Below, in pieces: positions 1-64,000 of a stretch of DNA of 64,000 nt. This stretch comes from Parvimonas sp. oral taxon 110 str. F0139 (GTDB taxonomy: Bacteria; Bacillota; Clostridia; Tissierellales; Peptoniphilaceae), in the NCBI RefSeq assembly GCF_000214475.1, contig NZ_AFII01000001.1, forward strand, positions 248,001-312,000, read 5' to 3'. The translations under genes were made by a program, and so were the position numbers. The notes beneath the pieces were generated by a model. The model had not been told where the DNA came from. It worked only from the letters and a program-made list of their open reading frames with translations, and ran no database searches. Position 1 is the stretch's first letter; each line of letters starts with the position of its first letter.

Positions 1-1
1 A

Positions 2-58
2 GTTGGTTTTGATTATTTAGACAAAATGAGAGGGGATAATGATGAATATAGCAAATAA
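2..58 (+). CDS. C-terminal tail of an upstream gene (possibly rimO)
   Basis: An open frame enters from the left edge and stops at a TAA at 56-58, overlapping the pgsA start by 20 bases. The 18 visible residues (ending DNDEYSK) resemble the end of a TRAM domain such as closes RimO, and rimO often precedes pgsA in Clostridia. The fragment is too short to prove this. The overlap suggests translational coupling with pgsA. Confidence 0.3.
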   Translation, partial: VGFDYLDKMRGDNDEYSK

Positions 59-584
59 ATTGACTTTATTTAGAATATTATTAGTACCTATTTTTATTAT
101 TAGTTTATTGTTTTTAGGAATAAATAATATCCTGGCTTTTCTTATCTTTACAGTTGCATCTTTAACCGATATGTTAGATGGATACTTAGCTAGAAGCAGA
201 AATTTGGTAACTACTTTTGGTAAATTTATGGATCCTCTAGCTGATAAGATACTAGCATGTTCTGCACTTGTTATGCTTGTGCAATTTGGAAAAGTTGAGG
301 CATGGATGGTTTGTATTGTTTTAGCAAGAGAGTTTATAATTTCTGGATTTAGATTAGTAGCTGCATCTAATGGAGTTGTTATATCAGCTAGCATTTATGG
401 AAAAATAAAAACTATAACTCAACTATTTGCAATTAGTTTTATTCTCTTGAATTCTACAGATATAATTAAGATTCCTTTGAATATTGATATTATATTGTGG
501 TATATATCTGTTATATTTACAATTATATCTGCAGTTGATTATATCTGGAAAAATTTGAAAGTATTAGATTTAAATAATATATAA
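39..584 (+). CDS. pgsA: CDP-diacylglycerol--glycerol-3-phosphate 3-phosphatidyltransferase
   Basis: Integral membrane enzyme that makes phosphatidylglycerol-phosphate from CDP-diacylglycerol and glycerol-3-phosphate, the committed step to phosphatidylglycerol and cardiolipin. The CDP-alcohol phosphotransferase signature D-x2-DG-x2-AR-x8-G-x3-D-x3-D is complete at residues 44-69 (DMLDG, AR, G61, D65, D69). Several hydrophobic helices surround it. The protein is 181 residues, normal for PgsA. A GAGGGG ribosome binding site lies 3-8 bases before the paired ATGs at 39 and 42, so the second ATG is equally possible. recA follows after 14 bases, the usual Firmicutes pgsA-recA order. Confidence 0.93.
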   Translation: MMNIANKLTLFRILLVPIFIISLLFLGINNILAFLIFTVASLTDMLDGYLARSRNLVTTFGKFMDPLADKILACSALVMLVQFGKVEAWMVCIVLAREFIISGFRLVAASNGVVISASIYGKIKTITQLFAISFILLNSTDIIKIPLNIDIILWYISVIFTIISAVDYIWKNLKVLDLNNI

Positions 585-598
585 TATAGGAGGAAGCA

Positions 599-1743
599 AT
601 GGCAGTAAAGAAAACTGATAAATTTGAAAGAATTGAAGATAAAGATGAAAGAAAAAAAGCGCTATCTATTGCACTTGAAAAAATTGAAAAAGATTTTGGA
701 AAAGGTATAATAATGAGAATGGGTGATGCTCCAAAGATAAATATAGAATCAATAAGTACTGGAGCGATGAACTTAGATATAGCTTTGGGAATAGGTGGAA
801 TTCCTAAGGGAAGAATTGTTGAAATTTATGGTCCTGAATCTTCAGGTAAAACTACGTTAACATTACACATTATTGCTGAATCACAAAAAACAGGTGGAGT
901 AGCAGCTTTTATAGATGCAGAACATGCACTAGATCCAGAATATGCTCGAAAATTAGGAGTTGATGTTGATAATTTACTTATATCTCAACCAGATACCGGT
1001 GAACAAGCATTGGCTATAGTTGAAGCATTGGTTAGAAGCTCAGGAATTGATTTAGTAATAGTAGATTCGGTTGCTGCACTTGTTCCTAGAGCAGAAATAG
1101 AAGGAAATATGGGTGATTCTCATATGGGATTACATGCTAGACTTATGAGTCAAGCATTGAGAAAGTTAGCTGGAATAATTTCTAAATCTAATACAACAGT
1201 TGTATTTATTAACCAATTAAGATCTAATATTTCAACTAATCCTTATGCCGGTGGTGGGCCAGCTGAAACTACTACAGGAGGTAGAGCATTAAAATTCTAT
1301 GCAAGTGTTAGAATTGATATTAGGCGTGCAGAACAATTAAAACAAGGAGATGGTGAACCATTTGGTGCAAAAACTAAAGTAAAAGTTGTTAAAAATAAAA
1401 TGGCACCTCCTTTTAAAACTTGTGAATTTGATATTATTTTTGGAGAAGGAATATCAAAACTTGGAATTATAGTAGACATGGCTGCTGATAAAAATATTAT
1501 AAAAAAATCTGGGGCTTGGTATAGTTGTGGTGATATAAAACTTGGTCAAGGAAAAGAGAAAGCAAAAGTATATTTGGAAGAACATCCTGCATTTTTAGAA
1601 GAAATAAAGGAAAAATATATGAATCTTATGGAATTGAATATGAAAAGAAAGATGTTCCAGAAGAAATTGAAACAACAAATTTAGTTGATGATGAAATTGA
1701 AGATTCAGAAGAATTGTTGTTAGACGATTTAATAATTGAATAA
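599..1743 (+). CDS. recA: Recombinase RecA (frame broken near the 3' end)
   Basis: RecA forms ATP-dependent filaments on single-stranded DNA for homologous recombination and SOS induction. Walker [10 protein letters not shown] is at residues 78-86, and the core continues through the L2 loop. The start has AGGAGG eight bases upstream. The frame as read ends early at 1684. Adding one A to the A5 run at 1611-1615 restores a normal acidic RecA tail ([13 protein letters not shown] onward) ending at TAA 1741-1743, giving about 381 residues. I read the break as a one-base homopolymer loss. A rho-independent terminator follows, so recA ends the pgsA-recA unit. rny, a frequent recA neighbour in Clostridia, is absent here. 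Confidence 0.95.
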
Positions 1744-1753
1744 AAATCATTCT

Positions 1754-1783
1754 AAAGATGAGATTAGTTTCTCATCTTTTTTA
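1754..1783 (+). terminator. Rho-independent terminator after recA
   Basis: Ten-base stem AAAGATGAGA / TCTCATCTTT with loop TTAGTT, followed by a T run, 10 bases after the restored recA stop. It closes the pgsA-recA unit. Confidence 0.85.
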
Positions 1784-1801
1784 TATAACTATGAAAGCGA
1801 G

Positions 1802-1830
1802 ATGATTTTTATCTATTATTATGATATAAT
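1802..1830 (+). promoter_or_regulatory. Putative extended -10 promoter for the DUF1015/fusion operon
   Basis: TGA-TATAAT (TATAAT at 1825-1830, preceded by TGN) is an extended -10 element. The -35 region 17 bases upstream (ATGATT) is weak, as expected for extended -10 promoters. It sits between the recA terminator and the next gene, leaving an AT-rich leader of roughly 70 bases. Confidence 0.45.
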
Positions 1831-1908
1831 AAATCTAGTTTAATATAAAATAATAGTATTAAATTACAATTTTTATTAAAGTATATCATTTAGCTTATGG
1901 AGGTTTTT

Positions 1909-2951
1909 ATGAAAATTAAGTTATTAAAAAATAGTTTTATAAATATTTCTAATAATCTATACGATTCTGATTTTATAAATTTAGCAAAAATAAATGATAG
2001 TAAAATTTGTTTTGATAATGATACTTTATTCTTATCTAAACGTAGCAAAGATAAGTTAAATTCTCAAATAATAGAAAGAAATAATGAATGCATTTATGTT
2101 TTTAAATATTATGATTCTTATGGAATTCTTGCAGATTTACCTATTGAAGAATATGTTTCTGAGAAAATAAAGTGTCATGAATTAGTTTTACCAGATGTAA
2201 TTCAGGGGATGATTTCAAATTATCATATATATAATTCGGAAACCGCTCCAGTTTTTATTGTTCATAAAGAAGAGATTGATTATGAAAAAATAATTTCTGA
2301 TAAAAAGTATAAAAAAGATTATCATTTTGATAATATTGATTTGTATGTTTTTTTTGATGATGAAGCTAAAAAAATTTTAAAAATTTTTTATGTATTGAAC
2401 AAATGTATGTAGCGGATGGTCATCATAGACTGTATGCATCTTCCATGTTAAAAAATAAAAATAGTGTTTTTTCATGCTTTCTAAGTTTTTCACAAGTAAC
2501 AATATCTCCTATACACAGAATGATTAAAGATATTGATGCTACTTCTTTTGATAAGGCTAAGATATTTATGGATAATTTTTTAGAAGTCTTTGATGATGGA
2601 GAATTGAAAAAGGGATATGTTAGAATAACATATCAAGGAGATTCTTTTTTAGTAAAGCTAAAAGATACTGAGAATGATTTATTTTGGAATAATGATGTAT
2701 ATAGAATGAATACTCAAATAATTTCCACAGCTTTTAGAATTTTAAATTTTTCAAACGTTAAGTATATTGGAGATACTGAAATTTTATTTGCTAAGAAAAA
2801 TCTTAATAAAAATGATGTTTTAATAGAACTTTGTCCTCTTGACCCTGAGGAATTTATGGAATTGGCTAATGAGGTTTGTATATTACCACCAAAATCTACA
2901 TTTTTTATTCCAAAATTTCCATCATTTTTAGTTTTTAAAAAGTATAAATAG
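1909..2951 (+). CDS. DUF1015-family (ParB-like fold) protein (frame broken)
   Basis: About 347 residues after repair. The hallmark is YVADGHHRLYAS in the middle of the protein, the DGHHR motif of DUF1015, which resembles the D-G-H-R motif of ParB-like nucleotide-hydrolysing proteins such as archaeal/SbnI serine kinases. Upstream, KCHELVLPD matches the HExxLP block of DUF1015. The N-terminal part is shorter than in typical DUF1015 proteins of about 400 residues. The ATG at 1909 is chosen because GGAGG at 1899-1903 precedes it; the in-frame ATG at 1897 overlaps that site. The frame breaks at the T6 run 2384-2389, and one extra T joins the halves just before the DGHHR motif. The nucleotidyltransferase/PLP fusion follows after 13 bases. 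A small-molecule kinase role is inference only. Confidence 0.7.
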
Positions 2952-2964
2952 GAGAGTTATTTTA

Positions 2965-4779
2965 ATGCAAGCAGTTATATTGGCAGCAGGCCTTGGAAGT
3001 AGACTAAAAAAATTAACAGAGAATAATACAAAGTCGATGGTAGAGGTAAATGGTATTTCTCTAATGGAGCGAATGCTTAGAATATTAGATGATAAATCAC
3101 TTTCAAATATTATTGTGGTTACTGGGTATAAAAGTGAATTTTTTATTGATTATATAAAGTCATTAAATGTTAAAACTAAACTAACTTTTATTAATAATGA
3201 TATTTATGATAAAACAAACAATATTTATTCTATGTTTCTTGCCAAAAGTGAAATGATTAAAGATGATAGTATTTTATTAGAATCAGATTTAATATTTGAT
3301 GATAATATGATTGTAGAAATCATTGATGATAAACGCAAAAATTTGGCTTTGGTAGCTAAATTTGAACGTTGGATGGATGGAACTTGTCTAAAAATAAATG
3401 AGAAAGAAGAAATCATAGATTTTATTCCAGGAAAAGATTTTAATTTTGAAGAAGCAGATGATTACTATAAAACTATAAATATATATAAATTTTCAAAGGA
3501 ATTTTCAAAAAATATATATTTTCCGTTTTTAGAAGCATATATGAGTGCAAATGGGAGAAATGATTATTATGAAGCGGTTTTAAAGACAATTATTAATTTA
3601 GGTAAAAATCATATATCCGCAAAAGTAATTTCAGAAGACATTAAATGGTATGAAATTGATGATGAACAAGATCTTAATATTGCCTCCTCAATTTTTTCAA
3701 ATGGAGATGAAAAACTTCAAAAATATCAAAATAGATTTGGAGGATATTGGAGATATCCTAAATTATTAGATTTTTGTTATCTTGTAAATCCATATTTTCC
3801 TCCTAAGAAAATGATAGACGAGTTAAAATATAATTTTAAAGTTCTACTTGAGCAATATCCATCAGGATTAGATGTAAATTCTAGTCTTGCTGCGAAAATT
3901 TTTAATATAAAAAAGAAAATATAGTAGTTGGAAATGGAGCTGCTGAACTTATAAAATCAGTAATAGAAAAAATAGATGGAAATATTGGATTTATAAGACC
4001 TACTTTTGAAGAATATCCTAATAGACATAATAGTAAAAAATCAATAGTTTTTATTCCAAAAAATGACAATTTTTCTTATACCGCTAAAGACATAATTGAA
4101 TTTTATTCTGACAAAGATATAGAAGCGTTGGTTTTAATAAACCCAGATAATCCTACCGGTAATTATATTTGTAAGAAAGATATTCTTGCTTTAATTGACT
4201 GGGCTAAAGATAAAAAATTAAATTTATTTTAGATGAGAGTTTTGTTGACTTTGCTGAAGAAGAAATTTCAACATTTTTAGATGATAGGTTATTAAATTTA
4301 TATGACGATTTTATTGTTGTAAAGAGTATTTCAAAATCTTATGGAGTACCAGGTATTAGATTAGGAGTTGTAGCTACTTCAAATTCAGAATTAATATCTA
4401 AGATAAAAAAAGATGTTTCAATTTGGAATATAAATTCATTTGCGGAATATTATCTTCAAATTTATGATAAATATAAAAAAATTATGTTAATGCATTAACT
4501 GAAATAAAAAATGCTAGAAAAATATTTTTAGACAAATTAAATAAAATTGAAGAATTTAGAGTTATACCTTCTCAAGCAAATTATTTTACTATTGAATTAA
4601 TAAAAGGAAATTCTAAAGAATTATGCGCAAGAATGCTTGATAATTATAATATTTTTATAAAAGATTTAACTTCAAAAATTAATTTAGAAAATAGAGAATT
4701 TATTAGAGTAGCAGTCAGAAATACTGAGGATAATGAATGTTTTATTGCAGCGATTAAAGATTATTATAAATTTTGTTGA
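2965..4779 (+). CDS. Bifunctional nucleotidyltransferase / HisC-like PLP enzyme (frame broken three times)
   Basis: About 605 residues after repair. Residues 1-235 form a LicC/RmlA-type nucleotidyltransferase: LAAGLGSRL at 7-15 with a downstream Lys (KSMVEVNG). The second half is a class I/II PLP fold of the HisC/CobD group: NPDNPTGN, LDESFVDFAEE and the PLP-lysine block SKSYGVPGIRLG. Breaks lie at A6 3909-3914, T4 4227-4230 and A7 4475-4481; adding one base to each gives one continuous frame ending at TGA 4777-4779. The domain order recalls FrbH-like cytidylyltransferase/PLP decarboxylases and fused aminoalkyl-phosphonate activators. The product is probably a CTP-activated phospho-amine, but the substrate is unknown. 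A terminator follows, so this closes a two-gene operon. Confidence 0.75.
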
Positions 4780-4805
4780 TAATAATATAAAACTAAAATA
4801 CTTTT

Positions 4806-4838
4806 AAAAACAGTAAATTTTATGTTTACTGTTTTTTT
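4806..4838 (+). terminator. Rho-independent terminator of the DUF1015/fusion operon
   Basis: AAAAACAGTAAA pairs with TTTACTGTTTTT around a seven-base loop and runs into T7. It begins 27 bases after the fusion gene stop. Confidence 0.85.
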
Positions 4839-4845
4839 ATTGTGA

Positions 4846-4910
4846 CACAACAAGGTCCCCAGTTACCCAGCAAATTTGAAACATCATGGAGAAGTGGGTT
4901 CTTATTTATA
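4846..4910. other. Unexplained GC-rich stretch between operons
   Basis: A stretch of about 50 bases containing AAGGTCCCCAG, TTACCCAGC and AGTGGGTTC is close to half G+C, in a region that is otherwise under about 30%. ACCCA (around 4865) and TGGGT (around 4897) can pair. There is no open reading frame, tRNA or riboswitch that I can recognise. It sits between a terminator and the plsX promoter. A mobile-element relic or a structured RNA is possible; neither is shown. Confidence 0.35.
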
Positions 4911-4977
4911 AATGATGGTATATATTTTTAAAATTTTTATAAAAAATTATTTTAAATACGGTTATAATGCAAAATAT

Positions 4978-5006
4978 TTGTATAAAATGTGTAAATATGA
5001 TATACT
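4978..5006 (+). promoter_or_regulatory. SigA-type promoter for plsX
   Basis: TTGTAT at 4978-4983 and TATACT at 5001-5006, separated by exactly 17 bases, lie 27 bases before the plsX ATG. Probably drives plsX-acpP-rnc-(radical SAM)-smc-ftsY. Confidence 0.65.
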
Positions 5007-5032
5007 AAATTGAATTAATATTGGAGGTAATT

Positions 5033-6024
5033 ATGAAAATAATAGTTGATTTATTAGGATCAGACAAAGGAGCTAAAACTATTTTTAATGGAGTAATCGA
5101 AACAAGTAAATTCCTTAAAGATTTATCTTTTATAGTTATTGGGCCAAAAAAATAATAGAAAAAATAAATATTGATAATGATTTAAAAAATAGATTAGAAA
5201 TAATAGATACTGAAGAATATATTCTGAATACTGAAGAACCAACTTTTGCGGTAAGGAGAAAAAAAGATGCTTCTATAGTTTTAGGAATGAAATTATTAGA
5301 TAATGGGGAAGCTGACGGATTAATTTCTTTCGGAAGTACTGGAGCTGTGCTTGTTTCAGGACTTCTTATTGCAAAAAGAATGGAAAATGTAGAAAGACCT
5401 GCACTAACAATAACTTTACCAACAAATAAAGGAAAAATGATTTTACTAGATATTGGTGCTAATATCGAGTGTACTGTTGAAATATTAAAGCAATTTGCAA
5501 TAATGGGGAATATCTATGCTAAAGAAACATTAGATAAACAAATCCCAAAAGTTGCATTATTAAATATAGGCAGTGAAAACGGAAAAGGTACAAAAATTTT
5601 AAAAGAGACATATTCTGTTTTAGAAAAAAAGGACATGAACTTTGTTGGTAATATTGAATCTAGAGATATTTTTAATGGTGAAGTTGATGTAGTAGTATGT
5701 GATGGGTTTCATGGAAATGTTTTGCTTAAGACTATTGAAGGTTCTGTAAAGTTTATACTTACTAATATGAAAAAAGCATTAATGTCATCTTTTTTAGGGA
5801 AAATTGGTGGTATGTTAATAAAGTCACCAATGATAAAATTAAAGAAAACTTTAGATTATAAAGAGTATGGTGCTTGTCCTATGTTAGGATTAAAAAGGGT
5901 TGTATTTAAAGGGCATGGTAGTAGTGATGAAAAAGCAGTTGTTTCTGGTATAACTTCAATGGTTGATTATATAAATAAAGACGTAAATAAAAAAATTGAA
6001 GCAAAAATTGAGAAAGGAGATTAG
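5033..6024 (+). CDS. plsX: Phosphate acyltransferase PlsX (frame broken)
   Basis: Converts acyl-ACP to acyl-phosphate at the membrane face, feeding PlsY in phospholipid synthesis. About 330 residues after repair, the normal length. Recognisable blocks include the N-terminal VDLLGSD, ISFGSTGAVL, LLDIGANIEC and VVCDGFHGNVLLKT. The ATG follows TTGGAGG by seven bases. The frame stops at the A7 run 5146-5152; one more A restores PKKIIEKIN and joins the rest. acpP follows two bases after the stop, the conserved plsX-acpP pairing. Confidence 0.93.
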
Positions 6025-6026
6025 TA

Positions 6027-6248
6027 ATGGTTTTCGAAAAGATAAAAGAATTTTTACAAAATGCGTTTAAAGGTAAGGAAATAAATTTAGATACTAAATT
6101 TAGAGAGGATTTACAAGCGGATTCTATAAAAATATTAAGTGTCATTATGGATATTGAAGATGAATATAATCTGGAATTAGATGAGGATACAATTCGTTCA
6201 ATTGTTACTGTAAGAGACTTAGTAGAATATATTGAAAATAATATATAA
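6027..6248 (+). CDS. acpP: Acyl carrier protein
   Basis: 73-residue acidic carrier of fatty acyl chains. The phosphopantetheine serine is Ser33 in DSIKIL; most bacterial ACPs have DSLD here, so helix II starts slightly differently. Downstream IEDEYNLELDED matches ACP helices II-III. The gene begins two bases after plsX and 11 bases before rnc. No other fab genes are in the window. Confidence 0.88.
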   Translation: MVFEKIKEFLQNAFKGKEINLDTKFREDLQADSIKILSVIMDIEDEYNLELDEDTIRSIVTVRDLVEYIENNI

Positions 6249-6259
6249 GAGGTAATTAT

Positions 6260-6976
6260 ATGATTACTAAAGAAAGAGAAGAATTGTTATCCGAATTGAT
6301 GGAAAATATTGGTTATAAATTTAAGGATTTAGATTTACTTAACTTAGCATTTGTTCATAGATCATACTTAAATGAATGCAAAGATGTTACTGTTTCTAAT
6401 GAAAGATTAGAATTTTTAGGGGATGTTATTTTAGGTTTTGTAGTAAGTGTTGAATTATATAGCCAATTTCCAAATTCAGATGAAGGTTATTTAACTAAAA
6501 TAAGAAGTAAAGTTGTTTGTGAAGAATCTTTTTCATATGCGGCAAGGACTTTTAATTTAGGTAAATATCTTTTATTAGGAAAAGGTGAAGATCATTTCGG
6601 TGGAAGAGATAGAAATAGTATATTAGCTGATACTTTTGAAGCCCTTTTTGGAGCTTTATACCTTGATGGTGGTATGGATGTTGTTATTGAAATAGCTAAT
6701 AAATATTTTTTTGACACTGTAGTTTATAAAATTAATAAAAATATTTTTATAAAAGACTATAAAAGCTATCTGCAAGAATATTTTCATAAGAATGCTTCAA
6801 CAAAAATCAATTATACACTTGTAGCAGAACGTGGTCCAGATCATGACAAAGAATTTGATATGTGTGTAAATGTTGATGATATTGTTAAGGGATATGGTAC
6901 TGGAAAAAATAAAAAACAAGCTGAACAACAAGCAGCCAGAGATGCATTAATAAAAACTGGAGCTATTAGTGAATAA
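6260..6976 (+). CDS. rnc: Ribonuclease III
   Basis: Cleaves double-stranded RNA, including rRNA precursors. The catalytic signature ERLEFLGD is at residues 48-55, with the second acidic cluster DTFEALFGALYLD near 130. A double-stranded RNA-binding domain ends the 238-residue protein (GYGTGKNKKQAEQQAARDAL). The start follows AGAGGTAATTAT. The next gene overlaps its stop, consistent with the conserved acpP-rnc-smc operon. Confidence 0.95.
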   Translation: MITKEREELLSELMENIGYKFKDLDLLNLAFVHRSYLNECKDVTVSNERLEFLGDVILGFVVSVELYSQFPNSDEGYLTKIRSKVVCEESFSYAARTFNLGKYLLLGKGEDHFGGRDRNSILADTFEALFGALYLDGGMDVVIEIANKYFFDTVVYKINKNIFIKDYKSYLQEYFHKNASTKINYTLVAERGPDHDKEFDMCVNVDDIVKGYGTGKNKKQAEQQAARDALIKTGAISE

Positions 6977-8048
6977 GTTTAATATAATTCCAATTTTTGT
7001 TCCACATATGGGATGTCCTCATGACTGTATATTTTGTAATCAAAGAAAGATAACAAATTTTGTTGATGTTCTTGATGAAGTTGATATACGTAAAAATATA
7101 GAAAACTATATTTCATATTTTAAGAATAAAAATATTCCTATTGAAATTGCATTTTATGGAGGCAGTTTTACAGGATTAGATAAGAATTTAATGATTAGAT
7201 ACCTTGAAATAGCAAAATATTATATTGATATAGACTTTGTAAATTCTATAAGAATATCAACAAGGCCAGATTATATTAGTAAGGAAATTCTTGATATTTT
7301 AATTAAATACAAAGTTCATACAATTGAATTAGGTGTCCAATCTATGACTCAGAGTACTTTGGATTTAAATAACAGAGGTCATAATGTAGAATGTGTTTAT
7401 GAGTCATCATCTCTTATAAAAAAATATAATATCAAATTAGGATTACAAATGATGGTTGGACTCTATGGAGATACCATAGATACAGTAGTAAACACTGCTT
7501 TTGAAATATGTAAAATAAACCCAGATTTTGTTAGGGTGTATCCTACACTTACTATAAAAGATACAGAATTGGAAAGACTTTATTATTCTAAAGAATATAT
7601 ACCAATGAGTCTTGAAGATTCTATTTGTTTGTGTAAATATATTTATGTTATTTTTAAATATTACAATATTCCTATTATAAGACTTGGATTACAGAGTAGT
7701 GATAACATTTCTGAAGATGTAGATATAGTTGCTGGACCATATCATCCTGCATTTAGAGAACTTGTTGAAAGTTCAGTTTATAGGGATTTTATAGAGTATT
7801 ATATGTGTTTTTTTGATATTAAAGATGATATTACTATTAAATGTAACAATTCAGAAGTTTCAAAAATTGTTGGAAACAAAAGATCAAATTTAAAATATTT
7901 TAAAGAAAAATATAATATTAATATAAAAATAAAAACTCTTACTTTAGAGAAAAATATTTTAAAATTTAATGAAAATATAGTTTATATGAATGATTTTATA
8001 GATTATTATTTTAATAAAAATATTTTAAGGAGAATTGATGAGACTTAA
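6969..8048 (+). CDS. Elp3/YgiQ-type radical SAM protein
   Basis: 359-residue radical SAM enzyme with the cluster motif C16-x3-C20-x2-C23 (GCPHDCIFC) close to the N-terminus, then FYGGSFTGL, the usual SAM-contact block. The first part resembles Elp3-type radical SAM cores, but no acetyltransferase (HAT) domain follows, so it is not a full Elp3. Starts with GTG overlapping the rnc stop, with GGAG at 6959-6962 as ribosome binding site; its end overlaps the smc start by 11 bases. A gene of this type sits between rnc and smc in many Clostridia. Its substrate is not known to me; RNA modification is only a guess. Confidence 0.75.
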   Translation: MNKFNIIPIFVPHMGCPHDCIFCNQRKITNFVDVLDEVDIRKNIENYISYFKNKNIPIEIAFYGGSFTGLDKNLMIRYLEIAKYYIDIDFVNSIRISTRPDYISKEILDILIKYKVHTIELGVQSMTQSTLDLNNRGHNVECVYESSSLIKKYNIKLGLQMMVGLYGDTIDTVVNTAFEICKINPDFVRVYPTLTIKDTELERLYYSKEYIPMSLEDSICLCKYIYVIFKYYNIPIIRLGLQSSDNISEDVDIVAGPYHPAFRELVESSVYRDFIEYYMCFFDIKDDITIKCNNSEVSKIVGNKRSNLKYFKEKYNINIKIKTLTLEKNILKFNENIVYMNDFIDYYFNKNILRRIDET

Positions 8049-11000
8049 GAGCATTGAAATAAATGGTTTTAAATCATTTGCTGATAAGATAAAATTAGAT
8101 TTTGAGACTAATATAACAGCGATAATTGGACCAAATGGGAGCGGGAAAAGTAATGTTGCTGATGCTGTTAGATGGGTTTTAGGAGAACAAAGCGCTAAGA
8201 CCTTAAGAGGTAGCAAAATGGAAGATGTTATTTTTTCCGGAACAGATACCAAAATTAAAAAGAATTATTCAACTGTTAGTATAACTTTTGATAATTCAGA
8301 TAATGTAATACCTATCGATTTTAAAGAAGTAACTATTTCAAGAAAATTATATAGAACTGGTGAAAGTGATTACTTTATAAACAAATCCAATGTAAGATTG
8401 AAAGAGGTTAGAGAATTATTTTTAGATACTGGTGTAGGAAGAGAAGGTTATTCAATAATTGGTCAAGGTAGAATTGAAGAAATTATAAATGGAAAGTCAG
8501 ATGATAGAAGAGCCATTTTTGAAGAGGCATCAGGTATTTCAAAAATTAAATACCAGAAAAATGAATCACAAAAGAAGTTATTCAAAGCTAAAGATAATTT
8601 AACGAGACTAAGAGATATAATTATTCAAAATGAAAATAGATATGGATTTCTAAAAGGACAATCTACTAAGGCTAAAAAAGGTATTACTCTATTAGAGAAC
8701 ATTGAAAAGGCTGAATTTTCTATTTCATATAAAGATTATAACAATTTAAACAGTAATTTTAATAAATTTTCAGAAAATTTAGAAATCAATAAAGAAGAAT
8801 TACTTGATATAAATAAAGAATTTGAAAATGTAAAATTAAAAATTTCACCATTAAAAGAGGAACTCAATAATATAACTAATGTTATTGAAAAAGACTCTGC
8901 TGAATTGGATAGAATAAATAACCAAAAAATGAGATTACTAATAAAAAAATGTTTTAATTGAAAGAAATAAGTTTATAAGATTAAATAATGAACAATCCTT
9001 AAAATTAAAACAGGAGTATATCGATAATTTAGAAAAAATTAATTTTGAAATATCAGAACAGGAAAAAAGAATTTCTGAAAAAAATTCGATTTTAAAAAAT
9101 TATATCGATGACAAAAATAAGGTAAAGAATGAATTATCAAAAAGCAAAGAATTTTTGAGTTCTAAAGTTCAAATTCTAGATAAATTCTTCCTAGAAAAAG
9201 AGAAAATTGAAAATAAAATTAGCGATTTAGAAACTGAAAAAAGAGCTAATGAAATTATAACTGATAGCATAAAAAGAAAATTGAAGAAAATACTGAAGAA
9301 GTAACTAAATTAAATATTGAAAAAGAAAATATAGAAAAAAAATTATCTGAGAATAATTCACTTTTAGAATCAAATAATCAAAAAGTACAAAATATTGATT
9401 TAACTATTTATGAAAAGAGACAACTTATATCAGAATTAGAAAAAGAACTTATTTCTTTAAATAATCAGGTTTCTAATATAAATAATGAGATAAATTATAA
9501 GAATAAAGAAATTATTATGTTAAAAAATTATATTAGAAATTATGAAGGATATGGTAAATCAGTTCAAGATTTATTTAAACTTTGTGATAGAGAAACTGAG
9601 TTAAAGTCGATGATTTGTGGGACTTTGGGAGAACTTATTTCTGTTGAAGAGAAGTATAAAAAAGCAATTGATACTGTTTTATCTTCAAATTTACAAGGTA
9701 TTGTTGTTCATAATGATTTGGAAGCTAAAAAAATAATTGAGAAAATAAAAACTAATAAAATTGGAAGACTAAATTTCTTTCCTATTTCAAAAATATTTTC
9801 TACAAAAGAGCGTGGTAATATTACAGATTCAGACATATTATCTTTTGCTAATGATGTAATAACTTGTAATGATGATTATAGAAATATAGTCGATTATTTC
9901 TTAGCGAATACTGTAATATGTGAAAATATGGATATCGCAATAAAATTATCTAACAAGTTTAAACATAAATTTAGAATAGTTACGCTAGATGGTGATGTTA
10001 TAAATAGTTGGGGTTCCATTTCCGGAGGATATAAATCTAGTAAAAATTCTTTTTCTATAATTGGTAGGAAACAGCAGTTAGCAAAAGCTTTATCGGATAT
10101 TGAAAATTTAGAAACTAGCTTAAAGAATAATATAAATAGAATTTCTGGTGTAAAAACTGATTTACAGTCAAATAAAGAAAATTTAGATAATCTGAAAAGT
10201 GAAAAAGAAGATGTAAAATTAAAAATTGATTCTTTGCAAAAGCTTATCTATTTAAATGAATTTGATGTAAGAAAAATTACTGAAAAAATTGACGAGATAA
10301 ATAATTACAAAGAAAATCATCAAGGTTTTACTTCTGATAAAGAAAAAGAGTTAATTCTTTATAAGGAGAAAAGTATTCTTATAGATGATGAAATTGATAA
10401 ATACAATTTAGAAATAAATGAATTGAAGAATCTTGTTTTAGAATTGGAAAAAAATGAAATAATTGTTATAAATAATTTAGATTCAATTGAAAGAGATATA
10501 AATATTTTAGATAATTCAAAAAATATTTTGTTAGAAAATAAGAATTCTAATGAGAGTAAACTTAAGCTAAAGGAATCAGAGTTAATAGAATCCGAGTTAC
10601 AACTAAAGAATAATTTATCTGAAATCGAATTGATAGAACAACTTAATGTAGAATTTAATTTAAAGACTGATGAATTAAATAATTCTATTAGTAAAAATAC
10701 TCATTTGAGGAAAAAACTGATATTAGATAATGAAGAAATTTCAAAAAGATATTCTGAATTAAGTGAAAAATCTTTAACTTTAGAAAAAGAAATTGAGAAA
10801 AATGAACTTAGGATATCAAATTTAAAAGAACAATTTTCAAATTTAATCAATAGACTTTGCGATGAGTATTCTTTAACTTTGGAAGATTGTGAAAGAAAAA
10901 TGGAATTATATAAGAATGAGCATTTTACTAAAGAAGAATTGAAAAGGCTAAAAGAAGATTTAAGAGAATTAGGCTCTTTTAGTTATGATTCCATAGAAGA

Positions 11001-11569
11001 GTTTGAAAAGGTAAAAATGAACTTGAATTTCAAAAAAACAAGAAATAGATTTACAAAATTCTATAGAAGATATAAATAAAATTATATTAAAATTAGAAAA
11101 TACTATGAAAAAGACTTTTATTAATGAATTCAAAACTATTAATGAGAATTTTTCAAATATTTTTAAAATTTTATTTAACGGTGGCGAAGCTAGACTTGAA
11201 CTTGACAGTGAAGATATTTTAAATTGTGGAATAGATATTATAGCTAAACCCGTAGGAAAGAAGATGCAAACTTTGTCATTAATGTCTGGAGGAGAAAAAT
11301 CACTAACAGCAGTAGCGCTTTTATTTGCGATTTTTGAAACAAGACCATCCCCATTCTGTATTTTAGATGAAGTTGATGCTGCATTAGATGATTCTAATAT
11401 ATTAAGATATGTTGAATATTTGAAGAATTATTTAACGGAAACTCAATTTATAATGATAACTCATAGAAAACCTACTATGGAAATGGCAGATATGATTTAT
11501 GGTGTAACAATGGAACAAAAGGGTGTTAGTAAAATAGTTTCTATGACTTTTAATAAGGAGAATGAATAA
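8038..11569 (+). CDS. smc: Chromosome segregation protein SMC (frame broken five times)
   Basis: Ring-forming ATPase of the SMC-ScpAB condensin. Walker A GPNGSGKSN is at residues 31-39; the hinge is around GTLGELISVEEKYKKA; the C-terminal signature LMSGGEKSL and Walker B FCILDEVDAALDD are intact, with long Lys/Glu-rich coiled coils between. Breaks: A6 8924-8929, A7 8943-8949, A4 9277-9280, A5 11013-11017, A7 11032-11038. Adding one A to each gives about 1178 residues, the normal length, and restores hydrophilic coiled coil (NEITNKKNVLIERN; VKNELEFQKKQEIDLQ). The ATG at 8038 has AAGGAG upstream; a TTG one codon earlier is less likely. Confidence 0.95.
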
Positions 11570-11570
11570 T

Positions 11571-12551
11571 ATGTTTAATTTTTTTGGAAAGAAAAAAGAA
11601 GAAAATGAAGCCGAAGAAGTTGTTGAAAAAAAACAGAATTTTTTTGAAAGATTAAAAAAAGGTTTAACAAACACAAGAAATAATTTATCTAGCAAGATAG
11701 ATAACTTACTTTCTATGTCAAAAAAAATTGATGAAGAATTATTTGAAGAATTGGAATATATTTTAGTATCTGCTGACATTGGAGCAAATGTTACAATGGA
11801 ACTAATAGATGATTTAAAAGAAATTGTTAAAAAGGAAAAAATTACTGAACCGTCTTTAATCAAAGACAAATTAATTGAGCTTATGAACTCAAAGTTAGCT
11901 TCAAAAGAATTAAATCACAATTTTAATATTATAGATGGTGTACCAACTATTATATTAGTTGTTGGAGTAAATGGTGTCGGAAAAACAACTTCTATAGGAA
12001 AATTAGCAAGTAAATTCAAGTCAAAAGGTAAGAATGTAATGCTTGTTGCTGCAGATACTTTTAGGGCAGCAGCAACTGAACAACTTACTGAATGGGCTAA
12101 TAGAGCAGGTGTTCCAATAATTTCAAATGAAGAAGGAGCTGATCCAGCATCTGTTGTATATGATGGAATTCAAAGTGCAAAGAGTAAAAATATAGATGTT
12201 CTAATTTGTGACACTGCTGGAAGACTTCATAATAAGAAAAATTTAATGAATGAGTTGAATAAGATTGCCAGGGTAATAGATAGAGAATATCCTGAAGCGA
12301 GTAAGGAAACAACACTTGTCCTTGATGCAACAACTGGACAAAATGCTATTATTCAAGCTAAAGAATTTAGGGAAACAGCAAATATAGATGGTGTAATTCT
12401 AACAAAATTAGATGGAACTGCTAAAGGTGGTGTTGTTTTCACAATTCAACTTGAAATGGAAATTCCGGTTAAACAAATAGGAATTGGAGAACAAATAGAT
12501 GATTTACAAGATTACAATGATGAAGACTTTGTAAATGCAATATTTAATTAA
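11571..12551 (+). CDS. ftsY: Signal recognition particle receptor FtsY
   Basis: SRP receptor GTPase at the membrane, partner of Ffh. 326 residues: a short acidic, Lys-rich A region, the N domain, then the G domain with GVNGVGKTTS, DTFRAAA, DTAGRLH and TKLDGTAKGG. AAGGAG at 11555-11560 favours the ATG at 11571; an ATG at 11562 is only one base from that site. The start lies just after the smc stop. A terminator follows directly, so ftsY ends the plsX-smc operon. Confidence 0.95.
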   Translation: MFNFFGKKKEENEAEEVVEKKQNFFERLKKGLTNTRNNLSSKIDNLLSMSKKIDEELFEELEYILVSADIGANVTMELIDDLKEIVKKEKITEPSLIKDKLIELMNSKLASKELNHNFNIIDGVPTIILVVGVNGVGKTTSIGKLASKFKSKGKNVMLVAADTFRAAATEQLTEWANRAGVPIISNEEGADPASVVYDGIQSAKSKNIDVLICDTAGRLHNKKNLMNELNKIARVIDREYPEASKETTLVLDATTGQNAIIQAKEFRETANIDGVILTKLDGTAKGGVVFTIQLEMEIPVKQIGIGEQIDDLQDYNDEDFVNAIFN

Positions 12552-12553
12552 TA

Positions 12554-12587
12554 AAAATTAGCGTTGAAAAATGCGCTAATTTTTTTA
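12554..12587 (+). terminator. Rho-independent terminator after ftsY
   Basis: AAAATTAGCG pairs with CGCTAATTTT around a short A-rich loop, followed by T7. Ends the plsX-to-ftsY transcription unit. Confidence 0.9.
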
Positions 12588-12607
12588 AAAATTTTTTAAT
12601 AAAAGTA

Positions 12608-12635
12608 TTGACAAATATGTATATAATGGTATAAT
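12608..12635 (+). promoter_or_regulatory. SigA promoter for ylxM-ffh
   Basis: A consensus TTGACA at 12608-12613 and a consensus TATAAT at 12630-12635 are 16 bases apart. It immediately follows the ftsY terminator. The predicted RNA start near 12642 falls in the hairpin described next. Confidence 0.85.
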
Positions 12636-12640
12636 ATAAA

Positions 12641-12661
12641 GGTCAAGAAAAAAACTTGACC
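12641..12661 (+). promoter_or_regulatory. Perfect hairpin at the 5' end of the ylxM-ffh mRNA
   Basis: GGTCAAG, an A7 loop and CTTGACC form a perfect seven-base-pair stem that begins at the predicted transcription start. No T run follows, so it is not a terminator. It could stabilise the mRNA 5' end or be an operator; I cannot tell which. Confidence 0.55.
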
Positions 12662-12677
12662 CATTTAAGAGGTGATT

Positions 12678-13031
12678 ATGGAAAAAATAGTTGAGATAGC
12701 TGTTCTGTTTGATTATTATGGCAAACTTCTTAGCGAGAAGCAATATAAAGTTGTTGATCAATATTGTAATGAAGATTTGTCTCTTAGAGAAATTGCTGAA
12801 TTAAATGGAATTTCTAAACAAGGTATATCAGATATTTTAAGTAGAGCAGAAAAAAAATTAAGATTTTATGAAGATGAATTAAAATTAATTTCTAAATTTG
12901 AAAAAATAAATAGTAGTCTAAGGGAAATTAGTTTATTAATTGAAAAATCAAAAATAGAAGATTCTTCTTTACAGAGTATTCTTGATATTATTCAAAAGAA
13001 AAATAATGAAATTATAGAAAATGATTTATAG
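12678..13031 (+). CDS. ylxM: YlxM/p13-like HTH protein
   Basis: 117-residue helix-turn-helix protein (LSLREIAELNGISKQGISDIL, around residues 35-55) resembling sigma-70 region 4. YlxM family proteins accompany ffh and modulate SRP. RBS AAGAGGTG favours the ATG at 12678; an upstream GTG at 12672 lies inside that site. ffh follows 12 bases later, the conserved ylxM-ffh pair. Confidence 0.88.
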   Translation: MEKIVEIAVLFDYYGKLLSEKQYKVVDQYCNEDLSLREIAELNGISKQGISDILSRAEKKLRFYEDELKLISKFEKINSSLREISLLIEKSKIEDSSLQSILDIIQKKNNEIIENDL

Positions 13032-13043
13032 GAAGTGACAGGA

Positions 13044-14386
13044 ATGATATTTGAGAATTTATCCGAAAAACTTCAAGGAGCATTAAATAAATTAAGAGGT
13101 AAGGGAAAATTATCTGAAAAAGATGTAGACCTTGCAATGAGAGAAGTTAAACTTGCACTTTTAGAATCTGATGTGAATTTCAAAGTTGTTAAACAGTTTA
13201 TAAATAACGTGAAAGAAAGAGCAATTGGTAAAGAAGTTATGGAGAGTTTAACTCCTGCACAACAAGTTATCAAAATTGTAAATGAAGAACTTACTGCTCT
13301 TATGGGGAAAAAAGAAGAGAAAATTCAAATTGACTCTAATCCTCCGACTGTTATTATGCTTTGTGGTTTGCAAGGTGCAGGTAAAACTACGCATGCTGGA
13401 AAACTTGCGAGATACTTTATAAAACAAAATAAAAGACCTCTACTAGTAGCATGTGATGTTTATAGACCAGCAGCAATAAAGCAATTGCAAGTTGTTGGTA
13501 AATCAGTTGATGTTCCAGTATTTACTATTGACGATTGTAAAGATGTTACTAAAATAGCAAATGAATCAATTAAATTTGCAAATTCCAATTCAAAAGATAT
13601 AGTTATTTTAGACACTGCTGGTAGACTACACATAGATGATGTACTTATGGAAGAATTAAAATCTATTAAATCATCAGTTAGTCCAATAGAAATTTTATTA
13701 GTAGTAGATTCTATGACAGGACAAGATGCTGTAAATGTTGCTGAAAGTTTTAATAATGAATTAGACATTACCGGAGTGATAATGACTAAATTAGACGGAG
13801 ACGCGAGAGGGGGAGCTGCTTTGTCTATTAAGGCTATCACAGGAAAACCCATTAAATTTATTGGTGTAGGTGAAAAGCTTGATGATTTAGAGCAATTTTA
13901 TCCTGATAGAATGGCATCTAGAATTTTAGGAATGGGAGATATTTTATCTGTAATAGATAAAGTTCAGAAGCAATTTGATTTGAAGCAGACAAAAGAACTT
14001 GAAGAAAAAATTAGAAAGCAAAGTTTTACATTGGATGATTTTTTAAGTCAAATGCAACAGGTTAGAAATATGGGACCGTTACAAGATTTACTTTCTATGA
14101 TGCCCGGGGTGAACTCTAAAATGCTAAAAGATGTTAACATTGATGAAAAAGAGCTTGATAAAATTGAAGCAATGATTTTATCAATGACAAAAAAGAAAGA
14201 GAAAATCCGGATATTATTGATAATTCTAGAAAGCAAAGAATTGTAAAAGGTTCAGGAACTAGTATTACAAATCTTAACAAATTGCTTAAGCAATTTAAAG
14301 ATAGTAAAAAAATGATGAAAAAAATGCAAGACATGACTAAAGGAGCTAAGAAAAAAGGCAAATTCGGTTTACCTTTTTTTAAATAA
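13044..14386 (+). CDS. ffh: Signal recognition particle protein Ffh (frame broken near the 3' end)
   Basis: SRP54 GTPase that binds signal sequences and 4.5S RNA. NG domain: [15 protein letters not shown] near residue 110, [24 protein letters not shown]. The M domain is methionine-rich. The A6 run 14189-14194 lacks one A; repair gives [10 protein letters not shown] and the methionine-rich tail [18 protein letters not shown], ending at TAA 14384-14386 (about 447 residues). Without repair the M-domain RNA-binding tail would be lost. AGGAAGTG upstream selects the ATG at 13044. rpsP follows after 17 bases. Confidence 0.95.
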
Positions 14387-14403
14387 ATTTTAAGGAGGAC
14401 AAT

Positions 14404-14658
14404 ATGGCAGTTAAGATTAGATTAAAGAGAATGGGTTCAAAGAAAAAACCATTTTATAGAATAGTTGTTGCCGATTCAAGAGCACCAAGAGATGGTAAAT
14501 TTATCGAGGAAATTGGATATTACAATCCATTAACAGAATCAAAAGAAATTAAAGTTGATGCTGAAAAGGTAAATGCTTGGATTAAAAATGGTGCAAAACC
14601 AACTGATACGGTAAATAGATTATTTAAAAATAATAACATATATTCTGAAAATAAATAA
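14404..14658 (+). CDS. rpsP: Ribosomal protein bS16
   Basis: 84-residue small-subunit protein with the characteristic [20 protein letters not shown]-terminus and the VVADSR and [13 protein letters not shown] blocks. A strong AAGGAGG site precedes the start. It opens the conserved rpsP-khpA-rimM-trmD-rplS order and is probably co-transcribed from the ylxM promoter. Confidence 0.97.
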
Positions 14659-14669
14659 GGACTGTATAT

Positions 14670-14897
14670 ATGAAAGAATTAGTTGAATTTATTGTGAAAT
14701 CTCTAGTTGATAATCCTGAAAAATTAGTTATAACTACTGAGGAAGAAGGAGAAGTATTAAAGATTTTTATTAAGGCAGACGAAAATGATATTGGAAAAAT
14801 CATAGGCAAGCAAGGTAAAATTGCTAAAGCTATAAGGACAATTGTTAGATCTGCTGCAATGAAGTTAGGTAAAAAGGTAATAATAGAAATAAATTAG
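14670..14897 (+). CDS. khpA: KH-domain RNA-binding protein KhpA (YlqC)
   Basis: 75-residue single KH-domain protein. The GKIIGKQGKIAKAIR block near residue 47 is the GxxG nucleic-acid-binding loop. KhpA pairs with KhpB to bind mRNAs and affects cell division and elongation in Firmicutes. Its place between rpsP and rimM is diagnostic. Confidence 0.92.
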   Translation: MKELVEFIVKSLVDNPEKLVITTEEEGEVLKIFIKADENDIGKIIGKQGKIAKAIRTIVRSAAMKLGKKVIIEIN

Positions 14898-14901
14898 TAT
14901 T

Positions 14902-15402
14902 ATGGAATTTATTGAAGTTGCAAAAATTATAAATGTTCATGGAATAAAAGGTACTGTAAAAATTTATTCATTAACTTCCAATACTGATAGATTTAATGCG
15001 GGTTGTATATTTTATATTGATAAAAAAATACCTGTTACTATTAAATCCGTCAGAGAGTTGAGTTCTGATCTTGCTTTATTAGCTTTTAATGAGTATGACA
15101 ATATAAATCAAGTGTTAGAATTTAAAAATAAAGGACTTTTTATTGAAGAAAGTAATTTATTAGAACTTCCTGAAGATGAATATTATATATATAAACTGAT
15201 AGGAGTTGATGTATATGATCAAGAAGATAAATTTATTGGAAAAATAAAAAATGTTTTGACAACATTGGCTAATGATGTTTATGAAATTGATTACAATGGA
15301 AAAAATGTATATGTACCAGCAGTAAAAGAGTTTATAAAAGATGTTGATATTAATAAATCAATAATGAAAGTAAATATAATAGATGGTATGTTAAATGATT
15401 AA
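14902..15402 (+). CDS. rimM: Ribosome maturation factor RimM
   Basis: 166-residue 16S rRNA processing factor that binds uS19 during 30S head assembly. N-terminal EVAKIINVHGIKGTVKI is typical of the RimM barrel; the C-terminal PRC-barrel includes YIYKLIGVDVYD and YVPAVKEFIKDVD. Start four bases after khpA with a weak ribosome binding site, suggesting translational coupling. Its end overlaps trmD by eight bases. Confidence 0.93.
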   Translation: MEFIEVAKIINVHGIKGTVKIYSLTSNTDRFNAGCIFYIDKKIPVTIKSVRELSSDLALLAFNEYDNINQVLEFKNKGLFIEESNLLELPEDEYYIYKLIGVDVYDQEDKFIGKIKNVLTTLANDVYEIDYNGKNVYVPAVKEFIKDVDINKSIMKVNIIDGMLND

Positions 15403-16087
15403 GATTACAATTTTAACTTTATTTCCAGAATTTATTGACTCAATAAGAAATTATGGTGTCTTGGGCAAAGCCATTGAAAAAGGCGTTATTGAACTTGAAA
15501 TTTTGAATATTAGAGATTTTTCTAAAGACAAGCATAATAAAGTTGATGATGAAATATATGGTGGCGGAGCAGGTATGTTGATGACAGTGCAGCCTGTTTT
15601 TGATGCTATAAAATTTAGTAAAAAGGATAATTCTAAAGTTGTTTTTCTATCTCCGCAGGGAGAAGTTTTAACACAAAATAAATGCAAAGAGTTATCTAAA
15701 AAAGAACATTTAATATTTCTATGTGGACATTATGAAGGTATTGATTCCAGAATTATAAATAATTTTGTAGATGAAGAAATTTCTGTAGGTGATTATGTTG
15801 TAACAGGAGGAGAAATTCCTGCTATGTTACTTATGGATGCTGTTTGTAGAATGGTTGATGGAGTATTAGGTAATTCAGAAAGTGCTTCTACGGATTCGCA
15901 TTATAATAACTTGTTACAATATGATGTTTTTACAAGACCTCGAGATTTTAATGGAATTGAAGTTCCAGAAGTTTTACTTAGTGGAAATCATAAAGAAATT
16001 GAAAAATGGAGAGAAGAGTCTTCATTAGAAAATACAAAGAAAAAAAGACCTGACTTATATGAAAAGTACATTTTAAAAAAGAAATAG
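15395..16087 (+). CDS. trmD: tRNA (guanine-37-N1)-methyltransferase
   Basis: SPOUT methyltransferase making m1G37 in tRNAs reading CNN codons, which prevents +1 frameshifting. Visible: ITLFPEFID at the N-terminus, DEIYGGGAGMLM, GHYEGIDSR and the trefoil-knot SAM site GDYVVTGGEIP near residue 133. 230 residues, a normal length. Start overlaps the rimM stop. Confidence 0.96.
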   Translation: MIKITILTLFPEFIDSIRNYGVLGKAIEKGVIELEILNIRDFSKDKHNKVDDEIYGGGAGMLMTVQPVFDAIKFSKKDNSKVVFLSPQGEVLTQNKCKELSKKEHLIFLCGHYEGIDSRIINNFVDEEISVGDYVVTGGEIPAMLLMDAVCRMVDGVLGNSESASTDSHYNNLLQYDVFTRPRDFNGIEVPEVLLSGNHKEIEKWREESSLENTKKKRPDLYEKYILKKK

Positions 16088-16126
16088 AATGTTCCTCTAG
16101 TTTATATAAAATAAATTAAGAACATT
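16088..16126 (+). promoter_or_regulatory. Leader hairpin before rplS (possible L19 leader)
   Basis: AATGTTC at 16088-16094 can pair with GAACATT at 16120-16126 across a 25-base AU-rich loop, ending just before the rplS ribosome binding site. Many low-GC Gram-positives carry an L19 autoregulatory leader here. The match is positional and by pairing only. Confidence 0.4.
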
Positions 16127-16145
16127 GATATTAGGAGGAATTATT

Positions 16146-16493
16146 ATGGATATAATAAAACAAATTGAAAATGAACAATTAAGACAAGAAAAATTTGATT
16201 TTAATGTTGGTGATACAGTTGTTATCGGATATAAAATCAAAGAAGGAAATAGAGAAAGAGTTCAAGCTTTTGAAGGAACTGTAATTAAAAAACAAGGAAA
16301 AGGCTCAAGAGCAACTTTTACTGTAAGAAGAGTATTACAAGGAGTTGGTGTTGAAAGAACATTCCCAATTCATTCACCAAGAATTGAAAGTTTAAAAGTA
16401 ATTAGACGTGGTAAAGTAAGACGTGCAAAATTATATTACTTAAGAGACAGAGTAGGTAAGGCTTCAAAAGTTAAAGAATTAAAGAAATATTAA
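16146..16493 (+). CDS. rplS: Ribosomal protein bL19
   Basis: 115-residue large-subunit protein at the 30S-50S interface. [16 protein letters not shown] and [20 protein letters not shown] are typical. TAGGAGG at 16131-16137 selects the ATG at 16146; an upstream in-frame TTG at 16125 overlaps the leader hairpin. Last gene of the ffh-ribosomal unit, followed by a terminator-like stem. Confidence 0.97.
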
Positions 16494-16500
16494 AAATTAA

Positions 16501-16530
16501 GTACCTCGAGTTTTCGAGGTACTAATTTTA
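16501..16530 (+). terminator. Terminator after rplS
   Basis: GTACCTCG at 16501-16508 pairs perfectly with CGAGGTAC at 16515-16522 around a six-base loop, then TAATTTTA. The T tract is interrupted, so read-through into rarA is plausible. Confidence 0.7.
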
Positions 16531-16546
16531 TAGAAAAGAGGAAAAT

Positions 16547-17832
16547 ATGGATTTATTTAAAATGAATTACAATTTATTTTCTAAATTATCAAAACCATTG
16601 GCCGAAAGAATGAGACCAAAGGATTTATCTTTTTTTATTGGTCAAGATAATATAATAAAAAATAATTCTGTGCTAAAAAACATGATAAAAAATAATAGAT
16701 TTTCGTCAATGATATTATATGGTCCACCAGGATCTGGGAAAACATCACTTGCAAATATTATTTCTAGTACTACTGATAATTATTTTGTAAAAATTTCTGC
16801 AGTTACATCTGGAACAAAGGAGATTAAAGAAATAATTGAACTTGCAAAAGATAATTTATCAATGTATAATAAAAGAACTATATTATTTATAGATGAGATA
16901 CATAGATTCAATAAAATGCAACAAGATTATCTACTAGAATTTGTTGAAAATGGAGATATAATATTTATTGGAGCTACTACAGAAAATCCTGCTTATGAAG
17001 TAAATAATGCATTATTATCAAGAGTTATTGTTTTTGAATTACAATCACTTAGTTTTGAACATTTAAAAGATATAATTGACAATGCTATTTTAAATGATGA
17101 AATTTTAAAGAATAAAAAATAAGCTATACAGAAGATGGCATAAGCTATTTAATAAAAATGTCAAATGGAGATGCAAGAACGGCATTAAATTATCTTGAAT
17201 TAATTATTGACAATATTGAATCTGAAGATAAAGTTATATCTGAAAATAAAATCAAGAATATTCTTGACAAGGTAAAAGTATATTATGATAAAAATTCAGA
17301 TAAACATTATAATTTCATTTCTGCTTTTATAAAATCTATGAGAATAGGAGATCCTGATGCTGTTGTTTATTATTTAGCGTCAATGTTAATTTCTGGTGAA
17401 GATATCAATTTTATTGCAAGAAGAATGATAATCTTTGCATCAGAAGATATTGGAAATGCAAATCCAAATGCACTGATTTTAGCAAATTCATGTGCAGAAT
17501 CTGTAAAAAAATTAGGAATGCCTGAAGCAAGGATTATTTTATCACAATGTGCCATTTACCTTGCATGTAGTGAAAAAAGCAACTCATCCTACTTAGCTAT
17601 AAATAAGGCATTAAAATTTATAAAAGAAAATGGACTTGAAGAAGTTCCTATCTTTTTACAAACTTCAAGATCAATATCTAAAAAAAATGAGGAATATAAG
17701 TATCCTCACGACTATGAAAATATGGTTACAGGTCAAGAATATTTACCTGAAAAAATTAAAGATATAAATTTTTATAACCCAAAAAATGTTGGATATGAAA
17801 AAAATTTTTTTGATAAATTAGAGGAGGAATAG
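16547..17832 (+). CDS. rarA: Replication-associated AAA ATPase RarA (MgsA) (frame broken)
   Basis: Clamp-loader-like ATPase acting at stalled replication forks. Opens with LAERMRPKDLSFFIGQDNI, then Walker A GPPGSGKTS and Walker B LFIDEIHRF; the C-terminal tetramerisation part includes SNGDARTALNYLE and SEDIGNANP. The frame stops at the A6 run 17114-17119; one more A restores KNKKISYTEDGISYLIKM and gives about 428 residues, the normal length. asnS starts one base after the stop, so the two are probably co-transcribed. Confidence 0.92.
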
Positions 17833-17833
17833 A

Positions 17834-19218
17834 ATGTTTTTACTAAAAGATATTTTTGCAAATGAAAAAATTTTTATTGACAAAGAAGTTGAAGTGGCAG
17901 GTTGGATAAAAAATAGTCGTTTTAATAATAATATTGGTTTTATAGAGCTTAATGATGGAACAACTTTCAGAAGTATTCAAATTGTAGTTGAATCAAAACT
18001 AGATAATTTTCAAACTATATCAAAATTACTGTTACCTTCCGCAATTATAGTTAAAGGTAAAGTTGTTAAAAGTTTAGGTGGAAAACAAAATTTTGAAATT
18101 AATGCCTCTGAAATAGTAGTTGAAGGAGAGTCCACTGATAAGTATCCTCTTCAAAAGAAAAGACACACATTTGAATTTTTGAGAACAATCCAACATCTAA
18201 GACCAAGAGCAAATACATTTAATGCTGTTTTTAGAGTTAGATCAATTTTAAGCTATGCTCTACATAAATTCTTTTTCGAAAGAGGATTTGTTTATGCACA
18301 CACACCAATTATAACTGCAAGTGATGCAGAAGGTGCTGGCGAAATGTTTAGAGTGACAAATTTAGATATAAACAATATACCTAGAACAAATAATGGAGAA
18401 GTTGATTTCACCCAAGATTTTTTTCTAAACCAACAAATTTAACTGTTAGTGGTCAATTAGAAGGTGAAGCATTTGCAATGGCATATAGAAATATCTATAC
18501 ATTTGGACCAACATTTAGAGCTGAAAATTCAAATACTACAAGACATGCTGCTGAATTTTGGATGATTGAACCAGAAATAGCTTTTGCTGATTTAAAAGAT
18601 GTTATTAAATTATCAGAAGATATGGTTAAATATATTATTAAATTCGTTTTAGAAAATGCTCCTGATGAAATGAAGTTTTTTAATGATTTTATAGATAATG
18701 GATTACTCGAAAGGTTAAATTCTGTTGTTAATTCAGAATTTAAGGTTATGACATATACTGAAGCAATAGAAATATTAAAATCATCCAAAGAAAATTTCAA
18801 ATACCCGGTTGAATGGGGAGTTGATTTGAAAACAGAACATGAAAGATATATCTGTGAAAAAATCGTAAAGGGTCCTGTTTTTTTAACAGATTATCCAAAA
18901 GAAATAAAAGCATTCTATATGAGATTAAATGATGATAATAAAACTGTTGCAGCAACAGATATGTTAGTTCCAGGTATAGGAGAACTAATAGGAGGAAGTC
19001 AAAGAGAAGAAAGACTTGAAATATTAGAACAAAAAATGAAAGATTCAAATATGAATATTGATGATTATTCTTGGTATTTAGACTTAAGAAGATTTGGTGG
19101 AACAAAACATGGAGGTTATGGATTAGGATTTGAAAGAATGTTAATGTATTTAACAGGAATGCAAAATATAAGAGATGTATTACCATTCCCAAGAACAGTA
19201 GGATTATGTGAATTTTAA
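17834..19218 (+). CDS. asnS: Asparaginyl-tRNA synthetase (frame broken)
   Basis: Class IIb synthetase. N-terminal OB-fold anticodon-binding domain ([19 protein letters not shown]), then the catalytic core with motif 2 around [26 protein letters not shown] and motif 3 [11 protein letters not shown] at the end, followed by LPFPRTVG. The [12 protein letters not shown] pattern fits AsnRS rather than AspRS. The T7 run 18418-18424 lacks a T; repair gives [18 protein letters not shown] and 461 residues. AGGAGG precedes the start. Confidence 0.95.
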
Positions 19219-19231
19219 TATTATAATTTTT

Positions 19232-19262
19232 AAAATGAGGTGCACTTTGCATCTCATTTTTT
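19232..19262 (+). terminator. Rho-independent terminator after asnS
   Basis: AAAATGAGGTGCA pairs with TGCATCTCATTTT (one G-T pair) around CTT, ending in a T run. Begins 14 bases after the asnS stop. Confidence 0.88.
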
Positions 19263-19364
19263 AGTAATAATATGCAAGAAAATATTATACATTTATTTAA
19301 TATATTAAAATTATTTAATATATTATATCTTAATTAATTAAAAATAGATTTTTTTGTAATAATA

Positions 19365-19379
19365 TGTTATAATTATAAT
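19365..19379 (+). promoter_or_regulatory. Putative extended -10 promoter for comEA-sel
   Basis: TGT-TATAAT (TATAAT at 19368-19373), with a second TATAAT at 19374-19379, lies about 40 bases before comEA in a 155-base AT-rich gap. No convincing -35 is visible. Confidence 0.4.
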
Positions 19380-19417
19380 GTATTTTTATTTCGTAATTGC
19401 AATAATTGAGGTGTATT

Positions 19418-20037
19418 ATGTTAAAGAATAAAAAAGATATAATTTTAATTATATGTATGTTTTTAGGATTAACTGTTCTTGGATTTACTTATAAATATTT
19501 AACATCTACTAACGAGAAAAAAGCTGTAGAAAATATTCACAATGAAAGCAAACTCCAAAATGAAGAAAACTCTTCAGAAAATAAAGATCAAAATTTAGAA
19601 ATATATGTACATATTGATGGAGAAGTAAAAAAACCTGGTGTATATAAGATGAAAATAGGGGATAGAGTTAATGACGCAATTCAAGCAGCAGGTGGATTAA
19701 CTGAAAATGCTGAAAAAAGCAAAATTAATTTGGCTACAAAACTTAAAGATGAAATGAAAATACATATTTTCAAAATTGGAGAAACTAATGGAGATTCACA
19801 CAATGAATCTAGAGATGTTGATAATAGCTCCATTGAAAGTAATAGTAAATTAATTAATATTAATACTGCAAGTAAGGAAGAGCTTTGTAAATTAACTGGA
19901 ATAGGAGAGAATAAAGCTAAACTTATAATAGAGTATAGAGAAAAAAAGAAATTTACTAAAATTGAAGATATTACAAAAGTTTCGGGAATTGGAAAGAAAA
20001 CTTTTGAAAAATAAAAAATGATATAACAGTAGATTAG
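19418..20037 (+). CDS. comEA: ComEA-family DNA-binding protein (frame broken at the end)
   Basis: About 206 residues. An N-terminal membrane anchor (ILIICMFLGLTVLGFTY, residues 7-23) is followed by a polar linker, an SLBB domain (EIYVHIDGEVKKPGVYKM) and a C-terminal double helix-hairpin-helix (LININTASKEELCKLTGIG ... VSGIGKKTFEK). Binds DNA outside the membrane during uptake. The A5 run 20007-20011 lacks one A; repair gives FEKIKNDITVD and a stop at 20035-20037. RBS GAGGTG at 19408-19413. comEB and comEC are not adjacent. The stop overlaps the selD ribosome binding site. Confidence 0.88.
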
Positions 20038-20046
20038 GAGAAAATA

Positions 20047-21090
20047 ATGAAAGATACTAATTTAAAAGATATAAAATTAACTTCATATGCGAAAACTTCA
20101 GGATGAGCAGCTAAAGTTGGTCCAGATATTCTGGACGAGGTATTATCAGAATTGGATAACAGCACTTCAATAAGTGAAGATTTAATTGTAGGAATAGAAA
20201 CTTCTGATGATGCAGCTGTTTATAAGATTAATAATGAACTAGCATTAATTGAGACTTTAGACTTTTTTACTCCTATAGTTGATGATCCGTATACTTTTGG
20301 CAAAATTGCCGCTGCTAATTCTCTTTCAGACGTTTATGCAATGGGTGGAGAACCAACTATGGCGATGAATATTGTATGTTTCCCAAATTGTTTACCTCCA
20401 AAGATTTTAACAGAAATATTAAAAGGTGGACTTGAAAAAATGCAAGAAGCTGAATGTTTACTAATTGGAGGACATACTGTTCAAGATGATGAACCGAAAT
20501 ATGGGTTAAGTGTTTCAGGTTTTGTTCATCCTAATAAAGTTTGGAAAAATTCCTCTGCTAGAATTGGTGATATTTTAATTTTAACAAAGCCATTAGGTCT
20601 CGGAATAATAAATACTGCTATAAAAGGTGGAGTTGCAACTGAAGAAGAAATTGCAGATGCAGTTCATACTATGGAAACTCTTAACAAATACGCAAAAAGA
20701 TCGATAGAAAATTATACAATTAATTCTTGTACGGATATTACAGGATTTGGATTAATGGGCCATTGTTATGAAATGGCTAAAGGATCAGATACTACTTTTA
20801 TAATTGATAGTTCTAACTTACCTATTTTAAAGGGTGCAATAGATTATGCTAATATTGGACTTATTCCTAAAGGTTGCTACGATAATAAAAAATTTGTTGG
20901 AAATAACTATATGGTGGAAAAAGAAATAGATGAATCTCTTTTAAATGTAATGTTTAATCCTGAAACATCAGGTGGACTTCTAATTACAGTTCCTGAAAAC
21001 GAAGTAGTAGATATTCTAAATAATTTAAGAGGTATTCCAACAAGATTTGCTGTTGTTGGTAAAGTTGTAGAAAAAAAAGAAAATATTTAA
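20047..21090 (+). CDS. selD: Selenide, water dikinase SelD, a selenoprotein with UGA-encoded Sec20
   Basis: Makes selenophosphate from selenide and ATP, the selenium donor for Sec-tRNA and selenouridine. AGGAG at 20036-20040 precedes the ATG at 20047. Codon 20 is TGA (20104-20106) in the context TSG-Sec-AAKVGP, exactly the catalytic Cys/Sec position of SelD. The same frame continues for 327 residues with DDAAVYK, NSLSDVYAMGGEP and GGHTVQDDEP, ending at 21090. Translation can only give an active enzyme if UGA is read as selenocysteine. A hairpin just after the UGA fits a bacterial SECIS. selA and selB follow. An annotation starting downstream of the UGA (for example at 20152) would lose the active site. 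Confidence 0.93.
20104..20136 (+). promoter_or_regulatory. Candidate bacterial SECIS element in selD
   Basis: After the UGA at 20104-20106, GTCCAG at 20120-20125 and CTGGAC at 20131-20136 form a perfect six-base-pair stem with loop ATATT. The loop starts 19 bases after the UGA, inside the known spacing range for bacterial SECIS. SelB would bind this hairpin. The loop lacks an obvious G unless the closing G-C pair opens. Confidence 0.65.
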
Positions 21091-21136
21091 TAATAAAATA
21101 ATAATATAATTAAGTAATTTTAAAGTGGAGAAGACT

Positions 21137-22524
21137 ATGAATTTATACAAAATGATACCTAAAGTTGATCAAATATTAGATAATGATGTAATAAAAGATT
21201 TATTAGATAAAAATTCAAAAAATTTAGTTATGGAATCAATTCATGAAGAACTAGATAATATTCGAAATAATATTTCTAATGGATATGATAAAAATATTAT
21301 TTCAAATAAGATTGAAAATCTAATTGATAACATTAAAGATAATTTAATGAACAAAAAACATTCAGTTTAAGAAATGTTGTTAATGCATCAGGAGTTATTA
21401 TTCATACTAATTTAGGAAGATCTGTTTTAAATAGTGAAATTTTTGAAAATATTAAAAAAGTTTCAATCGGATATTCTAATCTTGAATATAATTTAGAAAA
21501 AGGAGAACGTGGATCGAGATATTCTCATTTAAGTGAAATTATAAAAAAAATTACCGGGGCAGAAGACTGTATGGTTGTAAATAATAATGCTGCGGCAGTT
21601 ATGTTGATTCTATCTACAATAGCAAAAGGAAAGAATGTAATTACAAGTAGAAGTGAGCTTGTTGAAATTGGAGGATCATTTAGAATTCCTGATGTTTGTA
21701 GAGAAAGTGGAGCAGAACTAAAAGAAATAGGGACAACCAATAAAACGCATCTTAGAGATTATGAAAATGCCATTGATGAAAATACAGCAGCACTGTTTAA
21801 AGTTCATCAAAGTAATTTTAAAATTTTAGGATTTACTGAAGCTGTGTCTTCATTTGAATTAAATAGCTTAAAAGAAAAATATAATATTCCTATTATTGAA
21901 GACTTAGGTTCTGGAGTTCTTATAGATTTATCTAAATATGGGTTATCTCATGAACCGACTGTCCAAGAATGTATTAAAAATGGTGTTGATATTGTAAGTT
22001 TCAGTGGAGATAAATTGCTTGGTGGGGTTCAAGCAGGTATTATTGTTGGTAAAAAAGAATATATTGAAAAAATGAAAAAAAATCAATTAACTAGAGCTTT
22101 AAGAGTTGATAAATTTACTTTGTCAGCATTAGAAGCTGTATTTTCATATTATATTGACGAAGAATTAGCTATTTCAAAGATACCAACATTAAATATGTTA
22201 ACTATAAAAATTGAGAAACTGTACGATAAAGCCCAAAAACTTATCGAATATTTGGGAGAAAATAACGAATTTTCTTATGAAATTATAGATATCGATTCAG
22301 AAGTTGGTGCAGGTTCACTTCCAACTCAAAAATTACCATCAAAGGCTATAAAAGTAATTTCAAAATCATTTACAGAAAATGAATTAGAGGAAAAGTTAAG
22401 AAGTAATAGAATTCCAATAATTACAAGAATTTATAAAGGAAATTTAATTTTTGATGTGAGAACAATTTTTGAAAATGAATTTTGTATAATTAAAGATGCA
22501 TTAAATTCGTTAATAGGAGAATAA
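21137..22524 (+). CDS. selA: L-seryl-tRNA(Sec) selenium transferase (frame broken)
   Basis: PLP enzyme that converts Ser-tRNA(Sec) to Sec-tRNA(Sec) using selenophosphate. The N-terminal tRNA-binding part (MIPKVDQIL) is followed by RNVVNASGVIIHTNLGRS, NNNAAAVML, EDLGSGVLIDL and the PLP-lysine block SGDKLLGGVQAG. The A6 run 21353-21358 lacks one A; repair joins NKKTFSLRNVV and gives about 462 residues, the normal size. GGAG upstream selects the ATG at 21137. selB starts two bases after the stop. Confidence 0.95.
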
Positions 22525-22525
22525 T

Positions 22526-24430
22526 ATGGATAATAAGAAAAATATTATCGTAGGAACAGCCGGACATATAGATCACGGTAAAACAACTTTAATAAGAGCA
22601 TTAACCGGAAGAAATACAGATAGATTAAAAGAAGAACAAAATAGAGGTATATCTATTGAATTAGGATTTACTCATTTTGATTTAAATGATGAACTTAGAG
22701 TAGGAATTATTGACGTTCCTGGTCATGAAAAGTTTATAAAAAATATGTTATCCGGCGTTTGTGGAATGGATATGATAATTTTAGTTGTAGCTGCTGATGA
22801 AGGAATCATGGCTCAAACTAAGGAACATTTAGATATTCTAAATTTAATAGGTATAAAAAATGGGATTATTGCTTTAACAAAATGCGATTTAGTTGATAAA
22901 GATTGGATTGAACTTGTTAAATTAGATATAGCTGATGAAGTTTCTGGAACATTTTTAGAAGATGCTAAAATAATAGAAGTATCATCAACTGAAAAAATTG
23001 GAATTGAGCAATTAAAAAATGAAATAATAAGAATAGTGAATACATTACCGGAAAAAGATTTAAATTCAAATCCAAGATTATATGTTGATAGATCATTCTC
23101 AATAACTGGATTTGGGACTGTTGTTACAGGAACATTAATATCAGGAACACTGAATCTTGATGATGAAATTCTAATTTATCCTTCAAACAAAATAACAAAG
23201 GTTAGAAATTTACAAGTACATGACAATAATGTTAATTCGGCTTATTCTGGTCAACGTGTTGCTGTAAATCTCGCAAATATCAAAAAAGAAGATGTTCCAA
23301 AGGGTTCAGTACTAGTTCCTAATAACACTTTTACTGAGAGTAGTATTATAGATGTAAAATTAAAGACAATTAATTTACCTTTTGAAATTACTAATAGAAC
23401 AAGATTTCATTTATATTTAGGTTCCAGTGAAGTTTTATGTAGAGCAATCTTATTAGAAAATGACGTGTTAGAATCAAATAAAGAATATATAGTTCAATTA
23501 AGATTGGAAGAACCTATCATTAGTAAAAGAAATGATAGATTTATATTAAGATTATTTTCACCACTATATACTATTGGTGGAGGATATATTATTGATCCAA
23601 ACGCTACTAAGAAAAAAAGATTTAATAGTCATGATATAGAAAAAATAAAAAATCTTGATAATTGTAATTTCAAAGAATATATATATAATTACATAGATAG
23701 ATTTAGTGAAAAATTCTATATAGAAAAAAATTATTACAATTTTTTATCAGATTCAGATAATAATATTTCTAAATTTATTGATGAATTAATAAATGAAAAT
23801 AGAGTTGTTTCTTTTGGGAATAATTCTGATAGATTAATTTTATCAGATAGATATATAGCAACGTTATGTAAAAAAATAACTAAATTTATAGAAGATTTTC
23901 ATGCTAAATACCCAAAAAGAATTGGAGTTTCAAAAGAAACTATTAAATCAAAATTTTTTGATTCTTTAAGTGGAAAAATAAAAAATGAATTTATGAACTA
24001 CTTAATTTCAGATAATTTTAAAGTTTCAGATGAATATATTTCTACTCTAGATTTTACAGTTTCATTAGATGATGAAGATTCTAAGTATATTAAAAATATT
24101 AAAAACATATTTAATTCAAGTAAATTCTCAATTTTAAATTATGACGATTTTAGTTTAAATATTACAATCGAACACTTTAAAGAACTTATATTGTATTTGA
24201 TAGCTAATAAAGACATTGTGAAATTGGATTCAGGTTATATGCTTAAAGATAATTATAACTTAGCTGTAAATATGATTAGAGAATTTATAATAAGAAATGG
24301 AACTATTTCTGTCTCAGATGCGAGAGATTTATTAAATTCTAATAGAAAATCAACTATGGAATTACTTGAATTTTTAGATAAAGAAAAGATAACTTTAAGA
24401 AAAGATAATGAAAGAATATTGGTGAAATAG
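22526..24430 (+). CDS. selB: Selenocysteine-specific elongation factor SelB
   Basis: GTPase that brings Sec-tRNA to UGA codons at a SECIS hairpin. The G domain opens with GTAGHIDHGKTTLIRALTG and has DVPGHEKFI and TKCDLVD. EF-Tu-like domains II and III follow, then C-terminal winged-helix domains that bind SECIS RNA (residues 400-634). 634 residues, intact. Two bases after selA, so selD-selA-selB form one unit. selC (tRNA-Sec) was not found in the window. Confidence 0.95.
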   Translation: MDNKKNIIVGTAGHIDHGKTTLIRALTGRNTDRLKEEQNRGISIELGFTHFDLNDELRVGIIDVPGHEKFIKNMLSGVCGMDMIILVVAADEGIMAQTKEHLDILNLIGIKNGIIALTKCDLVDKDWIELVKLDIADEVSGTFLEDAKIIEVSSTEKIGIEQLKNEIIRIVNTLPEKDLNSNPRLYVDRSFSITGFGTVVTGTLISGTLNLDDEILIYPSNKITKVRNLQVHDNNVNSAYSGQRVAVNLANIKKEDVPKGSVLVPNNTFTESSIIDVKLKTINLPFEITNRTRFHLYLGSSEVLCRAILLENDVLESNKEYIVQLRLEEPIISKRNDRFILRLFSPLYTIGGGYIIDPNATKKKRFNSHDIEKIKNLDNCNFKEYIYNYIDRFSEKFYIEKNYYNFLSDSDNNISKFIDELINENRVVSFGNNSDRLILSDRYIATLCKKITKFIEDFHAKYPKRIGVSKETIKSKFFDSLSGKIKNEFMNYLISDNFKVSDEYISTLDFTVSLDDEDSKYIKNIKNIFNSSKFSILNYDDFSLNITIEHFKELILYLIANKDIVKLDSGYMLKDNYNLAVNMIREFIIRNGTISVSDARDLLNSNRKSTMELLEFLDKEKITLRKDNERILVK

Positions 24431-24439
24431 GAGAAGATT

Positions 24440-25129
24440 ATGAAATTAAAAATATTAATGGCTTTACCTACGGATTCACAAATAAATGATTTAATGTATT
24501 CGATGACAGAAGATGAAAATTATGAAATAACTAATTCTAATAATATCGAAGATACTATTATTTTAGCTGATCAGAAAAATTTTGATATGATTATTATGGA
24601 TATGAATTTTAAGGATGGTACAGGATTAGACCTTAAAAGAAAGTTAAATGAATTTTGTGATATTCCTACTATTGTCACTACTACTTTAAAGGATGATATG
24701 CAAAAAATTTTAATTTTTGAATATGGAGCTGATGATTATTTAATTTATCCATTTAATATTCTTGAATTAAAAGCAAGAATTAGAGCTATAATGAGAAGAT
24801 TTGGTCAAAGAAGAACAGATATTGATAACTTAATATTTGCTGATGACTTAGAGTTTAATATAGTAGGAAGAACTGTTAAGCTTAAAGGTGAAGAGGTTGA
24901 TTTAACAGGAAAAGAATTTGATATTTTATATATAATGGCTATTAATCCTGAAAAAATTTTTAGTAGAGAAGATATTGCTAGAACAGTTTGGAAAGAAGAA
25001 CGTGTTAGTGATTACAGAAAAATAGATGTTCATATTAGAAGATTAAGAGAAAAAATAAATATGGGTGATGTTACCTATATTCAAACTAAATGGGGAGAAG
25101 GCTATTATTATAAAAAAATACAAGGCTAA
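24440..25129 (+). CDS. Atypical OmpR-family response regulator, orphan
   Basis: 229 residues: receiver fold (1-120) and C-terminal winged-helix DNA-binding domain (about 130-228, DLTGKEFDILYIMAINPEKIFSREDIARTVW). The phospho-acceptor position is Asp54 (IIMDMNF). However, the N-terminal acidic pair that binds Mg2+ is replaced (KILMALPTDS instead of ILIVDDD), and the conserved Lys before Pro-Phe is Tyr (DDYLIYPF). Canonical phosphorylation is therefore unlikely. No histidine kinase is adjacent. It follows selB by nine bases with its own GGAG, so it may be co-transcribed with sel or belong with pheS. Confidence 0.85.
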   Translation: MKLKILMALPTDSQINDLMYSMTEDENYEITNSNNIEDTIILADQKNFDMIIMDMNFKDGTGLDLKRKLNEFCDIPTIVTTTLKDDMQKILIFEYGADDYLIYPFNILELKARIRAIMRRFGQRRTDIDNLIFADDLEFNIVGRTVKLKGEEVDLTGKEFDILYIMAINPEKIFSREDIARTVWKEERVSDYRKIDVHIRRLREKINMGDVTYIQTKWGEGYYYKKIQG

Positions 25130-25142
25130 ATAGGAGATAAAT

Positions 25143-26164
25143 ATGAAAGATTTGATTAGTAATTTGAGAGAAAAAATTTTAAGTGAAATTAAAAATTCAG
25201 TGGATAAAAACGCCTTAGAAGAACTTAGAATTAAATATTTAGGAAAAAAGGTGAATTTACTAGTATTCTTAGAAATATGGCAAATGTTTCAAAAGAAGAA
25301 AGACCGAAAATAGGAGAACTTATAAATGTAACAAAACAGGAAATTGATAGTATAATAAATGAAAAAATTGAAAGTTTTAATAAAATAGAATTAGAAAAAA
25401 GAATTAAAAAAGAAACTATTGACGTTACAATAAATAAAAAACTTATTTACATAGGTCATAGACACCCTTTAAATAATACTATGGAAGAGTTAGAGAATTT
25501 TTTCATTTCAATGGGTTTTTCAGTAATTGATGGCCCTGAAATTGAAACTGTTGAAAATAATTTTAATAAACTAAATTCTCCAATGGATCATCCATCAAGA
25601 GAAATGTCAGATACATTTTACATTGATAAGGATTTGTTACTTAGAACTCATACATCTCCTGTTCAAATTAGAACTATGATGACAACAAAACCACCTATAA
25701 AAATGGTATCAGCTGGTAGAACATTTAGATTTGATGAAGTTGATGATACTCATTCACCAATGTTCCATCAAATTGAAGGACTAGTAGTAGATGAAAATAT
25801 AAATATGAGTAACTTAATTGATACTCTTAATACTTTTATTAAAGAGTTTTTTGGAGAAGATATGAAAACAAGATACAGACCACATTATTTTCCATTTACT
25901 GAACCTAGTGCTGAAGTAGATGTTTCTTGTTTTAATTGCAAGGGTAAGGGATGTCCAGTTTGTAATGGGACTGGATGGAGTATGGAATTACTAGGATGTG
26001 GAATGGTTCATCCTAATGTATTAGAAGCATGTGGTATTGATTCGAAAAAATATTCTGGATTTGCCTTTGGAATGGGAATTGATAGAATTACAATGGTTAA
26101 GCATAAAATAAATAATATTAGATTATTATATGATAATGATAAGAGGTTTTTAGAACAATTTTAA
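25143..26164 (+). CDS. pheS: Phenylalanyl-tRNA synthetase alpha subunit (frame broken)
   Basis: Catalytic subunit of the (alpha-beta)2 PheRS. N-terminal coiled coil, then HPLNNTMEELENFF, SDTFYIDKDLLLRTHTSPVQ, FRFDEVDDTHSPMFHQIEGL and GCGMVHPNVLEACGID. AGGAG precedes the ATG. The A6 run 25244-25249 lacks an A; repair gives YLGKKGEFTSILRNM, the conserved end of the coiled coil, and about 340 residues. pheT follows after 10 bases. Confidence 0.95.
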
Positions 26165-26174
26165 GGGGGATTAT

Positions 26175-28519
26175 ATGTTATTACCAATTAAATGGGCAAA
26201 AGAATATGTTGATATAAATGATAATATAATGAATATATGTGATAAGGTAACACTTACAGGATCACATGTTGAATCTATTATAAAATTAGGCACTAAAATT
26301 GATAATATTGTAGTTGGTAAAATTATAGATATTTACAGACATGAAAATTCAAATAAATTATGGATTACTAAAGTTGATTTGGGAAATGAAATAGTTCAAA
26401 TTGTTACTGCTGCACAAAATTTACAACAATTTGATTATGTACCAGTTGCTAAAGTTAACTCTACACTTGCTGATAATACACAAATCAAGGAAGCAAAACT
26501 TGCTGGAGAAATTTCTCAAGGTATGTTTTGTAGTTACAAAGAATTAGGATATCCTGATTCTGTTATTCCTAAAGAATATAAAGACGGTGTTCTTAGAATT
26601 TTTGATGAAAATATAGTTCTTGGAACTGATATTAGAGAAATTCTAGATTTAGATGATACTGTTGTAGAATTTGAAATAACTCCAAATAGACCTGATTGTC
26701 TATCAATTGTTGGTATGGCTCGTGAAATTGTAGCAAGCTTTAATGAAAAATTAAATCCAGTAAATCTTATGGATACTAAAGAAATAGAAAATAAAAGTTC
26801 ATTAAATATTAATATTAATTCAGAAAATTGTAGAAGATATTCTGCTAGTATTGTAAAAAATGTAAAGATAGAGGAATCAGATAGAAAAATTCAAAATTAT
26901 CTATTGAATTCTGGTATAAGACCTGTAAACAATATTGTAGATTTAACTAATTTTTTGATGCTAGAATTAGGTCAACCATTACATGCTTTTGATTTAGATA
27001 AATTAGAAGGTAATATTTCTATTAGAAATGCCTTTGAAGGAGAAAAAGTAGTAACTCTAGATGATGTTGAAAGAATTCTTTCAAGCGAAGATATATTGAT
27101 ATGTGATGATGTAAAACCTATTGCTATTGCGGGTGTTATGGGTTTAAAAAATTCTGAAATTGATGAAAATACTAAAAATATTTTTATTGAATCTGCTTAT
27201 TTTACAAAAAAAGCTATTAAATCTACATCAAAAAGATTAGGTTTAAAATCTGAAGCATCTATAAGATATGAAAAGGGATTAACTTCAGAACATACTATGA
27301 ATGTTTTATCAAGGTTTTTATATTTACTAGAAAAAAACGTTGAATGTAAAATTGACTCAGTATTTGATGTAAATAATGAAAAAACAGTTACAAAAATAAT
27401 AGAATTTAATCCTAATTTAGTAAAAAAATTACTAGGTGTTGAGATTAGAAATTCTGAAATTATAAACTATTTAAATTTATTAGAAATTAATACAGAAATT
27501 GAAAATAATACTATAATTTGTACTATCCCTTATTTCAGAACAGATTTAGCTATTCAGGAAGATATTGTTGAAGAAATAGGTAGACTATATGGATTCTCAA
27601 ATCTTAAGCCTACACCTATTTTAGCACCTAATACAATAGGTAGAAAAAGCAGAAAAAGAATACTTGAGGATAAGATAAAAAATATTTTATTAAATTTGGG
27701 ATTATATGAAATTACAACTTATTCTTTTATTGGTGGTAATATTATTGGAAAAGCAAAAATGAGTACTCAAAATACAGTAAAGATTTTAAATCCATTAGGA
27801 GAAGAATTTAGTATTATGAGAAAATCTTTAATTCCAAATGTAATTGATGTTTTAGCTAAAAATTTGAATTATAAAAATGAAAATTTATTAGTCTACGAAT
27901 TAGGTAATACATTTCACAATATTACCAATGACAAAGCGCCAGTAGAAAAGAAAAAATTGGTTATAGGTTGTTATGGAAAATATGATTTTTATTATATTAA
28001 AGATATTGTTGTAAATTTATTTAATATTTTGAACATTAAAGACCTAGAATTCAAAAAAATAGTTCTATAGACTATTTTCATCCTGGTGTAAGTGCTGATA
28101 TATTAGTAAATGAAGAAAAAATTGGAGAAATAGGACAAATATCTTATGATGTTTGTAAAAATTTTTCAATAAAGAAAAATATCTTTGTTTGTGAAATTGA
28201 TATTGAAAAGATAAGAGATAAAGTAAGTTTAATAAAAATATATGAGCCATTAATTAAATATCCTGATGTTAAAAGAGATTTAGCCATAATAGTAGATAAA
28301 GATGTAGATAGTGGCAGCATTGAAAAAATATTTAGAGATAATTCAAGTAATATTTTAAAAGATGTTGAACTATTTGATATTTACACTGGTAATCAAATTG
28401 AAAATAGTAAAAAATCAATGGCTTACAAACTAACCTTCCAATCACAAGACAAAACTTTAGTTGATGAAGATATAAATTGTGTAATTGATAAAATGTTATC
28501 TGATTTAAAAGAAAATTAG
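26175..28519 (+). CDS. pheT: Phenylalanyl-tRNA synthetase beta subunit (frame broken)
   Basis: Beta subunit with the EMAP-like tRNA-binding domain (residues 40-150), the B3/B4 editing domain, B5 and the C-terminal ferredoxin-like anticodon-binding domain. Visible blocks: EFEITPNRPDCLSIVGMARE and GQPLHAFDLDKL. The A7 run 28053-28059 lacks an A; repair gives FKKNSSIDYFHPGVSADI and the anticodon-binding domain (YPDVKRDLAIIVDKDV) ending at TAG 28517-28519. About 781 residues, normal. Confidence 0.95.
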
Positions 28520-28552
28520 GAGCTTATTTAAGATTTTAACTAGGAGATTAAT

Positions 28553-29070
28553 ATGGAAACTAATAAAATAAAAGTCAATATTGCGGGAACTACTTATACA
28601 ATTATTGGAGAAAAAAGTAATAAAGAAGTAGAAGAAATAGCAAATTATGTTGATGAAGAAATAAAGAAAATCACATCGCAAAATTATTTATTAAACCCTA
28701 CTATGGCTGCTACATTAGTCGCACTAAATATTTCAAGCGATTATTTTGACTTAAAAAAAGAAATTAACTTATTAACTGAAGATAGTGAATTTCCTGTAAA
28801 AAAGCAAGAAGAATTTATTAAAAATAGTCAAAAAATTGAAAAAGAAAAGGAAGAACTAAAAAAATAGTAGAAGATCTAACAGATAAGAATAATGTTTTAA
28901 CTCGTACAATAAATTCTCTTGAAAAAAGGTATGAAAATATTGAAAAAATTTCATATGATAATTTTTATGAATTAAAACAAAAAAATGAGAAAATAATAGA
29001 ATTACAAAATGAAATTGTTAATATTAAAAATGAATATATTGAAAAAATTATAAAAATGGAGAAAAAATAA
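28553..29070 (+). CDS. zapA: ZapA-like cell division protein with a long coiled coil (frame broken)
   Basis: ZapA bundles FtsZ at the division ring. The N-terminal globular part KIKVNIAGTTYTIIG and the following helix fit the family. The A7 run 28858-28864 lacks an A; repair extends the protein to about 172 residues with a Lys/Glu-rich coiled coil (EDLTDKNNVLTRTIN to KIIKMEKK). That is longer than typical ZapA (about 85-135 residues). Placed between pheT and mutS2, a common Firmicutes position. Confidence 0.8.
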
Positions 29071-29075
29071 TTATA

Positions 29076-31429
29076 ATGAACTATAAAGTGTTAAAAACTT
29101 TAGAATTTTATAAAATTATAAATATGTTATTGAATCGTTCTCAAAGTATAATAGGGAAAAAAACTATTAAAAATTCAGAAATTTCATCAAATTTAATAGA
29201 AGTACAAAGACTATTAGATGAAACAGATGAAGCTTATAGATTTATAATAAAACATAGATTACCAGGCATTTCTAATATCGATGATTTAGAGGAAGATTTT
29301 AAGCTTTTAGAAATAGGACAATATTTTTCGCCTAAAAATCTTTTAGAAGTTTGGAAGCTTCTCAATACTTCAAGATTTTTAAAAAATATAATTTCAGAAG
29401 AAGAGTCATCTGAATTTAAAAATATTTTTGAACTTATAAATTCTTTAAATATAGCTACTCAATTGGAAAAAGATATAGAAATGTCTATAATATCCGAAAA
29501 TGAAATTTCTGATGATGCAAGTTCTGATTTAAAAAGAATAAGAAGAATGATAAAATCAAAAAACGATTTGATTAGAGATAAACTTAATCAACTGATTTCA
29601 ACTTCTGATAAGTTAATGGATAATCTATATACGTTAAGAGATGGTAGATATGTAGTTCCAGTAAGAAGTGAGTTTAAAAATTCTTTTAAAGGTATTGTTC
29701 ATGATCAATCTGCTTCAGGACAGACAGTTTTTATAGAACCTATGTTTGTAGTTGATCTAAATAATGATTTAAAAAAATTAGAAATTGATGAAGAAAAAGA
29801 GATTGAAAGAATTTTAATTGCGTTTTCTAGCCGTGTTTTAGAAATTTTACCTGAATTAATTTCAAATTTAAGTGTAATTGCTAAAATCGATTTTATATTT
29901 TCAAGAGGAAAATTGGCATATGATATGGAAGCTATTAAACCTATAATAAATAATAGAGGTATTATTTCATTACAATCAGCTAGACATCCTCTAATAGATA
30001 GGGATAAAGTAGTTCCAATTGATATTTCTCTTGGTAATAGTTTTAATACTTTAGTTATAACAGGTCCAAATACTGGAGGTAAGACTGTTACTCTAAAAAC
30101 TGTTGGAATTTTGACCTTAATGACTCAATATGGACTTATGATACCTTGTGCAGATAATTCAGAAGTAGCTGTATTTGATGAATTGTTCGCAGATATTGGT
30201 GATGAGCAAAGTATTGAACAGTCTTTAAGTACTTTTTCGTCACATATGAAAAATATAATTGAAATAATAAAAAATGCAAAAGAAAATTCATTAATATTAT
30301 TTGATGAATTGGGATCTGGTACAGATCCTGAAGAAGGATCTGGTCTTTCAATTTCAATATTAAATTATTTTTTAGGAAGGAATATTAGAACTATTGCTAC
30401 AACACATTATAGTCAATTAAAAATGTATGCAATGTCAACTGAAAATGTTCAAAATGCTGCAATGGAATTTGATGTTGAAAAATTAGAACCTACTTATAAG
30501 TTAATTATCGGAATTTCTGGAAAATCAAATGCGTTTGAGATTTCTAAAAAATTAGGACTTGATGAAAGCTTTATTGTTAATGCTAAAAAGTTTATATCCA
30601 ATAACGAATTATCTTTTGATAAATTAGTTAGTAATGTTGATAATAGACGTAAAGAATATGAAGATCTTATTATTGAACAAAGAGAGATATTAAATTTTAA
30701 TAAAAAAATTAAAGAAGAATATGAAGAAAAACTTGAAAAATTTAATAAACAAAAAGAAAAGAAGATAAGAAAATTAGAAGAATATATTGAAAATTCAATA
30801 TATGAAACCGAAAAATTTTGCAAAGAGACTATTAATCATATAAATAAAGCAAGATCAAAAGAGCAATCTACTAAATTGAAAAAAATATCTGAAGAAATAC
30901 TAAAGAAAATGGATAAGATTAATCATTCGAAAATGATTAAAAAGAAAATGAATCAAATACATTAAAAGAACCTTTAATGTTAGGAGAAGAAGTTAAAGTT
31001 TTAAGTTTAAATGAAAATGGATACATACAGACACTACCTGATAAAAATGGAAATTTGCAGGTTAAAATTGGGATTTTAAAAGTAAATGCAAATATTAGTG
31101 ATATTATTAGAATTGAAAAAATTATTGATAATTCTAAAGAAAAAATATCTCATTCTAAAGCCACTTTTACTAAGAGTGATAAAATGTATAATAATAAGAT
31201 AGATGTAAGAGGATATAATACAGAAGATGCAATTTATGAAATTGATAAATTTTTAGATGATTCTTTTATAGCTAATTTAAATGAAGTAACAATTGTTCAT
31301 GGTAAGGGAACTGGAGTTTTAAGAAATAATATTTCAGATTTTTTGAGAAAACATAAATTGGTTAAATCTTTTAGCTTTGCTAAATTTAATGAAGGTGGCG
31401 ATGGAGCTACTATTGTAAAACTAAAATAG
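29076..31429 (+). CDS. mutS2: Endonuclease MutS2 / RqcU (frame broken)
   Basis: MutS-like ATPase linked to anti-recombination and, in Bacillus, to rescue of collided ribosomes. ATPase with GPNTGGKTVTLKTVG and LFDELGSGTDPEEGSG; a coiled coil follows; the C-terminal Smr domain has IDVRGYNTEDAIYEID and the nuclease-associated HGKGTGVLR. It has no MutS mismatch-recognition domain. The A5 run 30939-30943 lacks an A; repair gives IKKENESNTLKEPLMLGEEV. About 784 residues, the family norm. Confidence 0.93.
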
Positions 31430-31438
31430 GAGAAAATT

Positions 31439-33174
31439 ATGATAAACTTTAAGGATATAGTTATAAATACTATTTTTGATTTAGATATAAATTTAAATAA
31501 AGAAGAAATTAGAGAATTGATAGAAATTCCTCCTAATCCAGAAATGGGAGACTTCTCATTTCCATGTTTTAAATTATCTAAAACTTTAAGAAAAGCACCA
31601 AATATAATTTCTAAAGAATTGGTAAATAGAATTAATATAGATGATAGTATATTCTCAAATGTAAAGAATGTTGGACCTTATATTAATTTCTTTGTTAGAA
31701 ACTCAGAATTTTCTAAAAATGTTATAAAAGAAATATTTGATAAAAAAGAAAAATATGGATCTTCACAAGATAATTTAGATAAAACTATTGTTATTGACTA
31801 TTCTTCAACAAATATAGCTAAACCATTTCATATTGGACATATAAGAAGTACATTAATTGGAAATGTAATTAAAAACATTTATAATTTTCTAGGCTATAAT
31901 ACAGTTGGTGTAAACCATCTTGGAGATTATGGAACCCAGTTTGGAAAAATAATTGCTGCATACAAATTGTGGGGGAATGATGAAGAGATAAATGCTGACC
32001 CTATAAATCAATTATTAAAATTGTATGTCGATTTTAATAATCTATGCAAAACTGATGAAAAAATGTTAGAAACTGCTAGAGACTATTTTAATAAATTAGA
32101 AAATGGAGATGAAGAGTCCGTTAGACTTTGGAATTGGTTTAAAGATATTAGTTTAATGGAATTTCAAAAGGTTTACGATAAATTAAAAGTTGAATTCGAC
32201 TCATATAGAGGTGAAGCTTATCATTCTCAGTTTATTGATGATGTTGTTAAAGAACTTGAAGATAAAAATTTATTAGTTGAAAGTGATGGATGTAAAATTG
32301 TTAATCTAGATAAATATGATTTACCACCTGCTTTGATTTTAAAAAGTAACTCTTCCAGTACTTATATAACAAGAGATATTGCAACTGCATTAACTAGAAA
32401 AAAGATTATAATTTTTATAAAAATATTTATGTAGTTGCAACTCAGCAAAAATTACATTTTCAACAATTAAAAGCTATTTTAGAAGAAATGGGATATGAAT
32501 GGGCTAAAGATTGTATTCATGTTTCATTTGGTATGGTAAGTGTAAAAGATAATTTTTTAGGAACTTCTGCAAAACTAAGCACAAGAGAAGGAAATGTTAT
32601 ATTCTTAAATGATGTACTTGAAAAAAGTGTAGAAAAAACTCTAGAAATTATAAACGAGAGAAACAGTTCTCTCGAAAACAAAGAAGAAATTGCTAAAGAA
32701 GTAGGAATTGGTGCTGTAATATTTCAAGAACTATTCAATACTAGAATTAAAGATTATTCTTTTGATTGGAATAATGTTCTTAATTTCGAAGGAGAAACAG
32801 GTCCGTATGTTCAATATTCCGCTGCAAGAGCTAATAGTATATTAGAAAAGAATGATTTTTATTTAAAATTAGATAATATTGATATTTCGAAAGTTTCAAA
32901 TTACGAAATGAATATTGATGAATTATCTTTAATTAAATCAATTTATAAATTTGAAGATATTTTATTAGATTCAGCCAAGAAATATGAACCTTCAATACTT
33001 GCAAGATATATAACTGAAGTTGCAAAATTATTTAATAAATTTTATAATTCTTGTCCTATAACTAATCAAGAAGATAGTGTTAAAGAATTTAGGCTTATAT
33101 TAACATATTGTACAAGATTACTTATTGAGATTGGATTAGGACTTTTAGGTATGGATACTCCTAAAAAAATGTAG
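31439..33174 (+). CDS. argS: Arginyl-tRNA synthetase (frame broken)
   Basis: Class I synthetase. N-terminal Add-1 domain, HIGH motif as KPFHIGHIRSTLIGN near residue 120, and the KMSKS equivalent KLSTREGNV. ArgRS often lacks the classic KMSKS lysine. C-terminal anticodon-binding domain ends the protein. The A6 run 32398-32403 lacks an A; repair gives TRKKDYNFYKNIYVVATQQ. About 578 residues. AGGAG precedes the ATG, nine bases after mutS2. Confidence 0.95.
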
Positions 33175-33180
33175 GTGAAT

Positions 33181-34293
33181 ATGGATAATTTATATAATTA
33201 TTTTAGAAAATTTTCTGATAAAGTATATTTTCTTACAGTGAAAAATATTGAAATTAATGAAAAAAATTATAAAAATATCGATTTTCCAATTAGTTCAAAT
33301 GTTTTATTAGAAAATATTAAAAATAATAAATTTAATGAAAATATTAATTTATCATACTTTTTTGAAGGGATTTTATTGTTAAATGGAATAGATTCAAATT
33401 TTGAAAATATTGAATTTTTAAATGGTTTTATAAAATCAAAAAATATTAACTTATTAGATTTTGTTAAGTCTAAAATTGATTTTAATGATAATAATTATGA
33501 TACAATAATTTATAATTTATTAATTATTAGAGGATTAATTAATTTAGAACTATCTGATGATTTTATTATAAAAATATATACTAAATATCTTTTAATGATT
33601 TTAGATTATGATAATAGTTATTATAATATAATAATTAATGAAATTAAAATTTTGCTGTCTAATTTAGAAAATAAAAATGAAGATGATTATTTGCTAAATA
33701 TGCTTTATGGTGATTTATGCGTAAAAGAAAAATTTTATATTAAAGCTAGTATATATTATAAAAAAGCCATAACTAATTCAAATAAGATTATTGATAATAT
33801 TATCAATAAAAAAATACAAGATATAAATGTAAAAGTTAAAATTGAAGAGCTACTACAACTGGTAGATAGATATAAGTTTGAAGACTGTTATAAAATATTA
33901 AAAAATATTGATAATTTTAATCTAGATAAAGAAGATTCTTATTGGATTGGATATATATATAATAAATTAAATGAAAATGAAAAATCTATAGAATTCTACG
34001 AAAAATCATTGGATTTAAACGCCGATTTTTTGAATATTTTTATAGAATTAGGGTTATTATATTATAAAACACAAAAAATCGAAAAATCGCTTGAAATTTT
34101 CGAAAGAGGACTATCTTTATATATTGATGATGAAATATTGTTATTTAATAAGATAATATTGGAATTAAAACTGAAAAAATATAAAAACGCAAAAAAAGAT
34201 ATTGATAAATTATTATTATACGAGGATTTAGATAATTCTATAATGAATGATATATTATATTTAAAAGAATTATACAAAGAAAATTTAAAATAG
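33181..34293 (+). CDS. TPR-repeat protein
   Basis: 370-residue Asn/Ile/Lys-rich protein of unknown role. The C-terminal 130 residues hold TPR units (DSYWIGYIYNKLNENEKSIEFYEKSL and following FIELGLLYYKTQKIEKSLEIFERGL). The N-terminal 230 residues are helical with no recognised domain. No signal peptide, so probably cytoplasmic. AGGTGA selects the ATG at 33181; an upstream GTG at 33175 lies within that site. Begins seven bases after argS. Confidence 0.65.
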   Translation: MDNLYNYFRKFSDKVYFLTVKNIEINEKNYKNIDFPISSNVLLENIKNNKFNENINLSYFFEGILLLNGIDSNFENIEFLNGFIKSKNINLLDFVKSKIDFNDNNYDTIIYNLLIIRGLINLELSDDFIIKIYTKYLLMILDYDNSYYNIIINEIKILLSNLENKNEDDYLLNMLYGDLCVKEKFYIKASIYYKKAITNSNKIIDNIINKKIQDINVKVKIEELLQLVDRYKFEDCYKILKNIDNFNLDKEDSYWIGYIYNKLNENEKSIEFYEKSLDLNADFLNIFIELGLLYYKTQKIEKSLEIFERGLSLYIDDEILLFNKIILELKLKKYKNAKKDIDKLLLYEDLDNSIMNDILYLKELYKENLK

Positions 34294-34309
34294 TTTTTTT
34301 CCTATAGTA

Positions 34310-34338
34310 TTGACTTTTTGGAAATAATATAATATAAT
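34310..34338 (+). promoter_or_regulatory. SigA promoter for the Xer recombinase gene
   Basis: TTGACT at 34310-34315 and consensus TATAAT at 34333-34338, exactly 17 bases apart. Just downstream of the TPR gene, so the recombinase has its own transcript with a roughly 110-base leader. Confidence 0.85.
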
Positions 34339-34397
34339 TTATGCATAAATAGAGTAGGGATTTAATTAGAGTCTCTTCTTTATTTTAAATTTTTTAT

Positions 34398-34425
34398 TTT
34401 TCGCAAAATAATAGTTTTGCGAAAA
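34398..34425 (+). repeat. 11-base-pair inverted repeat in the xer leader
   Basis: TTTTCGCAAAA and TTTTGCGAAAA are perfect inverted copies with a six-base loop (TAATAG), in the 5' leader between the promoter and the ATG at 34454. No T run follows on the + strand. It could be a leader hairpin or an operator. Apart from a weaker AGAG/CTCT pairing upstream in the leader, I see nothing else in this 160-base gap. Confidence 0.6.
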
Positions 34426-34453
34426 TATAATAAAATTTTAAGGAGATACTATA

Positions 34454-35418
34454 ATGGAACATTTTAATGATTGTCCAACTATATTAGATGACTACTTGAA
34501 TTATTTATTAACCATAAAAGGACGTTCTACTCTTACTGTTAAAGAATATTATTATGATTTAAAAAGATTTTTGAAGTTTATAGTTATGAGAAAAAAATTA
34601 TTCGGTTATAATTTAGATTCTGATATAGATTCTGTTTGTATTTTATCAATTAACAAACGTGATATACTAGATATTGATATAACCGATTTACATGCATATA
34701 TTTCTTTTTGTGATTCATACTTTAATGATTCTACTAAAACTAAAGCAAGAAAAATATCTGCTATAAAATCATGGTTTAAATACTTGCATAATACTGTTGA
34801 ATTAATTGATAAAAACCCTTCAGAAAAATTAGAATTACCAAAATTACAAAAAAGAAATCCTGTATATTTGACTTTATCTGAATCAGAAAAAGTCATTAAT
34901 TCTATAAAAGGTGAAAATAATGAGTTTAACAGAGCAAGAGATTTATGTATAATATTAATTTTCTTAACATGTGGTCTAAGAATTTCTGAACTAACTGGTA
35001 TAAATATAGAATCTATTAAAGATGATAAATTAACTGTTATTGGAAAAGGTGATAAGGAAAGAACTGTTTTTCTAAATGAAAATTGTATTTATGCAATAAA
35101 AAGTTACTTAAAACTTAGGCCTGTAACAAAAGATACAAATGCCCTATTCTTAAGTTCACATAAAAAAGAATTTCCAATAGATCTATTCAATTAAGATTAA
35201 AAAAATATATTGAATTAGCTGAACTGAATCCAAAAATTTATACTCCTCATAAATTAAGGCATACAGCAGCAACACTTATGTATAAATATGGAGATGTAGA
35301 TATTAGAACTATTCAGAGTATTTTAGGTCATACGAGTGTAGCTACAACACAGATATATACCCACTTGGATGATGACGATATAAAAAAGGAATTTCAAAAA
35401 ACCCTATTTCAAAGTTAA
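34454..35418 (+). CDS. xerD: Tyrosine recombinase XerC/XerD-like (frame broken)
   Basis: Site-specific recombinase for chromosome dimer resolution. N-terminal SAM-like core-binding domain (residues 10-105), catalytic domain with [35 protein letters not shown] giving the R...H-x-x-R...H...Y set. The A6 run 35162-35167 lacks an A; repair gives [18 protein letters not shown] and 321 residues with the catalytic C-terminus. Without repair the catalytic His and Tyr would be lost. AAGGAG precedes the ATG. Could be named xerC/codV; sequence alone does not decide. Confidence 0.85.
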
Positions 35419-35438
35419 AAATATAATATTATTGAATC

Positions 35439-35470
35439 AAAAAAAGACAAGTTCATTACTTGTCTTTTTT
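35439..35470. terminator. Bidirectional terminator between xer and efp
   Basis: AAAAAAGACAAG and CTTGTCTTTTTT flank a seven-base loop, with A and T tracts on the two sides so that it works in both directions. It separates the convergent + and - strand blocks. Confidence 0.88.
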
Positions 35471-35471
35471 A

Positions 35472-36029
35472 TTAAACTCTTGAAAGATATTCATTTGTTC
35501 TAGTATCAATTTTTATTTTATCACCATTATTTATAAATAAAGGTACTGTTATAACTGCTCCTGTTTCAACTTTGGCAGGTTTGTTTGCACCAGTTGCTGA
35601 ATCACCCTTAACACCAGGTTCAGTTTCTACAACTTCAAGTTCTACAAAATTTGGTGCACTAACATTAAATGCTTTTCCATCATGAAATCTTATTGTAGCA
35701 TTGTCATTTTCTCTTAAATATAGTAGAGCATCTTCTACAACATCAAAGTTCAATGGTAATTGTTCATAAGTTTCTGTATCCATAAAGTAGTATAACTCAC
35801 CGTCTGAATATAAATATTGCATCTCTTTAGTTTCAATTTTTGCAACTTCATATTTATCATTTGGGTTAAAAGTCATTTCTCTAGAACCACCATTTTTTAC
35901 TGATTTTATCTTAGTTCTTACAAAAGCAGCACCTTTTCCAGGTTTTACATGTTGAAAATCTATAATTTGGTATACATCTCCATCCATTTCAAATGTAGTA
36001 CCTTTTCTAAAATCTCCTGCTGAAATCAT
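35472..36029 (-). CDS. efp: Elongation factor P
   Basis: Relieves ribosome stalling at polyproline. 185 residues, three beta-barrel domains. The modified loop is [14 protein letters not shown] with Lys32, the position used in Bacillus. C-terminal [21 protein letters not shown] matches. The start [10 protein letters not shown] at 36029 follows AGGAGG; longer upstream in-frame sequence has no fitting start. Has its own promoter at 36067. Confidence 0.95.
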
Positions 36030-36063
36030 TATTATTCCTCCTATTTTAATAAATAATCCAAAA

Positions 36064-36075
36064 AGTATTATAACA
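36064..36075 (-). promoter_or_regulatory. Extended -10 promoter for efp
   Basis: On the - strand TGT-TATAAT, with TATAAT at complement 36067-36072, lies about 38 bases before the efp start. The -35 is weak. Confidence 0.5.
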
Positions 36076-36110
36076 TATTGCATTAAAAATATCTATATTT
36101 TTGCTCATTA

Positions 36111-37504
36111 TTAATCATTTTTTTCTTTTTCAATAGTTTCTTTTACTTCTTTTTTTGTTCCTACTTTAACAATTTGCTTTTTGGGTTTGTAATAATCACT
36201 ATTTAATAATTCTGCTTTTTCATTTCCTTTTTGTTTATATGATGAGCCCCTATAACCTGGAAATCCCTTTTCAACTACAACTTTCTTTCCTTCTGGTAAA
36301 CTTGGATCCGGAACTTCCTCTATAGGCATTGGAATTCGAGAAACATCAGTAGTAAATAGTTTAATATCATAATTTTTCTTATCTGTATCACCCAATATTC
36401 TAAAAGTTATTTCCCCATTTGAAACATAACTAGTTATAACTATAGGAAAATCAAATGTATTTTGAAATTTCAAATCACTAGAACCTTCATAGTACATTGC
36501 ATCTAAACCAATAGTACAATAAGGTACCCTCATTGAATGTTGATTTCGTTCAACTATTTTTAAATCAGATTTAACTAACGCTTGATATAAGGTAGAACTA
36601 ACTTGGCAAATTCCTCCTCCTATAGAATCTACTATCTTACTATTAATAAATGTTCCTGCAGGCTTATAACCTGTATTTTTAGATACTTCCCCTAACTCTT
36701 TTGAAAAAGAGAATGTTTCTCCTGGATTTACTACAAATTCATTAATTTTATTTGCTGCGATTTTTATATTATTATTTCTATTAGGCTGATTATCAAATTT
36801 AGTAGTTGCTTCTCCTATTACACCTTTGATTGATGATAACAATGTTTTATCAATCTTTTTATATTCTGTAACGATAGTTGGTATTTCTAAATCAAATTTC
36901 ACAGGAACTGTATTAAAATTATCCAATATTTTTTCACTCTCAACTTTTAATCCAACTTTACCATCCACAACTGATATTTTTCCTTCAGAAAAAGAAAATT
37001 TTTCATCTATTGGTTCAGAATTTATTTTTTCAGAAACTTCGGTAATAATGCTATTTAATTTTGATAAATCAAAAGTAGACTTAATATCATATTTTTTAGG
37101 ATTTTTTAATAAGTTCTTTAAAGTTTCAATTCTTTCATCATCTGATCCTGATCTACCAATATTAAATGCTTCATTGACTAATTTTTCATAATCATATGAG
37201 AAATCTATATCTTTTGGAACAAATTTCTTAGTATAACTATCATGTTTTAATGTAAATTCATTACTTATTTCTAAACTTTGTTTAATTTTTTCAATCGCTT
37301 CCTCTTTACTTAAATCTTTCAGATCAATATTATTAATATAAATTCCTTCATAAATCTTATCATACGTTAAAAGTTCTTCTTTTTTAAATTTTTAGTATAC
37401 CCCTTAGCGTTGCTTAATGGATTTCTATTGAGCAAAATATAACCTGATATTGTTCCTATTAAAAATATTCCTAATATAGCAAATATTTTAATATATTTTT
37501 TCAT
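36111..37504 (-). CDS. VanW-family protein with C-terminal G5-like domain (frame broken)
   Basis: About 464 residues. An N-terminal signal/anchor (IKIFAILGIFLIGTISGYILL, residues 4-24) puts it outside the membrane. A peptidoglycan-binding-4-like region (ISVVDGKVGLKVESEKIL) comes next, then VanW (FSKELGEVSKNTGYKPAGTF, GGICQVSSTLYQAL) and a G5-like end (KKVVVEKGFPGYRGSSYK). Probably cell-wall associated; VanW function is unknown. The T6 run 37380-37385 lacks one base; repair gives KKEELLTYDKIYEG. Starts nine bases after the nth stop, with GGAGG upstream. Confidence 0.85.
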
Positions 37505-37512
37505 ATATCCTC

Positions 37513-38159
37513 CTACAAATTTTTAAAGTATAAACATTCGGAATTTATTATGCAATTTTTACAATCTGGTTTTCTTGATTTACATAATCTTCTTCCGTGA
37601 AAAATAAATAAATGATGTGCTTTATTCCAAGTACTTTTTTTAACTTTTTCATTAGAGCTAATTCAGAATCTAAAACATTATTTTCACTTATAATGCCTAT
37701 TCTGTTGGTAACTCTGAATACATGAGTATCTACAGCAAGTGAAGGAATACCAAAAGCACAAGATCTAACTACATTCGCGGTTTTTCTTCCAACTCCAGGT
37801 AATAAAGTTAATGACTCCATATCACTTGGAACTATAGAATTATATTTTTCTACTAAAATTCTACAAGTTTCTAAAATATTTTTACTTTTTGAATTATAAA
37901 AACCACAACTATGTATATATTTAGACAAACCATCAATATCTAAAGTTAAAAATTCTTCTGGAGTTTTAAAATCCTTGAATAATTTTTCAGTAACCTTATT
38001 AACTCTTACATCAGTACATTGAGCAGATAAAATGGTTGCTATCAATAGTTCGAAACTATTAGAAAAATTAAGTTCTGGTTTTGCATCAGGATACAATTTT
38101 TCTAATTTTTCCATTACAATGTTTATTTTTTCTTTAGATAAACACTTCAAAACATTCAC
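37513..38159 (-). CDS. nth: Endonuclease III (frame broken at the 3' end)
   Basis: Base-excision-repair DNA glycosylase/AP lyase for oxidised pyrimidines. The helix-hairpin-helix LPGVGRKTANVV carries the catalytic Lys, and VDTHVFRVTNR the catalytic Asp. As read, the frame slips at the T7 run 37635-37641 and the cluster is lost. One extra base restores the tail SRKPDCKNCIINSEC with a full C-x6-C-x2-C-x5-C 4Fe-4S loop and a stop at 37513-37515. About 215 residues. The vanW-like gene follows after eight bases. Confidence 0.93.
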
Positions 38160-38183
38160 TCCAATATCTTATTATTTAATAGC

Positions 38184-38221
38184 TATAGTTTTTGTAAAAG
38201 CGTAAAACTATAACTATTATA
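38184..38221 (-). promoter_or_regulatory. nth promoter with inverted repeat over the start site
   Basis: On the - strand TGG-TATAAT (TATAAT at complement 38216-38221) is an extended -10. Directly downstream, TATAGTTTT and AAAACTATA (38184-38212) form a nine-base inverted repeat spanning the predicted transcription start. Operator or 5' hairpin. Confidence 0.5.
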
Positions 38222-38271
38222 CCATAATTTATTTAAAAATATGCTAATTTTTAAAAATATTTCTAAAAGTT

Positions 38272-39552
38272 TTATAAATTTATGTATTTTTTATCATAAA
38301 AAGTATTTAATACATTAATTAGTGCTATTTTAGTTTGATAAAAATTTAAACCACCTTGATAATACACATTATATGGTTCTCTTAGAGGTCCATCTGCACT
38401 CAATTCAATACTTGAACCATCTATAAAGCTTCCTGAAGCCATAATAACTTTATCAGAATATCCTGGCATATCCCATGGATAGGGAACAACGTGGCTATCT
38501 ACACAACAAAATTCTTGTATAGCTCTGCAAAAATCTATAACTTTATTCTCATCATTTAAAGTAATTACTTGAATAATATCACTTCTTTTTTCATTATATT
38601 TTGGAATTGTTTTATATCCTAACTTTTCAAAAATATATGATACTAATATTGCACTTTTTACTGCTTCTAAAACTATATGAGGCGCAAAGTATAATCCTTG
38701 AATAATTGCTCTTGTAGTACCAAAACTTACACCTACATGCTTTCCAAGACCTGGAGAAGTAAGTCTATTAGAAATAGATTCTATAATATCATTAGAGTTT
38801 GAAACTATGTATCCTCCATTTAAAGTGATTCCTGCACCTAAATTTTTTAATAATGATCCTACAACTATGTCGGCACCAACTTCTAGAGGTTCCTTTTTTT
38901 CAACAAATTCACAGTAGCAATTATCAATCATTATAATAATATCTGGAAACTTTGATTTTATTTTATTAATAACTGTTTTTAATTCACTAATTGAAATACA
39001 TCTTCTACTACTATAACCAGGAGATCTTTGAATAGCTAATAATTTAGTCTTTGAATTGATTTTAGATAATACAGTTTCTACATCAATTTCATTATTTACT
39101 AAATCAACCTTATCATACTTTATTCCATAATCAAGTAGTGTTCCTTTTTCATCTCCACTAATACCTATAACTTTTAAAAGTGTATCATAAGGAGTTCCTG
39201 TTATATAAATAAACTCGTCTCCTGGTAATAAATTTCCTTGCAATGCTAAAGATATTGCATGAGTTCCACAAGTTATTTCTTGCCTTACTATAGCATCTTT
39301 TGCTTTAAAGATGTCGCAATATATCCTTTCTAATTTCTCTCTTCCAAAGTCACCGTATCCATATCCTGTTGTCCAAGAAAAATCAGTAGCAGATAATTTT
39401 TGCTTTTTAAATGCATTTAAAACTTTTAATTGATTATATTCTTCTATTTCTTTTAAAATTTCAAATTCTATTTCTATTTCTTTAGAACATTTGTTTACAA
39501 AATTAATAATTTTAGAATCAAAATTAAAATCAGTATCTAAATATTTTTCCAA
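38272..39552 (-). CDS. ynbB: PLP enzyme of the methionine gamma-lyase / YnbB ('aluminium resistance') family
   Basis: 426-residue fold type I PLP protein related to cystathionine gamma-synthase. Blocks: FSWTTGYGYGDFGREKLERIY, ITCGTHAISLAL, IDNCYCEFVE and VVGSLLKNLGAGI with the PLP lysine. The family name is by homology only; its substrate is not known. In Firmicutes it commonly sits next to miaA/hfq; here it follows miaA after one base and ends the mutS-mutL-miaA run. hfq is not seen. Confidence 0.82.
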   Translation of the reverse strand: MEKYLDTDFNFDSKIINFVNKCSKEIEIEFEILKEIEEYNQLKVLNAFKKQKLSATDFSWTTGYGYGDFGREKLERIYCDIFKAKDAIVRQEITCGTHAISLALQGNLLPGDEFIYITGTPYDTLLKVIGISGDEKGTLLDYGIKYDKVDLVNNEIDVETVLSKINSKTKLLAIQRSPGYSSRRCISISELKTVINKIKSKFPDIIIMIDNCYCEFVEKKEPLEVGADIVVGSLLKNLGAGITLNGGYIVSNSNDIIESISNRLTSPGLGKHVGVSFGTTRAIIQGLYFAPHIVLEAVKSAILVSYIFEKLGYKTIPKYNEKRSDIIQVITLNDENKVIDFCRAIQEFCCVDSHVVPYPWDMPGYSDKVIMASGSFIDGSSIELSADGPLREPYNVYYQGGLNFYQTKIALINVLNTFYDKKYINL

Positions 39553-39553
39553 T

Positions 39554-40522
39554 TTATAATTCTCCTTTAGTTAAAAAATCTTTTACTAATTTTTTAGATT
39601 TAAATAGAACTTCATCATATCCATTTTCAACATCAATCCAATGTATATTTTCATTCCTATTAAACCAAGTAAATTGTCTTTTAGCGTATTTTCTTGAATT
39701 TTGTTTTATATTATCAATACAAGATTCCAGAGTAATTTCTCTCTTAAAATATGGAATAAACTCTTTGTATCCAATAGCAGTAAATGGTTGTGAATACTCG
39801 CCATATTTTTTATATAGACTTGTTGCTTCTTCAACAAGTCCATTATTAATCATTATATCGACTCTAGAATTTATTTTATCATATAATATTTTTCTATCTA
39901 AAGTTAATCCTATTATTAAGTAATCATACTTACAATTATTATTTTCATAATCTTTGCACTGTTTGGAAAATTCTTTTTTTGTATTTATACAAACTTCTAT
40001 TGCTCTAATTACTCTTTTTATATTGTTTTTATGAATTTTTTCTCTACTTGAATAGTCTAGATATAATAATAAATCATAAAGCAAATTTGCCCCATTTTTT
40101 TCGTAAAATTCTGTAATTTGTTCTCTTAGATTATTCGACTCTCCAGATTCAGTAAATTTAAAATCATATAATATAGAGTTTAAATAAAGTCCTGTTCCTC
40201 CAACAAAAATAGGAAGGCTATTATGAGAATAAATTTCTTCAATGTAGTTCTCTGCCATTTTTTTATATTCAGAAACATTAAATTTTTGATTTCCATCTAA
40301 AATATCAATCATATAATGATTAATTCCTCTTACTTCCTCTTCTGTTATCTTTGCAGTTCCAATATTAAATTCTTTATATATTTGCATGGAATCACAAGAA
40401 ATAATTTCTCCTGAAAATTCTTTTGCTATATCAACGCTTAACTTTGTTTTTCCGACAGACGTAGGGCCAACAATAAATATTATTTTTTCTTCATTTTTAT
40501 TCCTTAAAAAATAATTTATCAA
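39554..40522 (-). CDS. miaA: tRNA dimethylallyltransferase
   Basis: Adds dimethylallyl to A37 of tRNAs reading UNN codons, the substrate for MiaB. P-loop FIVGPTSVGKTKLS, then SCDSMQIYKEFNIGTAK and VGGTGLYLNSIL. As read, the frame opens at a TTG (40522) inside mutL. An ATG at 40494, right after the mutL stop with AAGGA upstream, would be the natural start (KKKIIFIVGPT) if one A were added to the run at 40483-40488. I suspect a homopolymer loss there as well. MiaB is encoded in the same block. Confidence 0.92.
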   Translation of the reverse strand: MINYFLRNKNEEKIIFIVGPTSVGKTKLSVDIAKEFSGEIISCDSMQIYKEFNIGTAKITEEEVRGINHYMIDILDGNQKFNVSEYKKMAENYIEEIYSHNSLPIFVGGTGLYLNSILYDFKFTESGESNNLREQITEFYEKNGANLLYDLLLYLDYSSREKIHKNNIKRVIRAIEVCINTKKEFSKQCKDYENNNCKYDYLIIGLTLDRKILYDKINSRVDIMINNGLVEEATSLYKKYGEYSQPFTAIGYKEFIPYFKREITLESCIDNIKQNSRKYAKRQFTWFNRNENIHWIDVENGYDEVLFKSKKLVKDFLTKGEL

Positions 40523-42346
40523 AATCTTCTTTAGATATTTTTCTTAATATTTTTTTATCATAGAAATTTATATCTAGATTTATTTTAGATAACTGTAACA
40601 ATAATTCTTGTACTTCAAAATCCGTTAAACCGATATTTATTCGTTTTTTACAAACCATTTTGTATAATGAATCTTCAAACACTCTATTATCTTTAAATAA
40701 CAGTTCATCAAGCATTTCTCTAATATCTTCTTTATCTAAATTATCATTTAATAAATTAGGCATTGTCCTTATTGCTATAGAATTTTCATCAAAAATATCA
40801 GCTTCTATACCTAAATTATTCAATTTATCTTTAATAGTATTAAACAAACTCAATTTGTATTCATTTAATTCCAAAATTATAGGAAATAAAAGTATCTGTT
40901 TTGAAATAGTACAATTATTGTAATTATCCAATAAATTTTCATACAACAGTCTATATTTAGCATTTAATATATCTATAATTATAAACTCATCCTTATCGGA
41001 CAATAAAATATATTTTGAAAAAATTTTACCTATAATTTCATAATCTAAAATATTTTTTGAAGTTTCAGTATTGTCATCAAGTTTTATTTGTTCCAATACT
41101 GGAGTATTTTCTACTTTTTCGTCCTCAACAATATAATTTTCAATATTATCTTCTTCATTTATCGTTTTTATATCATCTTTATTTACTTTAAATAAATCAT
41201 CATAAGAAAACTTATTTACAATATTTTGTGTATTATAATCATCATCATAAATTATAGTTTCAATAATATCTTCTTCTGAAGATTGTTCGTTATTAATCTT
41301 TTCTTCGTTGTATAAGATTTTTTCTTTTTGTTCTTCCTTTACAGATATAAAATCACTTGTAGTATTTTTTAGAACAATGTCAGTAATGTTATTATTAAGT
41401 AAATTTAGTAACTTGTCTTCAAAAATAAATTTAATCTTTCTTTTATTTGGATGAACGTTTATATCTATTAAGCTGGGATTTACTTCGATAAATATTACAA
41501 ATGCAGGAAACTTTCCTTTTGGTATTAATGTAGCAATTGATTTTTCTATTATATTTCTAATCTTTTCATCAAAAATATATCTTCCATTAACAAATAAAAA
41601 TTGTGATGCTCTACTACCTTTATAAAAGTGATTATTTGAAATATATCCATAAATCTTATAATCTGAGTCCTCAATATTTACAGAAATTAAATTCTTATAA
41701 AAATCATCTTTAAAGATATATTTTATATCATCTTTTAAAGTATTTTTTTCACTTGTTTCGAATACAACTTTCGAATCTTTTATATATTTAAAAGATATTT
41801 TTTGATTAGCCAATGCAAAAGAGTACATCAACGTTGTTATGATTGAGTTTTCATATGCATCTGATTTTAAAAATTTCTTTCTAATTGGAACATTGTAAAA
41901 TAAATCTCTAATGTAAATTGTTGTTCCTAAATTCATCCCTATCTTATTTTTCTAATAATCTTATTATTTTCAAGATAACAGTGAATTCCGAATTCACTGT
42001 TCTTTGTTCTTGTGTTAATATCAACTTTTGAAATTGCAGATATACTAGCTAATGCCTCTCCTCTAAATCCATAAGAAAGAATAGAATATATATCTTCAAA
42101 ATTATTTAATTTAGATGTAGCGTGTTTGGTAAATGCCAACTCTATATCATCTTCTTCAATTCCACAGCCGTTATCAGAAATCATAATTTCTTTTTTACCG
42201 GCATTTTTAATTTCAACCTTAATAAATGTTGCACCTGAATCTATTGAATTTTCAACCAATTCTTTTATTACAGAATAAGGATTTTCTATTACTTCTCCTG
42301 CTGCAATTTTTTGAATTGTATCTTCTGACAATAATTTTATAGACAT
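40497..42346 (-). CDS. mutL: DNA mismatch repair protein MutL (frame broken; endonuclease motif degenerate)
   Basis: Mismatch-repair ATPase. The GHKL N-terminus is intact: IAAGEVIENPYSVIKELVENS, SDNGCGI and YGFRGEALASISAI. The run at 41947-41951 (five A in sense) lacks one; repair gives RKNKIGMNLGTTIYIRDL and about 616 residues. In the C-terminal domain the usual DQHAxxERxxYE reads DILNAKYRLLYE, so the His and first Glu are missing, and the CPHGRP-like block is also unrecognisable (NFYDKKILRKIS). Nuclease activity is therefore doubtful. Follows mutS after 13 bases. Confidence 0.9.
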
Positions 42347-42359
42347 ATAAATCTCCTAT

Positions 42360-44944
42360 CTATTCATTATCACTTTTAGCTATATTTATTAAATCATTTA
42401 ATATACCAAAAGCTTCCATTGGGCTTATTTTTTCAATATTTATACTATTTAGATTAGTAATTATTTTATCATTGACCTTAGTTTTTATTACATTTGAACT
42501 ATCAATAATATCTTTTTCTATTTCAATTTCCTTATTTTCAATGCTATCTAAAATAATTTTTGAACGATTTATAACTTCCATAGGAAGTCCTGCAAGTTTT
42601 GCAACTGCTATTCCATAACTCTTATTAGCTCCGCCATCCATTATCTTTCTTAAAAAGACTATTTCATCATTTTCTTTATCTTCAATAACTTGAATATGTT
42701 TATTTTTTATGCAAGCAAAAGTATGTTCTAAGTCAATTAATTCGTGATAATGTGTGGCAAATAATGTTTTCGATTTTATATTTTTTGTAATATACTCAAG
42801 AATTGCCCAAGCGAGACTTAATCCATCAAAAGTTGAGGTTCCTCTTCCAACCTCATCAAGTATAAGTAAACTATTTTTAGTAGCATATCTTAAAATATTA
42901 TTAACTTCTTTCATTTCTACCATAAAGGTACTTTCTCCTTTATATAGATTATCTGAAGCTCCAATACGAGTAAATATCTTATCTACTATCGAAATATTTG
43001 CACTATCAGCAGGTACGAATGAACCAATCTGAGCTAATATAACTATGAGAGCTATCTGTCTTATATAAGTCGATTTTCCACTCATATTAGGTCCTGTTAT
43101 AATCTGAATTAAATTATCACTTTGCCCAATATTTGTATCATTAGGGATAAATTCATTTATTGAACTTAAAAAGCTTTCTATAACAGGATGTCTACCATTT
43201 TTTATATCTATTATCCCTTCTAAATTTAAAGTCGGTTTACAATAATTATTTTTAAATGCAACTATTGATAAAGAAAATATAGAATCTATGAATGAAATTA
43301 TATCTGATAATTTTTGTAATGTTTTAATATTCATTTTTATTGTATTTCTTATTGAAATAAATAACTCATATTCTTTTTCTATAATATCACTTTCAGAACC
43401 GAATATCATATTTTCAATAGTTAGAAGCTCATTTGTTTTATACCTATTTGCATTAGTTAAAGTTTGTTTTAATTCAAAATATTCAGGAACTAAGTTTTGA
43501 TATGATTTTGTAACTTCAAAAAAATACCCTGTTTTCTTATTAAATATTAATCTTAAATTTTTAATTCCGGTAATATTTCTTTGATCAACTTCATATTTAA
43601 TTAACTTTTGTTTTCCAACTATTTTATTATTTCTTATTAAATCAAGTTCGTCATCATAACCAATCTTTATCAAATTTCCTTCTTTCAATAAAATTCCTAC
43701 GTCTTCAAGAATAGCTGAATTTATAAGATTATAGATATATTCGGTATCAGGAATATTTAAAGCTATATTAGAAAATAAAGTATTACTATCTAAAAATAAT
43801 CTTTTAATCTTTGGAACAGCTGATAAAGAATTTTTTAAATGAATTAAATCTCTTGCATTACAATTTCCAAAAGAAATTTTTGAATTTATTCTTTCTATAT
43901 CAGAAATACTTGCTAATAGTTCTTCTAATTCATTTCTTAAATTAGAGTTTGAAACAAAATCTTCAACCAACGATTGTCTTCTTTGAATTTTTTCTATTTC
44001 TAGAAGAGGTTGATCTAACCATTTATTAAGCAATCTAAAACCCATAGGAGTTTTAGTATAATTTATAACTGATAATAAAGATCCATTTATGTCATTACTA
44101 AAATTATTTTTTTAAGTTCCAAATTAATTCTTGAATTAGCATCAATTCTTAGATAATCGCTTAATTTATATAAATTAACTTTTTTAAAATCATTCAATTT
44201 AACATTAAATCTGCAAACATATTTATAAAAGTTATCTATTGAAAAAAGTAATATTTTATTACTAAGATTATTAGAATAAAATTCTTCATTATTCTCTCTT
44301 AAAGATTTAAAATCTTGATCTATATCTACTTTTGTATAAATAATTCCTAAATTTTTTAATAATTTAACAACACTTTTTTCTAATGATTTTAATATATTTG
44401 AATTTATTATAACTTCTGACGGAGTTGTACGAATTACTTCTTCCTCTAAAGCAGTAATTAAATTATCTCTGTTCATTTCAAAAATACTTGTACAGAATAT
44501 TTCACTGGTTGAAATATCAGAATATGTGATACTTAAATTTGTAGAATCCATATAGATACTCATAATATAATTATTTTTATTAGTAGCTAATTCATCGAAT
44601 TCATCAATAGTTCCCGGAGTTACTAGTTTAATAACTTCCCTCTTTACAATTCCTTTAGCAAGTTTTGGATCTTGAACTTGTTCACAAATAGCAACTTTAA
44701 AACCTTCAGAAACTAACTTATATAAATATTGATTTACAACATGATGTGGAATACCGCACATTGGTGCAGTTTTACCACTGCCACAATCCCTTTTAGTTAA
44801 TGCTAGATCTAAAATTTTTGAAACTATTTTTGCATCTTCAAAAAACATTTCATAAAAATCACCTAGTCTATAAAAAATAATACAATCATTATAATTAGAT
44901 TTGACTTCTAGATATTGTTTCATCATTGGTGTAAAATCGCTCAT
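42360..44944 (-). CDS. mutS: DNA mismatch repair protein MutS (frame broken)
   Basis: Mismatch sensor. The Phe-x-Glu reading motif is present as LGDFYEMF near residue 31; [15 protein letters not shown] follows. ATPase: [40 protein letters not shown]. The run 44107-44113 (A7 in sense) lacks one A; repair gives [18 protein letters not shown]. About 861 residues, full length. GGAG precedes the start. Confidence 0.95.
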
Positions 44945-44956
44945 AATTACTCCTTA

Positions 44957-46273
44957 CTAAACTATCTCTCCTTCAAGTGCAAATGAATTATGTCCAGTTA
45001 TTTTAACGTTAACTAACTGTCCAATATTTCTTTTTCCACCTTTAAAATGTACTAATTTATATCCTCTTGTTCTACCTGTAAGAATATCTGGATTATTTTT
45101 ACTAATTCCTTCAACTAATACTTCAAGAGTTTGTCCTAAACATTCTTTGTTTTTTTCATAAAAAATTTTATACATAGAATCTATTAGTCGCTGAAATCTT
45201 TCTTGTTTTACTTCATGTGGTATTTGATTTTGCATTTCAGCAGCTTTTGTACCTTTTCTTATAGAATATAGAAAAGTAAATCCTTGGTCATATCCAACCT
45301 TTTCCACCATGCTTAATGTGTCTTCAAAATCCTCTTCAGTTTCTCCTGGAAATCCAACAATTATATCAGTAGAAAGAGTAATATTAGGTACTTTCTCTTT
45401 TAATTTTCTGATTAATTCCAAATAATGTTCTCTAGTATAAACTCTATGCATATCTTTTAATATCTTATTACTACCAGACTGGAATGGTAAATGAATATTT
45501 TCACATACTTTATCCAAATTTGCTATGGCATCTATTAATTCATCAGAACAGTCTTTCGGATGGCTTGTCAAGAATCTAATCCTTTCAATTCCTTCTATCT
45601 CATTAACCATTTTTAATAATTCTGGAAATGTCACTTTAGGTCTTAAAGTTTTTCCATATGAATTAACATTTTGTCCTAATAATGTTATTTCTTTATATCC
45701 TTTTTTTGCCAAATCTTTTATTTCATTAATTATACTTTCAGGTGTTCTACTAATTTCTTTTCCTCTAGCATAAGGAACTATACAAAAAGTACAATAATTA
45801 TTACAACCTGTCATTATATTTACATAAGCAATAAATGGATGTTCTCTATTTATAGGAGTTTCATCATCAATTATATCTTCCTCTTCAATATCTACGATTA
45901 CTTCTCCGGTACTTCTATGTCTTGCGATAAGAGAAGGCAATCTAGATATATTTTTCGTTCCAAAAATTATATCTACATGTTTATACTTTGAAATTATAGT
46001 AGCTCTTGCATCACCTGTTTGCATCATACAACCACAAACAGCTATAATCATTTCCGGTTTCTTTCTTTTTAAATTTTTCAAAGCACCAAGTTGTCCATAG
46101 ACTTTAAGTTCTGCATTTTCTCTAACTAAGCATGTATTATAAATAATAAAATCTGATTTTTCTAAATCATCTTCTTTTGTATACCCTAAAGTTTCTAATA
46201 AATATGATATTTTTTCTGAATCATGATGATTCATTTGACAACCATAAGTTATAATTGTATATTTTTTGCTCAA
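44957..46273 (-). CDS. miaB: tRNA-2-methylthio-N6-dimethylallyladenosine synthase
   Basis: Radical SAM methylthiotransferase acting on i6A37 made by MiaA. UPF0004 domain with YGCQMN, NTCLVRENAE and CGCMMQ (three Cys), radical SAM domain with CNNYCTFC, then a C-terminal TRAM domain. About 438 residues. AGAGGTG lies seven bases before a TTG at 46273, which I take as the start; a GTG at 46282 lies inside that site. Confidence 0.93.
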   Translation of the reverse strand: MSKKYTIITYGCQMNHHDSEKISYLLETLGYTKEDDLEKSDFIIYNTCLVRENAELKVYGQLGALKNLKRKKPEMIIAVCGCMMQTGDARATIISKYKHVDIIFGTKNISRLPSLIARHRSTGEVIVDIEEEDIIDDETPINREHPFIAYVNIMTGCNNYCTFCIVPYARGKEISRTPESIINEIKDLAKKGYKEITLLGQNVNSYGKTLRPKVTFPELLKMVNEIEGIERIRFLTSHPKDCSDELIDAIANLDKVCENIHLPFQSGSNKILKDMHRVYTREHYLELIRKLKEKVPNITLSTDIIVGFPGETEEDFEDTLSMVEKVGYDQGFTFLYSIRKGTKAAEMQNQIPHEVKQERFQRLIDSMYKIFYEKNKECLGQTLEVLVEGISKNNPDILTGRTRGYKLVHFKGGKRNIGQLVNVKITGHNSFALEGEIV

Positions 46274-46284
46274 AAAATTCACCT

Positions 46285-46752
46285 CTATTTATATTTGTTT
46301 TTTAATGCATATTGTATCTTTCTCTCGTGTTCTTTTTCAAGCATACTGTCTCTCTTATCATAATTTTTTTTGCCACGAGCGAGTGCAATATCAAGTTTTA
46401 TCCATCCATTCTTTATGTGAACATCTAAAGGAATTAATGAATATCCTTTTTCTTTTGTTTGTCCAATTAATTTTTTAATTTCTCTTTTATTTAAAAGTAA
46501 TTTTCTTTCCCTTGTAGGTTCTAAATTATATATATTTCCATGATCGTAAGGCGTTATATTCATTCCGAGAATAAAAACTTCTCCATTCTTAATTGAACAA
46601 TAACTCTCCTTAATAGAAACTTTTCCTTGTCTAATACTTTTAACTTCAGTACCTGATAAAGAAATTCCAACTTCATAGATATCTTCTATAAAATAATCAT
46701 GTCTTGCTTTTTTATTGCTCGCTATTGTTTTTATAGTCGTTTTATCTCTCAT
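46285..46752 (-). CDS. smpB: SsrA-binding protein SmpB
   Basis: 155-residue partner of tmRNA in trans-translation. ASNKKARHDYFIED, GTEVKSIRQGKVSIKESYC and the basic tail ARGKKNYDKRDSM are typical. It lies between rnr and miaB, and rnr-smpB adjacency is conserved. ssrA itself is not in the window. Confidence 0.96.
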   Translation of the reverse strand: MRDKTTIKTIASNKKARHDYFIEDIYEVGISLSGTEVKSIRQGKVSIKESYCSIKNGEVFILGMNITPYDHGNIYNLEPTRERKLLLNKREIKKLIGQTKEKGYSLIPLDVHIKNGWIKLDIALARGKKNYDKRDSMLEKEHERKIQYALKNKYK

Positions 46753-46756
46753 AATA

Positions 46757-48849
46757 TCACCTATTTAAATAAAAATTTATTTCATTAGTTATTTCATTTA
46801 CTTTTGCAACAATAACTTCTACTCCCATCCCTATATCAAATACATTTTTTGTTCTTCTACCAATAGCGGTTAATGTTTGTTCATCAAATTCATAGTAATC
46901 ATCCATAATGTCCTCATACTTGACAAGTCCTTCAACAGTATTTTCTAATTGTACAAAAAGTCCAAATGAAGTAACTGAAACGATAATTCCTCTAAAAACT
47001 TGACCTATTTTATTTTTCATAAATTCGACTTTTTTGATATCTTCCAACTTTCTTTCTGCATCAATAGCTAATACTTCAGTATCATTTATATGATTAGAAG
47101 TTATATCTAAGTAGCTTATATAATTTTTAGGTATTTCAATGTTTGAATGTAAATAATTTTTTAAAGTTCTATGAACAGTTAAATCTGCATATCTTCTTAT
47201 GGGAGAAGTAAAATGGCAATATAAAAATGTTGCTAATCCAAAATGTATATCAATATTTGGAGAATACCTAGCTTTAGTCATAGATCTTAAAATAGAATAG
47301 TTTATAAATTCTGATTGGTTTGTATCTTTAAATTGATCTATTATTTCACTTAAATACTTTGAAGTAATCATATCTATAGGTTTCATTTTTATATTTAAAC
47401 GATTTAGATGATTTCTTAAGATTTCTAATTTATCTTCTTGTGGTTTAGAATGAATTCTATATATTATAGGGATATCACAATCTCCAAAATGCTTTCCTAC
47501 TACTTCATTAGCACATATCATAAATGATTCAATTATCCTATTTGCTACTCCGTTTTCTTTTTTACTAATATTTTCTACTTTACCATCATTATCAAAAGTA
47601 ATTGCAATTTCAGGAAAATTAAAGTCTATAGTTCCTCTATTTATTCTTTTATTAGTTAAAATTTCATCTAATTCTTTCATAACTAATAATTTTTCTTTTA
47701 AAGTTTCATCATTATAAAAATGCTTTTTACCTTCTAAAAAATTTGTAACATCATCATAAACTAATCTATAATTGCTATTTATAACGGATTCATAAAATTT
47801 ATATTCTTTAACATTACCATTTTTTCCAATTATCATTTTTACAGTAATAGATAATTTATCCGTATTAGGATTTAAAGAACAAAGATTATTAGAAAGCACT
47901 TCAGGTAACATGGGAACAACATAATCAATTAAATATACACTATTACCTCTTTTATAAGCTTCTCTGTCCAACTTACTGTCTTTTTTTACATAATGAGATA
48001 CATCTGCTATATGAACATATAGTATATAATCATTTCCTTTTTTATCTATAGAAATGGCATCATCAAAGTCCTTTGCATCAGCTCCGTCAATAGTAACCGT
48101 AAATAAATTTCTAAAATCTACTCTATTTTTAATTTCTTTTTTTATATCAATTTGTGTTAATTCTTCTAATTCTTTATTAATCTTATTTGAAAATTTATAA
48201 GGTATTTCCATATCTTTTAACAATGAAATAATTTGAGTGTTTTTATTATTTTTATTTCCTATTACTTCAATAATAACTCCTTCAGGGTTACGCTTCTTAT
48301 CAGGAAATTCAACTAATTTACACACAACCTTGTCATCAGTTTTTGCTCCGTTTTTGTCACCTTTTTTAATAAAAATATCATAATTACATTTAATATCATC
48401 AGGAACCACAAATCCAAAATTCTTATTTTCTGTAAAAGTGCCAACAATTAAATTACTATTTCTATTCAAGACATTTATAACTCTACCCTCAGCTTTCGAA
48501 TTTATTCCCTTTTCTTTTATTATTTCTATTTCAACATCATCATTATGATTAGCGTGATTTAATTCCTTTTTGGGAATAAAAACATCATCAATATCATCCT
48601 CAGAAATGAAAAATGCATTACCTTTTGTTGTAAAAGAAATTTTCCCTTTTAAGATTTCTTTTTTTTGATAAATACTATATTTATAATCAATTAATGATAT
48701 TTTTCTGTTATTAACAAGAGAATCTAATAATTTAAAAAATTGCTTTAAATTATTAAATGAAATATTTAAAGCTACAGCTAGTTCTTCCTTTGTTAATGGA
48801 ATATAATTCTTTTTTTCATAAAATTTAATAATTGTTTTTCTAAATTCAT
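46757..48849 (-). CDS. rnr: Ribonuclease R (frame broken near the 5' end)
   Basis: 3'-5' exoribonuclease that degrades structured RNA and acts with tmRNA. N-terminal helix-turn-helix, cold-shock domains, RNB catalytic domain with TIDGADAKDFDDAISI (catalytic Asp cluster), and a C-terminal S1 domain (GQVFRGIIVSVTSFGLFVQL). The first frame opens at ATG 48849 after AAGGAG and breaks at the A7 run (T7 at 48810-48816); one more A gives FMKKKNYIPLTKEELAVAL. About 697 residues. A shorter frame starting at 48469 would lack the N-terminal HTH and first cold-shock part. Confidence 0.93.
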
Positions 48850-48869
48850 TAAAATCTCCTTGTATGTAA

Positions 48870-48899
48870 AAAGTAAAAAATATAAGGTCATACCTTATA
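48870..48899 (-). terminator. Rho-independent terminator of rnpB
   Basis: On the - strand TATAAGGT-ATG-ACCTTATA is followed by TTTTTTACTTTTT. It lies directly after the rnpB 3' end and before the rnr start. Confidence 0.85.
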
Positions 48900-48911
48900 T
48901 TTAATTATAAA

Positions 48912-49240
48912 TATTAAGCAAAACTATAAGCCGTGTTCTGTATTAGACAATCATCTATCTAGACAAATTGTTGCCAATTTGTTCAAGCAATCTACCTATG
49001 AACGTAGCGAGCAACTACAAAAGTTCAATCTTGATCTTGCACCGAATGGGGTTTACATAGCCATACAGTCTCCTATATGCTGGTAAGCTCTTACCTCACC
49101 TTTCCACCCTTACCATTATAAATGGCGGTATATCTCTGTTGCACTAGCCTTAGGGTCGCCCCCACTGGACGTTATCCAGCATTCTACTCTATGGTGCACG
49201 GACTTTCCTCGTGATTATATCACGCGATTGTCTGTTTTAC
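48912..49240 (-). ncRNA. rnpB: RNase P RNA
   Basis: Catalytic RNA of RNase P that matures tRNA 5' ends. Read on the - strand it has the universal GAGGAAAGTCCGTGC (P4 5' strand), GTGCAACAGAGA, GGTAAGGGTGGAAAGGTGAG, GTAAACCCCATTCGG and the closing ACAGAACACGGCTTAT (P4 3' strand). The ends pair as CAGACAATC / GATTGTCT (P1). The P1 and 3' segment pattern resembles ancestral type A RNase P RNAs. Length about 330. The whole region is much richer in G+C than its surroundings. Confidence 0.95.
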
Positions 49241-49249
49241 TTAATTTGA

Positions 49250-50029
49250 TTAAAATATATTTCTTTTAAAAATATTATCTTTATAAATTAGCATCTTTAA
49301 ATTAATATTTTTATTTATCAAAAATTCTTTTAAAGAAATCAAACCTGAAATTTCTGACTCAAAATGACCTAAGTCAATAATATTTAGACTATTTTCTAAA
49401 GCTAATTGAATATCGTGATATTTAAAATCTGAACTAATTAATAAATCTACTTTCCTTAAAACTGCATTTTTAATAGAAAATGCACCAGATCCTCCTAATA
49501 CTGCAACTTTTGAAATACTTTTTTCAATATCACCAAAATATAATAATGGATTTTCGAAATTATTTTTGAGTTTTATAAGATAATTTTTAAATGTATCATT
49601 TTCAACATTTCCAACTATTCCATAACCATAATCCTCTTTATAATCAACAAAAACTTCTTGATTATTTAACAAACATTTATCTGCCAAATATTTGTTTACT
49701 CCATTTGGATGAATATCTAAAGGTGTATGTATGGAAATTACATTAATTATATTATTCATTAATAGTTCAAGCTTTTTGTAATATTCAGAATTCACATTTA
49801 AATATTGAATTTTTTCAAAAAATAAAGGATGATGTGTTATAATACAATTAATATTATTTGATACCGCATAATTAATTGAATCAATAGTAATATCAAGTGC
49901 TATTAAAATTCCTTTAATTTCCGCTTCAAGATTTCCAATCTGAAAACCTGAATTGTCCCAATCTTCTTGTAAATAGAATGAATATTCAGAATCCAATAAA
50001 TCGATTAAATCACTTACTTTAAAATTCAT
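49250..50029 (-). CDS. Nif3-like dinuclear metal centre protein (DUF34)
   Basis: 259-residue member of the Nif3/YbgI family, with IITHHPLFF near residue 60 and LGHFESE near residue 220 as metal-ligand blocks. The biochemical role of the family is unresolved; GTP cyclohydrolase-like activity has been suggested for relatives. Paired with trmK (start overlapping its stop by 11 bases), the usual Firmicutes trmK-Nif3 pair downstream of rpoD. Confidence 0.9.
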   Translation of the reverse strand: MNFKVSDLIDLLDSEYSFYLQEDWDNSGFQIGNLEAEIKGILIALDITIDSINYAVSNNINCIITHHPLFFEKIQYLNVNSEYYKKLELLMNNIINVISIHTPLDIHPNGVNKYLADKCLLNNQEVFVDYKEDYGYGIVGNVENDTFKNYLIKLKNNFENPLLYFGDIEKSISKVAVLGGSGAFSIKNAVLRKVDLLISSDFKYHDIQLALENSLNIIDLGHFESEISGLISLKEFLINKNINLKMLIYKDNIFKRNIF

Positions 50030-50698
50030 TTAAAATACCTCTAATTTCATCAATTAAATTAGTAATCTCTATGATTCTTTCATTATTTTTACTTTGTATA
50101 CTAATTTTATGTTTAATATCTCTATATTTTTTTAATTCATTTTCTAAAAATAATTTCAAATTCTTAGATTTGTTTTTTATAAGTAACTTTCCATATAGGT
50201 ATTCATAATCATTTCTGTAGTAATCTTTACCTCTTTTTACCTTCAAAATTTGATAATATTTTCTATTTTCTAGTACATCATCTTCTTTTTCTATAACAAA
50301 ATTATTATGCAATAAAAACATTCTAAGAACATCCAATGAATTATTTGGAGATAAAATTAAGCTATTTGCAGATTTTGCAACATTTAAATTTTTTTCTAAA
50401 ATTTCTTTAATTAGAATTCCACCCATACCAGATACAATTATTGTATCTACTTCAAATTCAACAAAGGAATCTAAACCATCAGATACTCTAGTTTCAATAT
50501 TTACAATATTGCTATTATATATTAGTTTTTGTTCTAATTTCTCTAAGGAGTTTTTACTAATATCAGTTGCAATAATTTTTTTGATATATTATTTTTGGAT
50601 AATTCTATAGGTATTATTCCATGATCAGTTCCTATATCTGCAACAATTGAATTTTCATCAACTAAATTGCAAATTTTTTTTAATCTTAAACTAGTCAT
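50019..50698 (-). CDS. trmK: tRNA (adenine22-N1)-methyltransferase TrmK (frame broken)
   Basis: SAM-dependent m1A22 methyltransferase. SAM motif VADIGTDHGIIPI near residue 20 and VSGMGGILIKEIL near residue 90, plus a C-terminal coiled-coil region. The T7 run 50576-50582 lacks a base; repair gives NNISKKIIATDISKNSLEK and about 226 residues. Starts five bases after the rpoD stop. Confidence 0.93.
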
Positions 50699-50702
50699 AT
50701 AT

Positions 50703-51851
50703 CTATTCCAAGAAATCTTTTAATTTTTGGCTTCTACTTGGATGTTTTAATTTTCTAAGTGCTTTAGCCTCAATCTGTCTTATTCTTTCTCTAGTAACCT
50801 CAAATTCTTTCCCAACCTCTTCTAAAGTTCTAGGTGTACCATCATTAAGTCCAAATCTGAGTTCTAAAACTTTTTTCTCTCTATCTGAAAGAGTACTTAA
50901 AACTTGATTTAATTGTTCTTTTAACATAGAAAAATTTGCTGCTTCATCTGGAGCAATTGCCGTTTCATCTTCAATAAAATCTCCCAAATGACTATCATCT
51001 TCTTCCCCTATAGGAGTTTCTAAACTTACAGGTTCCTGAGCAATTTTTCTTATTTCATTTACCTTTTCGACTTCAATTCCCATATGTTCAGAAATTTCTT
51101 CGTTTGTTGGTTCTCTTCCAAGTTCTTGAACTAATTGTCTTTCAATTCTAACTAATTTATTTATAGTTTCAACCATATGAACTGGGATTCTTATAGTTCT
51201 AGCTTGATCTGCTATAGATCTAGTAATTGCTTGTCTTATCCACCAAGTAGCATAAGTACTAAATTTAAAACCTCTTCTAAAATCAAATTTTTCAACTGCT
51301 TTCATTAGACCCATATTTCCCTCTTGAATCAAGTCTAAAAATTGCATTCCTCTTCCAACATATCTTTTAGCTATACTCACTACAAGCCTTAAGTTTGTTT
51401 CTGCTAATTTTTTCTTAGCTTCAATATCTCCAGCTTCCATATTTTCTGCTAAAATTCTTTCTTCATCAGCACTTAACAAAGGTATTTTTCCAATTTCTTT
51501 TAAATACATTTTAACAGGATCATCAATATTAAAACCCTTTAAGTCAGAAAAATCTTCTAATTTAATTTCTTCATCTTCAGGATCTTCTTTTTCATCTTCT
51601 AAATCAATTAAATCATCAGTAATTTCAAGATCCTCCAAGTTTTCGCTTTCATCAATAAACTCTACTTGATTATCAGCTAATTTTGCTTTTATTTCTTCAA
51701 TATCATCAATATCTATTAAATTAAATAAATCTAAAGATTCAAGATACTTGTTATTAACAAAACCACCATGTTCATTAGCATATTTTGTAAGTTCCTCTAT
51801 TATTAGAATTTTTACCTCATCATATTCAATATCATTTAATTTATTATTCAT
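50703..51851 (-). CDS. rpoD: Primary sigma factor SigA (RpoD)
   Basis: 382-residue housekeeping sigma factor. Regions 1.2-2.4 from [18 protein letters not shown] through [20 protein letters not shown], region 3, and region 4.2 with [22 protein letters not shown] at the end. An AAGGGG site precedes the ATG at 51851; an in-frame TTG at 51869 is further upstream. Start overlaps the dnaG stop by eight bases, the classic dnaG-rpoD macromolecular synthesis pairing. Confidence 0.97.
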
Positions 51852-53652
51852 GATGAACCCCTTTCTCAATATTTTTAAGATTCCTGTTTAGCTCCATTAA
51901 CTTTTCGATATTGTAATTCAAATTTGATATAACGTCTTCATTAGTTTTATCCATTTGTTTCAATTTTTCAATATTCAAAGTTGTTTTTCTAATCTCAAAA
52001 TTTAAAATAGTTATATCAAGTAATCTATTATAATCTAATGTTGATAATTTTATCTTTTCATTATAACACTTAACTATATATTCAACAATTTTTAAGTTAT
52101 TAATACTATTCTTAAATTCATCAATTAATGCTGATGGAACGGTTATAGTATTATTTTCAGCATTATTTTTAACATAACAAAAGATATCAAACAAATCAGA
52201 ATTCTTAGATAATTTTTCCAATTTACTAATGATCTTCAGTACATTATTTTCACATCTCATTAGTAGTATGATACCCAATATTAAAACTTTTTTGTCAGAA
52301 TTTAACAATAAATGCTCTGTTTTATAATTTATTTCAACTTCTTCATCCTTTTTTTCAACTACTTTTTCTTTTTTATCATAGTTTAAAAAATCTTCTTTAA
52401 GCGAATTACTATCTAACCCAAATTCATTAGAAATTTTATTTATATATAAATCTCTTAGTATATTAGTATCAATCTTAACTAAAAAGTCTAATATTGAATC
52501 GTAAAAAATTGAATTATCAGTAATTGAATTAGAATTTTTTTGTTTTTTTTCAATATTTCATAGTTAAAACCATTAATATCATATGGAGATTCTAAAAGTT
52601 TATTAAATTCATTCAATCCATATTTTTTATATAATCATCTGGATCTAATTTATCTGGAAGCATAATTATATTAGGTTTTACAGAAATTTCATTAAATACG
52701 AAATTTGTTTTTTCTGTTGCACTTACGCCTGCATTATCACCATCATAACATAAATATACATTATTTCTAAAATATCTTTTAATAAGTCTTGCTTGACTTT
52801 CAGTAAATGCCGTTCCAAGTCCTGCAACAACGTAATTTATACCACTTTGATACAAAGATATTACATCCATATATCCTTCAACAATTAAGACTTTATTTCT
52901 AATATTATTTTCGATTATTTTATCAAGTGCATATATATTATCTCCTTTTTTAAATACAACACTTTCAGGAGAATTTAAATATTTAGCACTATCATCCACA
53001 ATAGTTCTTCCACCAAAACCTATAATTTTTTTGCTTGTATTTAAAATAGGAAACATAATCCTATTCCTAAACCTATCAATATAATCACCAGTTTTAGTTT
53101 TTATTATCAATCCTAACTCTTCAGCAATTTTAATATCCATTTTTTTAGTTTTAATTCATTATAAAAAGATTTCCAATTTTCATCTGCATAGCCAATAAAA
53201 AAATGATTAATTGATTTTTGATTAATACCTCTTTTTGATAAATATTGTTTAGGAATAGAATTTTCCATCATACTTTTATAATAAAACCTAGCTGCAAATT
53301 CGTTTATTTCATAATATTTATCAAGGTTTATTTTATTACTAACATTAAAAGAGTTTTCATATTCTAATTCAATCCCAAACTTTTCAGCTAACTTTTTTAG
53401 AGTACTAACATAATCCAATGAATCTATTTCCATAATAAAGGAAATACTATCACCATGTTTACCACATCCAAAGCAATGAAAAGTATTTGTTTCTGGATAA
53501 AGAAAAAAAGAAGGTGTTTTCTCACTATGAAAAGGACAATTTCCCATATAGTACCTTCCACTTTTTTTTAAGGATACATAGTCACTAACAACTGATATAA
53601 TATCCGATTTTTCTTTAATTTCTTCAATTTTTTCCTTTTTTATATAAGACAT
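51844..53652 (-). CDS. dnaG: DNA primase DnaG (frame broken three times)
   Basis: Makes RNA primers. N-terminal zinc finger C-x2-H...C-x2-C ([10 protein letters not shown] ... FHCFGCG), RNA polymerase core with TOPRIM ([20 protein letters not shown]), C-terminal helicase-binding domain. Breaks: T7 53140-53146, T6 52623-52628 and T8 52543-52550; one base added to each gives a single frame of about 603 residues ([38 protein letters not shown]). AAGGTG precedes the ATG at 53652. Confidence 0.94.
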
Positions 53653-53657
53653 TTCTA

Positions 53658-54356
53658 TCACCTTATGTTAAAACTTTTCAATTGATATATGTTAAAATTT
53701 AAGCATAATGCATTTATTAATATTCCAAGAATTCTTGAAAAATTCATGTTAATATTATTTAAAACAATATTTTCTAATTTTTTAGAATTATAAAGAAAAT
53801 AAATATAATTATATTCATTTTCATCAATTATATAATTGTACTTATAATTATATTTTAGACTTGAATTTATAATTAATTCTGAAATATCAAAATTGTAATT
53901 TTTTATATTTTTATCGCAATCAAATAATATATGATATCCATTAAAAATCAAATATTTAAGAATAAAATAACTTAATATTATTTTATAATCTATTTGCTTA
54001 GTTATTAACACCTCTTTTATTAAATCATAAACTTCTGTATTTTTAAATTCAGATACAGTAGTCTTTAAAATAATTTCTGAAAGAATGTTCAAAAATAATA
54101 TATGTTCCTTAGATTTAAAAGAAATAAATTCTAACAACTCATATTCATTACAATAGAAAAATTCGTTTCTGTAATTTAATTTAAAACTATAACTAGAATA
54201 CATAGATAAATACATTTCAATATTTTTTGTATAAATTGAAATAAGTCCAAACTCATCAGTATATACTCTAAATATTTTAGCATTATTTAAATAGGCATTT
54301 TCTGAAATAACAAAGCCATTTATATTACTATAAATACTATTTTCTAAAATATCCAA
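53658..54356 (-). CDS. recO: Divergent RecO-like DNA repair protein
   Basis: 232-residue protein, very rich in Asn/Tyr/Ile, placed between era and dnaG where recO normally lies. The N-terminal GFVISENAYLNNAKIFRVYTDEFGLISIYTK fits the RecO OB-fold. The C-terminal zinc-binding cysteines of many RecO proteins are not seen (only single Cys residues). RecO loads RecA through RecFOR. Assigned mainly from position and the first 40 residues. Overlaps era by 20 bases. Confidence 0.6.
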   Translation of the reverse strand: MDILENSIYSNINGFVISENAYLNNAKIFRVYTDEFGLISIYTKNIEMYLSMYSSYSFKLNYRNEFFYCNEYELLEFISFKSKEHILFLNILSEIILKTTVSEFKNTEVYDLIKEVLITKQIDYKIILSYFILKYLIFNGYHILFDCDKNIKNYNFDISELIINSSLKYNYKYNYIIDENEYNYIYFLYNSKKLENIVLNNINMNFSRILGILINALCLNFNIYQLKSFNIR

Positions 54357-55233
54357 ATTCTTTCACCTTAAATGATTTGTTTCTCCAATCGTCATCAATT
54401 TTAACAAAAAGTTTTAAATTAACTTTTGAATCTAAAAACTTTTCTATATCTATTCTAGCAGACTTTCCAATTTTTAATATCATATCTCCGTTTTTACCAA
54501 TTACCATACCTTTGTGTGATTTTTTCTCAACACAAATTATTGCATCAATATCAATAATAGGTTTATTTTTTCTTATTGAAAATTTTTCAATTATTACATT
54601 AATTCCATGAGGAATTTCATCTCTTAAGAAATTAAGAGCCTTTTCTCTTATTATCTCACTTACTATTTCTCTCTCGGACTGGTCAGTAATCATATCATCT
54701 GAGTAATATTTAGGTCCATAAGGTAAATAAGATTTTATACTATCTATTAAATTATATACATTAGTTCCTTCTGAAGCGGATATTGGAATAATTTTTTCAA
54801 ACAAATTCATATCTTCATATTTTGAAAAAAGTTTAGAAATCTCGTCAACATTTAATGTATCTATTTTATTAATAATACATAATTTTGGAAGATTTATCTT
54901 CTTTAACATATCTATTATTAAATTATCCAATTCTCCTATTTCAAAATTAACATCAACCATATATAGAATTAAATCTACATCCTTAAGAGAACTTCTAGCT
55001 TCTTTAAGCATAAATTCTCCCAATTTATTTTTTGGATTTTGAATACCGGGAGTATCCAGAAATATAATTTGAGAATCTAAAGAATTATATATTAATTTTA
55101 AATTAGACCTAGTAGTTTGTGGTTTGTTAGATATAATCGAAATTTTCTCTCCAATTATTCTATTTAATAATGTTGATTTACCAACATTTGATCTACCAAC
55201 AATTGTAACAAATCCTGATTTTATATCATCCAT
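54337..55233 (-). CDS. era: GTPase Era
   Basis: Ribosome-assembly GTPase binding the 16S rRNA 3' end. G1 GRSNVGKSTLLN, G3 DTPGIQNPKNKLGEFM, G4 NKIDTL, and a C-terminal KH domain around KSHKGMVIGKNGDMILKIG. AGAGGA before ATG 55233 selects this start (298 residues), just after the cdd stop. An upstream in-frame start at 55254 would lie inside cdd. Confidence 0.95.
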   Translation of the reverse strand: MDDIKSGFVTIVGRSNVGKSTLLNRIIGEKISIISNKPQTTRSNLKLIYNSLDSQIIFLDTPGIQNPKNKLGEFMLKEARSSLKDVDLILYMVDVNFEIGELDNLIIDMLKKINLPKLCIINKIDTLNVDEISKLFSKYEDMNLFEKIIPISASEGTNVYNLIDSIKSYLPYGPKYYSDDMITDQSEREIVSEIIREKALNFLRDEIPHGINVIIEKFSIRKNKPIIDIDAIICVEKKSHKGMVIGKNGDMILKIGKSARIDIEKFLDSKVNLKLFVKIDDDWRNKSFKVKEFGYFRK

Positions 55234-55234
55234 A

Positions 55235-55630
55235 TTACAAATCCTCTGGTCCAAAACTATAAGGTAAAATTTCTGAAAATTTTACTATCTTATATTCTTG
55301 TTCATTTTTTATTATAATTATCTCACAATCATTAGAACAAAATTCTCTTATAACTTGTCTACAGACTCCACAAGGATATGTTAAAGAATTTTCTTTCCCA
55401 ACAACTGCTATTTTTGTAATCATTTTCTCTCCATCATATATTGCTTTAAATATAGCTACTCTTTCTGCACAAACTGTAGGGGTATACGATGCATTTTCTA
55501 TATTACATCCTCCATATAATTTACCTGAATCAGTTAATACACAAGCTCCTACTTTAAAATTTGAATATGGTGTATAAGCTTTTTTTTGACTATCTAAAGC
55601 ACAATCTATCATTTTTTCATAAATATTCAT
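55235..55630 (-). CDS. cdd: Cytidine deaminase
   Basis: 131-residue zinc enzyme deaminating cytidine and deoxycytidine in pyrimidine salvage. Active site CAERVAIFKA (zinc Cys and catalytic Glu) and PCGVCRQVIREF (two zinc Cys). Position between dgkA and era is conserved in Firmicutes. Confidence 0.96.
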   Translation of the reverse strand: MNIYEKMIDCALDSQKKAYTPYSNFKVGACVLTDSGKLYGGCNIENASYTPTVCAERVAIFKAIYDGEKMITKIAVVGKENSLTYPCGVCRQVIREFCSNDCEIIIIKNEQEYKIVKFSEILPYSFGPEDL

Positions 55631-56002
55631 TTAACCACCAATTATAACTAATATTTTTGGAACAAATATTAAATAACCAACTATTACAGAAATAAAAGCT
55701 GAAACTAAAACTGCTCCTGATGCCATATCCTTTATAATTTTAACCTTAAAATTATAATTTTTACATAAAAAATCCATAATATTTTCAATGATAGTATTAA
55801 TAATTTCTAAAGTCAAAACAACTGCTATCATAATCAATATTACAGATAATTCAACATAAGATAAATTTAAAGCTAAAGAACTCAACAATACTAACAAAGA
55901 AAATACAATATGAAATCTAAAATTCCTCTCTGTTTTAAAAATATATATTATTCCTCTGAAAGCACAAAGAAAACTTTCAAAAAAATTAGAATTCTTCTTC
56001 AT
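55631..56002 (-). CDS. dgkA: Diacylglycerol/undecaprenol kinase
   Basis: 123-residue three-helix membrane kinase. EIINTIIENIMDFL and KDMASGAVLVSA are the catalytic motifs of the DgkA family. In Firmicutes this enzyme mainly phosphorylates undecaprenol for cell-wall carrier recycling. Start overlaps the ybeY end by 17 bases. Confidence 0.93.
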   Translation of the reverse strand: MKKNSNFFESFLCAFRGIIYIFKTERNFRFHIVFSLLVLLSSLALNLSYVELSVILIMIAVVLTLEIINTIIENIMDFLCKNYNFKVKIIKDMASGAVLVSAFISVIVGYLIFVPKILVIIGG

Positions 56003-56456
56003 TTTTAAAAACTTCCATCAATTTCATAGTCTCTTTTTCCTTATTTCTCATAACTAATTTGTCTGATTCTTCAATGTGGTCATACCCAAGTAAATGAAAG
56101 ACCGAATGACAAACTAGATATAATATCTCTCTATCAATACTATGACCAAACATTTTTGCTTGTTCTATAGATTTTTCTGTGGAAATAATAATATCTCCTA
56201 AAATATAAGGCATTCCTTCTTCTGAAAATTCAAAATCCATCGGAAAAGAAAGCACATCCGTTTCTTTATCAATATTCCTAAACTCAAGATTTATATTTTT
56301 TATTTCTTCATTTGTAACAAATGATATAGAAACTTCAATGTTATTCATTTCAATTTTTTCAACTTTTAAAGCTGTTTCAATACATTCAACTATTTTTTCT
56401 TTGAGATTTTCAGACACATCAAAAGCATCTTGTCTATTATCAAAAAGGACATTCAT
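55986..56456 (-). CDS. ybeY: Endoribonuclease YbeY
   Basis: 156-residue zinc endoribonuclease in 16S rRNA 3'-end maturation. The metal motif H-x3-H-x5-H is present as HSVFHLLGYDH near residue 118. Start immediately adjoins the phoH stop. The phoH-ybeY-dgkA-cdd-era order is conserved. Confidence 0.95.
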   Translation of the reverse strand: MNVLFDNRQDAFDVSENLKEKIVECIETALKVEKIEMNNIEVSISFVTNEEIKNINLEFRNIDKETDVLSFPMDFEFSEEGMPYILGDIIISTEKSIEQAKMFGHSIDREILYLVCHSVFHLLGYDHIEESDKLVMRNKEKETMKLMEVFKNEEEF

Positions 56457-57424
56457 TATTTTTTCCCCACTAAATTATCTTCATATTTAGTATAAGCATC
56501 AATTATTTTCATAACAATACTATGTCTTACAACATCAGAACTATCAAAATAATTAAAATTTATTCCATTAATATCATTCAAGATTTTACTTACTGAAACG
56601 AGACCTGAATTTTTTCTTCTTCTTAAGTCAATCTGAGTAATATCCCCGGTAATAACAGCCTTAGACTCAAATCCTATTCTAGTTAAAAACATCTTCATTT
56701 GTTCATTCGTAGCGTTTTGAGCTTCATCAAGAATTATAAAGGCATCATCCAATGTTCTTCCTCTCATATAAGCCAAAGGTGCCACTTCAATAATACCTTT
56801 TTCTTTTAATCTAAGAAAATTATCATATCCTAAAATATTATACAATGAGTCATACAAAGGTCTTAAATATGGATCAATTTTTTCTTGTAAATCACCAGGT
56901 AAAAAGCCTAAATTTTCCCCGGCTTCAACAGCAGGTCTTGTTAAAATAATTTTTGATACAGAATTATTCTTTAAAGCTTTAGCAGCCATTGCAATAGCTA
57001 AAAAAGTTTTTCCAGTTCCTGCTGGGCCTATACCAAAAGTAATTATGTTCTCTTCTATTGCAGATATATATTTCCTTTGACCTAAAGTTTTAGGCTTAAT
57101 AGGTTTTAACTTTGCATTTATACAAATAACATAATCTAACCAATCTTTTAGAATTTCCTTATTTTCGCTTTTTACTTTCTCAATTACATAAGAAATTTTT
57201 TGCTTATCCATACTTTCCGGTGATTTATCTTTAACTAAAAACTCAATGGTTTTAATACATAATAAAACCATTTTTTCTTCTCCAGTTATAGATAAACCTT
57301 CATCACTATTTTTTATAGAAACGTCAAATTTTTTAGAAATATAATCTATATTAGAATCTAAATTTCCAAATAAATTTCTAATATCTTCAATATCTAAAAT
57401 TAAATTTTCAGTAACTTTGTTCAT
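56456..57424 (-). CDS. phoH: PhoH-family ATPase
   Basis: 322-residue P-loop protein with GPAGTGKTFLAIAMAA near residue 130 and LDEAQNATNEQMK (Walker B region), then GDITQIDLRRRKNSGL. PhoH proteins are linked with YbeY and RNA metabolism, but the exact role is open. N-terminal KH-like region precedes the ATPase. Confidence 0.93.
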   Translation of the reverse strand: MNKVTENLILDIEDIRNLFGNLDSNIDYISKKFDVSIKNSDEGLSITGEEKMVLLCIKTIEFLVKDKSPESMDKQKISYVIEKVKSENKEILKDWLDYVICINAKLKPIKPKTLGQRKYISAIEENIITFGIGPAGTGKTFLAIAMAAKALKNNSVSKIILTRPAVEAGENLGFLPGDLQEKIDPYLRPLYDSLYNILGYDNFLRLKEKGIIEVAPLAYMRGRTLDDAFIILDEAQNATNEQMKMFLTRIGFESKAVITGDITQIDLRRRKNSGLVSVSKILNDINGINFNYFDSSDVVRHSIVMKIIDAYTKYEDNLVGKK

Positions 57425-57436
57425 TATTTCTCCAAT

Positions 57437-57910
57437 TTATTTTCTAATTTCACTTCTGTTATTATCTAAAACAGTTATTATATCTCTTAATTTCTCTTGA
57501 GTTTTAGATAAAACATCATCAACATAAGTATTAGTTTGCATTTTAATAGTTTTTGCATTTTGTTCGGCATTTAATAAAATATCATTTGCTTTACTTTCGG
57601 CAGCTACAACAACATCACTTTCGTTAATCATTTGTTGACATTTTAATTCAGCAGCTGTTTTTATATTAGATGCTTCTTTATTTGCTTGTTCTAAAATTTG
57701 ATTTGCATCTTTTGTAGCATCATTTAAAATCCTATCTTTTTCAACATTAACCCATTCTGCTTGTTTAATTTCTTCAGGAATATTTTCTCTCATTTCTTTT
57801 AAAATGAAAAACAAAGCCTCTGAATCAACCATAACTTTCTTTGAAAAAGGTAAACTTGAACTTTCTTCCACCAAATCTTCAATACGATCAATTAATTCTA
57901 AAATTTCCAT
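57437..57910 (-). CDS. Coiled-coil protein (ATPase-subunit-like / DivIVA-like)
   Basis: 157 residues, no signal peptide. N-terminal 50 residues include MEILELIDRIEDLVEES; the rest is an Ala/Lys/Glu/Gln-rich coiled coil (DATKDANQILEQANKEASNI). Proteins of this type between coaD and phoH are usually named 'ATPase' or vacuolar-ATPase subunit H-like, with no demonstrated role. Directly adjoins coaD. Confidence 0.65.
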   Translation of the reverse strand: MEILELIDRIEDLVEESSSLPFSKKVMVDSEALFFILKEMRENIPEEIKQAEWVNVEKDRILNDATKDANQILEQANKEASNIKTAAELKCQQMINESDVVVAAESKANDILLNAEQNAKTIKMQTNTYVDDVLSKTQEKLRDIITVLDNNRSEIRK

Positions 57911-58389
57911 TATCCATTCCTCCTAAATTTTTTATTTAATATATCTAAAACAATCTTATCTACATATGGTTCAATATTTCCACCATTAAAGAATATATCT
58001 TTAACAACACTTGAACTAACATGTTCTTCTGAAGATTCAGAAAAGAATAAAATTGTTTGCACCCCACAAAGCTCTTGATTTACTTTAGCATTAATCTTTT
58101 CAGATTCAAAATCTAAAGTATTTCTAACACCTCTTACAATAATATTGATATCATTATGCATAATATAATCGCTCAATAAACCACAGTAAACATCAACACT
58201 AATATTTGTATATTCCTTAAATACATTTGAGATAACATCTTTTCTTTCTTCAAGTGATAAAAGAGATTTTTTATTTATATTATTTAAAACCACAACATTT
58301 ATAGAGCCAAAAATATCTAAGGCTTTTAAAATAATTTTCTTATGTCCAATAGTTAAAGGATCTAAACTACCCGGAAAAACTACTTTCAT
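57910..58389 (-). CDS. coaD: Phosphopantetheine adenylyltransferase
   Basis: 159-residue enzyme of coenzyme A synthesis. The nucleotidyl-transferase T/HxGH motif is in FPGSLDPLTIGHKKII at the N-terminus, and the C-terminal HVSSSVVKDIFFNGG matches. AGGAAA precedes the start. Follows rsmD after five bases. Confidence 0.96.
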   Translation of the reverse strand: MKVVFPGSLDPLTIGHKKIILKALDIFGSINVVVLNNINKKSLLSLEERKDVISNVFKEYTNISVDVYCGLLSDYIMHNDINIIVRGVRNTLDFESEKINAKVNQELCGVQTILFFSESSEEHVSSSVVKDIFFNGGNIEPYVDKIVLDILNKKFRRNG

Positions 58390-58394
58390 TTATA

Positions 58395-58932
58395 TTATTT
58401 CCTTTCTAGAAATATTACTCTTATCTTAGAGTATTTTTTTCTTTTATTGGAATAAAATTTTTTATTATTATGTTTTTATCCGTCTCTAATATAATTATTC
58501 CATTTTCATTTAAAATATTATTATCCCATATAAATTCCAATGTATTTTCAATATAATTATTTTTATATGGAGGATCTAGGAAAATATAATCAAATTTTAA
58601 GTTATTTTTGAAAAAATATTTTAAACATTCCATATAATCATTTTTTATAATAACTGATTTTTCTACAAAATTAGTACTTTCTATATTTTTTTAGTAACTT
58701 TAATACTATCATTTGAAAAATCACAAAAATATACTTTTTTGGCTCCTCTACTAATAAATTCTATGCCAATAGCACCACTACCACAAAATAAATCTAAAAC
58801 TATTGAATTTTCATCTATTTCTGATAGAATATTAAAAATAGATTCCTTAATTTTATCAGTAGTTGGTCTTACTCTATAATCTATAGGCGATAATAATTTT
58901 AATCCTCTCTTTTCACCCGATATAATTCTCAT
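58395..58932 (-). CDS. rsmD: 16S rRNA (guanine966-N2)-methyltransferase RsmD (frame broken twice)
   Basis: SAM enzyme for m2G966. SAM motif VLDLFCGSGAIGIEFISRGA near residue 50 and catalytic DPPY (FLDPPYKNNYIENTL). Runs 58686-58692 and 58434-58440 each lack one A; repair gives VTKKNIESTNFVEK and the normal tail KYSKIRVIFLERK, ending at 58395-58397. About 179 residues. The end places the coaD ribosome binding site inside the last codons, typical of the rsmD-coaD pair. Confidence 0.92.
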
Positions 58933-59229
58933 TTTTTTACCTTAATAATAATATTTTTAGTTATAATATTTGTAAAAGAAAAAATATAATCTACTCAAAT
59001 ATATTCATAATAAATTGTATCATAAAACTATTAAATTATCAATATTTTATTCAAAATTTAAATTAACATTTAATATTTTAGAAATAATGTTATACAAATA
59101 AAATTATAACATACTATTTATTAATATACTTAATCTAGAAATTATGTCTAAAAAATTTTTTATAACATGAATTTAATTAAAATTTTAGTAAATACTAGTA
59201 TAATTTTATAAAATCAAAATTACATTATA
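58933..59229. other. AT-rich intergenic region with the rsmD promoter
   Basis: Nearly 300 bases without a convincing gene on either strand. It contains the rsmD promoter (next entry) and long A/T stretches. I see no RNA gene or mobile element. Confidence 0.6.
59014..59042 (-). promoter_or_regulatory. SigA promoter for the rsmD-coaD-to-rpoD operon
   Basis: On the - strand TTGATA (complement 59037-59042) and TACAAT (complement 59014-59019) are 17 bases apart, about 80 bases before the rsmD start. Confidence 0.7.
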
Positions 59230-59275
59230 TAAAAAAGGAAACAATCAAAAACTACTTGATTTTGCGATTGTTTCG
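59230..59275 (-). terminator. Terminator after the small membrane protein
   Basis: On the - strand GAAACAATC pairs with GATTGTTTC across a 19-base loop that itself contains CAAAATCAAG, followed by CTTTTTTAT. It ends the rpsF-derived or membrane-protein transcript. Confidence 0.75.
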
Positions 59276-59337
59276 CTAATAACTAAGCAAATTGTTAATA
59301 TTAATACCATATATTACACTCAGTTAAAAATGAATAT

Positions 59338-59756
59338 TTAAAAATTATAATATTTAAATGCTAATATCAAAAATGAAACTCCACTTAAAGATAATGCGAA
59401 TCCTAATCCAGAATAGAAAAATTCAAAGAAAAAATTCGGTAAAAATCCACTAAATCTTAATGCTATTCCAAAAGTCATCATAAAAACATTAAAGTATAAC
59501 TTGATTTATCAAAAAACTCCCAAATTTTCATTTGTTCTCTTTTATCATTTAAAATCCTATTTTTATGTTTATGTACATATTTAGAAAATATCATTATATA
59601 AAATATTAAAAATATTGCTATTGCACCTAGAAACCCAAATATAAACATTTTATCATCATTTATTAAAAATGGTATTCCAACATTCATAACCATTATTCCA
59701 GCAAATAGCCATAATAATCCAGCAAAAATAAATAAATTTCTTTTTTTAGTATTCAT
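59338..59756 (-). CDS. Small membrane protein of unknown function (frame broken)
   Basis: About 139 residues with four hydrophobic segments: LFIFAGLLWLFAGIMVMNVGI, FIFGFLGAIAIFLIFYIMIF, MFFMMTFGIALRF and a C-terminal SLSGVSFLILAFKYY. A basic loop (KYVHKHKNRILNDKREQMK) lies between the second and third. The A5 run at 59482-59486 (T5 in sense) lacks a base; repair extends the frame to TAA at 59338-59340. Preceded by AGGAG. Similar uncharacterised membrane proteins occur in Clostridia; I know no function. Confidence 0.65.
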
Positions 59757-59792
59757 ACTATCTCCTAATAATTTAAAAAGCTATTATCAAAC

Positions 59793-59815
59793 TAAAAAAG
59801 GGAGATTTCTCTCCC
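59793..59815 (-). terminator. Rho-independent terminator after rpsR
   Basis: On the - strand GGGAGA-GAAA-TCTCCC followed by TTTTTTA: a GNRA-loop hairpin and T run, 13 bases after the rpsR stop. Confidence 0.9.
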
Positions 59816-59827
59816 GTTAGTTACAAA

Positions 59828-60052
59828 CTATTCTGCACTATATGGTAATAATGCAACTTGTCTAGCTTTTTTAATAGCTGCTGTGATTTCTCTTTGTTGT
59901 TTAGCAGTAGCACCAGTCACTCTTCTTGGTAAAATTTTACCTCTTTCACTAATAAATTTTTTTAGAGTATTTACATCTTTATAATCAAGTGGTTTACTGT
60001 TATCTGAGAAATATGCAACAACTTTTTTTCTTGGTCTAAATTTTCTTTGCAT
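59828..60052 (-). CDS. rpsR: Ribosomal protein bS18
   Basis: 74-residue small-subunit protein, with [29 protein letters not shown] diagnostic. No CxxC zinc motif, so the zinc-free form. Third gene of rpsF-ssb-rpsR. Confidence 0.96.
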
Positions 60053-60072
60053 ATTGTTATCTCCTTTAAAAA

Positions 60073-60525
60073 TTAAAATGGAATTTCTTCATCTGATGCA
60101 TCTTGAAAAGGTAAATCAAATCCGTCATCCATTCCTGTATCAAATGAACCAAATCCTTGTGTTGCAGCAGGTTTTTGAGCTCTATCACCCCAGTCAATAA
60201 ACTGAACTCTTTCAGCCCAAACTTCTGTGACAAATCTTCTAGTTCCATCTTGAGCAGTATAACTTCCAGATTGAAGTCTTCCTTGAATCGCTACATTTCT
60301 ACCTTTTTGCAAATATTTTTGGCAATTTTCAGCTTGTTTGCCCCAAACAACTATATTTATAAAATCAGCTGTTTGTTGTCCTTTAGCTTCTAATTCTTGT
60401 TTTTTTTCTTTAGACATTCCCTTATCTACTGCAATGGTAAATCTAGCATAACTACTACTAGATGTCTGAGTATATCTTAATTCGGGATCCTTGATTAATC
60501 TACCTATTAAAATTACACTATTCAT
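60073..60525 (-). CDS. ssb: Single-stranded DNA-binding protein
   Basis: 150-residue OB-fold protein, starting [40 protein letters not shown] in the core. The linker is short and the acidic interaction tip DEEIPF ends the protein. Between rpsF and rpsR as in most Firmicutes. Confidence 0.96.
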
Positions 60526-60537
60526 AAAGTTCCTCCA

Positions 60538-60822
60538 CTAAGCTTCTTGCTTAACAACCATATATCTAATAATAGCATCAGATATTCTTGATCTTCTTTC
60601 TACTTCTGCAACTACTTCAGCTGCTGCTTCAAAATTAACTATGATATAATATCCTTCTTTAATGTAGTTAATTTCATAAGCAAGTTTTCTATTTCCCCAT
60701 TCATTAATTTCAGTAATACTACCATTAGCTTCTATAGCAGATTTAATCTTATCAAAAGCTTGATTTCTTACTTCATCCTCTAGATTTGGTTTAAAAATAA
60801 AAACCCCTTCATATTTTCTCAT
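60538..60822 (-). CDS. rpsF: Ribosomal protein bS6
   Basis: 94-residue small-subunit protein that pairs with bS18. MRKYEGVFIFKPNLEDE, INEWGNRKLAYEINYIKEGYYI typical. AAGGAGGTGAATATA precedes the ATG at 60822; an upstream GTG at 60831 is part of that site. Has its own promoter. Confidence 0.96.
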   Translation of the reverse strand: MRKYEGVFIFKPNLEDEVRNQAFDKIKSAIEANGSITEINEWGNRKLAYEINYIKEGYYIIVNFEAAAEVVAEVERRSRISDAIIRYMVVKQEA

Positions 60823-60879
60823 TATATTCACCTCCTTATGGTCTCTGGCTCTTTTTATTGAGCAAGGATTTACTGATAT

Positions 60880-60908
60880 ATTATATCACACAAAAAAATA
60901 TATGTAAA
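60880..60908 (-). promoter_or_regulatory. SigA promoter for rpsF-ssb-rpsR
   Basis: On the - strand TTTACA (complement 60903-60908) and consensus TATAAT (complement 60880-60885), 17 bases apart. The leader of about 50 bases contains GCTC/GAGC pairing around AATAAAAA; I could not match it to the known S6:S18 leader motif. Confidence 0.75.
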
Positions 60909-60955
60909 GTTTTTATGTAAAAAATTACATACACTTCACTTAGATTTATAGATTA

Positions 60956-62197
60956 TTACATTTTTCCAATATCTTTTCTATATTGTTTTGTTTCAAATGA
61001 TATTTTTTCAATATTTCTATAAACTTTTTCTCTGATTTCATCATAGCTGTTACCAAGTGCTGTAATAGATAAAACTCTACCTCCATTTGTCAATATTTTA
61101 TTTCCATTAATCTTAGTATTATTATGATAAACATAGATATCCTTATCAACAGAATCTATGCCTGTTATTTCTTTTCCTTTTTCATAATTTTTAGGGTAAC
61201 CTCTGGAAGTTAAAATAACTGTTAGACATTTTTCTTTTTTCCACTTTAAATCTTCTCTTTCTAAACTACCATCTAAAGATTTTTCTATAGCTAAGAGTAA
61301 ATCACTTTCCATTCTAGGTAAAACTACTTCCGTTTCAGGATCTCCAAATCTTACATTAAATTCTAATACTTTAGCATCTTCATCTATCATAAATCCAATA
61401 AAAAGTACGCCAGAATATTCTAAATTCTCTTTTTTTAATCCATTTGAAATTTTATCTAAAATTTTTTCGATTTGTAATTTTAATTCTTCATTAAATAACT
61501 CACTTGGCGAATAACAGCCTACGCCTCCTGTATTTTCACCTTCATCATTATCAAAAATTCTCTTATAGTCTCTTGCACTTTCCATAGGAATTAAATTTCC
61601 TTTAGACACAAAACAAAGTAAAGAAGCTTCTTTTCCTTTTAAAAATTCTTCAATAACAACTGTAGTCCCTTCTTTTCCAAAAATTTTATCTTCAAAAAGT
61701 TCTTTAAAATATTCTGAAACGTCTTCTTCGGTATTACAAATTCTAACACCTTTTCCTGCACAAAGTCCATCAGCCTTTATAACTATTGGATATGAAAAAT
61801 TTTCAATAGCTTTTTTTCCTTCTTCTATCGATTTTATAGTTTCATATTTTGCAGTTGGAACATCATATTTTTTCATAAATTCTTTTGCGAAGTCTTTACT
61901 ACCCTCAAGTCTTGCACTTTTTTTATCTGCTCCAAAAACTTTTATATTACTACCTTTAAACAAATCAACAATACCTTCACAAAGCGGAGCTTCTGGTCCT
62001 ATAACTACTAAATCAATATTATTGTTCTTTGAAAACTCAAAAATTTGTTCGTTACTATTCAATTCGACATTTTTAGCATATCTAAGAGTTCCTGCATTAC
62101 CCCTTGAACAAAAGAGTTCAGTACATTTATTACTTTCAGATATTTTTTTACAAATAGCATCTTCTCTTCCACCATTACCAATAACTAAAACTTTCAT
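60956..62197 (-). CDS. purD: Phosphoribosylamine--glycine ligase
   Basis: 413-residue ATP-grasp enzyme of purine synthesis (GAR synthetase). MKVLVIGNGGREDAICKKI N-terminus, then IGPEAPLCEGIVD, IKADGLCAGKGV, the GEGENTGGVGCYSP block and FNVRFGDPETEVVLP. Follows purH after nine bases in a purN-purH-purD run. Confidence 0.97.
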   Translation of the reverse strand: MKVLVIGNGGREDAICKKISESNKCTELFCSRGNAGTLRYAKNVELNSNEQIFEFSKNNNIDLVVIGPEAPLCEGIVDLFKGSNIKVFGADKKSARLEGSKDFAKEFMKKYDVPTAKYETIKSIEEGKKAIENFSYPIVIKADGLCAGKGVRICNTEEDVSEYFKELFEDKIFGKEGTTVVIEEFLKGKEASLLCFVSKGNLIPMESARDYKRIFDNDEGENTGGVGCYSPSELFNEELKLQIEKILDKISNGLKKENLEYSGVLFIGFMIDEDAKVLEFNVRFGDPETEVVLPRMESDLLLAIEKSLDGSLEREDLKWKKEKCLTVILTSRGYPKNYEKGKEITGIDSVDKDIYVYHNNTKINGNKILTNGGRVLSITALGNSYDEIREKVYRNIEKISFETKQYRKDIGKM

Positions 62198-62206
62198 GAC
62201 TTCCTC

Positions 62207-63736
62207 CTAATGTCTAAAATGCCTTGTAGATGTAAATACCATTGCTATGCCGTATTCATCACATAATTTTATTACGTTCTCATCCTTTATAGAACCCCCC
62301 GGTTGAATTACTGCTTTAATTCCATTCTCTTTTAATAATTCAACAGTATCTTCGAAGAAGAATGCATCTGATGCTAAAACTGCATCTTTAAGATTTTCTT
62401 TTGATCTTTCCAATCCTTCTTCAACAGCCCAAGAACGTCTAACTTCTCCTTGTCCTATTCCAATAGTAGCATTATTTTTTACTATTACTATTCCGTTTGA
62501 AGAAACTGTTTTACAAGCTTTAAAACCGAAAATTAAATTTTTTAACTCTTCTTCAGTTGGTTTTCTCTTTGTAACAACTTTTAAATCTTCTTTAAATAAA
62601 ATATTATCATAGTCTTGAACAACAATACCATTTAAAACTTCTTTTATTGTTGTTTTTGGAAGTTTGAAATCTGAAATATTTCCTACTTCAATTAATCTAA
62701 TATTTTTCTTTTGAGTTAAAATTTCAATAGCTTCTTTAGAAAATTTATTTGCAATTACAATTTCTACAAAAAAACTATTAATCTTTTCTGCTATATATTT
62801 AGTCACTTCTCTATTTAAAGCAATAATTCCTCCAAAAATCGAAACTGAATCACAAGCATAAGCCTTATCGTAAGCATCATCAATATTATCTGAAATTGCA
62901 AGTCCACAAGGATTGTTATGTTTGACCGCAACTACACAAGGTTCATCAAATTCTTTAACAATTTTAATAGCTGAGTACATATCAGTTAAGTTATTATATG
63001 ACAATTCTTTTCCATGTAATTGCTTGAAATCAGCTTTTTCATCATCCTTAACATATACTTTTTCGTAAAAAGAAGCATTTTGATGCGGGTTTTCCCCATA
63101 TCTCAAATCATTAACTTTTTTATAAGTCATTGTTAATTTTTCTGGAAAATCAATATTCAATAAATCATTGAAATAAGATGAAATCAAAGCATCATAGTAT
63201 GCAGTATAATTAAAAGCCTTACAAGATAAATACAATCTAAAATCTTTATCCAATTTATCTTCCTTCAATCTTTCAATAATTTCAGAATAATCTCTAGGAT
63301 CAACAACAATAGATACATCATTATAGTTTTTAGCTGCTGCTCTTATCATAGAAGGTCCACCTATATCAATATTCTCAATTAAATCTTCATGTGTTTTATT
63401 TTCACTATTTAAAACTTTTTCAAAAGGATATAAATTGTTTACAACCATATCTATTGAAGAAATACCAAGATTTTCAACTGTTTCAACATGATTTTGTTCA
63501 TTACGTTTATATAAAATTCCACCATGAATATAAGGATGTAAAGTCTTAACACGACCATTTAAAATTTCTTTAAAATTAGTTACTTCATCAACTTCAATAA
63601 CATTAAGTCCACTTTCCTTTAAAATTTTATAAGTTCCACCGGTTGAAATAATTTCCCATCCTAATTTTACAAGTTCATTTGCAAACTCAACAATATTTTC
63701 TTTTTCAAAAACACTTATTAACACTCTTTTTGACAT
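62207..63736 (-). CDS. purH: Bifunctional AICAR transformylase / IMP cyclohydrolase
   Basis: 509-residue enzyme for the last two steps of IMP synthesis. N-terminal IMP cyclohydrolase (LISVFEKENIVEFA, ISTGGTYKILKESG, GGPSMIRAAAKN), C-terminal transformylase with the catalytic AVKHNNPCGLAI and GIGQGEVRRSWA. AGGAGG-like site before the ATG. The purN stop is one base upstream. Confidence 0.97.
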   Translation of the reverse strand: MSKRVLISVFEKENIVEFANELVKLGWEIISTGGTYKILKESGLNVIEVDEVTNFKEILNGRVKTLHPYIHGGILYKRNEQNHVETVENLGISSIDMVVNNLYPFEKVLNSENKTHEDLIENIDIGGPSMIRAAAKNYNDVSIVVDPRDYSEIIERLKEDKLDKDFRLYLSCKAFNYTAYYDALISSYFNDLLNIDFPEKLTMTYKKVNDLRYGENPHQNASFYEKVYVKDDEKADFKQLHGKELSYNNLTDMYSAIKIVKEFDEPCVVAVKHNNPCGLAISDNIDDAYDKAYACDSVSIFGGIIALNREVTKYIAEKINSFFVEIVIANKFSKEAIEILTQKKNIRLIEVGNISDFKLPKTTIKEVLNGIVVQDYDNILFKEDLKVVTKRKPTEEELKNLIFGFKACKTVSSNGIVIVKNNATIGIGQGEVRRSWAVEEGLERSKENLKDAVLASDAFFFEDTVELLKENGIKAVIQPGGSIKDENVIKLCDEYGIAMVFTSTRHFRH

Positions 63737-63737
63737 C

Positions 63738-64000
63738 TTATTCCTCCACTATGAATGCTCTATTATCTTTAAAAACAATCTTATTATCACAAAATGCCTT
63801 TACTGTCTTCACCAATATTTCATGTTCTATTTCTAAAACTCTTTTAGCAACAGTTTCAAAGTCATCATTTATATAAACAGGAACAACATCTTGTAAGATT
63901 ATAGCTCCGGTATCTACTTTTTCATCGACAAAATGTGTTGTAGCTCCAGTAAATTTGACACCTGATTTTATAACTGCTTTATGAACATTTTCTCCATAAA
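63738..64000 (-). CDS. purN: Phosphoribosylglycinamide formyltransferase PurN, C-terminal part
   Basis: Cut by the right edge of the window. The visible 87 residues contain the conserved TGATTHFVDEKVDTGAIILQ block of PurN, which carries a substrate-binding Asp, and the typical end VAKRVLEIEHEILVKTVKAF. Converts GAR to FGAR using 10-formyl-THF. One base before purH, so part of the same operon. Confidence 0.93.
   Translation of the reverse strand, partial: YGENVHKAVIKSGVKFTGATTHFVDEKVDTGAIILQDVVPVYINDDFETVAKRVLEIEHEILVKTVKAFCDNKIVFKDNRAFIVEE

Follow-up and report, generated by a model that had tools for sequence, protein, structure and literature searches.

In reference prokaryotes, 19% of the SelD genes detected contain selenocysteine (Sec), always at the same position (available part of PMC4561486). 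The catalytic Sec of SelD lies in an N-terminal selenium-binding loop, and SelD is described as "second most expansive" in the available part of PMC13188914. The same excerpt gives the bSECIS model for bacterial SECIS elements (loop of 3-9 nt, stem of 4-16 bp, spacing of 16-37 nt, MFE <=-7.5 kcal/mol, G in the first two apical-loop positions) and indicates that some bSECIS elements fail it. Atypical SECIS elements exist, and at least 40 known genes (13.0%) escaped bSECISearch in a test, according to the excerpt available from PMC12013277.

We analysed 64,000 nucleotides of Parvimonas sp. oral taxon 110 str. F0139 (hereafter the window, to which all positions refer unless stated otherwise), harbouring a selD gene with the following features:

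20036..20040, + strand: ribosome-binding site AGGAG, 6 bases 5' of the ATG (direct sequence reading)
20047..21090, + strand: selD (selenide water dikinase), 347 codons, of which one is an in-frame TGA (TIGR00476; PDB 2yye, 3u0o)
20104..20106, + strand: TGA (codon 20), proposed as the catalytic selenocysteine (aligned to Cys in solved SelD chains; 6/6 congeners)
20120..20136, + strand: SECIS candidate h1, arms 20120-20126 and 20130-20136, loop UAU at 20127-20129 (folding, stem comparison, covariation)
20131..20133, + strand: CTG, a rare Leu codon within the 3' arm of h1 and invariant across six congeners (Leu codon counts)

The selD frame starts at the ATG at 20047-20049 and stops at 21088-21090. 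With the TGA translated as Sec, its product matched the TIGR00476 equivalog model (E 5e-116, 387.3 bits, cut-off 125), identifying it as SelD, and residue 20 was aligned with the Cys of the matched solved SelD chains (PDB 2yye, 3u0o), which we take to be the catalytic Cys. The first-pass annotation had the gene opening at 20047 behind AGGAG and running to 21090, with a TGA codon at residue 20, the catalytic Cys/Sec site; all of this holds, except for what may be a gap at the 3' end. The selD frame has 351-352 codons in the congeners vs. 347 in the window and their C-terminus differs from that of the window, which suggests a single-base gap near the selD 3' end. Codon 20149-20151 encodes Glu in the window vs. 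Gly in 6/6 congeners, and is either an error or a private variant.

If the TGA were a true stop, a shorter SelD would begin downstream, near the TTG at 20152. Mechanical ORF calling gives this frame, which still matches TIGR00476, and the TTG is the first in-frame start codon 3' of the TGA, where the first-pass annotation had expected callers reading UGA as a stop to begin the gene. Such callers drop the catalytic residue of the enzyme underpinning the selenium pathway. However, the short protein would have neither residue 20 nor the N-terminal stretch conserved in relatives, and the codons 5' of the TGA are under protein constraint: amino acids at codons 15-19 are identical in six congeners and the changes are synonymous, as expected if translation continues through the TGA. 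We consider a true stop very improbable.

The TGA might also be a sequencing error or a private mutation of TGC/TGT. Between 19301 and 24600, the window has three single-base gaps in 5.3 kb with respect to the nearest genome (G001, 98.8% identity over 5.3 kb). The gaps printed in the alignments, however, are located in A-runs and are not substitutions in codon 20. Moreover, TGA is present at selD codon 20 in 6/6 congeners and within the SelD match in 29 of the 86 SelD-bearing family genomes (130 searched; matches at E 1e-30 or better), indicating that it is no private error; this alternative has very little chance of being correct. Two of the 29 genomes (G024 and G125) harbour another stop within the SelD match as well.

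The tRNA-Sec exceeded the cut-off in 28 of the 29 genomes with a TGA-containing SelD, in 19 of 57 with a stop-free SelD match and in 1 of 44 without a SelD match; this search used stricter filters, losing weak matches. No tRNA-Sec was found under these filters in G115, which has a Sec-type SelD and a genome 76% complete. The nearest genome, G001, harbours tRNA-Sec with anticodon TCA; its selC (G001:C1 1023408-1023500) is approximately 257 kb from selD, without a selDABC cluster. The relatives near the window by SelD include Tissierellia and Schnuerera. GrdA contained one in-frame TGA in 6/6 congeners and had the full model length or lacked only the first one or two positions. In 12 of the 14 GrdB loci from congeners, the frame stays open beyond a TGA and leads into GTCTRCG; for the remaining loci, L080 and L083, the script yielded no frame of this kind.

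The TGA could instead be read as an ordinary amino acid (table 4), as TGA ends only 2 of the 43 listed window frames. However, few TGA stops would be expected at 25.3% G+C, the genus has tRNA-Sec, selA and selB, and a Cys is aligned with the TGA in the family relatives G110 and G011 as well as in the solved SelD chains, making this reading scarcely credible. In G110 and G011 (L058 and L059), the Cys (TGT) occupies the Sec position within the Sec-type SelD group, and tRNA-Sec is kept; L058 also keeps a weak hairpin (-3.6), perhaps a SECIS remnant. Sequence comparison leads us to predict, with high confidence, that the catalytic residue 20 of SelD is selenocysteine. That SelD is itself a selenoprotein had been proposed in the first-pass annotation, and is supported by the Cys alignment, the TGA in 6/6 congeners and the tRNA-Sec of the nearest genome.

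The other genes proposed to take part in Sec insertion adjoin selD in the window, while selC was seen in relatives:

21137..22524, + strand: selA, with an interrupted frame in the window and an open one in six congeners (downstream part matches TIGR00474)
22526..24430, + strand: selB, Sec-specific elongation factor (TIGR00475)

The first-pass annotation had noted both genes 3' of selD, and both are there. In the six congeners selA has 462-466 codons, and its break in the window is a single-base gap with respect to G001 and G005. We propose that SelB, bound to Sec-tRNA-Sec, decodes the UGA, most likely assisted by h1, and that the selenophosphate produced by SelD would allow SelA to make further Sec-tRNA. 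As SelD supplies the selenophosphate for Sec-tRNA synthesis by SelA, its own synthesis would depend on its own product, forming a feedback loop. Glycine-reductase selenoproteins would be further users.

The printed single-base gaps are all in A-runs, suggesting homopolymer errors in this assembly; one of them breaks selA and one (vs. G005) is near the end of the upstream gene, the third being the gap suggested by the frames near the selD 3' end. Two further genes (16547-17832 and 17834-19218; presumably rarA-like and asnS-like) are each split into two frames, perhaps by the same type of error. The protein encoded directly upstream of selD (19406-20014) is presumably ComEA-like, and similar peptides were observed in L091 and L165. 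An Rfam search of the whole window at gathering scores found nothing beyond RNase P:

48911-49243, - strand: RNase P RNA, bacterial class A (Rfam)

Downstream of the UGA, the first-pass annotation had noted the hairpin GTCCAG-ATATT-CTGGAC, 13 bases after the TGA, and had pointed to a bacterial SECIS model for folding it. We found it at the h1 position, where it folds as a 7-bp stem with loop UAU, the loop starting 20 nt after the UGA. Folding of the 45 nt from the UGA onwards gave -12.2 kcal/mol (z -2.44), a value reached by 3 of 200 shuffles. The SECIS reading stands as regards the bSECIS limits of spacing (20 nt), stem (7 bp), loop size and energy (-8.6 kcal/mol), but not the apical-G rule: the loop of the best hairpin is UAU, in the window and in 6/6 congeners, with no G in its first two positions. 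Opening two h1 pairs gives the loop GAUAUUC at a weaker energy. The h1 hairpin is intact in the six congeners (-7.3 to -8.6 kcal/mol), and the one varying stem position still pairs (GAC or GAT). The probability of the probed h1 pair was at least 0.94 in the window and in five of the six congeners. In the sixth, G002, h1 is disfavoured (pair probability 0.097) and an overlapping GGUU-loop hairpin wins. In G006, a rival fold is within 1.6 kcal/mol (-10.3 vs. -11.9), and the best-scoring G-less hairpin of the simple-hairpin scan is not h1 but another at +35 (-9.5). Three congeners also have a hairpin at +42/43, which we discounted because it is beyond the 16-37 nt range and was not found in the other three.

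Sec might be inserted at codon 20 using a different SECIS, a degenerate hairpin at +32/33 (GGUU/GGUA), with h1 present by chance or for another role. The 8-bp GGUU hairpin of G002 is at +32, G003 has an interrupted version, and +33 is the place of the hairpin in 15 of the 24 family rows from outside the genus. However, when folded alone, the +32/33 stretch of the window, G001, G005 and G004 reaches only 0.0 to -0.2 kcal/mol, while 6/6 congeners have an intact h1; moreover, the 3' side of the +33 hairpin varies, while the 5' arm of h1 is invariant. We regard the +32/33 hairpin as a possible but rather doubtful SECIS. The h1 hairpin is most likely the element read by SelB, a candidate held with lower confidence than Sec at codon 20, given the +32/33 alternative.

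We also analysed signs of selection on h1. The Leu codon CTG of its 3' arm is rare (18 of 1390 Leu codons, 1.3%, in 43 window frames, some of them broken). Of the 115 Leu columns shared among selD, selA and selB, this column alone had CTG in 6/6 congeners; two other columns had CTG in one genome each. Covariation was analysed in 25 of the 26 sequences with a hairpin at +20 (L010 omitted). In these sequences, picked because they pair, pairing holds in 96% of 175 cells, with a covariation score of 0.405 vs. 0.189 in shuffled alignments (0 of 500 shuffles as high). Of 500 shuffles, 31 matched the number of pairs changed on both sides and 308 that of further pair types. Codon conservation within selD peaks at the 7-codon block of h1, but this is within chance (same maximum in 1767 of 5000 shuffles).

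Next, the stretch behind the TGA was compared across 139 loci, comprising 125 distinct sequences (111 Sec, 12 Cys and 2 misplaced). The SelD anchoring pattern misplaced L143 and L166, which were kept out of the tree, and missed two loci (L121 and L155). Hairpins, defined as stems of at least 5 contiguous pairs round a 3-nt loop, recurred at three places; some sequences had a hairpin at two of these and 15 at none of them. The +33 place was found in 57 sequences (loops GTT 47, GTA 4, GTG 3, GTC 2, ATG 1) and the +17 place in 19 (GGA 8, GGG 6, AGA 2, others 3). The +20 place was found in 26, the window and six congeners among them; the 19 outside the genus (GGA 11, GGT 5, GGC 1, GTT 1, TGA 1) all have a G at loop position 1 or 2. 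When the best simple hairpin was taken from the whole stretch, this G was present in 96 of 111 Sec sequences; the 15 without it were the window, the six congeners and eight others. Among those eight, only L127 has a strong G-less hairpin (-10.2), with a near-equal one (-9.5) of loop GGA. The selD of Clostridium peptidivorans (L110) has an 11-bp hairpin (loop GGT) farther out than the usual 16-37 nt, at +43.

In the SelD tree (123 rows; quick method, SH-aLRT only, hairpin-encoding columns included), the window and the congeners formed one group with support 100. The 24 family rows outside the genus had the hairpin at +33 (15) or +17 (3), none fitting (4) or Cys (2). As most of the family relatives examined use the +33 hairpin, with loop GUN, the selD SECIS element seems to have changed its position within this genus, which is the simplest reading.

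The C-terminal part of SelB aligned with the solved SelB fragments 1lva, 2ply and 1wsu, which we take to bind SECIS RNA. From residue 560, R607, K608, D618, T623 and R630 are kept in the genus and are the same in 21/21 relatives. Columns 569, 605 and 624 are at least 80% uniform in the 21 relatives but different in the genus, with Leu at 624 vs. Lys in 20/21 relatives. The grdB hairpin, located by sequence in 12 congener loci, has the loop GGU in nine and GGA in three, and appears in the full-stretch fold of 11 of the 12. The conserved C-terminal residues and these GGU/GGA loops indicate that the genus SelB probably keeps ordinary SECIS recognition. We tentatively suggest, as one possibility that is not the likeliest, that the selD SECIS shifted from +33 to +20, losing its apical guanine, while grdB kept its GGU/GGA loop; SelB would then read two loop types, perhaps aided by the genus-wide change in its RNA-binding domain (Leu 624 vs. 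Lys in 20/21).

Compared with known systems, the closest is the bacterial Sec-SelD (SPS), with the same N-terminal catalytic UGA, downstream hairpin and Sec machinery; the apical loop of the window hairpin was the only difference found. In the +20 SECIS of Sec-selD from Thermodesulfobacteriota, Myxococcota, Acidobacteriota, Bacillota and others (a grouping made here), the stem has at least 5 pairs and the UGA distance is the same, but the loops are mostly GGA/GGT, compared to TAT in the window. Against the bSECIS model, as given in the available excerpt, h1 agrees in loop, stem, spacing and MFE and fails the apical G in its best fold. Among the literature matches listed, which do not stand for the whole literature, none dealt with a G-less SECIS or with this family. 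The h1 hairpin offers a natural test of whether bacterial SECIS elements truly require the apical G. Sec-SelD is a known arrangement and this gene is ordinary in kind, while its loop, given the atypical elements and the genes missed by bSECISearch in the published excerpts, is atypical within a class whose limits are loose.
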